NCBI RefSeq assembly: GCF_900637655.1
Contig: NZ_LR134384.1
Span: forward strand, 1,798,001 to 1,862,000
DNA length: 64,000 bases
Direction of reading: 5' to 3'
Source of the DNA: Segatella oris
GTDB taxonomy: Bacteria > Bacteroidota > Bacteroidia > Bacteroidales > Bacteroidaceae
A model generated the notes under the pieces. It was not told the origin of the DNA, made no database searches, and saw only the letters and a program-made list of their open reading frames with translations. This document shows, piece after piece, positions 1 through 64,000 of this stretch. The number at the start of each line of letters is the position of its first letter. The stretch's first letter is position 1. Made by a program: the position numbers and the translations under genes.

Positions 1-16
1 AATAAATAAGCATCTG

Positions 17-256
17 TTTTTAACACCTGAGGGGCAGACCAAAAGGAAATAGAAAACCGTTTTCAATGTATGTGCAGAATAGTTTCATGCCCTTGATTTC
101 CTTGCTTTTATCGTCTTGGTTTGCAATGTCGGTCACTTCCTTTTGCCACTTGCGTCACTTTACCGCCTAAAGTGACTGAAAACACCATGCAACTTGACGC
201 AGATTACACGCTAACTTGACGCAGATTACAAGGCAACTTGACGCGACATACAAACC
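17..256 (+). repeat. Partial interspersed element with three 22-bp direct repeats
   Basis: This gene-free stretch begins with TTTTTAACACCT (17-28), the same motif that opens the better-preserved element copies near 5.4 and 62.5 kb. At 191, 213 and 235 it carries three copies of AACTTGACGC, the first two followed by AGATTACA, so the period is exactly 22 bp. A short inverted repeat, GTCACTTTA/TAAAGTGAC, lies at 154-176 without a T-run. The 3' half of the element is not recognisable here. I see no coding potential. Confidence 0.55.
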
Positions 257-361
257 TCCCTGTGGCATAATATACGACAACGAAGTGCATATGATCTCCT
301 TTTAAGAAAGAACTGCGTTGTCAACTAAAATCTAATCATCATGAAAAAATAAAGTTACATA

Positions 362-393
362 TTTGTCAGACTCATGATTAAATCGTATATTTG
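362..393 (+). promoter_or_regulatory. Bacteroidetes-type promoter of the SLC13 transporter gene
   Basis: TTTG (362-365) and TATATTTG (386-393) are 20 nt apart, matching the -33/-7 pattern of the Bacteroidetes primary sigma factor. The -7 box lies about 50 nt before the ATG at 445. Confidence 0.75.
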
Positions 394-444
394 CCAACAA
401 TTTTAAATCATTTGTTCTTATAACCATAAAGACATAAACAATTT

Positions 445-1914
445 ATGCAGGGCTCAATCAATTCAGTTTTATCGGGAGATTTCAACAAAAAGAAATTCCT
501 GATGTGTGTGGTTACAGCAATCTTGACTGTAATCGTATGGAATCTTCCAAGTAGTTTCTTCGGCATCGAAGGGCTGACTGTCGTTCAACAGCGCGTAATT
601 GCCATTTTCGTTATGGCCGTATTGCTGTGGATAACAGAAGCCATTCCAGCCTGGGCAACCTCTATCACCATTATCTTCGTGCTGCTCTTCTGTGTCAGTG
701 ACTCGTCATTCCAGTTCTTTCAAGGCACAGAAGATCAGTACGGAACAATGCTTGACCACGTGGGAGTCATGGCATGTTTCGCCGATCCGACAATCATCTT
801 GTTCTTAGGTGGCTTTGTGTTGGCAATTGCAGCAACCAAGAGTGGCCTTGATGTTCTTGCGGCCCGAACGCTGATGAAGCCTTTCGGACAAAAGAGTGAG
901 AACGTGCTTTTAGGCTTTCTTCTCATAACAGGTGTGTTCTCCATGTTCATTTCCAACACTGCAACAGCAGCGATGATGCTCACTTTCCTCACCCCTGTAT
1001 TCAAGGCACTTCCTGCAAATGGTAAAGGAAGAATAGCGCTTACAATGGCCATTCCGGTAGGAGCTAACTTAGGAGGTATGGGTACCCCTATCGGTACACC
1101 ACCGAATGTATTTGCCTTGAAATACCTCAATGACCCCACAGGGCTGAACATCGGCATCACATTCTCCCACTGGATGATGATTATGGTGCCGCTTGTTATC
1201 GTGTTGCTCATCATTGCATGGCGCATGATTATACGCTTCTTCCCATTCACTCAAAAGACTATACAGCTTGACATCAAGGGAGAAGTTTCACATAACTGGC
1301 GCACTGTCGTCGTAGCAGCAACCTTCATCCTGACTATTTTCCTATGGGTTGCCGGCAAAAACCTATTTGGCATCAACGCAAATACAGTCGCCATGCTGCC
1401 AATTGCCGTATTTGCCATCACCAGAGTCATAACAGCAAAAGACCTGCAAGATATCGACTGGTCTGTTATCTGGATGGTAGCGGGAGGTTTTGCCCTCGGT
1501 AATGCAATGAACGGAACAGGTCTTGCTGAGAACGCAATCAAGAGTATTCCCTTCGGAGCATGGAACCCCTTGATTATTCTTTTCATTGCATGTATCATCT
1601 GCTTTATACTGAGTAACTTCATATCCAATACGGCCACAGCTGCTCTGCTCGTGCCAATTCTTGCAGTTGTATGTAAAGGTATGGGCGAAAACTTAGGTAT
1701 GATTGGTGGCACAGTGACGATATTGGTCGGTATTGCTGTAGCGGCAAGTGCTGCAATGAGCCTTCCCATCAGTACTCCTCCGAATGCCATTGCATTCTCT
1801 ACAGGCCTTATAAAGCAGAACGACATGCTGAAAGTCGGTGTTTCGGTAGGCGTAATAACCCTCATCATTGGTATCAGTATGCTTATTGTAATTGGCAAAT
1901 TAGGGCTGTTCTGA
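445..1914 (+). CDS. SLC13/DASS-family sodium:anion symporter
   Basis: A 489-residue inner-membrane protein of the divalent anion:Na+ symporter (SLC13) family, which imports di- or tricarboxylates or sulfate with sodium. The two inverted halves each show the family signature: ISNTATAA near residue 170 and again near 394 (the SNT motifs that bind sodium and substrate carboxylates), with GTPPN at 217-221 and STPPN at 443-447. About eleven hydrophobic segments are visible. The ATG follows a good promoter and has no competing upstream start. It is monocistronic: the next gene has its own promoter. The substrate cannot be read from sequence; C4-dicarboxylates would suit a succinate/malate-handling anaerobe, which is inference. 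Confidence 0.9.
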   Translation: MQGSINSVLSGDFNKKKFLMCVVTAILTVIVWNLPSSFFGIEGLTVVQQRVIAIFVMAVLLWITEAIPAWATSITIIFVLLFCVSDSSFQFFQGTEDQYGTMLDHVGVMACFADPTIILFLGGFVLAIAATKSGLDVLAARTLMKPFGQKSENVLLGFLLITGVFSMFISNTATAAMMLTFLTPVFKALPANGKGRIALTMAIPVGANLGGMGTPIGTPPNVFALKYLNDPTGLNIGITFSHWMMIMVPLVIVLLIIAWRMIIRFFPFTQKTIQLDIKGEVSHNWRTVVVAATFILTIFLWVAGKNLFGINANTVAMLPIAVFAITRVITAKDLQDIDWSVIWMVAGGFALGNAMNGTGLAENAIKSIPFGAWNPLIILFIACIICFILSNFISNTATAALLVPILAVVCKGMGENLGMIGGTVTILVGIAVAASAAMSLPISTPPNAIAFSTGLIKQNDMLKVGVSVGVITLIIGISMLIVIGKLGLF

Positions 1915-1992
1915 TTTGTAATCAAATAACACAGAGCCTCTCCTCCTACTTGAAGGTGAGGCTTCTTTCATTTTTTCTACCACAATCTCAAG

Positions 1993-2020
1993 TTGTTTTA
2001 TCTATATTTTTGTAACTTTG
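1993..2020 (+). promoter_or_regulatory. Promoter of the purine permease gene
   Basis: TAACTTTG at 2013-2020 is a -7 box; a TTG at 1993-1995 is a possible -33 element, with a slightly short 17-nt spacer. The box overlaps a TTG that could be read as a start codon, which favours the ATG at 2042. Confidence 0.6.
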
Positions 2021-2041
2021 CAACAATCAATTTTTCAAATC

Positions 2042-3340
2042 ATGTTCTTACAGAAAGCTTTGGGTTTCAATCCCACTACGATGAAGGCTCGCACAGAAAT
2101 CATCGCCGGAGCCACGACATTCCTCACCATGTGTTACATTCTTGCTGTCAATCCAGGTATTCTAAGCACTACGGGAATGGACAAAGGAGCTGTCTTTACG
2201 GCCACAGCAATTGCTTCAGCCATAGCAACCTTACTGTTGGCTTTCATGGCCAAACTACCTTTTGCACAGGCACCGAGTATGGGACTCAACGCTTTTTTTG
2301 CCTTCACACTCTGTCAGGCAATGCACTATACATGGCAACAATCGTTGGCAATCATGCTGGCTGAAGGTGTTCTTTTCCTTCTGATAACCTTCCTCAACAT
2401 TCGGGAACACATCCTGAATGCAATTCCAAACAACCTGCGTTACGCAATCTCAGCCGGTATCGGTATGTTCATTGCATTCATTGGACTGAAGAATGCAGAA
2501 ATCATTGTAGCCAATCCTGCAACCTATGTAGGATTAGGTAAGTTCACCCCAACAGCAATTTTAGGTGTCATTGGGATTATTCTCAGTGGTGTTCTCATGG
2601 CACGTCGCATCAAAGGAGCTTTGTTCCTCAGCATCATTATCACAACTATCATCGGCATTCCGATGGGAGTAACACAAATTCCTGCAGGGTGGTTACCTGT
2701 TGACATGCCTCAGGATATTCGGCCAATCTTTGCTAAATTTGATTTCTCTGAACTTATCACACTGAAGACCGGCCTTGTGATTATCTCCCTTTTAATGGTC
2801 AACATCTTCGATACTGTAGGTACACTTGTCGGCCTTGCTTATAAAACTGGCATCGTAAAGAAAGACGGTTCAATTCCCCACATCAAGGAAGCTATGATGA
2901 GTGATGCCATTGGAACAACCTGTGGTGCATTCTTGGGATCAAGCACTTTGACTACTTATGTGGAGAGTGCAGCAGGCATAGCCGAGGGCGGACGCAGTGG
3001 TCTGACCTCTGCTTTCGTGGGACTGTTATTCATTATTTCACTGTTCCTGTCGCCTCTTTTCATGCTTATCCCCAGTGCTGCAACAAGCGGAGCACTCGTT
3101 CTTGTAGGCGTATTGATGCTCGACAGCGTGAAACAACTTGAACTCAACGATGTAAGTGAGGCCTTTCCTGCTTTTATCACGATGATAACCATGGTGCTCT
3201 GCTACTCTATTGCCGATGGTATCTATTTGGGAATTCTAAGCTATGTCATCTTGAAACTTTGCACTTCGCAATATAAAGTGCTTAATTCCACATTGATAAT
3301 CCTTTCTATTCTCTTCATTCTAAACTTTATTTACGGATAA
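2042..3340 (+). CDS. NCS2/AzgA-type purine permease
   Basis: A 432-residue membrane protein of the AzgA/PbuG branch of the nucleobase:cation symporter-2 family, expected to import adenine, guanine or hypoxanthine with protons. The N-terminus (GFNPTTMKARTEIIAGATTF, then about twelve further hydrophobic segments) and the motifs APSMGLNAFFAF, NIFDTVGTL and TYVESAAGIAEGGRSGL are those of this family. The start is the ATG at 2042, 22 nt after a promoter -7 box; an in-frame TTG at 2018 lies within that box. The stop is one base from the next ATG, so the downstream SDR gene is probably co-transcribed. Confidence 0.9.
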   Translation: MFLQKALGFNPTTMKARTEIIAGATTFLTMCYILAVNPGILSTTGMDKGAVFTATAIASAIATLLLAFMAKLPFAQAPSMGLNAFFAFTLCQAMHYTWQQSLAIMLAEGVLFLLITFLNIREHILNAIPNNLRYAISAGIGMFIAFIGLKNAEIIVANPATYVGLGKFTPTAILGVIGIILSGVLMARRIKGALFLSIIITTIIGIPMGVTQIPAGWLPVDMPQDIRPIFAKFDFSELITLKTGLVIISLLMVNIFDTVGTLVGLAYKTGIVKKDGSIPHIKEAMMSDAIGTTCGAFLGSSTLTTYVESAAGIAEGGRSGLTSAFVGLLFIISLFLSPLFMLIPSAATSGALVLVGVLMLDSVKQLELNDVSEAFPAFITMITMVLCYSIADGIYLGILSYVILKLCTSQYKVLNSTLIILSILFILNFIYG

Positions 3341-3341
3341 A

Positions 3342-4103
3342 ATGGAAAAGAAAACCGCATTGATTACCGGTGCAACAAGTGGCATTGGAGCTGCATGTGC
3401 CCGAAGATTTGCACATGGAGGATATGACCTTGTCCTTACAGGACGCAATCAAGAGAAACTTCATGAAGTATCTCTGCAGCTACAGAAAGAGGGCACAGAT
3501 GTATTGACGCTTGCTTTCGATATTACCAATCGAGAAGCTGCGATGAAGGCTGTCAGTCAGTTAAATGACAGGTGGAGTCAAATAGATGTACTCATCAACA
3601 ATGCAGGGTTGGCTTTAGGACTTGAAAAAGAATACGAGGGAAACATGGATGAATGGGATACCATGATTGATACAAACATCAAAGGTTTGCTCACCATGAC
3701 ACGCCTTATTGTCCCCAAGATGATTGAAAGACAATGCGGACATGTCATTAATATTGGCAGCGTTGCAGGCGATGCAGCCTATGCCGGAGGTAATGTTTAC
3801 TGTGCAACAAAGGCTGCTGTCAAGGCACTTTCTGACGGATTACGGATTGATGTGGCTCATACGCCCATTCGAGTGACCAATATCAAGCCGGGACTTGTAG
3901 AGACTAACTTCAGCAATGTGCGTTTTCATGGCAACAAAGAAAAGGCAGACAGTGTCTATAAAGGAATTAAACCGCTCACAGGAGATGATATTGCCGATGT
4001 AGCGTTTTATGCTGCCAATGCACCTGCCCACGTACAGATTGCAGAGGTTCTCGTCCTTGCAACGCATCAGGCTAACGGTTCGGTCACTCATAGAGAACGG
4101 TAA
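3342..4103 (+). CDS. SDR-family NAD(P)-dependent oxidoreductase
   Basis: A 253-residue classical short-chain dehydrogenase/reductase. It has the cofactor glycine motif TGATSGIG (residues 9-16), the structural NNAG motif near residue 86, and the catalytic YxxxK at Tyr153/Lys157, with the catalytic Ser about thirteen residues before. The closest broad group is the YdfG type (3-hydroxy acid or serine dehydrogenase activity), but the substrate is not determinable here. The ATG sits one base after the permease stop codon, implying translational coupling. Whether the two functions are linked is unclear. Confidence 0.88.
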   Translation: MEKKTALITGATSGIGAACARRFAHGGYDLVLTGRNQEKLHEVSLQLQKEGTDVLTLAFDITNREAAMKAVSQLNDRWSQIDVLINNAGLALGLEKEYEGNMDEWDTMIDTNIKGLLTMTRLIVPKMIERQCGHVINIGSVAGDAAYAGGNVYCATKAAVKALSDGLRIDVAHTPIRVTNIKPGLVETNFSNVRFHGNKEKADSVYKGIKPLTGDDIADVAFYAANAPAHVQIAEVLVLATHQANGSVTHRER

Positions 4104-4128
4104 TTTGCAAAGCAAAAACCATATAAGA

Positions 4129-4175
4129 AGCCCCCATTCCTCTGACAGTAATCATCTATGAGGAATGGGGGCTTT
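4129..4175. terminator. Hairpin between convergent genes
   Basis: A 14-bp perfect stem (AGCCCCCATTCCTC at 4129-4142 pairing with 4160-4173) with a 17-nt loop lies between the convergent SDR gene and thioredoxin-fold gene. Only a short T-run follows on either side, so it may act mainly as a 3' end stabiliser or a bidirectional terminator. Confidence 0.6.
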
Positions 4176-4337
4176 GCATGGATATCAGTCAAGCTGTCTA
4201 CAGAAAACTACTCAATAGCGCAAGAAGTGCTGGGCCTCGTTGCTTAAAGATAATCTTAAAGATGTTCTATTCCCCACAAGAATGGCCGACACAATAGTCA
4301 AAACACTCATGCCATTACATGCAGCTACGCAACGAAG

Positions 4338-4634
4338 TTAACACCCTTTGCCATCAAGACTGCAGCTTGGTGCACCGGCTTCCTGAGATTTAAGACCAGC
4401 TTCTTCAGGGGTAAGCGTCACGCGACCATCCTCTAAAACAAAGCAGGGAATACCTGCATAGCCATGTTTTTTGGCATCATCAAACACAGGATTATTATCT
4501 CTGAGACTCAGAAAAGCCTTCAGATTTCTGACATGCTCACCGATATCTATCACTTCATAACGGTCATTACCTTTCACCTGTTCGTCTACAAAAACGCAAT
4601 CCGGACAAGTTTTCATTCCATAAATCTTTATCAT
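4338..4634 (-). CDS. Glutaredoxin/thioredoxin-fold protein
   Basis: A 98-residue protein starting MIKIYGMK with a CPDC redox motif at residues 10-13, followed by a glutaredoxin-like beta-alpha-beta layout and the cis-Pro segment AGIPCFVLEDG. It probably acts in the cytoplasm as a thiol-disulfide oxidoreductase; the partner is unknown. The start is taken as the ATG at 4634; a TTG two codons upstream is less likely. A -7-like box for the minus strand lies at 4665-4672. The C-terminal tail is rich in Ser, Gly and Cys and ends in GKGC. Confidence 0.75.
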   Translation of the reverse strand: MIKIYGMKTCPDCVFVDEQVKGNDRYEVIDIGEHVRNLKAFLSLRDNNPVFDDAKKHGYAGIPCFVLEDGRVTLTPEEAGLKSQEAGAPSCSLDGKGC

Positions 4635-4714
4635 ATGCAAATTACTTTAATTGAAAATTCATCGCAAACTTACATAAAAATACTGATATTCGCACACAAA
4701 AAGAGAAGTTTTAT

Positions 4715-4722
4715 TACCTTTG
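4715..4722 (+). promoter_or_regulatory. -7 box for the nitroreductase gene
   Basis: TACCTTTG ends 21 nt before the ATG at 4744. No clear -33 element is seen. An in-frame TTG overlaps the box and is therefore not the start. Confidence 0.5.
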
Positions 4723-4743
4723 TCAATTATAATTTCAAAGCTA

Positions 4744-5253
4744 ATGGATTTTTTAGAACTAAGCAAGAAGAGGTTTGCTACGCGCAAATTCAGTCAAGAA
4801 ACAATAAGTAAAGAGGACCTGAACTATATCATGGAGAGTGTGAGAATGGCTCCTTCAGCCGTAAACCGACAGCCATGGAAGTTTGTCATCGTACAGTCTG
4901 GCACTGCAAAAGAGAAGCTTTTGCAATGCTATGACAGGGAGTGGTTCCGCTCTGCCCCACTCTATATCATCTGTCTGAAAGACACTATGTCCAATTGGAT
5001 ACGCCCTTTCGACAACAAGGCTCATGGAGACATTGACCTTGCCATAGCCATTGAACACCTCTGCTTGGCAGCAACCGAGCGAGGATTAGGCACTTGTTGG
5101 GTGTGTAACTATGACCCGGAAAGACTTTCTCAGCTGTTCCCTACGCCGGGATATGAAGCAGTTGCCATCATTCCTCTGGGACATATTGCCCCGGACTGTC
5201 CTCATAAAGAAAAACAACGTAAACCTTTAGAAGAAATCACAGAATACATCTAA
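4744..5253 (+). CDS. Nitroreductase family protein
   Basis: A 169-residue FMN-dependent nitroreductase-fold protein, usually a homodimer that reduces nitro groups, quinones or flavins with NAD(P)H. The N-terminal KRFATRKFSQ, the MAPSAVNRQPWKF segment (FMN phosphate and ring contacts) and the GLGTCWVCNYDP segment followed by PLGH are family hallmarks. The ATG at 4744 gives the usual N-terminus. It is divergent from the thioredoxin-fold gene and the intervening 110 bp holds outward promoter boxes for both. Confidence 0.88.
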   Translation: MDFLELSKKRFATRKFSQETISKEDLNYIMESVRMAPSAVNRQPWKFVIVQSGTAKEKLLQCYDREWFRSAPLYIICLKDTMSNWIRPFDNKAHGDIDLAIAIEHLCLAATERGLGTCWVCNYDPERLSQLFPTPGYEAVAIIPLGHIAPDCPHKEKQRKPLEEITEYI

Positions 5254-5393
5254 ACTTGACATCGGCCCCGACTTGATAGTAAAAAGGCATAAAGCTGTAT
5301 CTGTGAATTAGTCTTTAATCTTTTTCACCCCATATAATCATGCAGCTGATGACACCTGCTGTATCTCATGTTTTTTGTAAAGATTAGTGGCTG
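5254..5393. other. Gene-free spacer before the interspersed element
   Basis: AT-rich sequence with no open frame of note, RNA gene or clear terminator. It is followed at 5394 by the interspersed element and then the infC promoter. Confidence 0.5.
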
Positions 5394-5775
5394 TTTTTAA
5401 CATTTCAGAGAGTGACTAAACAGAAAAGGAAAAGCAAAAAAATAGGTATTATTTTATGATTTTCCAGCTTTCGGATTGCAAATCCATTCACATTACACTG
5501 CGTTTTGACTCAAAACACGTGGCTTTTTGAGTCAAAATACAACGCAATCTGATGCAGATTACGCAGTGATTTGATGCAAGTGACATCCATTTTTGACATG
5601 ATTTTACATTACATTTAGAATTGAAAAACATAACATTCTGATAATCAACGTAGTATAAACTGCTTAAAAAACAGGCATATTTGAAGCGATGAAGATATCC
5701 CTTTCGAATATACGAGTTTTATGAGAACAATTGTAAATATCCTTGAATGAAATTAACATATAATTCGCTTTGCCG
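5394..5775 (+). repeat. Interspersed ~0.38-kb element, copy B (full length)
   Basis: This copy opens with TTTTTAACATTT (5394-5405). An A-rich segment leads to four 22-bp degenerate direct repeats at 5492-5579, which share an (A)TTAC..GC start and a TTTGATGCAA or TTTGAGTCAA end. A segment with TTAAAAAACAG follows, then GTAAATATCCTTGAATGAAA near 5732-5751. Copies near 12.7, 53.6 (reversed) and 62.5 kb share this order and spacing. From TTAAAAAACAG to the ATTG before the last motif is 70 nt here, against 71 in two other copies. No open reading frame is conserved between copies. Confidence 0.75.
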
Positions 5776-5899
5776 CGAAATAGAATTTATTCTGACATGA
5801 ACAGTTGAGCCATTACAGAGGCTGCACATGATAAAACAGAAAAAATGTCCCCATGATAGGCAATCTGATAAAAAACTATTAAAATATACAGGCTTTTTC

Positions 5900-5930
5900 T
5901 TGTATAATTCATTGAGAAATAGTACCTTTG
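5900..5930 (+). promoter_or_regulatory. Promoter of the infC-rpmI-rplT operon
   Basis: TTG (5900-5902) and TACCTTTG (5923-5930) are 20 nt apart, 37 nt before the infC ATG. Confidence 0.75.
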
Positions 5931-5967
5931 CAGGCGTTTAGCAAAAATAGACAATTAAAATAGTTGA

Positions 5968-6663
5968 ATGAAGAATGACAAATTGAAAAATCAGTACCGT
6001 GTTAATGAACAAATACGTGTACGTGAGGTCCGTATCGTAGGAGAGGACGGTTCTGAAGTAGTACCTACACGCAAAGCTTTGGATATGGCGCACCAGAAAG
6101 GTGTTGATCTTGTAGAGATTTCGCCTAATGCCCAGCCACCGGTTTGTCGTCTCATTGACTATTCAAAATTCCTTTACCAGCAGAAGAAGCACCAGAAGGA
6201 AATGAAGCAGAAGCAGGTGAAGGTTGAAGTGAAAGAAATACGTTTCGGTCCTCAGACCGATGAACATGACTATCAGTTCAAGTTGAAGCATGCACGCGAA
6301 TTCCTCAACGAAGGCAACAAGGTTCGTGCTTATGTGTTCTTTCGTGGTCGTTCAATCCTTTTCAAGGAACAGGGAGAAGTTCTGCTACTCCGCTTTGCAA
6401 ACGATCTTGAAGAGTTTGGAAAAGTGGAACAGATGCCGAAGTTGGAAGGAAAAAAGATGTTCCTCTATCTCGCACCAAAGAAAGTGGGAGTCGTAAAGAA
6501 GAGCCAACAGAAAATGGATAGAGAAAAGCGTGAGGCCGAAGCTAAAGCTGCAGAGCAAAACCAGAAGAATGAAAATGCAGAGAATAACGGCTTATTTGCC
6601 AATGCGAAGAACGGCCAAGACGTACTTAGCAAACTGAAAAATGGAAGTTCTGTAGAAGAATAA
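5968..6663 (+). CDS. infC: Translation initiation factor IF-3
   Basis: A 231-residue IF-3, which binds the 30S subunit, prevents premature 50S joining and checks start codon and initiator tRNA. The N-domain ([19 protein letters not shown]), the linker and the C-domain ([20 protein letters not shown], then [11 protein letters not shown]) are intact. The start is ATG, not the AUU used for autoregulation in enterobacteria. A charged tail of about 45 residues (Lys/Glu/Ala/Asn-rich) follows the core and is longer than in E. coli. It leads the conserved infC-rpmI-rplT operon. Confidence 0.97.
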
Positions 6664-6727
6664 AAGAGACGTGCGTAACGCCAGGTATATGCGTTGCCAC
6701 AATAAATAACAATTTAAAATAAAAAAA

Positions 6728-6925
6728 ATGCCAAAAGTAAAGACAAATTCCGGCGCAAAGAAAAGGTTCTCATTCACCGGTACTGGTAAGATTAAAAGAC
6801 ATCATGCTTACCACAGTCACATTCTGACTAAGAAGACAAAGAAACAGAAGAGAAATCTTGTTCACCAGACAATGGTTGATCACAGTAACATGAAGCAGGT
6901 TCGCGACTTGCTCTGTCTTCGTTAA
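6728..6925 (+). CDS. rpmI: 50S ribosomal protein L35
   Basis: A 65-residue basic protein of normal L35 length, beginning [14 protein letters not shown] and containing the typical [16 protein letters not shown] segment. It lies 64 nt after infC and 36 nt before rplT, as in most bacteria, and is part of the large ribosomal subunit. Confidence 0.97.
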
Positions 6926-6961
6926 TTAACTTTTTAGTAGAACATTTAAAGAAAGAAAATT

Positions 6962-7306
6962 ATGCCAAGATCAGTAAATCATGTTGCTTCAAAAGCAAAG
7001 AGAACAAGAATTCTGAAGCTCACTAAAGGTTACTATGGAGCGAGAAAGAATGTTTGGACGGTAGCAAAGAATACATGGGAAAAAGGTCTCACCTACGCTT
7101 ATCGTGACCGCCGAAACAAAAAACGTAACTTCCGTGCATTGTGGATTCAGCGTATCAACGCAGCTGCCCGCCTTGAGAATATGAGTTATTCTACATTGAT
7201 GGGTGCTCTCCATAAAGCTGGTATTGAAATCAACCGCAAGGTTCTTGCAGACCTTGCCGTAAACAATCCCGAAGCTTTTAAAGCTATCGTAGAAAAGGTT
7301 AAGTAA
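6962..7306 (+). CDS. rplT: 50S ribosomal protein L20
   Basis: A 114-residue L20 starting [18 protein letters not shown], with the basic N-terminal helix that threads 23S rRNA and the globular C-domain ([20 protein letters not shown]). It binds early in 50S assembly. It is the last gene of the infC operon and is closed by a strong terminator 26 nt after its stop. I see no obvious L20-binding pseudoknot mimic in the leader. Confidence 0.97.
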
Positions 7307-7331
7307 TCATTTTGATTACACATATATTTAT

Positions 7332-7370
7332 AAAAAGGAGTGAATTGCTTAAGTAATTCACTCCTTTTTG
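7332..7370 (+). terminator. Terminator of infC-rpmI-rplT
   Basis: A 15-bp perfect stem, AAAAAGGAGTGAATT (7332-7346) with its complement at 7355-7369, and an 8-nt loop. The T-run forms part of the right arm, which also makes it usable in the other direction. Confidence 0.85.
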
Positions 7371-7560
7371 TAGTTTAAGAATATACAAAGCCTTTCTAAA
7401 CCCCATGAACATGCAAAGAAAAACAATAGAAGAGCAAAAAGAAATTGAATTTACTGATATCAAAAGATAGTTTTTATAACAATACAAATCGAATTCACAC
7501 TCGTTGGTTTAGCTACACTGCTAAAATATGAAAAAATACCAACTTTTTTGCAATCTACAG

Positions 7561-7591
7561 TTTGCAAATTTAGAAATAAGTATTATCTTTG
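7561..7591 (+). promoter_or_regulatory. Promoter of the AAA_14-type ATPase gene
   Basis: TTTG (7561-7564) and TATCTTTG (7584-7591) are 19 nt apart, 33 nt before the ATG at 7625. Confidence 0.7.
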
Positions 7592-7624
7592 CATAGTATT
7601 TAGATATAAAAGAACCCAAAGATA

Positions 7625-8812
7625 ATGGAAGCTTTCTTTCGTACACACGCTTATCTTGTTGAGCATACAAACGTATCAGTACGTCGCACCCTTATGGATG
7701 AGATTAACTGGAACGGTCGCATGATTGGCATTAAAGGGACACGCGGTGTAGGAAAGACCACATTTCTACTGCAATATGCCAAGGAAAAGTTTGGCGCACA
7801 CGATCGGCGATGCCTCTATGTCAACATGAACAACTTTTATTTCCAAAGTAAAGGTATTGCAGAATTCGCCGGGGACTTTGTCAACAACGGAGGAAAAGTA
7901 CTACTGATAGACCAGGTATTCAAGCAACCTAATTGGAGCGTAGAGCTTCGCAAATGTTATGATTCCTATCCTAATCTAAAGATTATATTCACGGGTAGCA
8001 GTGTGATGAGACTCAAAGAAGAAAACCCAGAACTCCATAATATTGTCGAAAGCTATAATCTTCGGGGGCTGTCTTTCCGTGAATATCTCAATCTTATGAC
8101 GGGAAATAACTTTCATGCTTACACTCTATCTGAGATATTGCATAATCATGAACATATCATCAAGGACATTCTCCCGCTCATAAGTCCTCAGAAATACTTC
8201 CATGATTATATTCATCATGGCTTTTATCCATTCTTTTTAGAACACACCAACTTTTCGGAAAACTTACTCAAAACAATGAACATGATGACAGAAGTCGACA
8301 TTCTGCTCATCAAGCAAATTGATTTGAAATATCTTACAAAAATCAAGAAGCTTTTTTATCTGCTGGCAGTAGAAGGCCCTAAGGCACCTAACATCAGCAA
8401 TTTAGCTCACGAAATACAGACCAGTCGAGCCACGGTTATGAATTACATCAAGTATCTTGCCGATGCCCGACTCATTAACATCATTTACCCTGTTGGGCAG
8501 GAATTCCCCAAAAAGCCAAGCAAGGTCATGATGCATAACTCCAATCTCATGTATGCAATCTACCCCATTCAGGTCAATGAGCAGGAGGTTATGGAAACTT
8601 TCTTCGTCAATTCACTTTGGAAAGATCACAAAGTTAATCAGGCTTCCAAGGATCACTATTTCACCGTCGATGGCTGTCGCAAGTTCAAAATTATTGATGC
8701 ACAAAGCGAACACAAGCAACGATGCAACCCAGATACGGTCTATGCACGCTATAATACAGAAGTAGGAAAAGACAATCTCATTCCACTTTGGTTATTGGGT
8801 TTCCTTTATTAA
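7625..8812 (+). CDS. AAA_14/DUF4143-type ATP-binding protein with altered Walker B
   Basis: A 395-residue protein of the AAA_14 family that is abundant in Bacteroidetes. Walker A is GTRGVGKT (38-45). Walker B reads LLIDQ (Asp96-Gln97), where relatives normally have Asp-Glu. A sensor-like IIFTGSS follows. A winged-helix-like segment (about residues 255-285, ISNLAHEIQTSRATVMNYIKYL) is typical of the C-terminal part. The C-terminus often carries a PD-(D/E)XK-like domain (DUF4143); here it has VDGCRKFKIIDAQ, where the usual catalytic E-x-K is not evident. The biological role of the family is poorly known. The gene is monocistronic. Confidence 0.8.
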   Translation: MEAFFRTHAYLVEHTNVSVRRTLMDEINWNGRMIGIKGTRGVGKTTFLLQYAKEKFGAHDRRCLYVNMNNFYFQSKGIAEFAGDFVNNGGKVLLIDQVFKQPNWSVELRKCYDSYPNLKIIFTGSSVMRLKEENPELHNIVESYNLRGLSFREYLNLMTGNNFHAYTLSEILHNHEHIIKDILPLISPQKYFHDYIHHGFYPFFLEHTNFSENLLKTMNMMTEVDILLIKQIDLKYLTKIKKLFYLLAVEGPKAPNISNLAHEIQTSRATVMNYIKYLADARLINIIYPVGQEFPKKPSKVMMHNSNLMYAIYPIQVNEQEVMETFFVNSLWKDHKVNQASKDHYFTVDGCRKFKIIDAQSEHKQRCNPDTVYARYNTEVGKDNLIPLWLLGFLY

Positions 8813-8955
8813 AGGGATAAGTTGACAAGTAAATGAGTCTATAAATTATAGGTAAACACATAGGCTACTCATAAAGAGTTGACAAGTTAAATGATTGAAA
8901 AATAGAAAATTAAACAATATACAAAAACATTCATTAATATTTTATCAGACATAAA

Positions 8956-11900
8956 ATGGCTAAAGAAAAAAAGTTTATCACTTGTGATGGTAACACAGCT
9001 GCCGCTCATGTAAGCTACATGTTTACAGAGGTTGCTGCCATCTATCCTATTACTCCGTCATCTCCGATGGCCGAGCATGTAGATGAATGGGCTGCCAAAG
9101 GTCGTAAGAACCTATTTGGTCAGACAGTTTCTATCCAGGAAATGGAGTCTGAGGCAGGTGCAGCAGGTGCCGTTCACGGTTCTTTGCAGGCTGGTGCCCT
9201 CACTTCTACCTACACAGCATCACAAGGTTTGCTGCTGATGATTCCTAATATGTACAAGATTGCAGGTGAATTGCTTCCATGCGTATTCAACGTTTCTGCT
9301 CGTACATTGGCATCTCATTCTCTTTGTATCTTCGGTGATCACCAGGATGTAATGGCCTGTCGACAGACGGGATTCGCTATGTTCTGTTCAGGTTCTGTTC
9401 AGGAAGTAATGGATCTTTCTGCTGTTCCTCACTTGGCAACACTTGAAACATCTGTTCCTTTCATCAATTTCTTCGATGGTTTCCGTACTTCTCATGAGTA
9501 CCACAAGGTTGAAGAAATGGATATGGAAGACGTTCGTTCACTCGTTAATCCTGAGTTTATCAAGAACTTCCGTGATCGCGCACTCACTCCTGAACGCCCC
9601 GTAACACGTGGTACAGCTGAAAACCCAGAAACTTTCTTCACGCATCGTGAGGCTTCTAACCAGTACTATGACCGCATTCCTGCTATCGTTGAGAAGTATC
9701 TGGGTGAGATTTCCAAGATTACCGGTCGTGAATATCACCTCTTTAACTACTATGGTGCAAAGGATGCTGAAAACATTATCGTCCTCATGGGGTCTGCTAC
9801 AGAGCCAGCTCGTGAGGCTATTGACTTCCTTGTAAAGCAGGGAAAGAAGGTAGGTATGGTTGCAGTTCACCTATATCGTCCATTCTCTGTTGAGGCTATT
9901 CGTGAAGCAATCCCAGCGACGGTCAAGCGCATTGCCGTACTCGACCGTACCAAGGAACCGGGAGCAGAAGGCGAACCATTGTATCTCGATGTGAAGAGTG
10001 CCCTCTATGACGATCCACGTAAACCGCTGATTGTCGGTGGTCGCTATGGTCTCGGCTCTTCAGATACAACTCCAGCCAAGATTATCTCTGTGTTCAACAA
10101 CCTCGAGTTGCCTATGCCAAAGAACCACTTCACAGTGGGCATCGTAGACGATGTTACTTTTACTTCACTTCCTGAAGTTGAGGAAATCCCAATGGGTGGC
10201 GCAAGTCTGTTCGAAGCTAAGTTCTATGGCTTGGGTGCTGACGGTACAGTTGGTGCCAACAAGAACTCTGTTCAGATTATTGGTAATAACACCAGTAAAT
10301 ACTGTCAGGCTTATTTCAGCTACGATTCTAAGAAGTCTGGTGGTTTCACTTGTTCACATCTTCGCTTCGGTGATGAGCCAATCCATTCTTCATATCAGGT
10401 AAATACGCCTAACTTTGTGGCTTGCCACGTTCAGGCTTACCTCCACATGTACGATGTAACTCGTGGTTTGCGCGACAATGGAACATTCCTGTTGAACACC
10501 ATTTTCGAAGGCGAAGAACTCGTAAACTTCATTCCAAATAAGGTAAAGGCTCACTTTGCTAAGCACAACATCAAGGTATATTATATCAATGCAACAAAGA
10601 TTGCACAGGAGATTGGACTTGGCAACCGAACCAATACTATCCTGCAATCTGCATTCTTCCGCATTACTCAGGTTATCCCAACCGAACTTGCTGTTGAGCA
10701 GATGAAGGCATTTATCGTGAAGTCTTATGGCAAGAAGGGACAAGACATTGTCGACAAGAACTATGCTGCTGTTGACCGTGGTGATGAATATAAAGAACTG
10801 ACCATTGATCCTGCATGGGCTAATCTACCTGCTGACGAAGATAAAGATGGCAACGTTCCGGCATTCATTAAGGAAATTGTTCGTCCTATCAATGCACAGG
10901 CAGGAGATTTGCTGAAAGTATCTGATTTCGTAAAACATGGCACTGTTGATGGCACATGGAAGAATGGCACAGCAGCCTATGAAAAACGTGGTGTAGCAGC
11001 ATTCGTTCCTGTTTGGAAACCAGAAAACTGTATCCAGTGTAACAAGTGCGCCTACAGTTGTCCTCATGCAACTATCCGTCCGTTTGTTCTTAACGAAAAA
11101 GAAAAGGGTGACTTCGGAGATGAGACCATTGATATCCTCGCTCCAAAGCAACTTAAAGGTATGCAATTCCGCATTCAAGTTGATGTTCTCGACTGCCTTG
11201 GCTGTGGTAACTGTGCTGACATCTGCCCAGGTAAAAAGGGTGAAAAAGCGCTCGTTATGGCTCCGTTCAATGTTGACGCTCCTGATATGATCAAGGAGAT
11301 GAACAATTGGGAACACATGGTTAAGAATGTAACTTCTAAGCAAGATCTCGTAGATATCAAGCAGAGTCCGAAGAACAGTCAGTTCGCACAACCATTGTTT
11401 GAATTCTCCGGTGCATGCTCAGGTTGTGGTGAAACTCCTTACGTAAAGCTCATTTCTCAACTCTTCGGCGACCGTGAAATGATTGCAAACGCTACAGGTT
11501 GCTCATCTATTTATTCTGCTTCAATCCCATCAACTCCATATACAACAAACGAAAAGGGACAAGGCCCAGCCTTTGATAACTCTCTGTTTGAAGACTTCTG
11601 TGAGTTTGGTTTGGGTATGGCCATGGGTAACAAGAAGATGAAAGAGCGCATTGTGAAACTACTCAACGATGCAATGGCTCATGAGGATAATCCTGCAGAA
11701 TTCAAGGCAGCAGCAGAAAAATGGATTGCAGGAAAAGATGATGCTGATGCTTCAAAAGAGGCTGCAGCAGAGCTCAAGCCGCTCATTAAAGCTGGTGCAG
11801 AAGCCGGATGTCCAATCTGCAAGGAACTCCAGACACTTGAACATTACCTCGTTAAACGCAGTCAATGGATTATCGGTGGCGACGGTGCTTCTTATGATAT

Positions 11901-12546
11901 CGGCTATGGTGGTCTCGACCATGTACTCTCTACAGGTGAAGATGTGAATATTCTCGTACTTGATACAGAGGTTTATTCTAACACCGGTGGTCAGAGTTCC
12001 AAGGCTACTCCACTTGGTGCCATCGCTCAGTTTGCTGCTCAAGGTAAGCGCATCCGCAAGAAAGATCTTGGCTTAATGCAAACCACTTATGGTTATGTAT
12101 ATGTGGCCCAGATTGCTATGGGTGCAGACAATGCACAGACATTGAAGGCTATCCGTGAAGCTGAAGCTTATCCAGGGCCATCACTCATCATTGCATACGC
12201 ACCATGTATCAACCATGGTATCAAGGGGACCAAGAACATGAAGCGTAGCATGGGACGCAGCCAGAACGAGGAAAAACTTGCTGTCGACTGTGGTTACTGG
12301 CACTTGTGGCGCTATGATCCACGCTTGGCAGATGAAGGGAAGAACCCATTCCAGTTGGATTCTAAGGCTCCCAATTTTGCTGATTTCCGTGAGTTCCTCA
12401 TGGGTGAAGTTCGTTATTCCTCAGTAGCTAAGGCTTATCCTAACGAAGCTGAAGAACTGTTTGCAGAAGCAGAAAAGATGGCTAAGCTCCGTTATCAGAC
12501 TTACCAGCGTAAGAGCAAGGAAGACTGGAGCGAGACTATTGACTAA
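8956..12546 (+). CDS. nifJ: Pyruvate:ferredoxin (flavodoxin) oxidoreductase
   Basis: A 1196-residue single-chain PFOR that converts pyruvate and CoA to acetyl-CoA and CO2 while reducing ferredoxin or flavodoxin, the central pyruvate step of anaerobes. In order: the pyrimidine-binding domain (YPITPSSPMAEHVDEWA near residue 35), transketolase-like domain II, the EKR region, two 4Fe-4S clusters (Cys692/695/698/702 and Cys747/750/753/757), further cluster cysteines in CSGCGE, and the TPP site with GGDGASYDIG (Asp976) and SNTGGQ. The length is normal for the family. The ATG is preceded by an A-rich leader; no standard -7 box is obvious. A strong terminator follows. Confidence 0.97.
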   Translation: MAKEKKFITCDGNTAAAHVSYMFTEVAAIYPITPSSPMAEHVDEWAAKGRKNLFGQTVSIQEMESEAGAAGAVHGSLQAGALTSTYTASQGLLLMIPNMYKIAGELLPCVFNVSARTLASHSLCIFGDHQDVMACRQTGFAMFCSGSVQEVMDLSAVPHLATLETSVPFINFFDGFRTSHEYHKVEEMDMEDVRSLVNPEFIKNFRDRALTPERPVTRGTAENPETFFTHREASNQYYDRIPAIVEKYLGEISKITGREYHLFNYYGAKDAENIIVLMGSATEPAREAIDFLVKQGKKVGMVAVHLYRPFSVEAIREAIPATVKRIAVLDRTKEPGAEGEPLYLDVKSALYDDPRKPLIVGGRYGLGSSDTTPAKIISVFNNLELPMPKNHFTVGIVDDVTFTSLPEVEEIPMGGASLFEAKFYGLGADGTVGANKNSVQIIGNNTSKYCQAYFSYDSKKSGGFTCSHLRFGDEPIHSSYQVNTPNFVACHVQAYLHMYDVTRGLRDNGTFLLNTIFEGEELVNFIPNKVKAHFAKHNIKVYYINATKIAQEIGLGNRTNTILQSAFFRITQVIPTELAVEQMKAFIVKSYGKKGQDIVDKNYAAVDRGDEYKELTIDPAWANLPADEDKDGNVPAFIKEIVRPINAQAGDLLKVSDFVKHGTVDGTWKNGTAAYEKRGVAAFVPVWKPENCIQCNKCAYSCPHATIRPFVLNEKEKGDFGDETIDILAPKQLKGMQFRIQVDVLDCLGCGNCADICPGKKGEKALVMAPFNVDAPDMIKEMNNWEHMVKNVTSKQDLVDIKQSPKNSQFAQPLFEFSGACSGCGETPYVKLISQLFGDREMIANATGCSSIYSASIPSTPYTTNEKGQGPAFDNSLFEDFCEFGLGMAMGNKKMKERIVKLLNDAMAHEDNPAEFKAAAEKWIAGKDDADASKEAAAELKPLIKAGAEAGCPICKELQTLEHYLVKRSQWIIGGDGASYDIGYGGLDHVLSTGEDVNILVLDTEVYSNTGGQSSKATPLGAIAQFAAQGKRIRKKDLGLMQTTYGYVYVAQIAMGADNAQTLKAIREAEAYPGPSLIIAYAPCINHGIKGTKNMKRSMGRSQNEEKLAVDCGYWHLWRYDPRLADEGKNPFQLDSKAPNFADFREFLMGEVRYSSVAKAYPNEAEELFAEAEKMAKLRYQTYQRKSKEDWSETID

Positions 12547-12567
12547 AATCAATATGCATATAAAAAG

Positions 12568-12597
12568 AAGACGCACATCAATGTGCGTCTTTTTTTA
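12568..12597 (+). terminator. Terminator of nifJ
   Basis: AAGACGCACAT (12568-12578) pairs with ATGTGCGTCTT (12581-12591), and an unbroken T-run follows. It starts 22 nt after the nifJ stop. Confidence 0.88.
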
Positions 12598-13043
12598 TGT
12601 GAAAAAGCTTCTCTCCATAGTTCGTCATCAGTCAACTATAACTTAGAATATATTATAAAGCATATTACAAAAGATCTCATTCTTTCTATAAAGTAAATGA
12701 ATGACGTTCTAACTTTATAAATTGTGAACAGAATTTTAACCTTTGAGAATACTACCAATTAAAAAATAAAAGACAGAAAAACAGGCCTAAATTTATAAGA
12801 TCAAAGACCTTTCCTGTGAAGAAAACCATTTAATGCTATAACTTGAGTCAGATTATATTTCTATATGAGTTGAATTGTCGTACAATCAAATGCAAATTTC
12901 AAGGTAATCTGATACAAAACACAACTAATTTCAGCATGTTCTTGTTTGACAATTCGTATAGAATAGTTGTAATATATTAATAGTTAAAAATTATGAACAA
13001 ATTAAAAAACAGAGTTTATCTTGATCGAGGGAAACTCTAATTT

Positions 13044-14272
13044 GGTACTGTCTTTCAAAGTGTGTAAGTATTCCTTCTATTCTATTCTCTCTTTCCATTC
13101 GTTTTCTATCTTCTGTTTCCAGTTTTTAAATTGATATATTCTTCTGGCATATGTCTTCTTTGTTTCCTCCACAGCCACAGCAGCCAATAGGAATATCACT
13201 GACTTGTCTGACGGCATAGAGGTCCTCATACTTACGGTTCTCTTGTATTTTCTGTTTAACCTTTCAATCCAGTTGGTCGTGTATATGCACCTTTGTACTT
13301 CTATGGGGAAGTCCATGTACGTGAAGTAAGCTGCGTTACGCTCCGCCTTATACCTTCTCAAGGTTGGGTACTTCTTTTCCCATTTGGTTACAAAAGTAAT
13401 GAAATGTCCGTATCCCTGCAAGGATTTCATCTCTTTGTTCTCCAAGGAAAACACTTCGCCAAGTTCCCGGGCCACTTCCGGCTTATCCTTATGGGATACG
13501 CTACCAAGTATCTGTCGCTTGACATGTGCCACACAGAACTGGTGGGCTGCCTGCGGAAAGGCAGCACAGACGGCATTCTCTATGCCTTGCAGCGCATCGG
13601 AAACGACAAGGTCAATTCCCTCGACGCCCCTTTCTTTCAACGCCTCAAGCTCCTCTTTCCAGCATACGGCCCCTTCTGTGGGATGGTTGACTACGGTGAG
13701 CACTTCCCTGCTTCCGTCCTCCAACACCCCCAGCATGGTAAGACGGCTAAGTAATGCGGGGACAAGGCACGACCGAGCCACTGCTCAACGTCTTCACGGC
13801 AACACCTGGACAGATAGGAAACCTGCTGCCTGCTGTAAGCGCGGCCATAGATGCTGTCGGAGAACTCGCCTATCTGTTGCGTAGTAAGTCCCTTGGTGTA
13901 GAGAAGGTTGAACAGCCTCACACGTTCCTCGCTTTCATTGCGTATCAGGCCCAGGAGAACGGGATAGAAGTTGCCGCTGCGGCTGCGGGGGACGCGCAGG
14001 GAAAACTCAAAGCCGTGACTGTACCAACGTCGAGAACGGAAACCGTTGCATTGCTCATTGCCGTTTGCACTGACGAAAAGCTCCCGTTCATGAAACATCA
14101 AGGAGTTCATAATTAAAGACAGAAGGGTGACAAAACCCTCGCTACTGCTTGTGTAATTCGAAAGAATTTCCGAAATTTGTGAATGTGTAAGTTTCATTTG
14201 TTCGTTTCTTTATTGTTTTCAAGTACAAAGATAAGAATTAAATGGGCTTACACACTTTTATAGGATACTACC
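13044..14272 (-). mobile_element. Degenerate IS256-family insertion sequence
   Basis: About 1229 bp bounded by imperfect inverted repeats of 25-26 bp (13044-13068 and 14247-14272), both carrying the AAAGTGTGTAAG end. Inside is one minus-strand transposase gene broken by a deletion and frameshift. The immediate 8-bp flanks (TCTAATTT and TGTAAATT) are not identical. A 13-bp direct repeat, GAAACTCTAATTT, sits at 13031-13043 and at 14301-14313, so the inserted unit may include 28 extra bases on the right. Confidence 0.8.
13077..14197 (-). pseudogene. IS256-family (mutator-type) transposase, frameshifted and internally deleted
   Basis: The N-terminal part (13691-14197, starting MKLTHSQISEILSNY) reads to WLGRALSPHY and then leaves frame. 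The C-terminal part continues in another frame to 13077 with TMLGVLEDGSREVL, the second catalytic Asp in DLVVSDALQGI, the HQFCVAHVKR segment and the TNWIERLNRK motif with the catalytic Glu. At the junction (near 13750) about 26 codons normally present between these segments, including the first catalytic Asp, are missing. The element should not be able to move by itself. The estimate of missing codons rests on family knowledge. Confidence 0.85.
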
Positions 14273-14486
14273 TGTAAATTATCATCAGATTTTAACACTT
14301 GAAACTCTAATTTCAAATTTGCAAATCTGACGAAAGCAATTGTAAATATTCTTAAGAAAAATTAAATCATACAGCCATATATGGAATTACATGAAGAGAA
14401 CTATCTCGTCATGTTAATGACAATACAACGCTATACAAGACACGCTCTTATGAGATATATAATAAAATATCCAACGCTGTTGCCAT

Positions 14487-15059
14487 TCAAAACTTCAAGA
14501 GTTCCTCATAGATACGCTGTACCGGCAACCCCATCACATTAAAATAACTTCCTTTCAGTGAAGTAACACCTATATAGCCAATCCATTCCTGTATTCCATA
14601 TGCTCCTGCCTTATCAAAAGGCTTGTATCTTTCAACATAATAGTTGATTTCGGCATCGCTCAACGCCCTGAATGTAACTTCGGTTGTCACGTTGAAGCTA
14701 CGTTGTTTCTCTAAAGTTGTCAAACTTACTCCCGTGACGACATGATGTGTTCGGCCGCTCAGCAAACGCAACATGCGATAAGCGTCAGCCTCATTACTCG
14801 GTTTTCCCAAAATTATATCATCCACGACAACAACAGTATCGGCCGTCAACACCAACTCATTAGCAGTCATGGTGTCACGATAAGCAGCAGCTTTCAACTG
14901 TGAAAGATACAAGGGAACCTCGTCTGACGGTAGGTTTTCAGGATAAGTTTCATCTATCCCTTCTTTCACAACGACCTCAAAAGCTATGTCTAAACCTGCA
15001 AGCAGTTCTTTCCTGCGAGGAGAATTACTTGCCAAAATAATCTTATACTTATTATCCAT
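14487..15059 (-). CDS. maf: Maf-family nucleoside triphosphate pyrophosphatase
   Basis: A 190-residue Maf-like protein that hydrolyses non-canonical or modified nucleoside triphosphates such as dTTP/UTP or m5UTP to monophosphates. The signature ASNSPRRKELL lies at residues 10-20, with the later conserved DTVVVVDDIILGKP and YKPFDKAGAYGIQEW segments. The start is the ATG at 15059; an upstream in-frame start would run into kdsC. It is the last gene of a four-gene minus-strand operon and follows kdsC by 13 nt. Confidence 0.93.
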   Translation of the reverse strand: MDNKYKIILASNSPRRKELLAGLDIAFEVVVKEGIDETYPENLPSDEVPLYLSQLKAAAYRDTMTANELVLTADTVVVVDDIILGKPSNEADAYRMLRLLSGRTHHVVTGVSLTTLEKQRSFNVTTEVTFRALSDAEINYYVERYKPFDKAGAYGIQEWIGYIGVTSLKGSYFNVMGLPVQRIYEELLKF

Positions 15060-15072
15060 ACATCCCTGTGTA

Positions 15073-15597
15073 TTACCAACCGAAAGCCTTTTCCTCACTC
15101 ATCCATTTACCTTGCGCCCGCAATACCTGCTCAATGACATCGCGACCACACCCATATCCACCTGCCTTAGAACTGATATAGAGTGATATATCTTTGATAT
15201 CAGAGACCGCGTCTGCCGGACAACAAGGACAACCACAACGACACATCACCTCGTAATCCGGTATGTCATCCCCCATATATAACACCTCTTCATCACTGAC
15301 GTGCATTTGTTCTAATAGACTTTCATAAGTCTTTATTTTTACAGAACACCCCATACAGACATGCTGAACACCTAAACTTTCATAACGCAATCTTACAGCT
15401 TCAGTCTTTCCTCCGGTAAGAATAACTATTTGAAGGCCCATTTTAACGGCCAATTGGATAGCATAGCCATCTTTGATATTCACCGTACGCAGTGGTTCTC
15501 CTGTATGTGAAAGCACAATTGTTTCAGCTGAAAGTACACCGTCTACATCAAAGATGATGGCTTTTATCTTTGTTAAATCATAATTGATCATATTCAT
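15073..15597 (-). CDS. kdsC: KdsC-like HAD phosphatase (KDO 8-phosphate phosphatase)
   Basis: A 174-residue C0-type HAD hydrolase. HAD motif I is FDVDGV (16-21, nucleophile Asp17); motif II is ILTGG; motif III/IV is MGDDIPD. This compact, capless layout is that of KdsC, which removes phosphate from KDO 8-phosphate in lipopolysaccharide inner-core synthesis and works as a tetramer. Its start overlaps the preceding DUF2520 gene by 4 nt (ATGA), so translation is coupled. Two extra cysteines (CRCGCPCC) near the C-terminal side are unusual. Confidence 0.85.
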
Positions 15598-16379
15598 TTT
15601 TTGTTGTTTATTATTGCTGTTTGATGAATGGATTTGCTCATCAGCTCATAGAGGTTCTGCCACAATGGAGATGCAGCCAACAACATCTTATGTTTTTCCA
15701 TCACATTCTCATCATAACGGACTGCCGGCCCAGTCTGGGCATGAGCAGGCGAAAGTTCATGCACCTTATGTGCCGTCTCATCAATTAGCGGCAGGAGTAC
15801 ATCGAAAGGAACACTATGGGCAGCCAGCAATTCTGATGAGATTTCATAACAATGATTCACGAAATTGCAGGCAAATACTGCTGCAAGATGAAGATATTTC
15901 CTGTCAGCAGATGACAGCGTGTATACCTTAGTAGATATTGAAAGGGCAAGAGTTTTTATTTTTTCTAAAACAGAATTATCACAAGCTTCTATAAAACAAG
16001 GGAGTGACCTAAAGTCAACAACTCTTTCCTTTGAGAAGGTCTGCATTGGATAGAGTACCCCATAACGCACAGCGCTACCTTCAAATAACGCCATTGGCAC
16101 ACTGCCTGCTGTATGCAAGAAAATCTTATCTGATTTGTTTTTACAAACATCAGCTATCACTTCCTGTAATACACTATCCTTCAATGAAAGAATATAAACA
16201 TCAGCATCATTATTTATTTCAGAAAACTGATTGACTGCTTTTGCTTCCAGACGAGAAGCCAAACTGACAGCATTCAAAAGCCGGCGACTGTACACTTGCA
16301 CAATCTGATGACCTGCATTTTTTAACGCTACACCAATGTTAGTAGCCAGATTTCCTGAACCAATAAGAGTAATTTTCAT
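15594..16379 (-). CDS. Rossmann-like and DUF2520 domain protein
   Basis: A 261-residue protein with an N-terminal Rossmann motif ([13 protein letters not shown], residues 7-19) related to ProC/F420-dependent oxidoreductases, and a C-terminal all-alpha DUF2520 domain with [12 protein letters not shown] and [13 protein letters not shown]. The family is widespread in Bacteroidetes, nearly always beside kdsC and maf. Its reaction is not established; it may be an NAD(P)-dependent dehydrogenase. It overlaps both neighbours by 4 nt, showing tight coupling. Confidence 0.88.
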
Positions 16380-17008
16380 CGTAGAATCTTCAATTTTTCG
16401 TCTAAGATTGCCTGTCCTTTCTCCGTACAGATGCCTCTCATAAAAAGGAAAATGATATTATATAGGATATGTTTCATACTATAAAGCTGATAAAGTTGGT
16501 GTTCCATGACATGTCGCATGGCTACAGAACTAATCTGCTCCAAAAGGTTATAGTCGACATCTCCACGAAAGTATCCTTCCTCTACCCCACGTTGAAAGAA
16601 CAATTTTCCTTTCTTATTACGCGACTCATGCACGGAGTCAAGATAGGAGATTATACGCGTGTATTTATGCAAATCAACAAAGAAAGCAGGCGAAATGTTC
16701 TGAAACCTCTCGACTTTATAACGATAAAATTCAGCAAAAACGTCCATCACTGAAGTAGCATGTTTAAGCTGGAAATCTTCCATATAGTGGTCATAACAGT
16801 TTTCAGCCTCCCGTATTCCCTCCATCAGTAAATCCTCCTTATTGTCGTAGATTTCATAAAGCGTACGCTTAGATATCCCCAATTTTCTGGCAATATCATC
16901 CATCTTGACCTGTCGGATACCATTCATCATAAATTCATGCATGGCAGTTTCAAGAATACGTCCCTTCAACTGCTCGCGATATTCTGTCGTTGCGTTTGTC
17001 TTATGCAT
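16376..17008 (-). CDS. TetR/AcrR-family transcriptional regulator
   Basis: A 210-residue regulator with an N-terminal TetR helix-turn-helix (IARKLGISKRTLYEIYDNKEDLL, split over two helices) and a ligand-binding helical C-domain. The ATG at 17008 gives MHKTNATTEYREQLK, the usual short lead to the HTH; an in-frame extension upstream would run through the promoter region. A minus-strand -7 box (TAACTTTG, reading from 17055 to 17048) precedes it. It heads the operon with DUF2520, kdsC and maf, and is divergent from the malic enzyme gene, which it could also control. Confidence 0.9.
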   Translation of the reverse strand: MHKTNATTEYREQLKGRILETAMHEFMMNGIRQVKMDDIARKLGISKRTLYEIYDNKEDLLMEGIREAENCYDHYMEDFQLKHATSVMDVFAEFYRYKVERFQNISPAFFVDLHKYTRIISYLDSVHESRNKKGKLFFQRGVEEGYFRGDVDYNLLEQISSVAMRHVMEHQLYQLYSMKHILYNIIFLFMRGICTEKGQAILDEKLKILR

Positions 17009-17098
17009 AAGGATTTGTAGATAAGAAGCCCGTGAGATATTCTTTTGCAAAGTTACAAAAAATAACAAAAAACGCATATTCAATCCCACGTTTTTTGC

Positions 17099-17106
17099 TA
17101 ACTTTG
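17099..17106 (+). promoter_or_regulatory. -7 box for maeB
   Basis: TAACTTTG, 52 nt before the maeB ATG. It lies back to back with the -7 box of the divergent TetR operon (17048-17055), leaving about 43 bp for shared regulation. Confidence 0.6.
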
Positions 17107-17158
17107 CAAGTGATGGAAGGAAAAAAGAAAAAGAAAACAGAACTTTAAATAAACGAAA

Positions 17159-19447
17159 ATGGTAAAAGTTACGAAAGAAGCAGCCTTGGCCTATCATGAA
17201 AATGGGCGTCCGGGCAAGATAGAAGTGAAGCCGACAAAGCCCTACCACACACAAACAGACTTGAGTTTGGCCTATTCACCAGGTGTTGCTTTCCCCTGTC
17301 TTGAAATCCAGGCCAACCCCGATGATGTCTACAAATATACCGACAAAGGCAATCTTGTTGCTGTTATCAGCAATGGCACCGCCGTCTTAGGTCTCGGAGA
17401 TATCGGTGCTATGAGTGGCAAACCGGTAATGGAGGGGAAAGGATTACTTTTCAAAATCTATGGTGGTATTGATGTTTTCGATATTGAGGTGGCAGAGAAA
17501 GATCCGGAAAAGTTCTGTGAAGCCGTTGAAAGAATAGCCCCGTCATTCGGTGGTATCAATCTGGAAGATATCAAGGCGCCTGAATGTTTCTATATCGAAG
17601 AACGCCTGAAGAAGAGCCTTGACATTCCCGTGATGCACGATGATCAGCATGGAACGGCAATCATTTCAGCTGCCGGACTCATCAATGCGCTCGAAGTGGC
17701 TGGCAAAGACATCAGCAAAGTAAAGATAGTTGTCAATGGGGCGGGAGCTGCAGCAATCAGCTGTACAAAACTGTATGTAGCTCTTGGTGCAAGGGTTGAA
17801 AACATCATCATGCTTGACTCAAAAGGAGTCATCACGGCCGACCGCGAGAAGCTTACACTGCAGAAAGCTCTCTTTGCTACCAAACGAAAGGATATTCACA
17901 CATTGGAAGAAGCGCTTCAGGGAGCAGACGTATTCCTCGGCCTGAGTAAGGGAAATGTCCTTACACAGGATATGATCCGCAGCATGGCAGACAATCCCAT
18001 TGTTTTTGCATTAGCCAATCCTGTACCTGAAATCTCCTATGACGATGCCATTGCCAGCCGCCCTGACGTATTGATGAGCACCGGGCGAAGCGATTATCCC
18101 AACCAAATCAATAATGTCATCGGCTTCCCCTATATCTTCCGTGGCGCACTCGATGTTCATGCAAAGGCCATCAATGAAGACATGAAGCTTGCTGCAGTAA
18201 AAGCTATTGCAGACTTGGCAAAGCAACCGGTTCCCGATGTAGTCAATGAAATCTATCATGTCACCGATTTGACATTCGGTCCTAAATACTTCATTCCAAA
18301 GCCTGTCGACCCGCGATTGATTACCGAGGTAAGTGCTGCCGTGGCCAAAGCTGCCATGGAAAGCGGAGTGGCCCGTACGCCTGTCAAGGATTGGGAAACC
18401 TATAAAAAAGGATTGCGACAGTTGCTCGGCCAGGAAACCGCATTCACCCGCAAGCTCCATGACACTGCACGTCTGCACCCACAAAAGGTCGTTTTTGCCG
18501 AAGGAGGTCACGCCACGATGATGAAAGCCGCTGTCCAGGCAAAACAGGAAGGTATCTGCGAGCCTATCCTGTTGGGCAATCCTGATCGTCTTCATCGCTT
18601 GGCCAACCGATTGAAGCTTGATCTTAACGGGGTTGAAATCATTGACATGCGTGCTGATCAGGAGCAAGGACGCCGTGCAACTTTTGCCAAACACTTGGCC
18701 GAAAAACGTGCACGACAGGGATATACGTTTGAAGAAGCCTACGACAAAATGTATGAACGCAACTATTTCGGCATGAGTCTGGTGGAGAATGGCTATGCCG
18801 ACGCATTCATAACAGGCCTGTACACCAAATACAGCAACACGATCAAAGTGGCCAAAGAAGTGATTGGCGTAAGACCGGAATACAGGACGTTCGGCACGAT
18901 GCACCTGCTCAACACCAAAAAGGGCATCTATTATATTGCGGATACGCTGATTAATCGCCACCCAGATGAGAATATACTCACGGATATTGCGAAGCTGAGT
19001 GCCCACACGGTGAAGTTCTTCAACGAGGAGCCGGTCATTGCCATGCTGAGCTATTCGAACTTCGGTACAGACGAGATTGGAAGTCCGCTAAAGGTACATA
19101 ATGCCGTCGAACAGATGCAGAAGGAATATCCAGACTTGGCCATTGATGGTGAGATGCAAGTGAATTTCGCACTCAACAAGGAACTTCGTGACGACAAGTT
19201 CCCATTCAGCCGCCTGAAAGGAAAAGATGTCAACACCCTCGTGTTTCCCAACATGAGCAGCGCAAACTGCAGCTATAAACTTCTGCAAGAGCTCAACAAA
19301 GACTGCGAAATCATTGGCCCTATCCAGATGGGACTCAACAAATCTATCCACTTTACCGACTTTGAAAGTTCTGTCAAAGATGTTGTAAACATCACGGCAG
19401 TAGCAGTTATCGATGCTTATGTTGAAAAGGTAAAGAATAACAAATAA
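17159..19447 (+). CDS. maeB: NADP-dependent malic enzyme, MaeB type
   Basis: A 762-residue two-domain protein. The first 420 or so residues are malic enzyme ([27 protein letters not shown], the NAD(P)-binding [12 protein letters not shown]), converting malate to pyruvate and CO2. The rest (from about residue 430) is phosphotransacetylase-like, as in MaeB, where it serves allosteric regulation rather than catalysis. It should feed pyruvate and NADPH in the C4-acid metabolism of this anaerobe. It is monocistronic, with its own promoter and a hairpin terminator 51 nt after the stop. Confidence 0.95.
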
Positions 19448-19498
19448 GCGTTCTGCTACGGTTATAAAAAAAGAGAGCGTAGCAAAATAAACCTGGCT

Positions 19499-19534
19499 CC
19501 CGAAAGTTATTTCGCCTAACTTTCGGGGTCTTTT
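19499..19534 (+). terminator. Terminator of maeB
   Basis: CCCGAAAGTTA (19499-19509) pairs perfectly with TAACTTTCGGG (19517-19527) over a 7-nt loop and runs into GTCTTTTCG. It also falls in the 41-bp register of the repeat array that follows, as if the array grew out of the terminator. Confidence 0.75.
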
Positions 19535-20190
19535 CGTCTTTCCGAGGATTGGGAAACGCAGCCAACGGCGTTTTTTGTTCTTCCCAAAGTTGGGAAAGCT
19601 GATTTTCGATGAATTCCTGTTTTCCCAAAGTTGGGAAAGCCAATTTCTGCTGAATTTTGAGTTTCCCAATGTTGGGAAAGACGTTTTTCGCTGATTTCTT
19701 GTTTTCCCCCATGAGGGAAAGACGATTTTCGCTGTTTTCTTGTTTTCCCCCGTGAGGGAAAGCCGATTTTCGATGATTTCTTGTTTTCCCCCATGAGGGA
19801 AAGACGATTTTCGATGATTCCTTGTTTTCCCCCGTGAGGGAAAGACGATTTTAATCGTTTTTTGATTTTCCCTCACGGGGGATAATCTGTTTTCGCCGAT
19901 TTTTATCCGTCGTACCCCTACGAAAGCCTCTTTCTCCCGTTTTTCGTTCATCGTACCCCTACGAAAGCCTCTTTTTTCCATTTTTCGTTCATCGTGCCCC
20001 GTATCTGGACAATTTTTCTCGAAAATCGACAATTTACTCCCGTATCTGGATTGATTTTCTTGAAAATTGATGATTTACTCCCGTATTTAGACAGATTTTT
20101 CTGAAAATCGACAATTTACTATCGTATCTGAGCAGATTTTACCGAAAACTGATGATTTACCCCTGTATCTGAATGGATTTCCCGAAAAAA
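19499..20190. repeat. 41-bp-period dyad array I (17 units)
   Basis: Units begin at 19499, 19540, 19581, 19622, 19663, 19704, 19745, 19786, 19827, 19868, 19909, 19950, 19991, 20032, 20073, 20114 and 20155, a strict 41-bp step. Block 1 has TTCCCAAAGTTGGGAAAG-type dyads. Block 2 has TTCCCCCATGAGGGAAAG types, the last unit being inverted. Block 3 has TCGTACCCCTACGAAAG. Block 4 has CCCGTATCTGGA with TTTTCTCGAAAA. Linkers are T-rich (GATTTTCGCTG, TTTTCTTGTT). Minus-strand reading frames through the array are by-products of the repeats: 41 is not a multiple of three. Confidence 0.92.
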
Positions 20191-20192
20191 CA

Positions 20193-20240
20193 AAGAAAAA
20201 GACCATTTCTCTGCTCAAAACGAGTTTTGAAATGGTCTTT
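20193..20240 (-). terminator. Terminator of lepA-crp
   Basis: AAAGACCATTTC (20198-20209) pairs perfectly with GAAATGGTCTTT (20229-20240), with a second inner stem TCAAAA/TTTTGA. Read on the minus strand, the hairpin is followed by a T-rich tail. It lies 78 nt after the Crp-like gene. Confidence 0.8.
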
Positions 20241-20317
20241 CCTTATTGATTTGTTTCAGATAAGATTTTCAAAAAGGCATTTGTATTTTGACACTGCCTC
20301 CGTTTTTATTTTGCGTC

Positions 20318-20914
20318 TCAATCAATCAGTGTTGTCGCCCTGACACGGCTCAATGTTTCGGGCGTCATCTGCAGATAGCTTGCAATATACACAAGCGGGG
20401 CACGCAAGACTACCTGCGGCATGAGCTTACACATCTTCTTGTAACGATCGCCCGCTGTTTCAAAACGCACCAAGTCGGCATGCACCTGGGAGAGAATCAA
20501 ACTTTCTTCCAATATCTTACGATATAGAATTTGAATGTTCACGTTGTGCAAGGCCACCTGTTCCAAACGATGCTTAGGCAAGGCGTAAATCACTGAAGGC
20601 TCTATTGTCTCTACCTGCAAATGGGTAGGAATTTCAAGAAACAGGCTCTCTATGCACATGAAGATAGAGCGGTCGGAACCTAAATGTTCGGTAACTTCCT
20701 TGCCGTTTTTGAAATAGAATTGGCGTATAACTCCCCGATCTATGTAATAGATATTCTCGCATACCTCGCCTTCTTTCAGTATCATTTCGTTCTTGCCAAA
20801 TTTCATCGGCACAAGAATACTCTCTAAAACATCAAGCTCGTCATGCGTCATCGTACTGTATTTACGGGCGAGTTCACGGGCAATATCCCGTGGTGTGTTC
20901 AATGGTTCTCTCAT
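20318..20914 (-). CDS. Crp/Fnr-family transcriptional regulator
   Basis: A 198-residue regulator with an N-terminal cyclic-nucleotide-binding-like barrel (KEGEVCENIYYIDRGVIRQFY) and a C-terminal helix-turn-helix (YIASYLQMTPETLSRVRA). The ligand is unknown: the cysteine cluster of FNR is absent and the canonical cAMP-contact residues are not evident. It lies 54 nt downstream of lepA on the same strand, so it may be read through from lepA. A hairpin terminator follows. Targets are not visible here. Confidence 0.85.
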   Translation of the reverse strand: MREPLNTPRDIARELARKYSTMTHDELDVLESILVPMKFGKNEMILKEGEVCENIYYIDRGVIRQFYFKNGKEVTEHLGSDRSIFMCIESLFLEIPTHLQVETIEPSVIYALPKHRLEQVALHNVNIQILYRKILEESLILSQVHADLVRFETAGDRYKKMCKLMPQVVLRAPLVYIASYLQMTPETLSRVRATTLID

Positions 20915-20968
20915 GTTAGGAAATCCTCCATAATTAATATTTAAGTGTTCTGCTTTGCTGCATCCGAA

Positions 20969-22762
20969 TTAATCGAGCTTGAGCACGGCAAGGAAAGCTT
21001 TCTGAGGAACTTGCACATTTCCGACCTGCTTCATTCGTTTCTTTCCCTGTTTCTGCTTCTCAAGCAACTTACGTTTACGACTGACATCACCGCCATAGCA
21101 TTTTGCAGTGACATCCTTTCTTACCTGCTTCACCGTCTCGCGGGCTATAATCTTGGCACCAATGGCTGCCTGAATAGCAATATCAAACTGCTGGCGGGGA
21201 ATCAGTTCTTTCAATTTCTCGCACATCCGACGGCCGAAATATACGGCATTACTCTCATGGGTCAGCGTTGAAAGGGCATCAACGGGTTCTCCATTGAGCA
21301 GAATATCCAACTTTGCCAACTTCGAAGGACGGAAGCTATCCACATGATAGTCGAACGAGGCATAGCCTTTCGAAATGCTTTTCAGCTTATCATAGAAGTC
21401 TATCACAATCTCCCCAAGCGGTATCATGAAATGAAGTTCCACGCGATTTCCACTGACATATTCCTGCTTTATCAGCTCTCCCCGCTTGTCGAGACACAGC
21501 GTCATAATCGGGCCGATATAGTCGGCCGCCGTGATAATCGATGCCCGGATATAAGGCTCCTCAATATGATCTATGAGTGTCTGCTCGGGCAATCCCGACG
21601 GATTATGCACCTCTCTGGCATTCCCCTGCTTGTCGTAGACCATATAGGAAACATTCGGCACAGTGGTGATAACATCCATATTAAACTCGCGGTCGAGTCG
21701 TTCCTGAATGATTTCCATATGAAGCAATCCCAAGAAACCGCAGCGGAAACCAAAACCCAAAGCCACAGAACTCTCCGGAGAGAATGTCAGAGAAGCATCA
21801 TTCAACTGGAGCTTTTCCAACGATGCACGCAGGTTCTCATAATCATTAGGGTCAATAGGATATACGCCGGCAAACACCATGGGCTTCACTTCCTGGAAAC
21901 CCGCGATAGCTTCGCTGCAGGGATTGGCCACAGAAGTAACCGTATCGCCCACCTTCACCTCCGTGGCTGTCTTGATGCCACTGATGATATAGCCCACCTC
22001 GCCTGTCGACAGCTCGTCCTTAGGAACCATATCCATTTTCAAGACGCCGACTTCGTCAGCATCATATTCCATGCCGGTATTAAAGAACTTCACCCTCTCG
22101 CCTTTGCGTATCTTCCCGTTGAGAACCTTGCAAAGCACTATAATACCACGGAAACTGTTGAAGATCGAGTCGAAAATCAGTGCTTGTGCCGGTGCATTCA
22201 GCTCGCCCACAGGTGCCGGTATCCTCTCGACTACAGCCTCAAGAATATCTTCCACGCCCTCACCGGTCTTTCCCGAAGCACGGATAATATCCTTTCGGTC
22301 ACACCCGATAAGCTCCACGATTTCATCTTCCACCTCATCAGGCATGGCATTCGGCATATCAATCTTATTGATAATCGGGATAATCTCCAAATCATGCTCT
22401 ATGGCCATGTAGAGATTGGAGATTGTCTGTGCCTGCACACCTTGCGTGGCATCCACGACAAGCAATGCCCCCTCACACGCAGCAATAGACCGCGACACCT
22501 CGTAAGAAAAGTCCACATGTCCCGGCGTATCTATCAAGTTAAGAATATATTCCTCACCGTCTTGAGCCTTATAGTTCATCTGAATGGCATGGCTTTTAAT
22601 CGTGATGCCACGCTCACGCTCAAGTTCCATGTCGTCGAGCATCTGTCCCTCGGTAATCCGAATCGTCTGCGTCTTCTCCAAAAGTCGGTCGGCAAGTGTC
22701 GATTTGCCATGATCGATATGGGCGATGATACAGAAATTCCTAATATAGCTTATCGTGTCCAT
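20969..22762 (-). CDS. lepA: Elongation factor 4 (LepA)
   Basis: A 597-residue ribosome-associated GTPase that acts on stalled or mistranslocated ribosomes and in subunit biogenesis. The G1 motif is AHIDHGKST (14-22), followed by the G2 region [12 protein letters not shown]3 DTPGHVDF, G4 NKIDM, the EF-G-like domains and the characteristic C-terminal domain ending [21 protein letters not shown]. The length is normal. A minus-strand -7 box reads from 22797 to 22790, back to back with the promoter of the lipoprotein gene. Confidence 0.97.
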
Positions 22763-22789
22763 TGCTTATAATCTGCTTTTTTTACCATG

Positions 22790-22829
22790 CAAAGATAAAG
22801 AAAATTCTCTGATAATTTCGTATCTTTGC
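22790..22829. promoter_or_regulatory. Divergent promoter pair, lepA and lipoprotein gene
   Basis: TATCTTTG occurs on the minus strand at 22797-22790 (for lepA) and on the plus strand at 22822-22829 (for the gene at 22851). No convincing -33 boxes are seen for either. Confidence 0.5.
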
Positions 22830-22850
22830 AAAAAATAAAACTATCAGACA

Positions 22851-23231
22851 ATGAAAAAGATTCTTTTTTCCACCCTTGTCCTGCTGACCTTTACAGCCTG
22901 TCATCATGAGACTATTGAAGAACGGGCGGCACGTGAAGCCAAGGAATATACACAGAAGATGTGCCCCACCCCTGTTGTGAATTTCACCCGCACTGACAGC
23001 ATGGTATTCGACAAAACAACGCGCACGCTGATTTATTTCTGCTCATTCACCGACAAAATGGACAACGCGGAGATTGTCAATGCCAATCGGACAAAACTGT
23101 CAGACGGGCTCCGTGAGGGGCTGCTGAACGACACGGGATTAAAAACCTATCGCGAAGCCGGTTTCCATTTCAAATATATTGTCCGCTCAGCCAAAGACCC
23201 AAAGAAAACACTTTATCAGGAGAAATTCTGA
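22851..23231 (+). CDS. Small predicted lipoprotein, unknown function
   Basis: A 126-residue protein with a lipoprotein signal peptide (MKKILFSTLVLLTFTAC; lipidated Cys17). The mature part is charged, with a short Arg/Glu-rich helix followed by VVNFTRTDSMVFDKTTRTLIYFCSF-type beta strands (given here only as a landmark for residues 44-68). I do not recognise a named domain. Acidic and polar residues follow the Cys, which could favour surface or outer-membrane sorting. It is divergent from lepA and ends at a strong bidirectional terminator. Confidence 0.75.
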   Translation: MKKILFSTLVLLTFTACHHETIEERAAREAKEYTQKMCPTPVVNFTRTDSMVFDKTTRTLIYFCSFTDKMDNAEIVNANRTKLSDGLREGLLNDTGLKTYREAGFHFKYIVRSAKDPKKTLYQEKF

Positions 23232-23298
23232 AAACTAATTTATTCTTGGCCAGATTTAAGCGGCATTTATCCGAATACAAAAAGTATAATGCAGATAT

Positions 23299-23353
23299 AA
23301 AAGAAAATCCTTCCTTCTCCAGAAGATACTGAAGAAGGATGGATTTTCTTTTT
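23299..23353. terminator. Bidirectional terminator between lipoprotein gene and yebC
   Basis: A 20-bp arm at 23299-23318 pairs with 23332-23351 with one mismatch. The stem is flanked by A-rich and T-rich sequence, so it can end both the plus-strand lipoprotein transcript and the convergent pheT-yebC transcript. Confidence 0.8.
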
Positions 23354-23458
23354 ATTTTCGAATTCTGCAATCTGAACTTTGATTACAAAAAAGCTTTACC
23401 TATGAATGAACAGAAGCAAATTAAAAGTTCAGATACAAAAAAACGAAACTCAAAGCCC

Positions 23459-24187
23459 CTATTCCTCAGGCTTCATGTTCGTGTAAACGGTCTGGACATC
23501 ATCGAACTCTTCAAGCTTTTCAACCATTTTATCTATGGTTTCCCGCTCTTCAGGAGTAACATCCTTGAGGTCGTTTGGAATATAAGTGAACTCTGCTCCC
23601 GTAACTTCAAAGCCTTCAGACTCTAAATGTTTCTGGATTTCGCCGAAGCTTTTCGGGTCACCGTAAATGGTGATTTCGTTTTCTTCCTCATCCTCATCAT
23701 ATTCGTCTTCCACACCATAGTCTATCAAATCGAGTATCAATTCATCCATATCAAGACCCTCTTTCTTTTTGAATGTGAAAACGCTTTTGTGGTCAAAAAG
23801 GAAAGAAAGACTGCCGGTCGTTCCCATATTTCCGCTGAACTTATTGAAGACTGAACGCACATCAGCTACCGTGCGTGTGGTATTATCAGTCAAAGTGTCA
23901 ACAAAGACAGCCACTCCATGAGGGCCATATCCTTCATAAGTAACCTCCTTATATTCGCTCTGGTCTTTACCCATTGCATTCTTGATAGCACGCTCAATGT
24001 TATCCTTCGGCATGTTTTCACGCTTACAGTTGGCTATCAAAGCACGTAGTGTAGGGTTGTTTTCCGGCTCCGGCCCGCCTGCCTTTACTGCAATTGCAAT
24101 CTGTTTACCTAATTTTGTGAATACTCGGGCCATATGCCCCCAACGCTTCAGCTTAGTTGCTTTACGATATTCAAATGCTCTTCCCAT
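23459..24187 (-). CDS. YebC/PmpR-family protein
   Basis: A 242-residue YebC-family protein: N-terminal helical domain (MGRAFEYRKATKLKRWGHMAR), the central segment KRENMPKDNIERAIKNA and the YEGYGPHGVAVFVD motif. Members were described as transcriptional regulators, and some relieve ribosome stalling at proline stretches. An acidic run (DEYDEDEEENE) near residue 175 is notable. It follows pheT by 45 nt on the same strand and is probably co-transcribed. Confidence 0.93.
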   Translation of the reverse strand: MGRAFEYRKATKLKRWGHMARVFTKLGKQIAIAVKAGGPEPENNPTLRALIANCKRENMPKDNIERAIKNAMGKDQSEYKEVTYEGYGPHGVAVFVDTLTDNTTRTVADVRSVFNKFSGNMGTTGSLSFLFDHKSVFTFKKKEGLDMDELILDLIDYGVEDEYDEDEEENEITIYGDPKSFGEIQKHLESEGFEVTGAEFTYIPNDLKDVTPEERETIDKMVEKLEEFDDVQTVYTNMKPEE

Positions 24188-24232
24188 TTTAATGATATGA
24201 TTTTTTGTTTATTCCTAATAGATAATATGCCC

Positions 24233-26701
24233 TTATCTAAGCTCTGCCCCCAACTTGGTTGTGAGTTGCTTGATCAATTTCTGCATGATCGCATCAATGG
24301 CTTTATCATTGAGGGTCTTGTTGGCATCTTGCAAAATGAAATTCACCGCATAGCTCTTTTTGCCTGCAGGAAGGTTCTTTCCTTCATAGACATCAAAGAG
24401 TTCCACGCGCTTCAGAAGCTTCTTTTCTGTCTGAACGGCAATCTGTTCTATCTGTTCAAACTCTATATTTTTATCTATCAGCAGTGCCAAATCACGACTG
24501 ACGGCGGGGAACTTACTGATTTCCTCAAACTCAAGTTCATTCTTGCGAACGGCCTTTGTCAGTGCATCCCAATCAATTTCTGCATAGAAGACAGACTGTT
24601 CGATGCCCACTTTCTTCAAGAGTTTCGGACTTAGAATTCCCACCTCTGCAAAGAGTTTTCCACCTCTATTCTTATAAGCAAGGGCCTTGGCAAAGATATT
24701 ATTCTCGCTCTTCGTAATGACGAACATCCCTGTGGGAACACCAATGCGCGTGAAAATGTTCTGCACATAGGCCTTAAGTTCATAGAAACTTGCATCTTCG
24801 TCAGCATGTATCCAAGAACCTTCCACCCGCTTACCTGTAAGCCAAAGTGCCAAATGCTGGTCTTCAAGATAAGCTTTAGCGGGATTTTCCGCCTGCCATT
24901 TCTCCTTATTATATGTATAGACATTACCCATTTCGAAGAAACGGATATTGTTATTACGGCGGTTTACATTACGCACAACACTCTCCAAACCACCAAACAA
25001 AAGCGTCTGGCGCATCACACTGAGATCAACACTAAGCGGGTTCATCACCTTTACCGTAGTGTCTTCGGCATAAGCATTCAAGTCGAAATCCGTATAATAA
25101 GACAGCTTCGAGAGCGAATTATTCATGATTTCATTGAAGCCACAACCCACCAATTGCTCACCAATAAGGTTGCTCAGCCGATGTTTCTTATCCTCATCGC
25201 CGGCAATAGTCAGCGAACTGTTCAGCTGTGTAGGTATCTCAACATTGTTGTATCCATAGATACGAAGAATATCCTCGACAACGTCACAAGGGCGTTGCAC
25301 ATCTGAACGATAAGGTGGAACGAGCAGTTCAATGCTATCTTCGGTCTCATCAGCAATCTTCATTTCCAAGTTGGTAACAATGCTCTTAATGGTTTCTTTG
25401 CCTATTTCTTTACCAATAAGTTTATGCACATAATCATAAGAGAGGCTCACCTTGAAATCCTCAATAGGTTCAGGATAAACATCCTTTATCTGCATCGACA
25501 CCTTACCACCTGCTAATTCTTTACATAAAATGGCAGCCTGCTTCAAGGCGTAGATAACGCCATTGGGGTCGACGCCACGCTCAAAACGGTAGCTGGCATC
25601 AGTGCTCAAGCCATGACGACGAGCACTCTTGCGGATCCAGGTCGGGTGGAACAATGCACTTTCAAGCACGACATTGCAGGTCGTGTCATAGGTTCCGCTA
25701 CCCTTTCCACCAAACACTCCAGCAATACACATAGGCTCTTCAGCATTGCAAATGCTCAAATCACGTTCGCACAACGTATGCTCTTCGCCGTCGAGCGTAA
25801 CGAACTTTGTGCCTTCCGGTTGTGTACGGACAACGATTTTGTGACCTTTCACCATATCGGCATCAAAGCAATGCATCGGTTGTCCATAGGCCATCATCAC
25901 ATAGTTGGTAATATCCACGATATTATTAACAGGACGCAGTCCTATCAGACGCAGTTTGTCTTGAAGCCATGCAGGACTTTCCTTGACGTCACACCCCGTT
26001 ACACTCACACAGGCATAACGCTTACAAGCATCAGTATTCTGTATTTCAACCTCTATCGGCAGGTCTTCATTATCCACCTTAAAAGCATCACATGAAGGAC
26101 GGTGCAGGCTGGTCTGATAGCCATTCTGCTTGAGCCATGCATAGAAATCGCGGGCAACACCATAGTGTGAGAGGGCATCTCCATGATTGGCCGTAATGTC
26201 TATCTCTATCAACCAATCACTCTCCAAATGATAATATTCGGCAGCCGGCATGCCAACTACGGCATCCTCCGGCAAGACGATGATGCCATCATGACTGTTG
26301 CCCACGCCAATCTCGTCTTCGGCACAAATCATACCTAATGACTCTACGCCACGAAGTTTGCTCTTCTTGATAGTAAACGACTCTTCACCATCATAAAGCA
26401 CACAACCTAAATCGGCTACAATCACTTTCTGACCGGCAGCTACATTCGGGGCACCACACACAATCTGCTGTGGCTCACCTTTACCAAGATCGACTGTTGT
26501 CACATGAAGATGATCACTGTTGGGATGCTCTACACAGGTCAACACCTTGCCCACATAAAGCCCCTTCAGACCACCTTTGACCGTCTGTACTTCTTCTAAA
26601 GCGTCGACTTCCAAGCCAATAGAGGTCAGCGCATCAGCCGTTTCCTGTGGCGTAAGGTCAAAATCAACATACTCCTTAAGCCATTTATACGAAATGTTCA
26701 T
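24233..26701 (-). CDS. pheT: Phenylalanine--tRNA ligase beta subunit
   Basis: An 822-residue beta chain of the (alpha-beta)2 PheRS, which charges tRNA-Phe. In order: an EMAP-like tRNA-binding domain (YVGKVLTCVEHPNSDHLHVTTV near residue 50-70), B3/B4 editing domain, B5 domain, catalytic-like core and the C-terminal anticodon-binding FDX-ACB domain (EISKFPAVSRDLALLID, VELFDVYEG). The length is slightly above the usual 800. pheS is not adjacent, as is common in Bacteroidetes. It is followed by yebC. Confidence 0.97.
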   Translation of the reverse strand: MNISYKWLKEYVDFDLTPQETADALTSIGLEVDALEEVQTVKGGLKGLYVGKVLTCVEHPNSDHLHVTTVDLGKGEPQQIVCGAPNVAAGQKVIVADLGCVLYDGEESFTIKKSKLRGVESLGMICAEDEIGVGNSHDGIIVLPEDAVVGMPAAEYYHLESDWLIEIDITANHGDALSHYGVARDFYAWLKQNGYQTSLHRPSCDAFKVDNEDLPIEVEIQNTDACKRYACVSVTGCDVKESPAWLQDKLRLIGLRPVNNIVDITNYVMMAYGQPMHCFDADMVKGHKIVVRTQPEGTKFVTLDGEEHTLCERDLSICNAEEPMCIAGVFGGKGSGTYDTTCNVVLESALFHPTWIRKSARRHGLSTDASYRFERGVDPNGVIYALKQAAILCKELAGGKVSMQIKDVYPEPIEDFKVSLSYDYVHKLIGKEIGKETIKSIVTNLEMKIADETEDSIELLVPPYRSDVQRPCDVVEDILRIYGYNNVEIPTQLNSSLTIAGDEDKKHRLSNLIGEQLVGCGFNEIMNNSLSKLSYYTDFDLNAYAEDTTVKVMNPLSVDLSVMRQTLLFGGLESVVRNVNRRNNNIRFFEMGNVYTYNKEKWQAENPAKAYLEDQHLALWLTGKRVEGSWIHADEDASFYELKAYVQNIFTRIGVPTGMFVITKSENNIFAKALAYKNRGGKLFAEVGILSPKLLKKVGIEQSVFYAEIDWDALTKAVRKNELEFEEISKFPAVSRDLALLIDKNIEFEQIEQIAVQTEKKLLKRVELFDVYEGKNLPAGKKSYAVNFILQDANKTLNDKAIDAIMQKLIKQLTTKLGAELR

Positions 26702-26889
26702 ATATAGTTTTTATTATATTTCAAAACAGATGCAAAAATACAAAAAATGCAGGAAATACACAAACACATAGTTAAAAAAACGCAGTCCAATTCAGATTGA
26801 GCAGTAAGACCAACCTTTCAAAATGACCATCCAACATTTTTTGAAGAGCCATAAAACCACAACTTCCTGTAAATTAAATTCACAACAGA

Positions 26890-26956
26890 TTTGCATTTGC
26901 GTTCAAAAATCATTATCTTTGGTCTCGGGAAAGTCGCATGTTGACTTTCCCTTTTT
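26890..26956 (+). ncRNA. Promoter directly followed by a terminator: candidate very short RNA
   Basis: TTTG (26890-26893) and TATCTTTG (26914-26921) with a 20-nt spacer make a good promoter. GGGAAAGTC (26927-26935) pairs with GACTTTCCC (26943-26951) over a 7-nt loop and is followed by TTTTT. The predicted start site falls at or just before the hairpin, so the product would be only about 30 nt. No gene ends upstream on this strand that would need the terminator; pheT runs the other way. It may be an abortive RNA, an attenuator remnant or an insulator. Confidence 0.4.
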
Positions 26957-27020
26957 CGTTTTTCCACATCACAAATAAAAACAACACGTTTACAAGACTG
27001 CACAATATACCTCAAAAAGG

Positions 27021-27110
27021 CTTGTAAGATGACTCAAATCACAAGGCAAAATGACTCATTTCATCCGACAAAATGAACCATATCAGAACTCCGGATGACA
27101 CATATTGAAC
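27021..27110 (+). repeat. Free-standing 22-bp repeat array
   Basis: Three full 22-bp units at 27038-27059, 27060-27081 and 27082-27103 with partial flanking units. They share an AAAATGACTCAT / AAAATGAACCAT / GGATGACACAT end and an AT start. The unit length and end motif match the arrays inside the interspersed elements, but the outer parts of the element are not recognised. The rest of the gene-free 26702-27318 region shows only this array and the short-RNA candidate. Confidence 0.55.
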
Positions 27111-27318
27111 TATTCTTAGATAGAAACAGACAGGCAAAAGCCAAAATATGAAAAGCCAGAATGACAAATATTGTATGATATTTTGAGTTTTTTCTTAAAA
27201 GATGTTTATTTATATTTCTATCCAAAACAGTAACAGACAGACCTTGTTCACCTTTACATCATCACGACAACTTTTCCCTTTCATGCACAAGCATACTGCT
27301 TTTTTCCTTTCCAAAGGC

Positions 27319-27350
27319 TTTGGTTTTCTGCATTTTTTGCATTACCTTTG
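27319..27350 (+). promoter_or_regulatory. Promoter of the DUF3078 gene, almost on the start codon
   Basis: TTTG (27319-27322) and TACCTTTG (27343-27350) are 20 nt apart. The ATG is at 27359, only 8 nt after the -7 box, so the mRNA should be leaderless or nearly so. Confidence 0.7.
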
Positions 27351-27358
27351 TGCGCATT

Positions 27359-28630
27359 ATGAGACGAATTACAACGATATCCATATTCATTCTCGCCTGT
27401 GGAATGGCATTCCAAACACAGGCACAGACCTTTCGCATGCCGTCAGCAAGCAAGCCTCACACCATTGCAGAGCGCTACATTGACAGCCTTATGACCACGC
27501 AAAGGAAACTTGCAGACACTCAACTGCCTTTCTCTCAAGCCAACTATGCCCGGCTCTTTCTGCCTCCCACTTTTTATAAGGGTGTCAGTCACAGAATATT
27601 TTCATTTGCAGAGACAGATTCAGCGACTTTAACCAAGCTGCTTGATGATGCCCTTTTGAATATTTACCTCCGTCGTCCTGACCTCGTAAAGACTACGGAA
27701 AGTCACCTCGATATCATTGGACCGACACTTGAAGTGGATAAGGCTATAAGGCCTAATAACCAACATCTTAGTGAACATATATCTCCGAAGACGACTGAAC
27801 CCGAATACGTAGATGCCAGTATTGAAATCTATAAGCCCAACTTCTGGACTTATCATGGAGACTACTACCTCCAGTTTCTACAGAATTATGTTTCAAACAA
27901 CTGGTACAAAGGAGGCGAAAGCAACTACAGTATGGTTGGAGCCGTGACGCTGCAAGCCAACTATAACAACAAACAAAAGGTGAAATGGGACAACAAACTC
28001 GAAATGAAACTTGGCTTCCAGACCTCACGCAGCGACAACCTTCATAAACTCAAAACCAGTGAAGACCTGTTGCGTTATACGGGGAAATTAGGTTTCCAGG
28101 CTACAAACAGATGGTATTATACCACCCAACTCATTGCCTATACGCAGTTCATGAGAGGCTACAAGAACAACGACACCTTTGTTTACAGTGACTTCATTAA
28201 CCCGCTGAATATCAACCTTTCTGTCGGTATGGATTACGTGGTGTCATGGTTTGACAAACGACTCACAGGCACTATCCATTTAGCTCCGGCAGCCTATAAC
28301 TTCAGATATGTCAGCCGACTCGACCTGAGTAAACGCTATGGACTCAAGGAAGGCAGACATACCCTGCACGATATCGGTTCAGAATGTACGGTTGATCTGT
28401 CCTGGAAAATGAGCGATATGATAAAATGGAGAACGCGACTCTATGGGTACACGACCTACAGACGTGGGGAGATAGAATGGGAAAACACCATTGTCTTCCA
28501 GTTCAACCGCTATATCAGTACAAATATTTTCATCTATCCTCGCTTTGATGATGGTGCATCACGTGACGGTAAATATGGTTACTGGCAACTCAAGGAATAT
28601 GCAAGTCTTGGATTTTCATATTCTTTCTAA
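27359..28630 (+). CDS. DUF3078 outer-membrane beta-barrel protein
   Basis: A 423-residue secreted protein with a signal peptide ending FQTQAQ (about residue 22). The second half is a DUF3078 domain, a Bacteroidetes outer-membrane beta-barrel, with NYVSNNWYKGGESN, alternating aromatic strands and a C-terminal Phe (LGFSYSF) expected for BAM insertion. Its function is unknown. The start is the ATG at 27359: an in-frame TTG at 27320 lies inside the -33 promoter element. Its promoter and that of pyrG are separate. Confidence 0.85.
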   Translation: MRRITTISIFILACGMAFQTQAQTFRMPSASKPHTIAERYIDSLMTTQRKLADTQLPFSQANYARLFLPPTFYKGVSHRIFSFAETDSATLTKLLDDALLNIYLRRPDLVKTTESHLDIIGPTLEVDKAIRPNNQHLSEHISPKTTEPEYVDASIEIYKPNFWTYHGDYYLQFLQNYVSNNWYKGGESNYSMVGAVTLQANYNNKQKVKWDNKLEMKLGFQTSRSDNLHKLKTSEDLLRYTGKLGFQATNRWYYTTQLIAYTQFMRGYKNNDTFVYSDFINPLNINLSVGMDYVVSWFDKRLTGTIHLAPAAYNFRYVSRLDLSKRYGLKEGRHTLHDIGSECTVDLSWKMSDMIKWRTRLYGYTTYRRGEIEWENTIVFQFNRYISTNIFIYPRFDDGASRDGKYGYWQLKEYASLGFSYSF

Positions 28631-28637
28631 AGAAACG

Positions 28638-28669
28638 TTTGCCTATCTCATGAAAAAAGACTAAATTTG
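28638..28669 (+). promoter_or_regulatory. Promoter of pyrG-yidC
   Basis: TTTG (28638-28641) and TAAATTTG (28662-28669), 20 nt apart, 29 nt before the GTG start. Confidence 0.7.
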
Positions 28670-28698
28670 CACGCTGAACCAATAAAGACATAATTATT

Positions 28699-30306
28699 GT
28701 GGCTGAAACAAAGTTTATATTCGTCACCGGTGGCGTAGTTTCCTCGCTCGGCAAGGGAATTATCAGTGCTTCCATCGGAAAGCTTCTGCAAGCCAGAGGC
28801 TACAACATCACTATTCAGAAGTTCGACCCGTATATCAACATTGATCCGGGCACGCTTAATCCCTATGAACACGGGGAATGCTATGTCACTGCAGACGGTA
28901 TGGAAACCGACTTAGACTTAGGACACTACGAACGTTTCACGGGTATTCAGACCACAAAAGCCAACAGTATGACTACGGGACGCATCTATAAGGCCGTTAT
29001 AGACAAGGAACGCCGTGGGGATTATCTGGGCAAAACCATTCAAGTGGTACCACATATCACTGATGAAATAAAACGTAACATCAAGCACCTCGGACAGAAA
29101 TATCACTACGATTTTGTGATAACCGAAATCGGAGGAACCATTGGTGACATTGAGAGTGCTCCTTTCATGGAGGCTATCCGACAAATGAAATGGGAATTAG
29201 GAAAACGCGCCATCAGCATCCACCTGACCTATGTACCCTATCTCAAGGCAGCCGGAGAACTTAAAACCAAACCCACACAACATAGCGTAAAGGAACTTCA
29301 AAGCATCGGCATTCAACCCGATATCCTCGTGCTCCGTACGGAAATGCACCTCAATGATGCTATTCGGAAAAAGGTAGCTGCTTTCTGTAATGTTGATTTT
29401 GACTGCGTCGTACAGAGTGAAGATTTGCCCTCTATCTATGAAGTGCCGGTGAATATGCTAAACCAAAAGCTTGACGAAGCTATCCTGCGGAAGGTTGGAG
29501 AGCCTATCGGAAAGACACCGGCATTGGGACCTTGGAAGGAATTTATCGAACGGAGAGAACATGCTACAGAGACTGTCAACATCGGTCTTGTTGGCAAATA
29601 CGACTTACAGGATGCCTATAAGAGTATTCGTGAAAGCCTCTCTCACGCCGGAACTTACAATGATTATAAGGTCAATATCAGCTTTATCAATTCAGAAGGT
29701 ATCACCGAAGACAATGTTGCCGACAAACTTTCAGGTCAAGACGGCATCGTGATCTGTCCGGGATTTGGACAACGTGGTATCGAAGGAAAAATCATAGCAG
29801 CCCATTACACACGCACCCACGACATACCGACTTTCGGTATTTGCTTGGGTATGCAGATGATGGTCATTGAATTTGCACGTAATGTTTTGGGATATTCTGA
29901 TGCTAACAGCCGTGAGATGGATGAGAAAACACCCCATAATGTCATCGATATCATGGAGGAACAAAAGAATATTTCCAACATGGGAGGAACGATGCGATTA
30001 GGTGCCTACGAATGTGTGCTCAGACAAGGAAGCCGTGTATTCAATATCTATAAGAAAGAGAATATCCAGGAACGTCACCGTCATCGTTATGAATTCAACA
30101 ACGAATATCAGAAAGAATTCGAGAAACATGGCATGATGTGTGTGGGTAAGAACCCAGAGAGTGATTTGGTTGAGATCGTAGAAATCCCGACCTTGAAATG
30201 GTACATCGGCACACAATATCATCCGGAATATCAATCCACAGTCCTCAAACCACACCCTCTGTTTGTGGATTTTGTGAAAACAGCAATAGCAAATAAGAAA
30301 AAATAA
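28699..30306 (+). CDS. pyrG: CTP synthase (glutamine hydrolysing)
   Basis: A 535-residue enzyme making CTP from UTP, ATP and glutamine. The N-terminal synthetase domain has FVTGGVVSSLGKGIISAS (nucleotide loop) and the C-terminal class I amidotransferase domain has the nucleophile Cys382 in GICLGMQ and the His/Glu pair in QYHPEY. The start codon is GTG, giving MAETKFIFVTGGV; no better ATG exists. The stop codon touches the yidC ATG directly, so the two are co-translated. Length and motifs are normal. Confidence 0.97.
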   Translation: MAETKFIFVTGGVVSSLGKGIISASIGKLLQARGYNITIQKFDPYINIDPGTLNPYEHGECYVTADGMETDLDLGHYERFTGIQTTKANSMTTGRIYKAVIDKERRGDYLGKTIQVVPHITDEIKRNIKHLGQKYHYDFVITEIGGTIGDIESAPFMEAIRQMKWELGKRAISIHLTYVPYLKAAGELKTKPTQHSVKELQSIGIQPDILVLRTEMHLNDAIRKKVAAFCNVDFDCVVQSEDLPSIYEVPVNMLNQKLDEAILRKVGEPIGKTPALGPWKEFIERREHATETVNIGLVGKYDLQDAYKSIRESLSHAGTYNDYKVNISFINSEGITEDNVADKLSGQDGIVICPGFGQRGIEGKIIAAHYTRTHDIPTFGICLGMQMMVIEFARNVLGYSDANSREMDEKTPHNVIDIMEEQKNISNMGGTMRLGAYECVLRQGSRVFNIYKKENIQERHRHRYEFNNEYQKEFEKHGMMCVGKNPESDLVEIVEIPTLKWYIGTQYHPEYQSTVLKPHPLFVDFVKTAIANKKK

Positions 30307-32241
30307 ATGGATAAGAACAACATTATCGGTTTTCTGCTCATCGCGGTCGTTCTGATAGGTTTCAGCTGGTATAACCAACCTTCTGCAGAAGAACAGCGTG
30401 CCGCCTTTGTAAAGGACTCTATTGAACAGGTCAATAAAAGCCAATCACTAAAGGCTACCCAGCTGGCCGAAAAACAAAAACAACAGGCTGAAAGACAGAA
30501 GATATTGGACGACACAACGTCGCTCTTCCACAAAACTCTTACTGGCAATGCCGAACAGATAGTTCTGAAGAACAAGAAAGTGGAACTGACGCTCAATACC
30601 AAAGGAGCAACTGTAGAGAAAGCTGTTATTAAAGGTTACGTAGGCCATAATCTCAAAGTTAAAGATGGTTCAGCCGATCAGAAAGATGTAATTCTTTTCA
30701 ATGGCGCTGACCAAAGCCTGAGTTATATGCTTAGTGCCAAAGAAACCAATATCAACACCTCTGACCTTTATTTTGTTCCTTCACAAGTAACAGACTCCAC
30801 AGTCACATTCACGGCCAATGCCGGTGAAGGAAAGACACTCACCCTAAAGTATGTCTTGGGCAAGGACTATATGCTTCACATGCAATTGAGTGCACAGGGT
30901 ATGTCAGGTCTTTTCTCACCGGGTACACAGACGATGGACGTGAATTGGAAAGACAAAGTACGCCAACAGGAAAGAGGCTTTACCTTTGAAAACAGATATG
31001 CCACTCTCACCTACCACAAGTCAGAGGGTGGAACAGATTATCTCAACGAGGGTAAAGAAATTACAGATGAAGCTATTGAGGACAAGATTGATTGGATTGC
31101 ATTCAAGAATCAATTCTTCAGTGCGGTGATGATTGCCAAGAATGATTTTCAGAGCAATGCCCTGATGACCTCCATTCCACAAGAAAAAGGAAGCGGATAT
31201 CTGAAACAATATGAAGCCAAGATGAAGACATTTTTCGATCCAACCGGTAGGCAAGCGTCGGAATTTGATTTCTATTATGGTCCAAATGACTTCCGTCTCC
31301 TGCAGAAAATGGAAGGAGAATGTCACTTTGGTAAAGATCTTCAGATGCAACGTCTCGTATATCTTGGCTGGCCACTCTTCCGCATCATCAACCGTTGGTT
31401 CACACTTTATGTGTTCGATTTTCTCACGGGCATGAACATCAACATGGGCATTGTGCTCATTCTGATAACTCTTTTATTGAAGCTCCTCACCTATCCGATG
31501 GTAAAGAAGAGCTATATGAGCAGTGCCAAGATGCGTGTGCTGAAACCGAAATTAGATGAGGCAACCAAGCAATTCAACAAGCCTGAAGACCAAATGCAGA
31601 AGCAACAGGCCATGATGTCAGAATATGCCAAATATGGCGTAAGCCCCTTGTCAGGCTGTCTGCCAATGCTCATTCAGGCACCAATCTGGATTGCCATGTT
31701 TAACTTTGTACCGAATGCTATCCAACTACGTGGTGAAAGCTTCTTATGGATAAAAGACCTCAGTACCTTTGACCCTATATGGGAATGGAATCACAACATA
31801 TGGCTTATTGGTGACCATTTGAGTCTCACTTGTATTCTGTTCTGTGTCGCCAATGTGCTTTACACAGTGATGACCATGCGCCAGCAAAAGGACCAGATGG
31901 TTGGTCAACAGGCTGACCAGATGAAGATGATGCAATGGATGATGTTCCTCATGCCAGTGATGTTTTTCTTCATGTTCAATGATTACAGTGCAGGCCTAAA
32001 CTTCTATTATTTTGTGAGTCTTTTCTTCAGTGCTGCCATCATGTGGGCACTACGCAAGACAACGAACGACGAGAAATTGCTCGCAATCCTTGAACAACGC
32101 TATCAGGAAAACAAGGCCAATCCTAAAAAACAGAGCGGTTTGGCTGCTCGCCTGCAGGCCATTCAGGATATGCAGAAAAAACAACAGGAAGAACTTCACC
32201 GTAAACAAGAAGAACTCAATAAAAAGAAAAGAGAACTTTAA
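30307..32241 (+). CDS. yidC: Membrane protein insertase YidC
   Basis: A 644-residue Oxa1/YidC insertase. One N-terminal membrane segment (NNIIGFLLIAVVLIGFSWY), a large periplasmic beta domain (residues about 60-350), then the five-helix insertase core with MNINMGIVLILITLLLKLLTYP, GCLPMLIQAPIWIAMF and the late helices, and a Lys/Gln/Glu-rich cytoplasmic tail. It inserts inner-membrane proteins alone or with SecYEG. Its ATG abuts the pyrG stop with no gap. Confidence 0.97.
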   Translation: MDKNNIIGFLLIAVVLIGFSWYNQPSAEEQRAAFVKDSIEQVNKSQSLKATQLAEKQKQQAERQKILDDTTSLFHKTLTGNAEQIVLKNKKVELTLNTKGATVEKAVIKGYVGHNLKVKDGSADQKDVILFNGADQSLSYMLSAKETNINTSDLYFVPSQVTDSTVTFTANAGEGKTLTLKYVLGKDYMLHMQLSAQGMSGLFSPGTQTMDVNWKDKVRQQERGFTFENRYATLTYHKSEGGTDYLNEGKEITDEAIEDKIDWIAFKNQFFSAVMIAKNDFQSNALMTSIPQEKGSGYLKQYEAKMKTFFDPTGRQASEFDFYYGPNDFRLLQKMEGECHFGKDLQMQRLVYLGWPLFRIINRWFTLYVFDFLTGMNINMGIVLILITLLLKLLTYPMVKKSYMSSAKMRVLKPKLDEATKQFNKPEDQMQKQQAMMSEYAKYGVSPLSGCLPMLIQAPIWIAMFNFVPNAIQLRGESFLWIKDLSTFDPIWEWNHNIWLIGDHLSLTCILFCVANVLYTVMTMRQQKDQMVGQQADQMKMMQWMMFLMPVMFFFMFNDYSAGLNFYYFVSLFFSAAIMWALRKTTNDEKLLAILEQRYQENKANPKKQSGLAARLQAIQDMQKKQQEELHRKQEELNKKKREL

Positions 32242-32330
32242 CTAACAGACAACCACAGAGTATGCAAGCTTACGGTCTTACAATCTTTTTCTATCTTTTA
32301 TATAATGCTATGGAGAGAGAAGTGAAGACC

Positions 32331-32338
32331 TACTTTTG
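32331..32338 (+). promoter_or_regulatory. -7 box for the S9 peptidase gene
   Basis: TACTTTTG, 30 nt before the ATG at 32369. No clear -33 element. A TTG inside the box is in frame but is not the start. Confidence 0.5.
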
Positions 32339-32368
32339 CAGAGTCTGTGGTTCTTTCAGTTACAGAGA

Positions 32369-34537
32369 ATGAATAAATGTATTGCTATTGCGATGATAGC
32401 CCAACTATTGGCTATATCGCCCCAAACGAACGCTCAGACAATGATCGGCCCCAACAACATGAAACTGCAGTCCGACCTCATGACCCCGGAAGTCCTATGG
32501 GGAATGGGGCGTATTGGAGGAGCGTCCCCCTCTCCTGACGGCAAATCAATAGTTTATCAGGTTTCTTATTATAGTGTAGAAGAAAATAAAAGCCATACCA
32601 TGCTCTTTGTCCAGGACGCCAACAGAAAGAACAAGCGCCAACTTACAATGGACAACAAGAATGAGAGTGATGCTGTATGGATCGGGGGAGGACAACGTAT
32701 AGCCTTTCTCCGTGATGGTGAGATTTGGGTAATGACAGCTGATGGAAAGAACCGACAGCAACTCTCCCACACCCAAGGAAGCATTGAAGGATTTACCTTT
32801 TCGCCCGATGAGAAAAAGGTGGTATATATTAAAAGCATCCCCTATCATGGAACTATCCGACAAAATCCTTCTGATTTACCAAAGGCTACTGGTCTGCGGA
32901 TTACAGACATGAACTATCGGCATTGGGATCATTACGTGGAAACTATCGCCCACCCTTTCGTGGCCGATGTAACCGCAAATGGCATCGATGAAGGAAAAGA
33001 TATCATGGAGGGTGAGCTCTATGAGTCTCCCGTGGCACCTTTCGGGGGTATCGGACAGCTTGCCTGGAGCACAGACTCTAAGAGCATCGCCTATACCAGC
33101 CGAAAGAAAGAAGGCACACAATATGCCATTTCCACGGATACAGACATCTATCTCTACAGTCTGACAACGGGAAAAACGACCAATCTCTGTAAGCCGGAAG
33201 GCTATCAGGAACCGAAAATTGATGCCACCAAAACGATGAAAGGACAGCAGGTGAACCATCAGAATGGCGACATGCAGGTAGGCTATGATGTCAATCCGAA
33301 ATTCTCTCCTGACGGCAAGTATATCAGCTGGCAGAGCATGGAACATGACGGCTATGAAAGTGATCTCAACCGTCTTTGTATCATGGAAATAAGTACAGGG
33401 AAAAAGCATTATCTGATTCATAAAGACAATTTTGACAGCAACGTTGATGAATACGTATGGGCCAACGACAGCAAGAGCGTTTACTTCCTTGGTTGCTGGC
33501 ATGCCTGCATAAATGTCTATCAGGCTACGCTTGAGGGCAAAGTCATGCAACTGACCGATGGTTGGTATGATTTTGGAAGTATAAAAACATTAGGCAACAC
33601 GCGCAATCTGCTGGTTTCGCGCCACTCTATGCTCCAGCCCGATGACTTATACTTGCTTACTCCTTCTAAGACTGAGAAAAAAAGTAAGCTTACCCAGCTG
33701 ACTTTTGAGAACGAACATATTCTCAATCAACTGGCCATGCCTACACTCCAACAACGATGGGTGAAAACAACAGACGGCAAAGAAGAATTAGTGTGGATTG
33801 TTCTGCCACCACACTTCGATGCCAACAAGAAATACCCTACGCTGCTGTTCTGTGAAGGAGGCCCGCAAAGTCCTGTAAGCCAGTTCTGGAGTTATCGCTG
33901 GAATTTCTTCATTATGGCTGCTCACGGCTACGTGGTTGTTGCCCCTAACCGCCGAGGCCTTCCTGGTTTTGGAAGCGAATGGAACGAAGAAGTCAGCGGC
34001 GACTGGACTGGACAGTGTATGAACGATTATCTAAGCGCAATAGACGATGCCGCTGCCAACCTCCCATTTGTGGATAAAGACCGATTAGGATGTGTAGGGG
34101 CCAGCTTCGGAGGCTTTTCAGTATACTACCTTGCCGGCCACCATAACAAACGCTTCAAAGCATTCATTGCCCATGACGGTGCCTTCAATCTTGAGAGCAT
34201 GTACACCGACACGGAAGAAGTTTGGTTCAGCAACTGGGAATACGAGGATGCCTATTGGAACAAAGACTTGACCGAACGGGCAAAGAAAACCTATGAGAAC
34301 AGTCCCCATAAATTTGTTGACAAATGGGACACGCCAATTCTCGTCATTCATGGAGAAAAAGACTACCGCATCAATGCCAACCAAGGCATGGGGGCCTTCA
34401 ATGCAGCACGCCTGCGTGGTATTCCTGCCGAAATGCTGCTCTTTCCCGACGAGAACCACTGGGTGCTGAAACCCCAGAACGGCATACTGTGGCAACGCAC
34501 ATTCTTTGAGTGGCTTGATAAATGGCTGAAGAAATAA
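32369..34537 (+). CDS. S9-family serine peptidase, DPP5-like
   Basis: A 722-residue prolyl-oligopeptidase-family enzyme with a signal peptide ending QTNAQ (about residue 22), so probably periplasmic. An N-terminal WD40-like beta-propeller (ASPSPDGKSIVYQ, FSPDEKKVVYI) precedes an alpha/beta hydrolase domain with catalytic Ser579 (GASFGG), Asp665 (GEKDYR) and His697 (ENHWVL). The S9C branch, with dipeptidyl peptidase 5 of Porphyromonas as an example, fits best; the exact specificity is inferred. The start is the ATG at 32369 after a -7 box. The MFS transporter gene follows by 33 nt. Confidence 0.88.
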   Translation: MNKCIAIAMIAQLLAISPQTNAQTMIGPNNMKLQSDLMTPEVLWGMGRIGGASPSPDGKSIVYQVSYYSVEENKSHTMLFVQDANRKNKRQLTMDNKNESDAVWIGGGQRIAFLRDGEIWVMTADGKNRQQLSHTQGSIEGFTFSPDEKKVVYIKSIPYHGTIRQNPSDLPKATGLRITDMNYRHWDHYVETIAHPFVADVTANGIDEGKDIMEGELYESPVAPFGGIGQLAWSTDSKSIAYTSRKKEGTQYAISTDTDIYLYSLTTGKTTNLCKPEGYQEPKIDATKTMKGQQVNHQNGDMQVGYDVNPKFSPDGKYISWQSMEHDGYESDLNRLCIMEISTGKKHYLIHKDNFDSNVDEYVWANDSKSVYFLGCWHACINVYQATLEGKVMQLTDGWYDFGSIKTLGNTRNLLVSRHSMLQPDDLYLLTPSKTEKKSKLTQLTFENEHILNQLAMPTLQQRWVKTTDGKEELVWIVLPPHFDANKKYPTLLFCEGGPQSPVSQFWSYRWNFFIMAAHGYVVVAPNRRGLPGFGSEWNEEVSGDWTGQCMNDYLSAIDDAAANLPFVDKDRLGCVGASFGGFSVYYLAGHHNKRFKAFIAHDGAFNLESMYTDTEEVWFSNWEYEDAYWNKDLTERAKKTYENSPHKFVDKWDTPILVIHGEKDYRINANQGMGAFNAARLRGIPAEMLLFPDENHWVLKPQNGILWQRTFFEWLDKWLKK

Positions 34538-34570
34538 ACATATAAAACAAATAACAGAAAATAAACGAAA

Positions 34571-35938
34571 ATGACAGAGCTCATCAGAAAAAAACTCAGT
34601 GACAGTGCGGGAGCACGCTGGACTGCCCTCTTCATTGTAGCCTTCACAATGATGATGGGATATTTTATCACCGATGTAATGTCTCCGCTCGAAGTATTGC
34701 TCGAAACATCCAAGGCACAAGGTGGCCTCGGTTGGTCTTCAAGCGACTATGGTTTCTTTGCAGGGGGCTACGGACTCATCAACGTATTTTTACTCATGCT
34801 CTTCTTTGGCGGGCTTATCCTCGACAAGATGGGCATACGGTTTACGGGGGTCATGGCCAGCGGACTCATGGTTGTCGGTGTGGTCATCAAGTATATCGGT
34901 GTGACAGCCGACTTCGGCGACAGCACTTTTACCTTACAGTTCGTCAACTTCTCTCTCCCGATGTCAGCAGCTGTGGCTTCATTGGGCTTTGCCATTTTCG
35001 GCGTGGGATGCGAAATCTGCGGTATCACCATTTCGAAAGTCATCACCAAATGGTTCACCGGTCATGAACTGGCCCTTGCCATGGGCGTACAGGTGGGACT
35101 GGCACGACTCGGCACAACAGCAGCCATGGCAGGTTCTCTCCCGCTCGCCAAAGCTTTCGGCAACCATGTCAGTGCTCCGATCCTCTTGGGGCTCGTACTG
35201 TTGATTGCAGGCTTCTTAGCCTTCATCGTGTACACCGTAATGGACAAGAAACTCGACGCCTCCACCGAAGCATCAGCACAGAGTGAGCCCACCGATGACG
35301 AGGGCTTCCACTTTGCCGATTTGAAGTTTATTTTCACCAACCCTGGCTTCTGGTGCATCACCCTACTCTGTCTGATGTTCTACAGCGGTGTGTTTCCATT
35401 CCTTAAATTCGCCACGAAATTGATGGTCGAGAATTATGGCGTACCGAGCAGTCTTGCCGGCTCTCTGCCCGGTGCCATTCCCCTCGGAACAATCATCCTT
35501 ACCCCTCTCTTCGGCACTATCTACGACCGCATTGGAAAAGGAGCAACGCTCATGCTTATCGGTAGTGTGATGCTGACTCTTGTACACGTCATTTTCATGC
35601 TCCACATCCTGCCGGTCGGTTGGTTTGCCGTCATCATGATGATTGTCCTGGGCATAGCTTTTTCCTTGGTTCCATCAGCCATGTGGCCAAGTGTCCCGAA
35701 GATTATTCCAATGAAACTGTTAGGTTCAGCCTATGCCATCATCTTCTACATCCAGAACATCGGGCTGAGTCTCGTCCCAATGGCCATTGGCAAAATCAAC
35801 AAGGCTGATCCCTCATTCACGGGCATGGAAACCTTCTTCATCGGTTGCGGCACGGCGGCCATCATCGTTGCCTCAGCCTTACTTGTCATCGACAAGAGGA
35901 AAAACTACGGTCTGCAGCAGGCCAACGTAAAGAAATGA
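34571..35938 (+). CDS. MFS transporter, possibly for peptides
   Basis: A 455-residue major facilitator superfamily protein with about twelve membrane segments and a central soluble loop (about residues 225-250, Glu/Ser/Asp-rich). The MFS A-like motif appears as GGLILDKMGIRFTG. The N-terminus (GYFITDVMSPLEVLLE, SSSDYGFFAGGYGLINVFLL) resembles the MFSD1-like group, whose animal member carries dipeptides. Its place 33 nt after a secreted dipeptidyl-peptidase-like enzyme suggests uptake of the released dipeptides. This coupling is inference. Confidence 0.8.
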   Translation: MTELIRKKLSDSAGARWTALFIVAFTMMMGYFITDVMSPLEVLLETSKAQGGLGWSSSDYGFFAGGYGLINVFLLMLFFGGLILDKMGIRFTGVMASGLMVVGVVIKYIGVTADFGDSTFTLQFVNFSLPMSAAVASLGFAIFGVGCEICGITISKVITKWFTGHELALAMGVQVGLARLGTTAAMAGSLPLAKAFGNHVSAPILLGLVLLIAGFLAFIVYTVMDKKLDASTEASAQSEPTDDEGFHFADLKFIFTNPGFWCITLLCLMFYSGVFPFLKFATKLMVENYGVPSSLAGSLPGAIPLGTIILTPLFGTIYDRIGKGATLMLIGSVMLTLVHVIFMLHILPVGWFAVIMMIVLGIAFSLVPSAMWPSVPKIIPMKLLGSAYAIIFYIQNIGLSLVPMAIGKINKADPSFTGMETFFIGCGTAAIIVASALLVIDKRKNYGLQQANVKK

Positions 35939-36291
35939 TTCTTCATAAGGAATTGCTTTGACGTATAATCAACAATTCCACATTCCTCATTCCAAAAATC
36001 CGGGCCTAATGTAATATTTTCAATTCACTACTGTTCACAGAATATTACATTAAGCCCCAGATATTTCTATAATGACAAAGAGATTGAAAAAGGAACTGTA
36101 TCATACATTTTCATTGCTGCTCCTATAGGAGAACTGCCAACCAACTTGATAGGGTCAGCCAGAACAATCACCTTCAAACTCTTTATTCTGCCACGTGACA
36201 TATTCGATACTACAGAACTACATTGAGGCCATACTTTTCAGCTCATGTAATAAAAACAATCGGTATCTTCTTCTTTCTTGATTAAAATATC
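35939..36291. other. Gene-free spacer with a large inverted repeat
   Basis: A 17-bp arm at 36002-36018 (GGGCCTAATGTAATATT) pairs with 36041-36057 with one mismatch around a 22-nt loop; no T-run follows. On the minus strand a 44-codon frame (36201 to 36067) starts MSRGRIKSLKVIVLADP; I cannot support it as a gene, and it may be a remnant. Confidence 0.45.
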
Positions 36292-36299
36292 TATCTTTG
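36292..36299 (+). promoter_or_regulatory. -7 box for purU
   Basis: TATCTTTG, 51 nt before the purU ATG. The -33 region is unclear. Confidence 0.5.
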
Positions 36300-36350
36300 C
36301 ATATTGTAACAAGGGGAAAAAGATATCCCGCATAATTGAAAATATCAAGT

Positions 36351-37214
36351 ATGAAACCAACAGCGATACTACTGCTCCACTGCCCTGATGAACAAGGTAT
36401 CATCTGTGAGATAACCAAGTTTATCACAGACAATCATGGCAATATTGTCTATCTTGACCAATATGTTGATTGTGAGGACAGCATGTTTTTTATGCGTTTG
36501 GAATGGGATTTGGAGAATTTCATGATACCAAGAGAGAAGATTGAGGATATCATAAACACGCTCTACAAAGTACGCTACAACATGAATTTCAATCTTTATT
36601 TTAATGATGAGAAGCCACGCATGGCTATCTTTGTCAGCAAGATGAGTCATTGTTTATACGATCTTTTGGCACGCTACAAGGCTGGTGAATGGAATGTAGA
36701 GATTCCATGTATCGTGAGCAACCACGAAGATTTGAGTTATGTTGCCAAGCAGTTCGGCATTCCTTATTATGTCTGGTCTATCAAGAAAGACCACAGCAAT
36801 AAGGCCGAAGTGGAAGCTGCAGAGATGGAACTTCTGAAGAAGGAACGGGTGACATTTATCGTTTTGGCACGCTACATGCAGATCATCAGTGATGATATGA
36901 TCAAGAGTTATCCCTATCATATCATCAATATTCACCATTCGTTCCTTCCAGCCTTCGTGGGCGCTAAGCCATATCATCAAGCCTGGGAACGGGGTGTCAA
37001 GATTATCGGGGCCACAAGCCACTATGTCACGGCAGAACTTGATGCAGGACCAATTATTGACCAAGATGTCACACGTATTTCCCATAAAGATACCCCCGAA
37101 AGTCTTGTGCTGAAAGGAAAAGATTTGGAAAAGATTGTATTAAGCCGTGCTGTGACAAAGCATATTGAACGAAAGATACTGGTTTACCACAACAAGACAA
37201 TTATCTTTTCATAG
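36351..37214 (+). CDS. purU: Formyltetrahydrofolate deformylase
   Basis: A 287-residue enzyme that hydrolyses 10-formyl-THF to formate and THF, balancing one-carbon pools and supplying formate. An N-terminal ACT domain (LLLHCPDEQGIICEIT) precedes the formyltransferase-fold domain with catalytic Asn193 and His195 in NIHHSFLP and Asp231 in ELDAGPIID. The start is the ATG at 36351, giving MKPTAILLLHC; a TTG 15 nt upstream is less likely. It heads a run of seven plus-strand genes with small gaps. Confidence 0.93.
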   Translation: MKPTAILLLHCPDEQGIICEITKFITDNHGNIVYLDQYVDCEDSMFFMRLEWDLENFMIPREKIEDIINTLYKVRYNMNFNLYFNDEKPRMAIFVSKMSHCLYDLLARYKAGEWNVEIPCIVSNHEDLSYVAKQFGIPYYVWSIKKDHSNKAEVEAAEMELLKKERVTFIVLARYMQIISDDMIKSYPYHIINIHHSFLPAFVGAKPYHQAWERGVKIIGATSHYVTAELDAGPIIDQDVTRISHKDTPESLVLKGKDLEKIVLSRAVTKHIERKILVYHNKTIIFS

Positions 37215-37271
37215 GTTACAAGATTAAAAGACACACAAAATTACATGATAAAATAAAGCAATAATAATAAA

Positions 37272-38006
37272 ATGAGTCTGATAGATTATAAAAACATAGA
37301 CATATATCAAGGTGACAGTCTGATTCTCAGAAATGTAGACTTTCACGTTGACGAAGGTGAGTTCATGTATATCATCGGTACAGTCGGCTCGGGGAAATCG
37401 AGTCTACTCAAAACTTTTTATTGTGAACTTGACATCTACCATGAAGATGGTAATGAAGGAGAGAAAGCCGAAGTGCTTGGCCGTGATATAATCACCTTAA
37501 AACGCCATGACATACCCGCACTGCGCCGAGAAATGGGGATTATCTTCCAAGATTTCAAGCTTCTACACGAAAAATCTGTACGTAAAAACCTGGAGTTCGT
37601 GTTGAAATCTACTGGTTGGAAAGATAACAAAGAAATCAATGAGCGTATTGAAAGTGTGTTAACCGATGTCGGCATGCTCGATAAAATAGATAAACTGCCT
37701 CATGAACTTTCAGGAGGGGAACAACAACGTGTGGCCATTGCACGTGCCATTCTGAATAAGCCTAAAATCATCATCGCAGACGAACCTACAGGAAATCTCG
37801 ACCCAGAGACCGCCTGCAAGATTATTAGCCTGCTGAAAAACATCACGACAACAGGCACGGCCGTCGTCATAACCACACACAATATTCCAATGCTCAACAA
37901 GTATCCTGGCATTGTCTACAGATGCAAAAATGGTGTAATTAATGATGTGACCACTGAATACAACAAAATGGATCTCAGTGAAGATGCAGCATACAATGAC
38001 CAATGA
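37272..38006 (+). CDS. ftsE: Cell-division ABC ATPase FtsE
   Basis: A 244-residue ABC ATPase: Walker [10 protein letters not shown] (36-44), Q-loop FQDFKLL, signature LSGGEQQR (146-153), Walker B with Asp170-Glu171 in [11 protein letters not shown]. The [12 protein letters not shown] segment is typical of FtsE, which with FtsX couples the divisome to peptidoglycan hydrolysis. ftsX is not in this window, so the partner must lie elsewhere and the name rests on family resemblance. The gene lies 57 nt after purU and 38 nt before lysC. Confidence 0.85.
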
Positions 38007-38044
38007 AACAAATGTAAAACTCTGAAATCAAATATATTACTATC

Positions 38045-39367
38045 ATGAAAGTAATGAAATTTGGGGGCACTTCCGTTGGTTCGCCAAAAAGGATAAAGGA
38101 AGTATCTTCTCTCATAACAGAAACTGGTGAGCCAACATTTATTGTTCTCTCGGCCATGAGCGGCACAACAAACTCTCTTGTCGAAATATCTAACTATCTC
38201 TACAAGAAAAATCCTGACGGTGCAAACGAGATAATCAACTGCCTTGAAAATAAATACATGCTTCATGTTGAGGAACTTTATACTACTGAAGTCTACAAGC
38301 AGAAGACACGTGAATTCCTACATGATGAATTTGATTATCTGCGCTCGTTCACCAAAAATCTCTTTACGAGTTTTGAAGAGAAAAGCATTGTCGCTCAGGG
38401 AGAAATCATGAGTACAAACATGGTGGTAAACTACCTGCAAGAGAATGGTGTCAAAGCCGTATTGCTCAATGCTCTCGACTTTATGCGAACTGACAAGAAT
38501 GGAGAACCAGACCTACAGACCATCAAGGAAAAGCTATCTGAAATCATGAAAGCCAATGAAGGATATCAAATCTATCTTACTCAGGGTTTCATCTGCCGTA
38601 ATGCCTATGGTGAGATTGACAATCTGCTGCGTGGAGGAAGTGACTATACTGCCTCTTTGGTTGGTGCTGCGCTTCCTGCAGAGGAAATTCAGATATGGAC
38701 GGATATTGACGGCATGCACAACAACGACCCGAGGGTTGTTGAAGATACGGAGGCACTCCACCAATTAAACTTTGACGAAGCTGCAGAACTTGCCTATTTT
38801 GGTGCTAAAATCCTCCACCCTACTTGCGTCCTGCCTGCAAAGTATGCCAATATCCCCGTGAGATTAAAGAACACCATGGATCCTAAAGCCGAAGGAACAC
38901 TTATCAATAACGTTGTTGTCAAAGGAAAATTCAAGGCCGTAGCTGCTAAAGATAATATTACTGCAGTGAAGATAAAGAGTAGCCGAATGTTATTGGCAAC
39001 AGGTTTCCTTCGAAAAATATTTGAGATTTTCGAAAGCTATCAGACCCCTATTGATATGATTACCACCAGTGAAGTTGGCGTATCTATGAGCATAGACAAC
39101 AATACGCATTTGGACGAAATCGTTAATGAACTAAAGAAGTACGGTACGGTGACTGTCGACACAGACATGTGCATTATCTGTGTTGTAGGCGATCTCGATT
39201 GGAACAATCTTGGCTTCGAAAGCCAAGCTCTTGATGCTATGAAGAATATCCCCGTGCGCATGATTTCATATGGCGGAAGCAATCATAACATCTCATTCCT
39301 GATTAGAGAAGCAGACAAAAAGCAAGCTCTTCAAAGCTTAAGTGCAATCCTCTTTGCCAACAAATAG
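38045..39367 (+). CDS. lysC: Aspartate kinase
   Basis: A 440-residue monofunctional aspartokinase, first step of the lysine/threonine/methionine pathway. The kinase domain begins MKVMKFGGTSVGSP, with GGSDYTASLVGAAL and the WTDIDGMHNNDPR segment; two ACT regulatory domains form the C-terminal third (ITAVKIKSSRM, MCIICVVGDL). It is followed by lysA after 8 nt, the usual Bacteroidetes pairing for diaminopimelate/lysine supply. No lysine riboswitch is visible in the 38-nt leader. Confidence 0.95.
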   Translation: MKVMKFGGTSVGSPKRIKEVSSLITETGEPTFIVLSAMSGTTNSLVEISNYLYKKNPDGANEIINCLENKYMLHVEELYTTEVYKQKTREFLHDEFDYLRSFTKNLFTSFEEKSIVAQGEIMSTNMVVNYLQENGVKAVLLNALDFMRTDKNGEPDLQTIKEKLSEIMKANEGYQIYLTQGFICRNAYGEIDNLLRGGSDYTASLVGAALPAEEIQIWTDIDGMHNNDPRVVEDTEALHQLNFDEAAELAYFGAKILHPTCVLPAKYANIPVRLKNTMDPKAEGTLINNVVVKGKFKAVAAKDNITAVKIKSSRMLLATGFLRKIFEIFESYQTPIDMITTSEVGVSMSIDNNTHLDEIVNELKKYGTVTVDTDMCIICVVGDLDWNNLGFESQALDAMKNIPVRMISYGGSNHNISFLIREADKKQALQSLSAILFANK

Positions 39368-39375
39368 AAGCATTC

Positions 39376-40536
39376 ATGACGAAAGGAATTTTCAATATTG
39401 AGAAGTTTCAGAGGTTATCAACGCCTTTCTACTACTACGATACGGAGTTACTGCGAAGAACTTTGACAGAGATCAAGACCGAAGCCAACAAACACAGCAA
39501 CTACATCGTACACTATGCTATCAAGGCAAATGCCAACACCAAGCTTCTCAAAATCATTCATGAGGCTGGTCTTGGGGCCGACTGTGTCAGCGGAGGCGAA
39601 ATTAAAGCTGCACTTGAGGCTGGCTTCCCTGCCTCTGAAATTGTCTATGCCGGCGTGGGCAAAAGCGATTGGGAAATCAATCTTGGACTCGATAATGAAA
39701 TATTCTGCTTCAATGTAGAAAGTATTCCCGAACTGGAAGTCATCAATGAACTGGCTGGAACCAAAGGGAAGATGGCTAATGTAGCTTTCAGAATAAACCC
39801 TGATGTAGGAGCACACACTCATTCAAACATTACGACAGGCTTGGCCGAAAACAAATTTGGCATTGCCATGCGTGATATGGAGAGCATCATCAATCGTGCT
39901 TTACATATGAAACATGTAAAATTCATAGGTCTACACTTCCATATCGGAAGTCAAATTCTTGACATGTCCGATTTCGTTGCACTTTGCAGACGCATCAATG
40001 ATTTACAAAACCAATTGGAAAAACATGGTATATCCGTCAGACACATTAATGTCGGGGGTGGATTAGGCATTGACTATGAACACCCAGACAAATCAGCTAT
40101 CCCCGATTTCAAAGCCTATTTCGACACTTATGCCAAATACTTGAAACTTCGGCATGGACAACAGCTACATTTCGAATTGGGACGTGCAGTCGTTGGACAA
40201 TGTGGAAGTCTCATTACCCGAACACTCTATGTGAAACAGGGAGATACTAAGCAATTTGCTATCGTTGATGCTGGTATGACAGAGCTTATACGACCTGCTC
40301 TCTATCAGGCTGTTCATAAGATAGAAAATATCAGTAGTAATAGGCCCACCGAGATTTATGACGTTGTGGGGCCCATATGTGAGACCAGTGATGTCTTTGC
40401 CAAGGATGTTCTATTGAACAAAACATACCGCGGGGATCTACTTGCCATCCGAAGTGCTGGCGCTTATGGTGAGATTATGGCCAGCCAATACAACTGCCGA
40501 AAACTTCCCAAAGGATATACTACAGAGGATTTATAA
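39376..40536 (+). CDS. lysA: Diaminopimelate decarboxylase
   Basis: A 386-residue fold-III PLP enzyme converting meso-diaminopimelate to lysine. PLP-binding Lys50 lies in HYAIKANAN. The glycine-rich phosphate site INVGGGLGIDY and the GPICETSDVF segment with the catalytic Cys of the partner subunit are present, as is AIVDAGMTELIRPALY. It lies 8 nt after lysC and 29 nt before a glycosyltransferase gene. Confidence 0.95.
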   Translation: MTKGIFNIEKFQRLSTPFYYYDTELLRRTLTEIKTEANKHSNYIVHYAIKANANTKLLKIIHEAGLGADCVSGGEIKAALEAGFPASEIVYAGVGKSDWEINLGLDNEIFCFNVESIPELEVINELAGTKGKMANVAFRINPDVGAHTHSNITTGLAENKFGIAMRDMESIINRALHMKHVKFIGLHFHIGSQILDMSDFVALCRRINDLQNQLEKHGISVRHINVGGGLGIDYEHPDKSAIPDFKAYFDTYAKYLKLRHGQQLHFELGRAVVGQCGSLITRTLYVKQGDTKQFAIVDAGMTELIRPALYQAVHKIENISSNRPTEIYDVVGPICETSDVFAKDVLLNKTYRGDLLAIRSAGAYGEIMASQYNCRKLPKGYTTEDL

Positions 40537-40565
40537 TTCCTCTGACGTGATACGAGAATAAATTT

Positions 40566-41708
40566 ATGATAATAGATCAACTTACATTAATTTTAGGATT
40601 TTCCATTATCTTGCTGGCAATCATCGCATTGCTGACCAGTCCTTTTCTGTGCAAAATCAAGTCACAGAACAGAGAAAATATAGAAACAGAACTTCCTCCC
40701 ATCAGCATCATCATCCCCACACACGACAATTTCTCAGAGCTACAACGCAATCTACCAATATTCTTACGTCAGCAATATGCAGGTAGCTATCAAGTGATAG
40801 TTGTGGCAGACAAAGGTGATCACGAGACAGAAAACCTCATGAAACGGCTGATGAGTGAGTATAATAATCTATATGCTACCTATCTGCCCGATTCTTCACG
40901 CTATATGAGCCGTATAAAATTAGCTATTACGCTTGGTGTAAAAGCCGCCAAGACTGATTGGATATCCATTACTGATCCAACCTGTAGGCCTGCCGATGAA
41001 TCTTGGTTGACTTCATGGGGACAAAACATGACAGCCGACACAGACTTTGTCATGGGCTACGTGGCTCTCGACAATAAGACTCCCGCCACCTGGCGCTTTG
41101 AACATGCACTTAAAGCCAACAAATGTTTACGTGCCGGCCAGCGTGGAAAAACATGGGCAACCAACTGCCAGAATATCGCATTCCGAAAGAGTCACTTTAT
41201 GAAAGGAGAAGGCTTCCGTGGCAATCTACAATTGATCCGCGGCGAATACGATTTCCTTGCCAACAAATATGGGCGAAACAATGCCACACGCATTGATATT
41301 CGTAGAAGTTCATGGCTGTATGAAGAAGATCCAAGCAAAAAGACATGGTACAATCGTAAAATCTATTTTCGCGCTTCCAAGCCATTACTCAAAGGCTATA
41401 TGGGAAATCGCCTTTGTACCCTCTTTGAAAATATGACACTACATCTCAGTTTCCTTGCTTCTCTTACATGTGGCGTTTTTGCTGGCATTATGCAGAACTG
41501 GATATTGCTCGGATGCGCATTCTTTTCTCTATTACTCCTTATTACCGGACGCACAATCCTTGCCTCCAAAGCCATTTCTCACCTTGACGAAAACATCAGG
41601 AAAGGAAGCATGTTCTTCCTTGAGATGCTATTGGCATGGCGAAACCTCAGATATAAGTTCTGCTATATACACGCTGACAAAAGTGATTTCACAAGTCATA
41701 AATTATAG
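40566..41708 (+). CDS. Membrane glycosyltransferase, GT2 family
   Basis: A 380-residue protein with one N-terminal membrane segment (residues 7-27), a GT-A domain (PPISIIIPTHDNFSELQRNL, then VVADKGDHETE and a late ITDPTCRPADESW acidic motif), and two or more membrane segments near residues 295-335. It probably transfers a sugar at the inner membrane face for a surface glycan; donor and acceptor are unknown. It is 8 nt before the next gene, so the two may act together. Its placement after lysA looks like simple operon packing. Confidence 0.8.
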   Translation: MIIDQLTLILGFSIILLAIIALLTSPFLCKIKSQNRENIETELPPISIIIPTHDNFSELQRNLPIFLRQQYAGSYQVIVVADKGDHETENLMKRLMSEYNNLYATYLPDSSRYMSRIKLAITLGVKAAKTDWISITDPTCRPADESWLTSWGQNMTADTDFVMGYVALDNKTPATWRFEHALKANKCLRAGQRGKTWATNCQNIAFRKSHFMKGEGFRGNLQLIRGEYDFLANKYGRNNATRIDIRRSSWLYEEDPSKKTWYNRKIYFRASKPLLKGYMGNRLCTLFENMTLHLSFLASLTCGVFAGIMQNWILLGCAFFSLLLLITGRTILASKAISHLDENIRKGSMFFLEMLLAWRNLRYKFCYIHADKSDFTSHKL

Positions 41709-41716
41709 ACAACAAC

Positions 41717-42496
41717 ATGCGCATCAGATTTTTTCATCCCCCGCTTGAAGCAAATAGACAACAGGCTGCATTCATAGAAGTATTGCAAAAGGCATGGGAA
41801 GCCAATCAAACAACGTTGGCGGATGACCAAAAATATGATCTTCTGCACGTCTTGGGAAGGCCTTCACATGAGGTTGTAGAAAAAATCCGTTGTGCAAAGA
41901 AGAAACGCATTCCCATTTTATATTCTCCATTGTCTGAGATTGCACCATGGAGTGAGAAACCTATTAATCACTCACTTGCCAAGCAACTGTTCATACACAC
42001 CACAGGCAAAGCTGAATACGACTATATCAAGAAAAGATATTCCGATGCCAATGTCATCCTGATGAAGAATCCGGCTGTTACTGTTGATACCACACAGACG
42101 CTCTTCAATAGTGAATTGCAACAGTTATACCAGCAAATCCTGAAACAACATGATGAACAGGTTAAAGCTGATATCGATACCAGTATCACTAAACTGAAAA
42201 CTCCTATCGACGATGAAATCATGCATGCTGTGCTCAAAGGTTTTCTCTATCTGCATTATAAATACGGTCGCCGTCAAATTCTCCAACAAGATATAGATGC
42301 TCAAAGTCAACTGATGCTCACCGCTGATTATGACGAAGATAAATTAGGGACTATTCTCAAAGAACTTAAGCTTTATAGATTTGTCTCCGGTTTAGAGACT
42401 GTCATGGAAAAAAAATCACAACTCACGGAGGGCTTCATGCCCATCCCTGCCACAAATGGTCGTTTAACTAAACATATTAACTCAGCAACATTATGA
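41717..42496 (+). CDS. Unknown protein between glycosyltransferase and fbp
   Basis: A 259-residue soluble protein I cannot assign. The first 130 residues (MRIRFFHPPLEANRQQAAFI, LLHVLGRPSHEVVEKIRCAK, IPILYSPLSEIAPWS) have the alternating strand-helix pattern seen in glycosyltransferase-B N-domains, but no GT motif is visible. The rest is helical and charged. Its stop overlaps the fbp start (ATGA), so translation is coupled to fbp, and it follows the GT2 gene by 8 nt. A role with the glycosyltransferase is plausible but unproven. Confidence 0.65.
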   Translation: MRIRFFHPPLEANRQQAAFIEVLQKAWEANQTTLADDQKYDLLHVLGRPSHEVVEKIRCAKKKRIPILYSPLSEIAPWSEKPINHSLAKQLFIHTTGKAEYDYIKKRYSDANVILMKNPAVTVDTTQTLFNSELQQLYQQILKQHDEQVKADIDTSITKLKTPIDDEIMHAVLKGFLYLHYKYGRRQILQQDIDAQSQLMLTADYDEDKLGTILKELKLYRFVSGLETVMEKKSQLTEGFMPIPATNGRLTKHINSATL

Positions 42497-44484
42497 AGAA
42501 ATACAACATTGAAAAAGATATGCGTTATCTGCAATTGTTGGCCAATTCTTTTCCAACAATAGCTAATGCAAGTACAGAAATCATCAACCTGCAGGCCATT
42601 CTCAACCTACCCAAGGGCACTGAACATTTTTTGGCCGACATACATGGTGAATATGAAGCTTTTCAACATGTATTGAAAAATGCATCTGGAAATATCAAAC
42701 GAAAAGTGAACGAACTCTTCGGAAACACTCTTCGCGAACAAGAAAAACGGGAACTCTGCTCACTGATTTACTATCCAGAACAGAAACTCGAATTAGTCAA
42801 AGTCACAGAAGAGGATATCAACGACTGGTATCACATCACGCTTCATCAACTCGTAGCAGTCTGCCGGACTGTTTCCAGCAAATACACACGCTCAAAAGTA
42901 AGGAAGTCTCTACCTGCCGACTTTTCTTATATCATACAGGAATTGCTGCATGAACACACCGAGAACAATTCAAACAAGACTGCTTATGTCAACGTGATAG
43001 TTGATACCATCATTTCGACTGGGCGTGCAGATGACTTCATCATTGCCATATGTAACGTTATCCAAAGATTAGCTATCGACCAACTGCACATTCTGGGCGA
43101 TATTTATGACCGTGGCCCGGGTGCACATATCATCATGGACACCATGGCTGGCTACCATAGTTGGGACATACAATGGGGTAATCACGATATTCTCTGGATG
43201 GGGGCTTGCGCAGGGAATGATGCCTGTATCTGTAATGTCATCCGTCTGAGCCTGCGCTATGCCAATCTCACAACCCTTGAAGAAGGATATGGCATCAATC
43301 TCGTCCCATTAGCCACATTCGCCATGGAAGTCTACAAGGACGATCCCTGTGAGGAGTTCATGCCGCGTCTCAGTGGCGGAGCAAAGCAGGTGGATGAGAA
43401 AACACTCCGCCTGACAGCCCAGATGCATAAGGCTATTGCCGTCATACAATTCAAGGAAGAAGCTCAACTCTTTGAAGCCCATCCCGAGTGGAAAATGCAA
43501 GACCGTGAACTTTTCAAGATGATAAACTACGAAAAAGGTACGATATTGCTTGACGGGAAGGAGTATCCTCTGACGAGCTGTAACTTCCCGACGATTGATC
43601 CCAAGCATCCCTGCGCACTCACATTCGAAGAAAAAACCTTGATGGGAAAACTGCATCATTCCTTCCGTGTCAGTGAGAAACTCCACAAACATATCCGTCT
43701 CATGTTACAACATGGATGCATGTATGCCATTCGCAATGACAACCTGCTGTTCCACGCCTCAATTCCTCTTAACGATGATGGAACACTGAAAGAAGTTGAA
43801 ATTGAACCTGGAAGAAAATATAAAGGGCGTGAACTCATGCAACAGACAGGCATGCTCATACGCGCGGCTTTCCAAGACGACAGTACATTGGAAGAAAAAA
43901 AATATGCCATTGACTACTTCATTTACCTTTGGTGTGGCCCAAACAGTCCCCTTTTCGACAAGGATAAAATGGCTACCTTTGAACGCTATTTCATTGCCGA
44001 CAAATCTACCCACAAAGAAGAAAAAGGGAACTATTTCCTATTGCGTGACAATGAAAAGATTGTAGACTATATCCTTGATGCTTTCGGTGTGAAGGGAGCC
44101 AACCGACATATCATCAACGGACATGTGCCCGTGCATGTGGCCAATGGTGAGAACCCCATTAAGGCTTCGGGGAAACTGATGGTCATCGATGGCGGTTTTT
44201 CCCAAGCCTACCACAAAGAAACGGGCATCGCCGGGTACACATTGGTTTATCACAGCCGCGGTTTCCAACTTGTACAGCACGAACCTTTCACGAGTGCAGC
44301 CGATGCCGTTCAGCGTGGAACAGATATCAAGTCTACGACCCAGATTGTTGAGATGAGCAGTCACAGAATGCTTGTTGCCGATACCGACAAGGGCATAGAA
44401 CTCAAGAAACAGATTGAAGATCTTGAAGAACTTCTCTATGCCTACCGCCATGGTATCATCGGAGAAAAAGAAAGCAAGAAGTAA
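42493..44484 (+). CDS. fbp: Fructose-1,6-bisphosphatase, class III
   Basis: A 663-residue class III FBPase of the type found in Firmicutes and Bacteroidetes, the committed step of gluconeogenesis. The metallophosphatase motifs are visible: LADIHGEYEAF, ILGDIYDRGPG, WGNHDILWMG, and later NGHVPVH and the GGFSQAYHKETGIAGYT segment. It is unrelated to class I (Fbp of E. coli). The gene overlaps the upstream unknown gene by 4 nt and ends the purU-to-fbp run. Confidence 0.95.
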   Translation: MKKYNIEKDMRYLQLLANSFPTIANASTEIINLQAILNLPKGTEHFLADIHGEYEAFQHVLKNASGNIKRKVNELFGNTLREQEKRELCSLIYYPEQKLELVKVTEEDINDWYHITLHQLVAVCRTVSSKYTRSKVRKSLPADFSYIIQELLHEHTENNSNKTAYVNVIVDTIISTGRADDFIIAICNVIQRLAIDQLHILGDIYDRGPGAHIIMDTMAGYHSWDIQWGNHDILWMGACAGNDACICNVIRLSLRYANLTTLEEGYGINLVPLATFAMEVYKDDPCEEFMPRLSGGAKQVDEKTLRLTAQMHKAIAVIQFKEEAQLFEAHPEWKMQDRELFKMINYEKGTILLDGKEYPLTSCNFPTIDPKHPCALTFEEKTLMGKLHHSFRVSEKLHKHIRLMLQHGCMYAIRNDNLLFHASIPLNDDGTLKEVEIEPGRKYKGRELMQQTGMLIRAAFQDDSTLEEKKYAIDYFIYLWCGPNSPLFDKDKMATFERYFIADKSTHKEEKGNYFLLRDNEKIVDYILDAFGVKGANRHIINGHVPVHVANGENPIKASGKLMVIDGGFSQAYHKETGIAGYTLVYHSRGFQLVQHEPFTSAADAVQRGTDIKSTTQIVEMSSHRMLVADTDKGIELKKQIEDLEELLYAYRHGIIGEKESKK

Positions 44485-44511
44485 AATCTTTGTATATCCA
44501 CAAAACAATCC

Positions 44512-44544
44512 TTCAGCTATCTCACTTTTATAGAGGTAGCTGAA
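44512..44544 (+). terminator. Possible 3' hairpin after fbp
   Basis: TTCAGCTATCTC (44512-44523) pairs with GAGGTAGCTGAA (44533-44544) including one G-T pair. Only TAATTAAT follows, so termination strength is doubtful. Confidence 0.4.
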
Positions 44545-44625
44545 TAATTAATACGTGAGTTCGGCGTATCTCCTGTCTGCAAAAGCTTTCCGAAGATCCT
44601 ATCCGCGAAAGGTTTCATATTTTAT

Positions 44626-45192
44626 TTACCCTTTATGCTTAGACTTTGAAGAGTGCTTCTTATGGTCGAGCCACACAATCAACACGATAAGTCCACAGCA
44701 AGCCACGAAATCAAGCATCCAGCTCCAATTGATTGACAGTGCAGCCTCTTGGATAAGTGCTACTAACTCCGAAAAACTACCGCCCCGCTGGAGGAAAGAA
44801 AAGAACATCAGCCCGAATAATGCCAGAAAACTATTAAAGAAAACAGACACCATCATCTTTAATTTCCACTTAAAGGAAGCTTTCTCACCTCCTTCCTTAA
44901 AGTAGCCTTTTCCTATAAGGAAGATAGAATAACAGGCAGGGACAAGAATCAAGATGATTCCGCCAGGAATACGTCCAATATACCAGTTGAGTAAAAGTGT
45001 TTTTAGGGATAAATAATGTTCCGAAGCCACATAAAGCAAGAGTAATATCCCATAGGCAAACATCATTCCCAGCGAATATTTCCCAACTCCACTCTTTATC
45101 TTGTCTAAACAAAACTCTTTGAAGCCCAGTAATATCCCCACCCAAACGAGCAACAGCAGCCCACCAAGCAAAAAAGCAATCGTACGATTCAT
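44626..45192 (-). CDS. Unknown membrane protein with about five TM segments
   Basis: A 188-residue hydrophobic protein (segments near residues 5-24, 41-60, 75-95, 110-130 and 155-175) with a basic C-terminus (DHKKHSSKSKHKG). I recognise no named family. It is convergent with fbp and is followed on its own 5' side by a 400-bp gene-free stretch. No clear promoter box was found. Confidence 0.65.
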   Translation of the reverse strand: MNRTIAFLLGGLLLLVWVGILLGFKEFCLDKIKSGVGKYSLGMMFAYGILLLLYVASEHYLSLKTLLLNWYIGRIPGGIILILVPACYSIFLIGKGYFKEGGEKASFKWKLKMMVSVFFNSFLALFGLMFFSFLQRGGSFSELVALIQEAALSINWSWMLDFVACCGLIVLIVWLDHKKHSSKSKHKG

Positions 45193-45594
45193 ACTTTCTA
45201 TTTGCGATTAAAAAGATACGTTTTCACTAAAACAAGTCCCTCTATCTGAAAGGAAACTCATATGTAAAGTTATGAAAAAGATTTCACCCCTACAACTTTT
45301 CCAGCTACTTTCATATACCGACTCACGTAATTAATAAATAATTCTCGTTCAAAAAATATCAGCTAAGACCGCCCCCTGTTTAGGATAAGATAAAATAAGG
45401 TACCATGACATGGCATTGTAATTTGTATTGAATCACCTCACAATTTAAGTCATTTCACCGTGTGATTTGAGTCAAAAAGCAGTGTAATCTCTATCAAATT
45501 ACCATGCAAACTGATATGGATTACACTAATTGGGAATACATCTTTGCTCGTAATAGTTCCCATTGCGTATCCCAAACTTGGGAAAGATTGGGAG
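45193..45594. repeat. Gene-free region with a 22-bp repeat array and a lone dyad
   Basis: Four full 22-bp degenerate units lie at 45432-45453, 45454-45475, 45476-45497 and 45498-45519, then ATTACAC. They share the GTGTGATTTGAGTCAA / GTGTAATCTCTATCAA pattern with the arrays in the interspersed elements. At 45570-45583 a single TCCCAAACTTGGGA dyad followed by AAG resembles block 1 of the 41-bp array at 19.5 kb. It sits 12 bp past the stop of the lytic transglycosylase gene. Confidence 0.6.
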
Positions 45595-46815
45595 TTAAAT
45601 CTTAAAACGGTTACGATGCTTGGCGCGCGACGGCGCCATATTATCAAGACTTCCACCGAAGCCTTTGAAACTATCCCCCGTAAATCCCCCTCCTGTAGAA
45701 TGTGCAAAGCCACGGTATTGCGCCCACCTGTCCACGATACGGCTGACATAATCTACTGTTTCATGACCACGCATATAACCATACTTCACCACTGGATCAT
45801 TATAATAAGGCGGAGTGCTCAGCCGCAAGACAAACTCCCGAACATCACTCCAAGAATAAGGATTGCGCCCATATTTACGTGCCAAAGCCATGGCATCTCG
45901 AATATGGAAGTAGCCTCCATTGTAACTGGCCAATACATAATAGCTCCGTTCTATCGGATTAGAAACATCAGAAAAGTGTTTAGACAATTCATAAATATAC
46001 TTGGCAGCTGCAGCTATATTCCGTTCGGGATCATATATTTCTGTACGCGACAACCCCAGATGGTCTGCTGTCCGTGGCATAATCTGCATCAGTCCACAGG
46101 CTCCTGCCCATGAATGTGCCTGTGGGTCAAACGTTGACTCCTGATAACATTGAGCCGCCATTAGGCGCCAATCCCAGCCTGCCATGGGTGCATACTGCCT
46201 GAAATAAGGATCCCAACGGGAGATGATGCCTTCTGATCTATTCAACATCGGCGAATAAACATGACGTGTCACGCTACGCGTAGAAAGCAAGAAATTTTCT
46301 TCTTTCTTCAGAGCGGCTATCATCTGCGGACGAAACCAATGGTTCAGTGAGTCTGCTAATTCCGTGTTATCCAATTGCACAGCCCATTGTGCATGCAAAG
46401 AATCTATCTTTACGCCGCAATACTCTACATTCTTATAGCGTCGCGGTAAAGGGAAAGCGATGAGGTCTCCATCGCCAGCCTGTAATCTTCTCACCATCTC
46501 CATGGTATCCTTGCAGACCTCTACTCGAAGCGAGACTCCCATTTTCTGGGCAAACTTTTCTGCCAAAAGATATTGAAGCCCCATGCCTCTACCATGATAA
46601 TCATAGTAGGTTTCGGGGCCAGACATGGTGAGCACTATAAGCTCTCCGTTACTCAGAATATCCGAAAGAGTGAAGTTTCCCTGCTTGGGCAGAGAGTCAC
46701 CCTCACCGATAACCTCGCCCCAAGGAGTCACTATCTTTTCTTTTCGTTCTTTACAGGAAGCCAACAACACAAGCATCAGCAATCCTCTAAGGCATAAAGC
46801 ATATAAATGGCGCAT
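45595..46815 (-). CDS. MltF-like membrane-bound lytic transglycosylase
   Basis: A 406-residue lipoprotein (lipobox LLASC, Cys21). Residues about 40-215 resemble a periplasmic solute-binding domain (LSNGELIVLTMSGPETYYDY), and the C-terminal part is an SLT lytic transglycosylase domain with the catalytic Glu226 in CYQESTFDP, then GLMQIMP and YVLASYNGG. This is the MltF architecture: it cleaves peptidoglycan glycan strands with 1,6-anhydro products. The start is the ATG at 46815; a TTG-type upstream extension would cross the promoter region (minus-strand TAATTTTG, 46873-46866). The Gly-rich C-terminal tail (STGGGFTGDSFKGFGG) is an extension beyond the domain. Confidence 0.88.
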   Translation of the reverse strand: MRHLYALCLRGLLMLVLLASCKERKEKIVTPWGEVIGEGDSLPKQGNFTLSDILSNGELIVLTMSGPETYYDYHGRGMGLQYLLAEKFAQKMGVSLRVEVCKDTMEMVRRLQAGDGDLIAFPLPRRYKNVEYCGVKIDSLHAQWAVQLDNTELADSLNHWFRPQMIAALKKEENFLLSTRSVTRHVYSPMLNRSEGIISRWDPYFRQYAPMAGWDWRLMAAQCYQESTFDPQAHSWAGACGLMQIMPRTADHLGLSRTEIYDPERNIAAAAKYIYELSKHFSDVSNPIERSYYVLASYNGGYFHIRDAMALARKYGRNPYSWSDVREFVLRLSTPPYYNDPVVKYGYMRGHETVDYVSRIVDRWAQYRGFAHSTGGGFTGDSFKGFGGSLDNMAPSRAKHRNRFKI

Positions 46816-46881
46816 AAGCGTTGATACGTTCTTAATAATACAGAAGGCATGACAGCCTATGGTCACAAAATTACAACATAA

Positions 46882-46913
46882 TTTGGAAATATCCATTAAA
46901 AAGCATATTTTTG
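46882..46913 (+). promoter_or_regulatory. Promoter of the hisC-like gene
   Basis: TTTG (46882-46885) and TATTTTTG (46906-46913) are 20 nt apart. The leader to the ATG at 47023 is about 100 nt and contains a small hairpin, TAATTCC/GGAATTA, near 46919-46944. Confidence 0.65.
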
Positions 46914-47022
46914 CACGGTAATTCCTGTTATAAAAGGAATTATCAATACTCACGTCAGGCTTTCAGCATCTATATGATGCGGCCTCTATTTCGTGACATC
47001 AACACATTAAAAACAGCGAATC

Positions 47023-48057
47023 ATGAAAGAAATCAAAGCACTCTGCCGTCAGAATATATGGAATTTACCTTCCTATACTGCTATTGAAAGCGAGCATTCA
47101 GAACAGCAGGACATGCTGCTCCTGAACGCAAATGAAAATCCGTATAACAAGCCATTCAACCGCTATCCCACTCCACAACAACAGGAACTCAAACTGTTGA
47201 TTTCATCCGTAAAAGGCGTTCCTGCTGCTAATATCTTTTTGAGCAATGGAAGCAATGAGGCTATCGACATGACTTTCCGCATCTTTTGCGAGCCTGGGGT
47301 CGACAATGTTGTTGCCATTTCTCCTACTTACGATATGTACAGACGATGTGCTGAACTCAATAATATTGATTATCATTCTGTCCTGCTTGACGAGCACTAC
47401 CAAACAACGGCCGACAACCTACTCGGTGCTTGCAATGAACACACTAAATTAATATGCATTTGTTCACCCAATAATCCTACGGGAAACACGATAGACCATA
47501 CCGTAATTAAACAAGTTCTCTATTCTTTCCAAGGCATTGTCATCATCGATGAAGCCTATATTGACTTTGCAAACAGCCCTTCATTCGTCAAGGAACTGGC
47601 GCAATATCCAAACCTCATAGTGCTCAACACGATGAGCCACGCCTGGGGATTAGCCGCTATCCGATTAGGCATGGTCTTTGCCGATAAGCCCATTATAGAT
47701 TTGTTCAATAAAGTTGCTATGCCCTACAACATAAACGCATTGACCCAACAGCAAGCTATTGAAGCACTGAAAGATCCTTTTGAAACCGCCAAACGGGTAA
47801 GTCTCATTCAACAAGAACGCGCGAGAATGCTGTCAGCTTTCCAGGCTCTTCCTTGCTGTAAAAAAGTCTATCCTACGGAAGCAAACTTCTTCTTGGCCCA
47901 GATGATTGATGCACAAGCCATATATGATTACTTGCTTCATCAAGGTATTGCAGTGCATAACTGCGCACACATTGAACATTGTGAAAACTGTCTCCGCATC
48001 ACTATCGGTACGAAAACAGAAAACCAAGCATTGCTGGCTGCATTGAGAAAACTATAG
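47023..48057 (+). CDS. Histidinol-phosphate aminotransferase-like protein lacking the PLP lysine
   Basis: A 344-residue fold-I PLP aminotransferase most like HisC, which makes histidinol phosphate from imidazole-acetol phosphate. Expected motifs are present: NANENP near residue 38, the SNGSNEAID phosphate loop, CSPNNPTG, DEAYIDF and RLGM. The position of the Schiff-base lysine reads NTMSHAWG: His206 (codon CAC at 47638-47640) replaces the Lys of the usual S-K-A-W/F. HisC without Lys should not transaminate normally. No other his genes are nearby. It could be an inactive paralogue, a divergent enzyme or a recent mutation. Confidence 0.85.
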   Translation: MKEIKALCRQNIWNLPSYTAIESEHSEQQDMLLLNANENPYNKPFNRYPTPQQQELKLLISSVKGVPAANIFLSNGSNEAIDMTFRIFCEPGVDNVVAISPTYDMYRRCAELNNIDYHSVLLDEHYQTTADNLLGACNEHTKLICICSPNNPTGNTIDHTVIKQVLYSFQGIVIIDEAYIDFANSPSFVKELAQYPNLIVLNTMSHAWGLAAIRLGMVFADKPIIDLFNKVAMPYNINALTQQQAIEALKDPFETAKRVSLIQQERARMLSAFQALPCCKKVYPTEANFFLAQMIDAQAIYDYLLHQGIAVHNCAHIEHCENCLRITIGTKTENQALLAALRKL

Positions 48058-48092
48058 ACACGTGAAGTCTGTTTAAGCATCAATCTTTCTGC

Positions 48093-49030
48093 TTTCCCGT
48101 AGGGCGAGAAAGACGTTTTGAGGCTGTTTTTGTGTTTCTCGTAGGGCGTTAAAGCCGTTTTGAGGCTGTTTTTGTGTTTCCCGTAGGGCGAGAAAGCCAT
48201 TTTGGGGGTGTTTTTGTGTTTCTCGTAGGGCGTTAAAGCCATTTTGAGGCTGTTTTTGCGTTTCCCGTAGGGCGAGAAAGTCGTTTTGAGGGTGTTTTTG
48301 CGTTTCTCGTAGGGTGAGAAAGCCGTTTTGAGGCTGTTTTTGCGTTTCCACGGGGTTGGAAATGTAATTCTCAGCGTTTTTTCAGTTTCGGCCGTGGCGG
48401 AAACGCAGTTTTTTTCATTTTTAAGCTTTCGGCCATGGCCGAAATGCAGTTTTCGCCGTTTTTCGTTTTTCGGCCGCAGCCGAAACGCTCTTTTTGCTGT
48501 TTTCTACTCTTCGGCCATGGCCGAAAGTCGATTTTCGCTGTTTTTTCAGTTTCGGCCGCGGCGGAAATACTGTTTTCACTGTTTTTTGCTCGTCCGCCGT
48601 GGCGGAAAGCCGATTTCCAACGTTTTCTCGCTTTCATCCACGGATGACGGGCATTTTTTTGCCTTTTTTTAGCTTTCATCCATGGATGACGAATGATTTT
48701 CAGCGTTTTTTCGCTTTCATCCACGGATAACGGGCATTTTTTGCCTCTTTTTCGTTTTCATCCACGGATGACGAATGATTTTCGGTAAATCCAGCATTTC
48801 GTCGACCGACGAAGAACGCTTTTCATCGTTTTTCGCATTTCGTCGGTCGACGATGAGCATTTTTCGCTGTTTTTCGCGTTTCGTCAACCGACGACGGGTG
48901 TTTTTTCGCGATTTTCGCATTTCGTCGACCGACGATGAGCATTTTCCAGCGATTTCAGTATTTCGTCGACCGACGACGAGCATTTTCCGCCATTTTTCGC
49001 GTTTCGTCGGCCGACGACAGGCTTCTCTTT
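48093..49030. repeat. 41-bp-period dyad array II (23 units)
   Basis: Units begin at 48093, 48135, 48177, 48219, 48261, 48303, 48345, 48386, 48427, 48468, 48509, 48550, 48591, 48632, 48674, 48715, 48756, 48797, 48838, 48879, 48920, 48961 and 49002: steps of 42 bp in the first block and 41 almost throughout thereafter. Core blocks are CCGTAGGGCGAG (6 units), CCACGGGGTTGG (1), CGGCCATGGCCG and variants (6), CATCCATGGATG (4) and CGTCGACCGACG (6). Linkers share GAAAGNCGNTTTTNNNGCTG and T-rich ends with array I. Frames on either strand are repeat by-products. Confidence 0.93.
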
Positions 49031-49188
49031 GTAATACCTTTAATATAGAGGCATAAACCAACAGACCTGTCGAGTCACGAATGATTTTGTTATGACTAAG
49101 CAAGCAGACCAACAGAGAGTGGTATAACGCGATGTTGGTATTTTTTGCTTTTTAACCATTCTACTTTTTCCCTTTTTATTTTTTTTAC

Positions 49189-49196
49189 TACCTTTG
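49189..49196 (+). promoter_or_regulatory. -7 box for the carboxyltransferase operon
   Basis: TACCTTTG, 78 nt before the ATG at 49275, preceded by a very T-rich stretch. No clear TTG at -33. Confidence 0.55.
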
Positions 49197-49274
49197 CAGG
49201 CAGAACTATTGCGTAATCGGCATTTGGTTACCTTTTTTGCATTATGACTATAAAAAATTAATTGATAAAAACTT

Positions 49275-50840
49275 ATGAGTAAGCAAGTAGAAAAAATCAA
49301 GCAGCTTATTGCAAAACGCGAAGAGGCACGCCTTGGCGGTGGTCAGAAAGCTATCGACAAGCAGCACGAACGTGGTAAATACACTGCGCGCGAACGTATC
49401 GAAATGTTAGTTGATGAAGGCAGTTTCGAAGAATATGATATGTTCAAACTGCACCGTTGCCACAACTTCGGCATGGAAAAGAAGCAATTCTTAGGAGATG
49501 GTGTTGTTGCTGGTTCTGCAACCGTCAATGGTCGCTTGGTTTATCTTTATGCACAGGATTTTACAGTCAATGGCGGTTCATTGTCTGAAACAATGGCGCA
49601 GAAAATCTGTAAAGTCATGGACATGGCAATGAAGATGGGAGCGCCCGTTATCGGCATGAATGACTCTGGTGGTGCACGAATTCAAGAAGGAATTTCTGCA
49701 TTGGCAGGCTTTGGTGAAATCTTCGAACGCAATATTCTTGCCAGCGGTGTAATCCCTCAGATCAGTGCAATCATGGGGCCATGCGCCGGTGGTGCTGTAT
49801 ATTCTCCGGCACTGACCGACTTCACAATCATGACAGAAGGAACTTCTTACATGTTCCTGACAGGGCCGAAGGTTGTTAAAACTGTTACGGGAGAAGAGAT
49901 CGATGCCGAGCACTTAGGTGGTGCAAGCGTTCATGCAAGCAAGAGTGGTGTTACACATTTCACGGCAAAGACCGAAGAAGAGTGCATGGAACTCATCAAG
50001 ACACTCCTCTCTTACATCCCTTCCAACAACACCGAAAATGCTCCTCGTGTTGAGTGCGACGACCCTATCGACCGCAAGGAAGACCTGCTCAACGAAATTA
50101 TTCCGGAGGATCCCAACCAGGCATATGATATGTATAAGGTCATCAGCGCTGTTGTTGACAACGGAGAATTCTTCGAAATTCAGCCTAAGTTTGCCAAGAA
50201 TATCATCACGGGCTTTGCGCGTTTCAACGGCCAGAGCGTTGGCATTGTTGCCAACCAACCTGCAGCTTATGCCGGTGTTCTTGACGTTAATGCCAGCCGC
50301 AAGGGTGCACGCTTCGTACGCTTCTGCGATGCTTTCAACATTCCAATCGTCAGTTTGGTAGACGTTCCGGGCTTCCTGCCGGGTACGGGACAGGAATATA
50401 ACGCTGTCATTCTGCATGGAGCACAGTTGCTCTACGCTTATGGTGAAGCCACCGTTCCAAAGATTACAATCAATCTCCGCAAGAGCTATGGCGGTTCACA
50501 CATTGTGATGGGCTGCAAACAACTCCGTTCCGACCTCAACTTCGCATGGCCATCAGCCGAGATTGCAGTAATGGGTGCAAGCGGCGCCGTAGCAATTCTC
50601 TGCGGTAAGGAAGCGAAGAAAATCAAAGAAGAAGGTGGTGATGTCAAGGCATTCCTTGCTGAAAAGGAGGAAGATTACACCGAGACTTTTGCCAATCCAT
50701 ATCAGGCTGCCCAGTATGGTTATATTGATGATGTCATCGAACCACGTAATACGCGCTTCCGCATTTGTCGTGGTCTGGCTCAACTCGCAACCAAGCGCCA
50801 GAATATTCCTGCCAAGAAGCATGCCTGCATGCCCATGTAA
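49275..50840 (+). CDS. mmdA: Acyl-CoA carboxylase/decarboxylase carboxyltransferase subunit
   Basis: A 521-residue carboxyltransferase of the PccB/MmdA type, acting on propionyl-/methylmalonyl-CoA. Both crotonase-like halves are present: GARIQEGISALAGFGEIF and GPCAGGAVYSPALTDF (first oxyanion hole), then VDVPGFLPGTGQEY and GASGAVAIL (second half). Together with the 49-residue protein and the biotin carrier downstream it resembles methylmalonyl-CoA decarboxylase, which in propionate-forming Bacteroidetes couples decarboxylation to sodium export. No membrane beta subunit or biotin carboxylase is in the window, so carboxylase and decarboxylase roles cannot be separated. Confidence 0.92.
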   Translation: MSKQVEKIKQLIAKREEARLGGGQKAIDKQHERGKYTARERIEMLVDEGSFEEYDMFKLHRCHNFGMEKKQFLGDGVVAGSATVNGRLVYLYAQDFTVNGGSLSETMAQKICKVMDMAMKMGAPVIGMNDSGGARIQEGISALAGFGEIFERNILASGVIPQISAIMGPCAGGAVYSPALTDFTIMTEGTSYMFLTGPKVVKTVTGEEIDAEHLGGASVHASKSGVTHFTAKTEEECMELIKTLLSYIPSNNTENAPRVECDDPIDRKEDLLNEIIPEDPNQAYDMYKVISAVVDNGEFFEIQPKFAKNIITGFARFNGQSVGIVANQPAAYAGVLDVNASRKGARFVRFCDAFNIPIVSLVDVPGFLPGTGQEYNAVILHGAQLLYAYGEATVPKITINLRKSYGGSHIVMGCKQLRSDLNFAWPSAEIAVMGASGAVAILCGKEAKKIKEEGGDVKAFLAEKEEDYTETFANPYQAAQYGYIDDVIEPRNTRFRICRGLAQLATKRQNIPAKKHACMPM

Positions 50841-50877
50841 TCCGGGTTGAAAACGAAAAACAATAACGTAACAAACG

Positions 50878-51027
50878 ATGGATAAGAATATATATGCGGC
50901 TATTGCCATGGCACTCTATGAGTTTGAAGGCAATAATGTACACGACTATGAACCTGGCAAAATCACGATTGAGCCACACCATACGCTATGGAATGCCAAG
51001 TTCCTGTCATTAACCAAAAAACCATAA
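50878..51027 (+). CDS. 49-residue decarboxylase accessory subunit (OadG-tail-like)
   Basis: A short gene starting MDKNIYAAIAMALYEFEGNN and ending SLTKKP, 37 nt after the carboxyltransferase gene and 6 nt before the biotin carrier. The YAAIAMALYE motif is that found in the soluble C-terminal part of OadG/MmdC-type gamma-delta subunits, here without the membrane helix. The spacing and conserved operon position argue that it is real. It probably helps assemble the carboxyltransferase with the carrier protein; this is inference. Confidence 0.7.
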   Translation: MDKNIYAAIAMALYEFEGNNVHDYEPGKITIEPHHTLWNAKFLSLTKKP

Positions 51028-51033
51028 CAGAAT

Positions 51034-51459
51034 ATGAAAGAGTTTAAATATACAATCGATGGTAAGGAATACAACGTAACCATCGGTGAAATCGATGAGA
51101 ACAATGTTGCCCATGTAACTGTAAATGGCGACGATTTCAAGGTTCAGATGGAGAAGGAAGCAGAGCCTGAGAAGAAGAAAGTCGTATTGGGTAAACCTGC
51201 CCAGACCGAAGAGTCAGAAGCTGCTCCCGCCGCCAATGTCAATACCAATAACGCTGTCAAGGCTCCGCTTCCAGGCACGATTACAGCTATCAACGTAGAA
51301 GTAGGTCAGGAAGTAAAGGCCGGAGATGCAGTCGTCGTACTTGAGGCTATGAAAATGGCCAATAACATCGAAGCTGAAAAAGACGGAAAAATTACGGCAA
51401 TCTGTGTCAAGATTGGCCAAACCGTGCTTGAAGAAGACCCGCTCATTGTTATCGAATAA
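51034..51459 (+). CDS. Biotin carboxyl carrier protein
   Basis: A 141-residue carrier. The N-terminal part (about 45 residues, TIDGKEYNVTIGEIDENN) is a beta-rich OadA-like lead, followed by an Ala/Glu/Asn linker and a biotinyl domain with Lys107 in EAMKM as the biotinylation site. It lies 6 nt after the 49-aa gene and ends the operon at a strong terminator. Confidence 0.93.
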   Translation: MKEFKYTIDGKEYNVTIGEIDENNVAHVTVNGDDFKVQMEKEAEPEKKKVVLGKPAQTEESEAAPAANVNTNNAVKAPLPGTITAINVEVGQEVKAGDAVVVLEAMKMANNIEAEKDGKITAICVKIGQTVLEEDPLIVIE

Positions 51460-51482
51460 ATAAGAACAACTTTATTTATAAG

Positions 51483-51523
51483 AAAGAGGATATGCCTGAA
51501 AATCAAGTATATCCTCTTTTTTA
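51483..51523 (+). terminator. Terminator of the carboxyltransferase-biotin operon
   Basis: AAAGAGGATAT (51483-51493) pairs with ATATCCTCTTT (51509-51519), followed by more T. It starts 23 nt after the biotin carrier stop. A further membrane decarboxylase subunit is thus not in this transcript. Confidence 0.85.
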
Positions 51524-51655
51524 TCTGTCATTCAAAGCTGATATCAGCCATTCCTTATCTATAATTTAATCAATGTATAAAGCATGCCCTCTACTGAAAA
51601 AAATACAGAAAACCGAAAATCTATAATACTTTGATAGTCAACTTTAAGACTTGTT

Positions 51656-52099
51656 TTATCGAATTCTGTCTGCATCCCTGACTAATTTTTCGTCTGCAAG
51701 GATGGCATTACGCGCCATATGATGAAGGAAAAACGCAATAATGGGCAGACAAAAGGCAAAGCGAAGAGAGACGGATGCCGTTGATGTGAAATGGAAGAAT
51801 GCAAAATAAGCATACCAAAGAACGATAAGAATCATATTAATCACACACAACTTTACCTGAAACAAACGCTGATGATACTTGAAAATAGCCCACAATGTGA
51901 GCGGACAAGTCAGCAACAACAGTGCAAAAAGTGGACTTACGAAGAATGAAATCCCTGCGTTGCTGCGTATCCAAAGATTAGTGACAATGCTGTCTGGCTC
52001 CATACCGGAAGCCTTCAAAGAGGCTATCGGAAGGCATAGACAGACAATAGTCACAATCAGAGCTGCCAATAAATACAGAGTCTGCTTACGCTGTATCAT
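51656..52099 (-). CDS. DUF4293 membrane protein
   Basis: A 147-residue protein with four hydrophobic segments (starting MIQRKQTLYLLAALIVTIVC), typical of DUF4293, a Bacteroidetes-only family of unknown role. It is the last gene of the bamD-rpoZ-DUF4293 cluster; one base separates it from rpoZ. This order is widely conserved, but the functional link is not known. Confidence 0.88.
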   Translation of the reverse strand: MIQRKQTLYLLAALIVTIVCLCLPIASLKASGMEPDSIVTNLWIRSNAGISFFVSPLFALLLLTCPLTLWAIFKYHQRLFQVKLCVINMILIVLWYAYFAFFHFTSTASVSLRFAFCLPIIAFFLHHMARNAILADEKLVRDADRIR

Positions 52100-52100
52100 C

Positions 52101-52436
52101 TTATTCCTCTACGTTAGTTTCTTTCGAAGGATCGCGCCAATAGACGTTTCCTTCAATGAATTCCTCTGTTGCAAGCAGTGTTGGTTTCGGCAGTTTCTCG
52201 TAATAACGCGAGATTTCTATCTGCTCGCGGTTCTCGAAAACCTCCTCAAGAGAATCATTATAAGAAGCAAATTCAGCAAGTTTCTTATTCAAATCCTGCT
52301 TGATTTCAACAGAGATTTGATTAGAACGCTTAGAAATGATTGCTACACTCTCATAGATGTTACCGGTTTCCTTGCAGAGCTCCATGATATCACGAGTTAC
52401 AGTATTAACCGGTGCTTTTGATTTCTTGTAATCCAT
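52101..52436 (-). CDS. rpoZ: RNA polymerase omega subunit, Bacteroidetes type
   Basis: A 111-residue Rpb6/omega-like protein: NTVTRDIMELCKETGNIYES, then VAIISKRSNQISVEIKQDL, matching omega's conserved helix that clamps the beta-prime C-terminus. It assists RNA polymerase assembly. It lies 7 nt after bamD and 1 nt before the DUF4293 gene. The C-terminal tail is acidic and longer than in E. coli. Confidence 0.88.
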   Translation of the reverse strand: MDYKKSKAPVNTVTRDIMELCKETGNIYESVAIISKRSNQISVEIKQDLNKKLAEFASYNDSLEEVFENREQIEISRYYEKLPKPTLLATEEFIEGNVYWRDPSKETNVEE

Positions 52437-52443
52437 TATTTAT

Positions 52444-53295
52444 TTAATTGTTATTATTGTTGTCTGTAGAACTCTCTCCCGTATACTTCTTGCAACGGGC
52501 AATAAACTTCTCGGCGATGCTCTTATCCTTGGAGTCAGGGAACTGATTGATAAAGCCATAGCATTCGTCTTCAGCATCCTGATAGCGCTCCAAGCGTTTA
52601 GTTTCCACACTTTGCTCGGCAAGTTCAAACTTACTCTTCATCAACAACAGTGAAAATTCCTCACGCAAAGCAGTATAAGGATAATCTTTCAAGGCATTCT
52701 GGCAGGTGACGATACAAGCTTCATAGTTGTTACCGCCATCCGAACAGTTACCGAAATAAGGGCCAAGATTATAATAGAGTCGAGCTGAATAAAGCTCTTT
52801 CAAAACAAGCTTATCCTGCAATTCAAACAGATATTTCTGTGCCTCGGGCTTCAGTTTTGCATCGGGATAGAGATCAAGATAGGTCTGAAAAGCATTGATA
52901 GCAGATACTGTCATTGACTGATCAAGGCGCGGTTCCGGCGTACTTTTATAAAGACTCAACCCTTCATAATAATGAGCCATCTCCGCAAGATATCCTTTCG
53001 GATAAGACTGATAATAGCGTTTGAAAGCCTGGGCTGCCCCTTCATAGTCCATACTTCCATATTCGGCCATAGCCAACATATACAGACTTTCCTGTGCATT
53101 ATCAGTTCCTTTCTGGATATTGATGAGGTCGGTCAGCAATGTAATAGCCTGCGTATATCTTCCTTTAGCATAGCACTCTTTAGCGAATTCATACTTGTAC
53201 TGATAGTTGTCTGTCTTGTACACTTTATTGAATTCTTGGGCACAACTCGAGAAAAGTAACACCATGCATATAGGAAGTAAACCCTTTTTCTTCAT
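52444..53295 (-). CDS. bamD: Outer-membrane assembly lipoprotein BamD
   Basis: A 283-residue lipoprotein (signal MKKKGLLPICMVLLFSSC, lipidated Cys18) with TPR-like helical repeats (YAKGRYTQAITLLTDLINI, YGSMDYEGAAQAFKRYY, YPDAKLKPEAQKYLFEL) characteristic of BamD, which works with BamA to insert outer-membrane barrels. The start is the ATG at 53295, chosen for the normal signal peptide; ATG at 53304 and an earlier start are alternatives. It ends in a run of Asn. Promoter at 53314-53344. Confidence 0.92.
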   Translation of the reverse strand: MKKKGLLPICMVLLFSSCAQEFNKVYKTDNYQYKYEFAKECYAKGRYTQAITLLTDLINIQKGTDNAQESLYMLAMAEYGSMDYEGAAQAFKRYYQSYPKGYLAEMAHYYEGLSLYKSTPEPRLDQSMTVSAINAFQTYLDLYPDAKLKPEAQKYLFELQDKLVLKELYSARLYYNLGPYFGNCSDGGNNYEACIVTCQNALKDYPYTALREEFSLLLMKSKFELAEQSVETKRLERYQDAEDECYGFINQFPDSKDKSIAEKFIARCKKYTGESSTDNNNNN

Positions 53296-53313
53296 ATCAA
53301 ACATTTTGAATTG

Positions 53314-53344
53314 CAAAGTTACGGACTTTTCTATGATTTGCAAA
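53314..53344 (-). promoter_or_regulatory. Promoter of bamD-rpoZ-DUF4293
   Basis: Read on the minus strand, TTTG (53344-53341) and TAACTTTG (53321-53314) are 19 nt apart, 18 nt before the chosen ATG. Confidence 0.7.
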
Positions 53345-53569
53345 GTAAAAGATACACTTTTTCGTAAAATATTAACCTTTATAACGTATCAAGCAATATT
53401 ATAATTCATTCCGACGAGTATTTTCTGATATTATAAGCCAAATAAAACTCAATCTGACACAGCTCTTTTGAGCTTGACAAAACAATACGACACCCGAAGC
53501 ATGGCATTCTACAATGGTGCTTCCCATGATAAATTTAACAATAAGCATTTTATTCGGTCGCATAATTCC

Positions 53570-53948
53570 AAATAATAAAGTATAATTTATTTCTTTATAA
53601 ATACCTTTACAAACTCTTTCATTTGCTCTGTATATTTGAAAAGCAAGTCTCCTTCATTCCAAATACGCCCTATTTTTTAGGGTTTTATAATCCTTTGACT
53701 GTCAGAAGATTATGGATTTCATTAGAAAATAAGATGCAAAATCATGCTGAAAAGCAGTGCAATTTGCATCAAAATACACTGTAATATGCCTCAGATTGGC
53801 ACGCGTTTTGGCCCAAATAACGGTGTAATTCGCATCAAATTGCAACGCTTTATGAACGAAATCACCCATCAAATACTTTGGAGAGATAAAATAAAGCCTG
53901 TTTTTCAGCTTTTTCATTTCTATTTGCTCATCTCCCAAAGTGTTAAAA
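53570..53948 (-). repeat. Interspersed element, copy D (full length, inverted)
   Basis: Read on the minus strand, this copy opens with TTTTAACACTT (53948-53938). It then has GAAAAACAGGCTTTATTTTA, five 22-bp degenerate units (53859-53750), a CTAAAAAATAGGGCGTATTTG segment split by small changes, and GTAAAGGTATTTATAAAGAAA near the end. The order and spacing match copies B and E. It occupies most of the gene-free region between the divergent bamD and uvrB promoters; I see nothing else in 53345-53569 or 53949-54108. Confidence 0.75.
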
Positions 53949-54108
53949 CAGAGCATTATTATTTACACAAAAAATAAATATTTCTGCCTTTAACTGTTGT
54001 TCAGAATATGACTATCAAAATACGTTGTCTTATACTGTCAGTCTGCTATTTCTGTTCTTCATCATAATATTTTCATGAAACTGAAGAAAGATTTTACTTC
54101 GCATAAGA

Positions 54109-54139
54109 TTGCATAATCATTGGGGATTTCGTAAATTTG
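54109..54139 (+). promoter_or_regulatory. Promoter of uvrB
   Basis: TTG (54109-54111) and TAAATTTG (54132-54139) are 20 nt apart, 29 nt before the ATG at 54169. The TTG is in frame with uvrB but is the -33 element, not the start. Confidence 0.7.
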
Positions 54140-54168
54140 CAGTTGAAACAAAGGATAATAAAGAATAC

Positions 54169-56217
54169 ATGGATTTCAAACTTACTTCAAAATACAGTCC
54201 TACCGGTGACCAACCCGAAGCCATTGAGCAATTGACAGAAGGCATCAAAGAAGGTATCCCTGCACAGGTTTTGTTGGGTGTTACCGGCTCAGGAAAGACA
54301 TTTACTGTGGCCAATGTCATTGCAAACGCCAACAAGCCAACCTTGATTTTAAGTCATAACAAGACACTTGCAGCCCAGCTCTATGAGGAAATGAAGGGCT
54401 TTTTCCCTGATAATGCCGTGGAATATTATGTTTCATACTACGACTATTACCAACCCGAAGCCTATCTTCCGACCTCAGACACCTATATAGAGAAAGACCT
54501 TGCTATCAATGACGAGATAGATAAACTGCGATTAGGTGCCGTTTCTGCCCTGCTTTCCGGCCGCAAAGACGTGATTGTAGTATCGTCGGTTTCATGTATT
54601 TATGGTATGGGAGGGCCTGTTGCCATGCAGGAAAGTATCATCAAAATCAAGCGTGGACAGACACTCGACCGCAATGAGTTTTTGCGCAAACTCGTTGATG
54701 CGCTCTACGTAAGAAACGATATTGATTTGCAAAGGGGAACCTTTCGGGTGAAAGGCGACACGGTAGATATCTCCATGGCTTATAGCGACAATATCCTCCG
54801 TGTGACGTGGTGGGACGATGAAATTGACTGTATTGAGGAAGTGGACAGCGCGACTTTTCACAGCTTAGAGCGTTTTGAGACCTATGAAATCTATCCTGCA
54901 AATCTCTTCGTTACCTCGAAAGAACAGACCGAACGGGCTATCCGCATGATACAAGACGACTTGACAGAGCGCGTGGAATACTTTAACTCAATTGGTGATA
55001 ACATTAAGGCTCAGCGAGTTAAAGAACGTGTGGAATATGACATGGAGATGATAAAAGAGTTGGGACATTGCAGTGGTATTGAGAACTACTCGCGCTATTT
55101 CGATGGCCGCCAGCCAGGAGAACGCCCCTATTGCCTGCTTGATTTCTTCCCAAAAGACTATCTGATGGTGATTGACGAAAGCCATGTGAGCGTGCCACAA
55201 ATCAATGCAATGTACGGCGGAGACCGTGCCCGAAAGCAGAATCTCGTGGAATATGGTTTCCGATTGCCGGCAGCTTTCGACAACCGTCCATTGAGATTTG
55301 AGGAATTCCATTCACTGATTAACCAGATTATCTACGTCAGTGCAACACCGGCCAAATATGAAATAGAAGAGGCTGAGGGTGTTATTGTGGAACAGATTAT
55401 CCGTCCTACCGGGCTGTTAGACCCCGAAATAGAGGTTCGTCCATCAGAAAATCAGATAGATGATCTCATGGATGAGATTCTAACACGCATTCACCGACAG
55501 GAAAGAGTGCTCGTAACAACGCTTACAAAGCGAATGGCAGAAGAACTAACAGAATATCTTTTGAACCATGAAATAAAGGCAAACTATATTCATAGTGACG
55601 TGGCAACACTCGACCGCGTGAAGATTATGAACGACCTGCGAGCCGGTGTTTTTGATGTTCTTGTTGGCGTAAACCTACTTCGCGAGGGTCTTGATTTGCC
55701 GGAAGTGTCGTTGGTTGCCATTCTCGACGCAGACAAAGAAGGTTTCTTGCGCAGTCATCGTAGCCTGACACAGACAGCAGGTCGCGCAGCAAGAAATGTC
55801 AATGGAAAGGTGATTATGTATGCCGATACTATCACGGAAAGCATGCAGAAAACTATAGACGAAACTGCACGTCGACGCAGTATACAGCTGAAATACAATG
55901 AAGATCACCATATCACACCTAAACAAATCAAGAAACAGATAGGCTCCTCATTAGCAAGTTTGTCTGTCGAAAGTAATGACAGAAAAAATGCAGCGACACA
56001 GAATGGCAAATATCCTGGCATTTATTTGGAGCCGGAGAGTGGTGCCTTTGCTGCTGATCCGATTGTAAAACGCATGTCAAAGGCAGAATTAGAGAAGAGC
56101 ATTGCCAACACAACAGCTCTTATGAAGCAAGCAGCAAAAGACCTTGACTTTATTCAAGCCGCTCAATATCGCGATGAAATCATCCGCTTGCAGGAACAGT
56201 TGAAAGACAAAGTATAA
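54169..56217 (+). CDS. uvrB: Excinuclease ABC subunit B
   Basis: A 682-residue UvrB, the damage-verifying helicase of nucleotide excision repair. It starts [19 protein letters not shown]. Walker A is GVTGSGKT (37-44), the beta-hairpin region is [18 protein letters not shown], then the helicase motifs ([51 protein letters not shown]) and the C-terminal UVR motif ([15 protein letters not shown]) that binds UvrA/UvrC. The ATG at 54169 follows a good promoter. Length is normal. It appears monocistronic. Confidence 0.97.
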
Positions 56218-56347
56218 AGCCCAGATGGGAGAATAGGATAGGAAAGCGATTTTTATTAATTATCGTTAAGTTTGGAAAATCAAGCGTAACGCCATCTGTT
56301 CTCTCGTCTTTTTTTAGTAATTTTGTCATATTATATTTGATTATCTT

Positions 56348-57145
56348 ATGAAAAATCTATTCATTGCAATATGTTGTTTGGTGCCTGCTATAGGCATAGC
56401 ACAGACAGTTACGCCTATTCCTGCGAACAAAGTTGAAATCTTAAAGGCCGAAGCTGCAAGGAAAGCAGCAGAAGCAAAAAAGGCAGCTGAAGAAGCAAAG
56501 CGTGCTGCTGAAGAAGCCTTGAAAGCAGCAGAAGAGGCAGAACAGGCCACACAAGCAACACAACAACAGAAAGACAGTTGGACGATACCCCAACAAACCA
56601 AGCAGCAATCTCAACCTGTTGTCTCCAAGACTACTAATCCTTACGAGGGTTATTTAGCTGGTGCTGTGCCTGAACAAGATGGGAAAGTAACTTTTGAACT
56701 CAGGAAGACTGCCACCAACATGAACGCATCTGAAATTTACAAACGCGTTTACAATGTTCTCAACAACTTAGCTCATGATGAACATCAGGCCGGGAACAGT
56801 CGCATAGCGTTGGTTAACGAAGCTGAGCATATGATTGCAGCAAAATATGAAGAATGGTTGGTTTTCTCTCAAAATCTGCTTTCTTTAGACCGTACTAAAT
56901 TCAACTACACGATTGTTGCCAAGTGTCAGAACGGACAATTGGAACTGACTTTAAGTCGCATCAACTACAATTATGAAGAGGATAGGCCTTCAGGTTTCAA
57001 GGCCACAGCAGAAAATCTGATTGCTGACAGAGTAGCTCTTACCAAGAAAGGCACAAAGCTACAGCGCATGAATGCTAAGTTCAGAATGAAGACGGTAGAC
57101 CGAGTGAATGAGATTTTCAACGAGATAAAACAAGCACTCAAATAA
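56348..57145 (+). CDS. Secreted DUF4468 protein with Ala-rich helix
   Basis: A 265-residue exported protein: signal peptide to about residue 19 (VPAIGIAQ), then a striking helical Ala/Lys/Glu stretch (residues 33-75, repeated KAAEEAKRAAEEALKAAEEA type), a Gln-rich linker and a DUF4468 domain (EGYLAGAVPEQDGKVTFELR; MIAAKYEEWLVFSQN). DUF4468 is a TBP-like-fold family in Bacteroidetes of unknown function. A -7 box (TAATTTTG, 56318-56325) precedes it. The helix could form a single-alpha-helix or coiled-coil spacer to the cell envelope. Confidence 0.8.
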   Translation: MKNLFIAICCLVPAIGIAQTVTPIPANKVEILKAEAARKAAEAKKAAEEAKRAAEEALKAAEEAEQATQATQQQKDSWTIPQQTKQQSQPVVSKTTNPYEGYLAGAVPEQDGKVTFELRKTATNMNASEIYKRVYNVLNNLAHDEHQAGNSRIALVNEAEHMIAAKYEEWLVFSQNLLSLDRTKFNYTIVAKCQNGQLELTLSRINYNYEEDRPSGFKATAENLIADRVALTKKGTKLQRMNAKFRMKTVDRVNEIFNEIKQALK

Positions 57146-57165
57146 AAATATAATTCAATAAGATT

Positions 57166-57423
57166 ATGAATCAGGAAGAAAAAACAAATATAAATGAGAC
57201 GCAGTATGCCGTCAGACCGCATCACAAACAGAAGCGGTTAATAGACAACAACGATGACATGCTTAAATATCGCAACATACTTAACATCATTTTCATGGTG
57301 CTTGCCATTGTCGGTGTCATAGTATATACACAGACAGACTATAAAATTACAGCTACGATTATACTCATTGTAGCAGTAGTATTGAAGTTTATTGAGGTTG
57401 CATTACGAATGTTCCGCAAATGA
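57166..57423 (+). CDS. Small two-helix membrane protein
   Basis: An 85-residue protein with a charged N-terminal half and two membrane segments (residues about 38-57 and 61-79). No family recognised. It lies 20 nt after the DUF4468 gene and its stop overlaps the porin start by 4 nt (ATGA), so it is translationally coupled to the porin. A role in porin export or assembly is only a guess. Confidence 0.65.
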   Translation: MNQEEKTNINETQYAVRPHHKQKRLIDNNDDMLKYRNILNIIFMVLAIVGVIVYTQTDYKITATIILIVAVVLKFIEVALRMFRK

Positions 57424-59726
57424 AAAAAACATTCTTTTTTTTCATCTTCCTTCTTTCTACAGCACATGGTTATGCCCAGTTTGATGATGGTTTCAACCAA
57501 ATAGATACTGACGGGAATACTATCCAACGTAACAACAAGAGTAAAAAAGATTCATTAGGGAGCAACAAGGAAATCCCAGAGGGTATCAAAGTATGGACTG
57601 TGGACACACGTTTCGGAGACCGAAAGGCAGCGGTTCCCGATACGATTTCACACATGTTCATGAACTCAATCTTTACAACAGGCTTACGGGGTGACTATAC
57701 TACGACGGGGAATTTAGGTGCTCCACGCATAAACCGTATTGTGACTGACCGGCCTTTCGGGAGCCAGTTTATCTTCACACAGCCCTATGATTTCATCATT
57801 ACCCCTATTGAACAGTTCCACTTCACGAATACTCTGTCGCCCTTTACCAATATCACTTATAACAATGCAGGCAACCGAACTAACGGCGAAGATCACCTTA
57901 CAACGAAGTTTGGAGTAAATGCAGGAAAAAGGTTAGGTGTCGGCTTTAAATTCGATTATCTCTATGGAAGGGGGTATTATCAAGACCAGAGTACCGCACA
58001 TTTCAACTATACCATGTATGGTTCTTACTTGGGAGACCATTATCAGGCTCACTTGTTAATGTCAACCAATCATCAAAAGGTTAGTGAGAATGGTGGTATC
58101 ACTGATGACAACTATATCACGCATCCGGAAAGCTATAGTGACAAGTACTCTACGAATGAAATACCGACAGCTTTGTCGCAAAACTGGAACAGGAACGACA
58201 ATCAACACATATTTCTAACGCATCGTTATAACCTCGGTTTCAGCAGGAAAGTGCCTATGACAGAAGAGGAAATCAAGGCAAAGAAGTTTGCTATGGCTTC
58301 GAAAAAGGAAAACGAAGCACAGAAACGAAAAGATAAGGCAACACAAGAGGGAAGACAGGATGACGACAAAACAGTTACCCTCCAGGGCCGTCCTGATGAT
58401 GCAAAAATAATGGGGGCAGAGCCAATCTCACAGAAGAAAGATAATAATCGCGTAACCTTAGACAAACAGGCTGCAGACAGTTTGCTTGCTGCTGAAAAGA
58501 AAACGCAGGTTGACACAGCATGGATGAAGAAAGAATTTGTCCCTGCCACAAGTTTTATCCATACGCTCAAGTTCGACAACTATCGCCGTATCTATCAGGC
58601 ATATAAGACTCCTACCGATTTCTATGCAAATACTTACACTGTAGATGAACCGCTAACCGGCGACTCTATCTATGATAAAACCCGCCACTATAGACTCAAA
58701 AATACATTCGCTTTATCCTTATTGGAAGGGTTTAACAAATGGGCTAAGGCGGGATTGAAAGCTTTCATTACACCGGAGTTGAGGCATTTTACGCTCCCAA
58801 GTGCTACAGGAACAGACACTTACAACGAGCACAACCTGAGTTTTGGAGCACAATTGAGTAAGAAACAAGGTAAGACTTTCCATTATGATGCCATTGCCGA
58901 GACATGGCTTACCGGTGAAGATGCCGGACAATTGAAAATCGATGGGTCAGCTGATCTCAATTTCAAACTGTTTGGAGATACTTTGACTTTAACAGCCAAT
59001 GGGTTCTTCTATCGCCTAAATCCTACGTTCTATTATCGTCATTATCATAGTCGACATGCATGGTGGGACAATACAAACATGAGTAAAATCCTGCATTCAA
59101 GGATACAAGGCATTCTGAATTATCAAAAAACACGCACCACTTTACGCGTAGCAGTGGATGAAATCAAGAACTATACTTACTTTGCTTCATCCCATACAAT
59201 AACAAGTGGAAAGCGTGTTAATCATGCTATTACAGTAAATCAGAACAGTGGAGCCATTCATCTGTTGACAGCATCTCTGTCGCAGGATTTCACGTTTGGA
59301 CCACTTAATTGGGAGAGTGTAATTACCTATCAAAACTCAAGCAACAAGACTGTTTTGCCTGTTCCGACGCTCAATCTCTACAGTAACGTCTATCTTCGCT
59401 TTAAGATTGCTCACGTATTGCGATGTGATTTCGGGGCAGATGTGAGATATTTCACAAAGTATTATGCCCCCGATTACGTTCCAAGTTTGGGACAATATGC
59501 CGTGCAGACAAATACAAATACGACAGGAAGTGACAGCCGTGTTGAGATAGGAAACTATCCAGTAGTCAATGTTTACGCCAATTTCCACTTGAAACATACA
59601 CGCTTTTTCATCATGATGAGCCATCTAAATGCAGGAACCGGCAAGAAGAATTATTTCTACACTCCACACTATCCACTCAATCAAAGCATACTTAGATTTG
59701 GATTAAGTTGGAATTTCTTCAACTGA
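57420..59726 (+). CDS. Putative porin (Porin_10-like outer-membrane barrel)
   Basis: A 768-residue exported protein (signal MKKTFFFFIFLLSTAHGYAQ) of the Porin_10 type common in Bacteroidetes. Residues about 60-230 and 390-768 form amphipathic beta strands, ending in SWNFFN with an aromatic residue for BAM recognition. A Lys/Glu/Asp-rich insertion (residues about 280-365, EEEIKAKKFAMASKKENEAQ and beyond) probably forms a periplasmic or surface loop. Substrate unknown. menA starts 2 nt after its stop. Confidence 0.85.
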   Translation: MKKTFFFFIFLLSTAHGYAQFDDGFNQIDTDGNTIQRNNKSKKDSLGSNKEIPEGIKVWTVDTRFGDRKAAVPDTISHMFMNSIFTTGLRGDYTTTGNLGAPRINRIVTDRPFGSQFIFTQPYDFIITPIEQFHFTNTLSPFTNITYNNAGNRTNGEDHLTTKFGVNAGKRLGVGFKFDYLYGRGYYQDQSTAHFNYTMYGSYLGDHYQAHLLMSTNHQKVSENGGITDDNYITHPESYSDKYSTNEIPTALSQNWNRNDNQHIFLTHRYNLGFSRKVPMTEEEIKAKKFAMASKKENEAQKRKDKATQEGRQDDDKTVTLQGRPDDAKIMGAEPISQKKDNNRVTLDKQAADSLLAAEKKTQVDTAWMKKEFVPATSFIHTLKFDNYRRIYQAYKTPTDFYANTYTVDEPLTGDSIYDKTRHYRLKNTFALSLLEGFNKWAKAGLKAFITPELRHFTLPSATGTDTYNEHNLSFGAQLSKKQGKTFHYDAIAETWLTGEDAGQLKIDGSADLNFKLFGDTLTLTANGFFYRLNPTFYYRHYHSRHAWWDNTNMSKILHSRIQGILNYQKTRTTLRVAVDEIKNYTYFASSHTITSGKRVNHAITVNQNSGAIHLLTASLSQDFTFGPLNWESVITYQNSSNKTVLPVPTLNLYSNVYLRFKIAHVLRCDFGADVRYFTKYYAPDYVPSLGQYAVQTNTNTTGSDSRVEIGNYPVVNVYANFHLKHTRFFIMMSHLNAGTGKKNYFYTPHYPLNQSILRFGLSWNFFN

Positions 59727-59728
59727 AA

Positions 59729-60646
59729 ATGAACGAAAACAAGATTGTCATAAATTCATTCAAAGCTTGGTTTCTGGCTTCGAGGCCAAAGACATTGACT
59801 GGGGCAGCAGTTCCCGTCATGATTGGTACCACGCTTGCCTTCAACCAAACAGGGATTGAGCAGTTTGCTGTTATCCCTGCTATACTTTGCTTTCTCTTTG
59901 CTTTCATCATGCAGATAGATGCCAATTTCATTAACGATTACTTCGATTGTCAAAAGGGAAACGACAAATCCGAGAATAGATTGGGGCCTAAAAGAGCATG
60001 CACTGAGGGTTGGATAACCTTACCTGCCATGAAAAAGGCAATTGTCATGACCACTATTCTGGCATGTGTCATTGGACTGCCACTTATTATATATGGTGGA
60101 TACGGAATGCTTCTGATTGGCCTACTCTGTGTCCTCTTCTGCTTCCTCTATACGATAAAACTGTCTTATTTTGGGTTAGGCGATCTGTTGGTACTTATAT
60201 TTTTCGGCATTATTCCTGTCTGCCTGACCTATTATGTCATCATGCCACAAGCAGAAAGAAATATTTCTTTAGAAGTCATTCTGGCTTCATTAGCCTGTGG
60301 TTTCGTTATCGATACTTTACTTATCGTCAATAACTATCGTGACAGAGACAACGATCGACGTGACGGGAAAATCACGCTCATTGTTCGAGTTGGTGAGAAA
60401 TGGGGCACACGTCTTTATCTCTTATCGGGCCTGATTGGAGAAATCCTCATGCTATTCGTCAGTATAACCAATTCGGGAAGTACTTTTGCTCCCACCTTTT
60501 TGCTGGGATATCTGTTTCTTCACTTCTTTACTTATGAGAGAATGTTAAAGATACGGCAAGGTAAGGAACTCAATAAGGTCTTGGGAATGACAGCCCGCAA
60601 CATGTTTATCTTCGGTATATTATCAACTCTGGCAATCTTAATTTAA
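59729..60646 (+). CDS. menA: 1,4-dihydroxy-2-naphthoate polyprenyltransferase
   Basis: A 305-residue UbiA-superfamily integral membrane enzyme that prenylates DHNA in menaquinone synthesis. Prenyl-diphosphate/Mg binding motifs are NDYFD (69-73) and a second acidic DRDNDRRDGKIT near residue 205; eight or so membrane segments are seen. The start is the ATG at 59729, 2 nt after the porin stop; an upstream in-frame TTG overlaps the porin. The enzyme fits an anaerobe with a fumarate-type menaquinone chain. Confidence 0.9.
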   Translation: MNENKIVINSFKAWFLASRPKTLTGAAVPVMIGTTLAFNQTGIEQFAVIPAILCFLFAFIMQIDANFINDYFDCQKGNDKSENRLGPKRACTEGWITLPAMKKAIVMTTILACVIGLPLIIYGGYGMLLIGLLCVLFCFLYTIKLSYFGLGDLLVLIFFGIIPVCLTYYVIMPQAERNISLEVILASLACGFVIDTLLIVNNYRDRDNDRRDGKITLIVRVGEKWGTRLYLLSGLIGEILMLFVSITNSGSTFAPTFLLGYLFLHFFTYERMLKIRQGKELNKVLGMTARNMFIFGILSTLAILI

Positions 60647-60649
60647 CAT

Positions 60650-61282
60650 ATGCAACAGGTATCTTTGGAAATCATGGAGTTTATTGAGCACCATATACTC
60701 CCTCGTTATACAGCTTTTGGAAAGAGTCATGGACTGCAACATGTCAATCGGGTTATCAAGAATTCCATTGAACTGGCCAATTATGTTGGTGCAGATATTA
60801 ACATGGCATATGTTATTGCAGCCTATCATGACCTTGGTATGTCGGGACCACGTGCCATTCATCATCTCACCAGTGGTAAGATTTTAAGCAACGATGTACG
60901 TCTGAAGAAGTGGTTCAACAACGACCAGTTGAAAATCATGAAAGAAGCCGTTGAAGACCATCGAGCCAGTTCAAGCCACACTCCACGCACCATCTATGGC
61001 AAAATTGTAGCTGAAGCCGACCGCGATCTTGAGCCGGATGTTGTCTTCAGCCGAGCCATACAGTTTGGTCTTGAGAACTATCCTAAATTGGATAAAGAGG
61101 GACAATGGAAACGCTTTGAAAGCCACATGAATGAAAAATATTCACGAAACGGCTACATACATCTGTGGATTCCCGGAAGTCCCAATGCCAGAAAGCTCAA
61201 AGACATACAGGATACTATTGAAGATAAAGACCTGTTACGCATGAAATTTGACCTCTTATATTCAAAAGAAAATAATGAATAA
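60650..61282 (+). CDS. HD-domain phosphohydrolase
   Basis: A 210-residue HD-superfamily protein. Metal-binding residues are His31 (HGLQH), His60-Asp61 (AAYHDLGM) and Asp124 (AEADRD). Such proteins hydrolyse phosphate esters, often of nucleotides; the substrate is not known. The gene starts 3 nt after menA and is the last of the uninterrupted run from the DUF4468 gene. No terminator is obvious before the tRNA promoter at 61284. Confidence 0.85.
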   Translation: MQQVSLEIMEFIEHHILPRYTAFGKSHGLQHVNRVIKNSIELANYVGADINMAYVIAAYHDLGMSGPRAIHHLTSGKILSNDVRLKKWFNNDQLKIMKEAVEDHRASSSHTPRTIYGKIVAEADRDLEPDVVFSRAIQFGLENYPKLDKEGQWKRFESHMNEKYSRNGYIHLWIPGSPNARKLKDIQDTIEDKDLLRMKFDLLYSKENNE

Positions 61283-61283
61283 A

Positions 61284-61315
61284 TTTGGCTCTTCCAAAAA
61301 AATAATATACCTTTG
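61284..61315 (+). promoter_or_regulatory. Promoter of the tRNA-Thr/tRNA-Gly unit
   Basis: TTTG (61284-61287) and TACCTTTG (61308-61315) with 20 nt between them, 33 nt before tRNA-Thr. Confidence 0.75.
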
Positions 61316-61348
61316 CACCACGAAACACCGAAAAGCATGAGTCTCTAT

Positions 61349-61421
<73 letters not shown>

Positions 61422-61426
61422 CTCTT

Positions 61427-61497
61427 GCGGAATTAGCACATCGGTAGTGCGCGAGCTTCCCAAGCTTGAAAGGCGGGTTCGACTCCCGTATTCCGCT
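61427..61497 (+). tRNA. tRNA-Gly (anticodon CCC)
   Basis: A 71-nt cloverleaf: acceptor GCGGAAT/ATTCCGC, anticodon stem CGAGC/GCTTG around TTCCCAA, T-arm GGTTCGACTCC. The D-loop is short, as usual for Gly. CCC reads GGG; it is co-transcribed with tRNA-Thr. Confidence 0.93.
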
Positions 61498-61594
61498 CAA
61501 ATATCCCTCATAATTTAACGCTTCTCATTTGTTAAATTATTAAAAGCTGTTGTTTATTTATTCTTTATTTCAAACAACATAACGCTTCTTTTCG

Positions 61595-61602
61595 TATATT
61601 TG
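61595..61602 (+). promoter_or_regulatory. -7 box for the small T9SS-type protein gene
   Basis: TATATTTG, 20 nt before the ATG at 61623. The -33 region is not clear. Confidence 0.5.
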
Positions 61603-61622
61603 CAAGCATAATATAGTATTGG

Positions 61623-62069
61623 ATGCTTATGAGGAACGTTATCCTGCTACTTTACCTATTCATCATGTCCACGGTTGTCTATGCACGACACAATGAAGAA
61701 TTGAGTATCAACGGCAATCGGGCAGACAAGAATGTCATAGAAATCAGCTTCGAAGACTCTGCGGTTATCCTCCATTGGAGCGACAACACGACAACAAGTA
61801 ACAAGATAGCTGATACAATGACTAAGCTTGCTTGCGTGGAAGGAATAGACAAAGCACATATTGCTTCAATAAGCGGCATCTACGAAAAAGAAATCCTTAT
61901 CAGTGGCACAAAGCCTGGAACATCCATTAATATCTATGACATTGCAGGCAATAGGCTGCAAAACATTCTTTCTGTCAGCCCAACAACACCAATTGATATC
62001 AGCCACTTTAATACTGGTATCTATCTAATTCAAGACAAAAATACAGTTATCAAATTCGTGAAGAGGTAG
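61623..62069 (+). CDS. Small protein with type IX secretion C-terminal domain
   Basis: A 148-residue exported protein: signal peptide (ending VVYA, about residue 21), a short region of about 60 residues, then a C-terminal sorting-domain-like module (ISGTKPGTSINIYDIAGNRL, TPIDISHFNTGIYLIQ, IKFVKR), as in proteins secreted through the PorSS/T9SS. The mature portion is unusually small for a cargo. The first ATG (61623) or the one 6 nt later could be used. It lies between two tRNA units and has its own -7 box. Confidence 0.7.
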   Translation: MLMRNVILLLYLFIMSTVVYARHNEELSINGNRADKNVIEISFEDSAVILHWSDNTTTSNKIADTMTKLACVEGIDKAHIASISGIYEKEILISGTKPGTSINIYDIAGNRLQNILSVSPTTPIDISHFNTGIYLIQDKNTVIKFVKR

Positions 62070-62127
62070 CTCTAATAATTCAAACTATAGCTTCTGCCCT
62101 ATTTTTTTGAAAAAAAACATTCTTTTA

Positions 62128-62159
62128 TTTGGCTGTTTGATGAAAAGAATGTACCTTTG
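62128..62159 (+). promoter_or_regulatory. Promoter of the tRNA-Lys pair
   Basis: TTTG (62128-62131) and TACCTTTG (62152-62159), 20 nt apart, 42 nt before the first tRNA-Lys. Confidence 0.75.
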
Positions 62160-62201
62160 CACACGCAATTCGGAATTATATCTTCCGTGACAATATCGAA
62201 T

Positions 62202-62274
62202 GCACCCTTAGCTCAGTTGGTAGAGCAACTGACTCTTAATCAGTGGGTCTAGGGTTCGAATCCCTAAGGGTGTA
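62202..62274 (+). tRNA. tRNA-Lys (anticodon CTT), copy 1
   Basis: A 73-nt cloverleaf: acceptor GCACCCT/AGGGTGT, anticodon loop CTCTTAA, T-arm GGTTCGAATCC. Identical in sequence to the copy 29 nt downstream. Confidence 0.95.
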
Positions 62275-62303
62275 CATTTGATAGACGTTGATAAATTGCA
62301 CTT

Positions 62304-62376
62304 GCACCCTTAGCTCAGTTGGTAGAGCAACTGACTCTTAATCAGTGGGTCTAGGGTTCGAATCCCTAAGGGTGTA
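62304..62376 (+). tRNA. tRNA-Lys (anticodon CTT), copy 2
   Basis: A 73-nt exact duplicate of the tRNA at 62202, followed within 2 nt by a terminator. The tandem copies share one promoter. Confidence 0.95.
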
Positions 62377-62378
62377 CA

Positions 62379-62408
62379 AAGAGAGTTGGTCTTCCACCTC
62401 TCTTTTTT
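62379..62408 (+). terminator. Terminator of the tRNA-Lys pair
   Basis: AGAGAG and CTCTCT form an outer stem and TGG/CCA an inner stem around TCTT, followed by a run of seven T. Confidence 0.75.
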
Positions 62409-62479
62409 TCTTTATAGGCAAAATATCTTTTGCAATCAACAAGTAGCTAACTCTTGATTCTGTAAATATTACGGTCTAC

Positions 62480-62880
62480 TTTTTAACACTTCAAGCTTCT
62501 ATCATCTACAGAAAAAAAGCGGAAAATATAGGTTTACACATCAACATCATGGAAATCTAAATACAACATAACGTATGAAAAATCATAATATGACGCAAAA
62601 TGCGTGGCAATTTAATGCTAAATACACTGTAATCAGCATCAAACGACACAGCAATCTAAGGCAGATTGTGCTGTAATCTGATGCTAATTACAGCACTTTT
62701 GAATATGATCTTATTTCACATTTTGCCTTCACTTCTATAATATTCTGATATTCAAGCTATTACAATATCCTAAAATACAGCACGTATTTCGAGCAAGGAT
62801 GAGCTTCATTTCAAATACGCGAGTATAACGAAGGCTATTGTAAATATCCTTGAAGAAAATTAACCTATATTCCGCTTCAT
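62480..62880 (+). repeat. Interspersed element, copy E (full length)
   Basis: This copy opens with TTTTTAACACTT (62480-62491). Four 22-bp units lie at 62599-62620, 62621-62642, 62643-62664 and 62665-62686, then ATTACAGCAC; units share CTGTAATCTGATGCTA-type ends. It continues with AATATTCTGATA, CTAAAATACAG and GTAAATATCCTTGAAGAAA (about 62840-62858). The same order and spacing are seen in copies B, C and D. The rest of 62409-63108 shows no gene. Confidence 0.75.
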
Positions 62881-63108
62881 TGCATTATAACGCTCCAACA
62901 ATGCTTAAAGAAGAACAAACTGAAATCAACTGAAAAACAATAAGCATCAAAGCGGTTCGTTTCTCACCTTTAAAAGCATCGGGATATGACGGCTTAAAAG
63001 TAACCGTTGAAAGCAAAAAGGATGTGTTATAAAATGCTATTAAATCCATTCTGCATTGAGATTAGCCCCCACTTGTTTTGTCCTGTCACCCTATAAAATC
63101 TCTGTCGC

Positions 63109-63141
63109 TTTGATATATATAAGAAAAAGTCATTACCTTTG
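63109..63141 (+). promoter_or_regulatory. Promoter of the GH89 gene
   Basis: TTTG (63109-63112) and TACCTTTG (63134-63141), 21 nt apart, 20 nt before the ATG at 63162. Confidence 0.65.
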
Positions 63142-63161
63142 TAGTCTAATGATAATTTAAC

Positions 63162-63624
63162 ATGAGAACCATTATTACTTTATTCTTTTGCCTCATCGCT
63201 GTCATTTCATCAGCCAATCCTATTGATAACCTTTTAGAACGGATTGATAAAGGGGCAAGCAAGAAGTTCAAAACCGAACTTATCCAAAGTCCTACTGACT
63301 TCTTTGAATTGTCACAAGAGGGAAATCGCATTGTCATTAAAGGCAATACGTGGGTGAATATTGCTGTGGGGCTAAACTGGTATCTTAAATATTACGCCAG
63401 TATTCACCTTACTTGGAATAACATGAACACGCATCTGCCGGCCTCACTCCCAAGGGTTACAAGTCCCGAACGCCACAAAACCGACCTCAAACTGCGCTAT
63501 GATTTCAATTATTGTACTTTTTCTTATTCCATGGCTTTCTGGGATTGGAAACGCTGGCAGACGGAAATCGACTGGATAGCACTGCATGGTGTCAACCTCC
63601 CTTTAGCCATTGTGGGCGAAGAAG
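63162..63624 (+). pseudogene. GH89 alpha-N-acetylglucosaminidase, 5' part cut by an IS
   Basis: The first 154 codons or so of a NAGLU-type (GH89) enzyme, which removes alpha-linked GlcNAc from host glycans such as heparan sulfate or gastric mucin. There is a signal peptide (to about residue 18) and the diagnostic RYDFNYCTFSYSMAFWDWKR and HGVNLPLAIVGEE segments. Directly after GEE the sequence changes to IS DNA, giving a spurious tail to 63659. A full GH89 protein is about 700 residues, so the active-site domain is lost unless the rest lies beyond the IS. Confidence 0.85.
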
Positions 63625-64000
63625 GAGAGTGTAAAGTAAACTGTGTCAGGCTACAATAAGAAACAGTCTTATACAGTTTATTTTTTATGGACAACAAAGA
63701 ATTTGATTACAAGAGAGCTGCTGAACAGCTTTGTAAGGGTGAACCATTATTTAGTAAGGATGGTGCTTTGGCACCAATGTTGGAGCGTATTTAAATGCTG
63801 CTCTTGAAGGTGAGATGGATGCCCATCTCACTTCTGAAGAGCGTTCACAAGGCAATCGCCGTAATGGTAAAATGCCTAAGCAAGTACAAACTTGTTATGG
63901 TGCGGTCATTGTTGAGACACCTCGTGACCGTGACGGTTCCTTTGAACCGCAGACCGTCAAAAAGTGCGAGACAATCCTTGCAGAAGGTATGGCGGATCAG
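63625..64000 (+). mobile_element. IS256-family insertion sequence, left end (runs off window)
   Basis: Starts near 63625 with GAGTGTAAAGTAAACTGTGT, interrupting the GH89 frame, and contains the 5' part of a transposase gene. It differs clearly from the remnant at 13 kb in end sequence and protein. The right end and target duplication are outside the window. Confidence 0.8.
63687..64000 (+). pseudogene. IS256-family transposase, N-terminal part with frameshift
   Basis: Reading starts MDNKEFDYKRAAEQLCKGEP and meets a stop (TAA, 63792-63794) just after APMLERI. Adding one T in the ATTTAAA run at about 63789-63795 restores LNAALEGEMDAHLTSEERSQ, the conserved IS256-family N-terminus, and continues RNGKMPKQVQTCYGAVIVET to the window end. 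It is therefore either a 1-nt deletion mutant, a sequencing error in a homopolymer, or less likely a frameshifting site. The catalytic domain lies beyond the window. Confidence 0.8.

What the first reader, a model, noticed from the sequence alone, without database searches (positions are those of the whole stretch)
48093..49030. Array of 23 units with fixed 41-bp register but block-wise changing palindromes
Twenty-three consecutive units keep a 41-bp step (42 in the first block). The dyad in each unit switches in blocks from CCGTAGGG to CGGCCATGGCCG, CATCCATGGATG and CGTCGACCGACG, while the T-rich linker keeps a common pattern. Ordinary tandem duplication would conserve the sequence, whereas here the geometry is conserved more than the bases. 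41 bp is about four helical turns, so all dyads face the same side of the DNA. It lies between a HisC-like gene and the carboxyltransferase promoter. I know of no described element with these properties.
Basis: seen in the sequence. Interest (0 to 1): 0.85.

Follow-up and report, generated by a model that had tools for sequence, protein, structure and literature searches.

The report
DNA palindrome arrays with matched proteins
A strange stretch of repeated DNA palindromes, spaced almost exactly four turns of the helix apart, turns out to belong to a widespread bacterial family of such arrays that normally sit beside genes for an uncharacterised protein, whose first ten amino acids vary in step with the palindrome's letters as if they read it.

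Summary
The array is real: 23 units at 48086-49018, six of 42 bp then 17 of 41 bp, with a second one at 19541-20190. The genome holds at least 16 such arrays. Dyad letters change but symmetry holds (83% paired, 64% shuffled) and the step stays 41. The main result lies outside the window. In related genomes such arrays sit just upstream of DUF6261 (PF19775) genes, a multi-copy Bacteroidales family of unknown function. Of 135 DUF6261 genes with a usable upstream region, 117 show a tandem repeat: period 41 in 73, 42 in 39, 43 in 3, 40 in 1, 62 in 1; control genes 1 of 79 (period 35). The repeats are mostly unrelated in sequence. Within one subfamily the hypervariable basic N-terminal decapeptide co-varies between genomes with the dyad core (p=0.0005; second test 0.0012); gene body with core, and decapeptide with linker, do not significantly. 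Best reading: DUF6261 proteins bind their own arrays, the N-terminal arm reading each half-site. No DUF6261 was found in the window's genome; two of its arrays run into an apparent DUF6261 start remnant, so its arrays look like orphans. Binding and function are inferred, not shown.

The parts
48062..48078 (+). TIR-like end GTGAAGTCTGTTTAAGC (consensus GTGAATTCNGTTTAAGC), at the sense-side border of this and 7 other arrays of the genome
   Evidence: pattern search of the own genome, 1846062-1846078; flank table, 8 of 16 arrays by eye
48086..48349 (+). first block: six 42-bp units, weak dyad TTTCYCGTAGGGYGAGAAA
   Evidence: TRF period 42, 6.3 copies; sequence
48344..48384 (+). single 41-bp unit with core CCACGGGGTTGG
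   Evidence: dyad tracking, centre 48353
48385..48630 (+). six 41-bp units, cores CGGCCRYGGCCG and close variants, CCGCCGTGGCGG in the last
   Evidence: centres 48394-48599; TRF
48631..48795 (+). four units, core CATCCRYGGATG; the same core stands before a DUF6261 gene with N-terminus MELKSFKRGQ in a relative (L285)
   Evidence: centres 48640-48764; L285 array
48796..49020 (+). six units, core CGTCGRCCGACG
   Evidence: centres 48805-49010
19499..19527 (+). terminator-like inverted repeat CCCGAAAGTT...AACTTTCGGG at the border of the second array; a similar border at another locus (L098)
   Evidence: sequence
19541..20190 (+). second array of the same family: cores CCCAANNTTGGG, CCCYCRYGAGGG, CGTACCCCTACG, then 41-bp CCCGTATCTG units
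   Evidence: TRF, lag scan, dyad tracking of 11 units
47023..48057 (+). upstream neighbour, HisC-like ORF (344 aa); its stop codon ends 28 nt before the first unit
   Evidence: ORF list; relatives by tblastn
   Evidence: ORF list

Best explanation
The array is an orphan member of a gene-linked family. In Bacteroidales, a DUF6261 (PF19775) gene is usually preceded by a tandem array of units 41-42 bp long, four helical turns, often with a dyad in each unit, so that every dyad faces the same side. The proposed mechanism is that DUF6261, predicted all-helical and by its N-termini without a signal peptide, binds its own array. A dimer sits on each dyad, its basic N-terminal arm of about 10 residues reads the half-site, and the helical bodies of neighbouring dimers touch along one face, which fixes the 41/42-bp step but leaves the sequence free. 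Arm plus array form a specificity module that is kept or swapped separately from the conserved body, so paralogs in one genome have different addresses. The likely output is an ordered nucleoprotein patch at the 5' end of its own gene (autoregulation or local chromosome organisation). In the window's genome the DUF6261 genes appear to be gone and arrays remain in intergenic gaps, mixing cores of several former specificities. Shown: linkage, period, dyads, module boundary, co-variation. Inferred: binding, dimer, loss of the gene, output.
For: Period: 117 of 135 usable DUF6261 upstream regions repeat at >=0.6, 116 of them at 40-43 bp (73 at 41, 39 at 42), in 19 genera; control with the same settings 1 of 79, at lag 35. 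First set: 48 of 57 upstream, all 41 or 42, against 4 of 59 downstream (none 41/42) and 0 of 78 control genes. Dyads: arms >=5 bp and >=85% paired in 56 of 116 arrays, 3 of 116 column-permuted controls; a cruder consensus test gave 14 of 49 at p<=0.05. DNA-level symmetry: G-T 27 and A-C 23 mismatches at stem positions 3-6. Sharp boundary: 7 paralogs of G223 are 99% identical over nt 30-60 and 92-94% beyond, but 30-43% just before the ATG (21 pairs). Co-variation between genomes: last six N-terminal residues with dyad core r=0.293, p=0.0005; body with core r=0.109, p=0.10; N-terminus with linker r=0.102, p=0.10 (27 of 36 genes); second measure r=0.204, p=0.0012, body r=0.006, p=0.46 (29 of 36 genes). 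xLTS/xLSS goes with CCGA-type (4 genes, 3 genomes), xLSR with CGTA-type (3 genes, 3 genomes), xKDR with TCGG-type dyads (4 genes, 3 genomes). Paralogs L185 and L186 have nearly the same body but different termini and cores. Net charge of the terminus is positive in 36 of 36. Orphan origin: arrays at 1297k and 1635k run into MEIRTIQK(D/G)R, like a DUF6261 start.
Confidence: 0.6

Rival explanations
1. The arrays are regulatory minisatellites: a phased array in front of DUF6261 genes whose copy number tunes or switches expression, read by some general host factor, not by DUF6261.
For: Position directly 5' of the gene, 0-300 nt from the ATG in 49 of 49 measured; A-rich sense strand in 37 of 49; 10 of 12 tandemly placed arrays of the window's genome have that same orientation to the downstream gene (p=0.04).
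Against: Does not explain why the coding N-terminus follows the dyad core, why paralogs have their own cores, or why arrays also lie between convergent genes (4 of 16 here). Copy-number variation between strains was not examined.
Confidence: 0.15
2. Non-autonomous IS/MITE-borne minisatellites with no function: arrays spread by TIRs and recombination, and the period is simply inherited.
For: TIR-like ends at 8 of 16 arrays; similar elements described in P. gingivalis, with similar-looking TIRs for MITE239; block order shared between arrays.
Against: Sequences have turned over to near-random similarity while the period stays 41/42, and symmetry is kept by changes on both sides; neutral repeats should drift in length. 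Only 5 of 16 pattern hits to the TIR lie outside arrays, against 9 hits of the control pattern, so no full-length IS with these TIRs is evident.
Confidence: 0.14
3. RNA-level element: hairpins in 5' or 3' untranslated RNA that affect stability, termination or translation.
For: Dyads would form hairpins; all 16 arrays of the genome adjoin the 3' end of at least one gene.
Against: Mismatches show no clear wobble bias for either strand (27 against 23); arrays lie in either sense next to genes; no Rfam match above gathering score; helical-turn spacing is not an RNA feature.
Confidence: 0.06
4. A cassette platform: the array plus first codons is a recombination module that exchanges 5' ends between paralogs, as in shufflon- or integron-like systems.
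For: A nearly constant junction near codon 10 (G223) or codon 18 (G137) between unrelated 5' modules and similar bodies.
Against: Simple gene conversion of the bodies gives the same picture. Recombinases were not searched for.
Confidence: 0.05

Closest known systems
MITE464/PgRS and BrickBuilt of Porphyromonas gingivalis (PMC4596501)
   Same: Bacteroidales, multi-copy, tandem minisatellite (41 nt in PgRS), with TIRs of IS5-family type; BrickBuilt always intergenic
   Different: Described as one repeat sequence per family; no changing palindromes and no DUF6261 link mentioned in the parts that I read (abstract, section 7 part 1, term search)
REP/BIME elements with RAYT (REPIN) genes
   Same: Extragenic palindromic units in mosaic arrays; in some genomes a gene with its own repeat type beside it (recalled)
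   Different: RAYTs are Y1 transposases; DUF6261 is another family, and in G000 the Y1_Tnp genes lie far from the arrays. REP units conserve sequence (recalled); here spacing and symmetry are kept
Iteron arrays with Rep proteins, or parS/centromere arrays (recalled)
   Same: Protein gene next to a helically phased array of its own binding sites, specific for each paralog
   Different: Chromosomal, up to 31 matches per genome (fragments counted); no replication or partition family among the Pfam hits of five DUF6261 proteins
Integron attC arrays; CRISPR arrays (recalled)
   Same: Tandem, partly palindromic, sequence-variable units
   Different: No cassettes or spacers; the variable part is the palindrome itself

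Membership tests
MITE (IS5-like, MITE239/464 type) | terminal inverted repeats at both ends | tested here: inconclusive
   TIR-like ends at 8 of 16 arrays, within two mismatches at both ends of three; not seen at the borders of the relatives' arrays that I read, which were not searched by pattern
MITE (IS5-like, MITE239/464 type) | parent transposase with the same TIRs | tested here: inconclusive
   5 TIR pattern hits outside arrays, control pattern 9 hits; transposases themselves were not searched
REP/BIME-RAYT | Y1_Tnp (RAYT) gene next to the repeats | tested here: not met
   in G000 the three Y1_Tnp matches lie at 611k-669k, nearest array at 428k; over genomes 7 of 11 with arrays and 2 of 6 others have one
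REP/BIME-RAYT | conserved palindromic sequence | tested here: not met
   149 distinct 12-bp cores in 336 units
CRISPR array | constant repeat with unique spacers | tested here: not met
   the dyad varies in blocks and the linker pattern is the more constant part
DUF6261-linked 41/42-bp dyad array (defined here) | period 41 or 42 with a dyad per unit | tested here: met
DUF6261-linked 41/42-bp dyad array (defined here) | DUF6261 gene next to the array | tested here: not met
   none found in G000 (no positive control within); apparent N-terminal remnants at 2 of its 16 arrays, not at the two in the window
Sequence-specific DNA-binding protein (DUF6261) | binds its array | not testable with these tools
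   only co-variation is available
Sequence-specific DNA-binding protein (DUF6261) | known DNA-binding fold | tested here: inconclusive
   helical model, no clear match

The most novel reading that the evidence does not exclude
DUF6261 is a new class of address protein: a conserved helical body with a swappable basic N-terminal peptide that reads the half-site of a private palindrome array, giving dozens of independent protein-DNA pairs in one genome, with a simple residue-to-base code (for example Arg just before the LxN motif with G, Leu two places earlier with A) and a spacing ruler of four helical turns.
Probability: 0.4. Interest if true: 0.95.

Novelty: categorically new. Interest (0 to 1): 0.86.

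Why it matters
It would give a function class to an order-wide family of unknown proteins that can reach dozens of copies per genome, one of whose members carries the name hemagglutinin, and it would explain a set of intergenic repeats that look like junk. If the co-variation reflects contact, nature has supplied many aligned pairs of short peptide and DNA half-site, from which a recognition code could be read and tested directly. It also offers a clean case of a structural constraint, four helical turns, that outlives its own sequence.

Tried and rejected

Rows dropped before counts: one search left out L221, L229 and L231; L221 has no repeat (0.45 at its best lag) and is added in the total of 135, the other two are too short. 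So 166 loci were examined, 135 usable, 25 without the 5' end, 6 with too little upstream DNA. They are part of the DUF6261 matches listed, not all; L185, L189 and L194 were first fetched because of their arrays. 82 of the 112 with period 41/42 are counted in the window's own genus (the named P. nigrescens locus included by assumption); of 36 genes, L288 and L409 (near-identical second copies) and seven with weak dyad scores (L290, L332, L334, L411, L415, L419, L422) were left out; L288, L408, L409 and four with fewer than two repeated GC-rich 12-mers (L186, L291, L415, L416). One search typed 21 N-termini and half-sites from earlier outputs; genes without a clean dyad were left out, so its Fisher values (0.0004, 0.00007) are post hoc, not corrected for relatedness, and only descriptive.

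Literature searches: Prevotella 41-bp palindromic repeats, BrickBuilt, REP in Prevotella (none), DUF6261 (one paper on streptococcal daptomycin resistance, seen in the listing only), PF19775 (none), hagB/hagC repeats, P. gingivalis 41-bp (none), Bacteroidales 42-bp palindromes, hagB signal peptide: nothing describing this association in those listings. The library lacks most subscription papers.

Full report
OBSERVATION. The array is as described, with small corrections. From 48086 to 49018 there are 23 units: six of 42 bp (TRF period 42, 48086-48349) and 17 of 41 bp, where 15 of 16 tracked steps are 41 and one is 42. Dyad cores change in blocks while T-tracts in the linker keep fixed places. 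The window holds a second array at 19541-20190 with other cores in the same register.

GENOME-WIDE. The window is 1798001-1862000 of a one-contig genome of 3.17 Mb. BLAST found 16 matching stretches, and a covariance model of two units (R1) gave 115 matches at 16 places; only 150 of 1098 first-look candidates were scored, so this is a lower bound. I read the sequence at all 16 places; one of them has only two units. They share a limited set of cores: CGGCCRYGGCCG, CGTCGRCCGACG, CATCCRYGGATG, CCAAGGGGTTGG, CGTACCCCTACG, CCCAANNTTGGG, CCCYCRYGAGGG, CCGAGGNCTCGG, CGCTYRNRAGCG, CGGGRNNYCCCG and relatives of these, and a 41-bp CCCGTATCTG unit, mixed differently at each place but often in a similar order.

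SYMMETRY WITHOUT SEQUENCE. On 68 two-unit rows of this genome, 83.1% of cells pair (64.1% after shuffling) and the covariation score is 0.486 (0.153 shuffled); sliding by 1-3 columns drops it to 0.173 or less. Two inner-arm positions use all four Watson-Crick types. The number of pairs with a change on both sides (9) and of pair types (28) does not exceed the shuffles. Rows and centres were chosen with a dyad score, which favours the unslid register. Over 42 arrays of nine genomes, 268 of 294 steps are 41, 16 are 42, nine are 40 and one is 44 (departures from 41 cost score in the tracker), with 149 distinct 12-bp cores in 336 units. Non-pairing cells at stem positions 3-6 split 27 G-T, 23 A-C, 38 other, so neither strand shows the clear wobble bias expected of a selected RNA hairpin. 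This points to DNA.

WHAT SITS NEXT TO THEM. R1 found arrays in 9 of 299 genomes of the genus, the window's own included (9 of 131 of high quality), and in 2 of 393 of the order, again with the own one; stricter filters applied in both. In five of those relatives a gene just outside an array is DUF6261, PF19775. That family is multi-copy: 3 matches in G012, 2 in G076, 11 in G091, 9 in G137, 19 in G162, 10 in G183, 31 in G223, fragments counted. It occurs in 60 of 299 genomes of the genus and 45 of 393 of the order, and none was found in G000 or G061.

THE PERIOD IS A PROPERTY OF DUF6261 LOCI. I then looked at DUF6261 genes regardless of array sequence. In the first set of 59 loci, 57 had enough upstream DNA: 48 show a tandem match of at least 0.6 and the best lag among 25-70 is 41 (40 genes) or 42 (8), never anything else. 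Downstream of the same genes it is 4 of 59, none at 41 or 42; upstream of 78 control genes (HisC relatives) it is 0 of 78. In the enlarged set of 166 loci, 135 were usable: 117 pass, with lags 41 (73), 42 (39), 43 (3), 40 (1), 62 (1); the control with the same settings gives 1 of 79, at lag 35. The 112 at 41 or 42 come from 19 genera, 82 of them from the window's own. The unit sequences are mostly unrelated between genes. About half carry a clear dyad: arms of at least 5 bp, 85% paired, in 56 of 116, against 3 of 116 when unit columns are permuted; a cruder test on consensus units gave 14 of 49 at p<=0.05. So the step of four helical turns persists across many genera while the letters turn over.

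A MODULE WITH A SHARP EDGE. Within a genome, paralogs can be about 90% identical from a nearly fixed point near codon 10 (G223) or codon 18 (G137) to about the stop codon or beyond, while array, leader and first codons are unrelated. In seven G223 genes (21 pairs) the mean identity is 30% at -60 to -30, 43% at -30 to 0, 64% at codons 1-5, 44% at codons 6-10, 99% at codons 11-20, and 92-94% beyond; two of the seven share their first codons. The protein starts with a hypervariable decapeptide (MEIKQLHKQL, MELKSFKRGQ, MTLQTIYYSR and so on) followed by LxNMEHxQF. Its net charge is positive in 36 of 36.

THE DECAPEPTIDE FOLLOWS THE DYAD. Looking across genomes, similar decapeptides go with similar cores even where bodies and linkers differ. 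KTI(R/Q)KDR or KTLQKDR stands with TCGG-type dyads in G091, G137 and G223; xLSR with CGTA-type in G076, G137 and G012; xLTS or xLSS with CCGA-type in G076, G183 and G223. In G137 two paralogs with nearly the same body have KTIRKDR with CGGCACCTGCCG and KEMNLSR with CGTACCCCTACG. Formal tests on cross-genome pairs: N-terminal six residues against automatically extracted core r=0.293, p=0.0005 (27 genes, 296 pairs); body against core r=0.109, p=0.10; N-terminus against linker r=0.102, p=0.10. Within all pairs, same genome included, body against core reaches r=0.180, p=0.0175. A second measure that needs no dyad call, the best shared repeated GC-rich 12-mer, gives r=0.204, p=0.0012, and for the body r=0.006, p=0.46 (29 genes, 349 pairs). 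The effect is modest and rests on a few strong groups. Two positions stand out after the fact: Arg before the LxN motif with G next to TC (8 of 9 against 1 of 12), and Leu two places earlier with A at the inner arm (8 of 8 against 1 of 12). L329 and L417 break the simplest version of the pattern.

WHERE THE WINDOW'S ARRAYS COME FROM. Two arrays of the window's genome (1297k and 1635k) run at their sense end into a start codon followed by MEIRTIQK(D/G)R, which resembles a DUF6261 N-terminus, and then into other DNA; among their cores is CGGGGCATCCCG, found with MRMKTIQKDR in G091. Other G000 cores match DUF6261-linked cores in relatives: CATCCATGGATG (L285), CCGAGGCCTCGG (L284, L334), CGTACCCCTACG (L186), CCCAANNTTGGG (L152), CGCTTGCAAGCG (L189), CCAACCCCTTGG (L417), CCCGTATCTGAG (L290). 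So the arrays in the window are best read as orphans, in part mosaics of several former specificities; no relative's DUF6261 array was matched to the CGGCC and CGTCG blocks of this array with its own N-terminus. Eight of 16 end in TIR-like GTGAATTCNGTTTAAGC, which by eye resembles the MITE239 ends listed in PMC4596501, so some were probably moved by a transposase. Of 16 arrays, ten lie between two genes read in the direction of the A-rich strand, four between convergent genes, two the other way round, none between divergent genes (one of the two rests on a 91-aa ORF, and genes were called by ORF length only).

MECHANISM. I think that DUF6261 proteins bind their own arrays, one dimer per dyad, the basic N-terminal arm reading the half-site and the bodies touching along one face of the helix. 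This explains the fixed 41/42-bp step, the symmetry, the freedom of the linker, the decapeptide-dyad co-variation and the private array of each paralog. It does not explain why G000 keeps tidy arrays (816 of 875 stem cells paired) without the gene; a recent loss, or another reader, would. The output is unknown; autoregulation or local chromosome structure are the plain options. AlphaFold2 predicts an all-helical protein (pLDDT 87, pTM 0.60) and no informative relative in the PDB, so the fold neither supports nor excludes DNA binding. A UniRef entry calls one member hemagglutinin; from memory, P. gingivalis HagB/HagC belong here, which I did not test.

PAPERS. PMC4596501: abstract, section outline, section 7 part 1 of 2, and a term search. 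PMC5771137: term-search passages only. All others: search listings only.

Noticed in passing
L272 2839-2979 (P. nigrescens NZ_CP082843.1, WP_004367630.1): The annotated start of this DUF6261 gene (2839) lies inside its 41-bp array; relatives and the leader suggest the in-frame ATG at locus position 2977 (MANESKV...).
   Followed up: partly
L185 2545-2600 (G137): A DUF6261 gene with an in-frame TAG after MEHY while its array is intact: a paralog apparently on its way out.
   Followed up: no
P0134, P0136, P0171 and others: DUF6261 proteins about 59% identical to the search query in Treponema MAGs, which suggests transfer between phyla (or binning error); their upstream DNA was not seen.
   Followed up: no
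L148 1900-2000 (G000 2269.9k): A minimal element: TIR-like end plus only two tracked units, between two genes whose ORFs look like glycosyltransferases (by eye).
   Followed up: no
L097 (1505k) and L099 (1900k): In L097 the CCCGTATCTG-type 41-bp units sit among ordinary dyad blocks in changed order; in L099 the first units run in the opposite T/A sense.
   Followed up: no
L248, within 1 kb downstream of the gene: A 28-bp tandem repeat (0.91) downstream of a DUF6261 gene with a strong 41-bp array (0.97) upstream.
   Followed up: no
window 189-244 and 56470-56517: Short 22-bp and 21-bp tandem repeats, apparently unrelated to the arrays.
   Followed up: no
L185, L186, L187 (G137), L190 (G223), L199 (G061): gene on the far side of the array: The gene upstream of the array often has a lipoprotein-like N-terminus (CANDDT and the like, by eye); 5 of 5 tested have no Pfam match.
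   Followed up: partly
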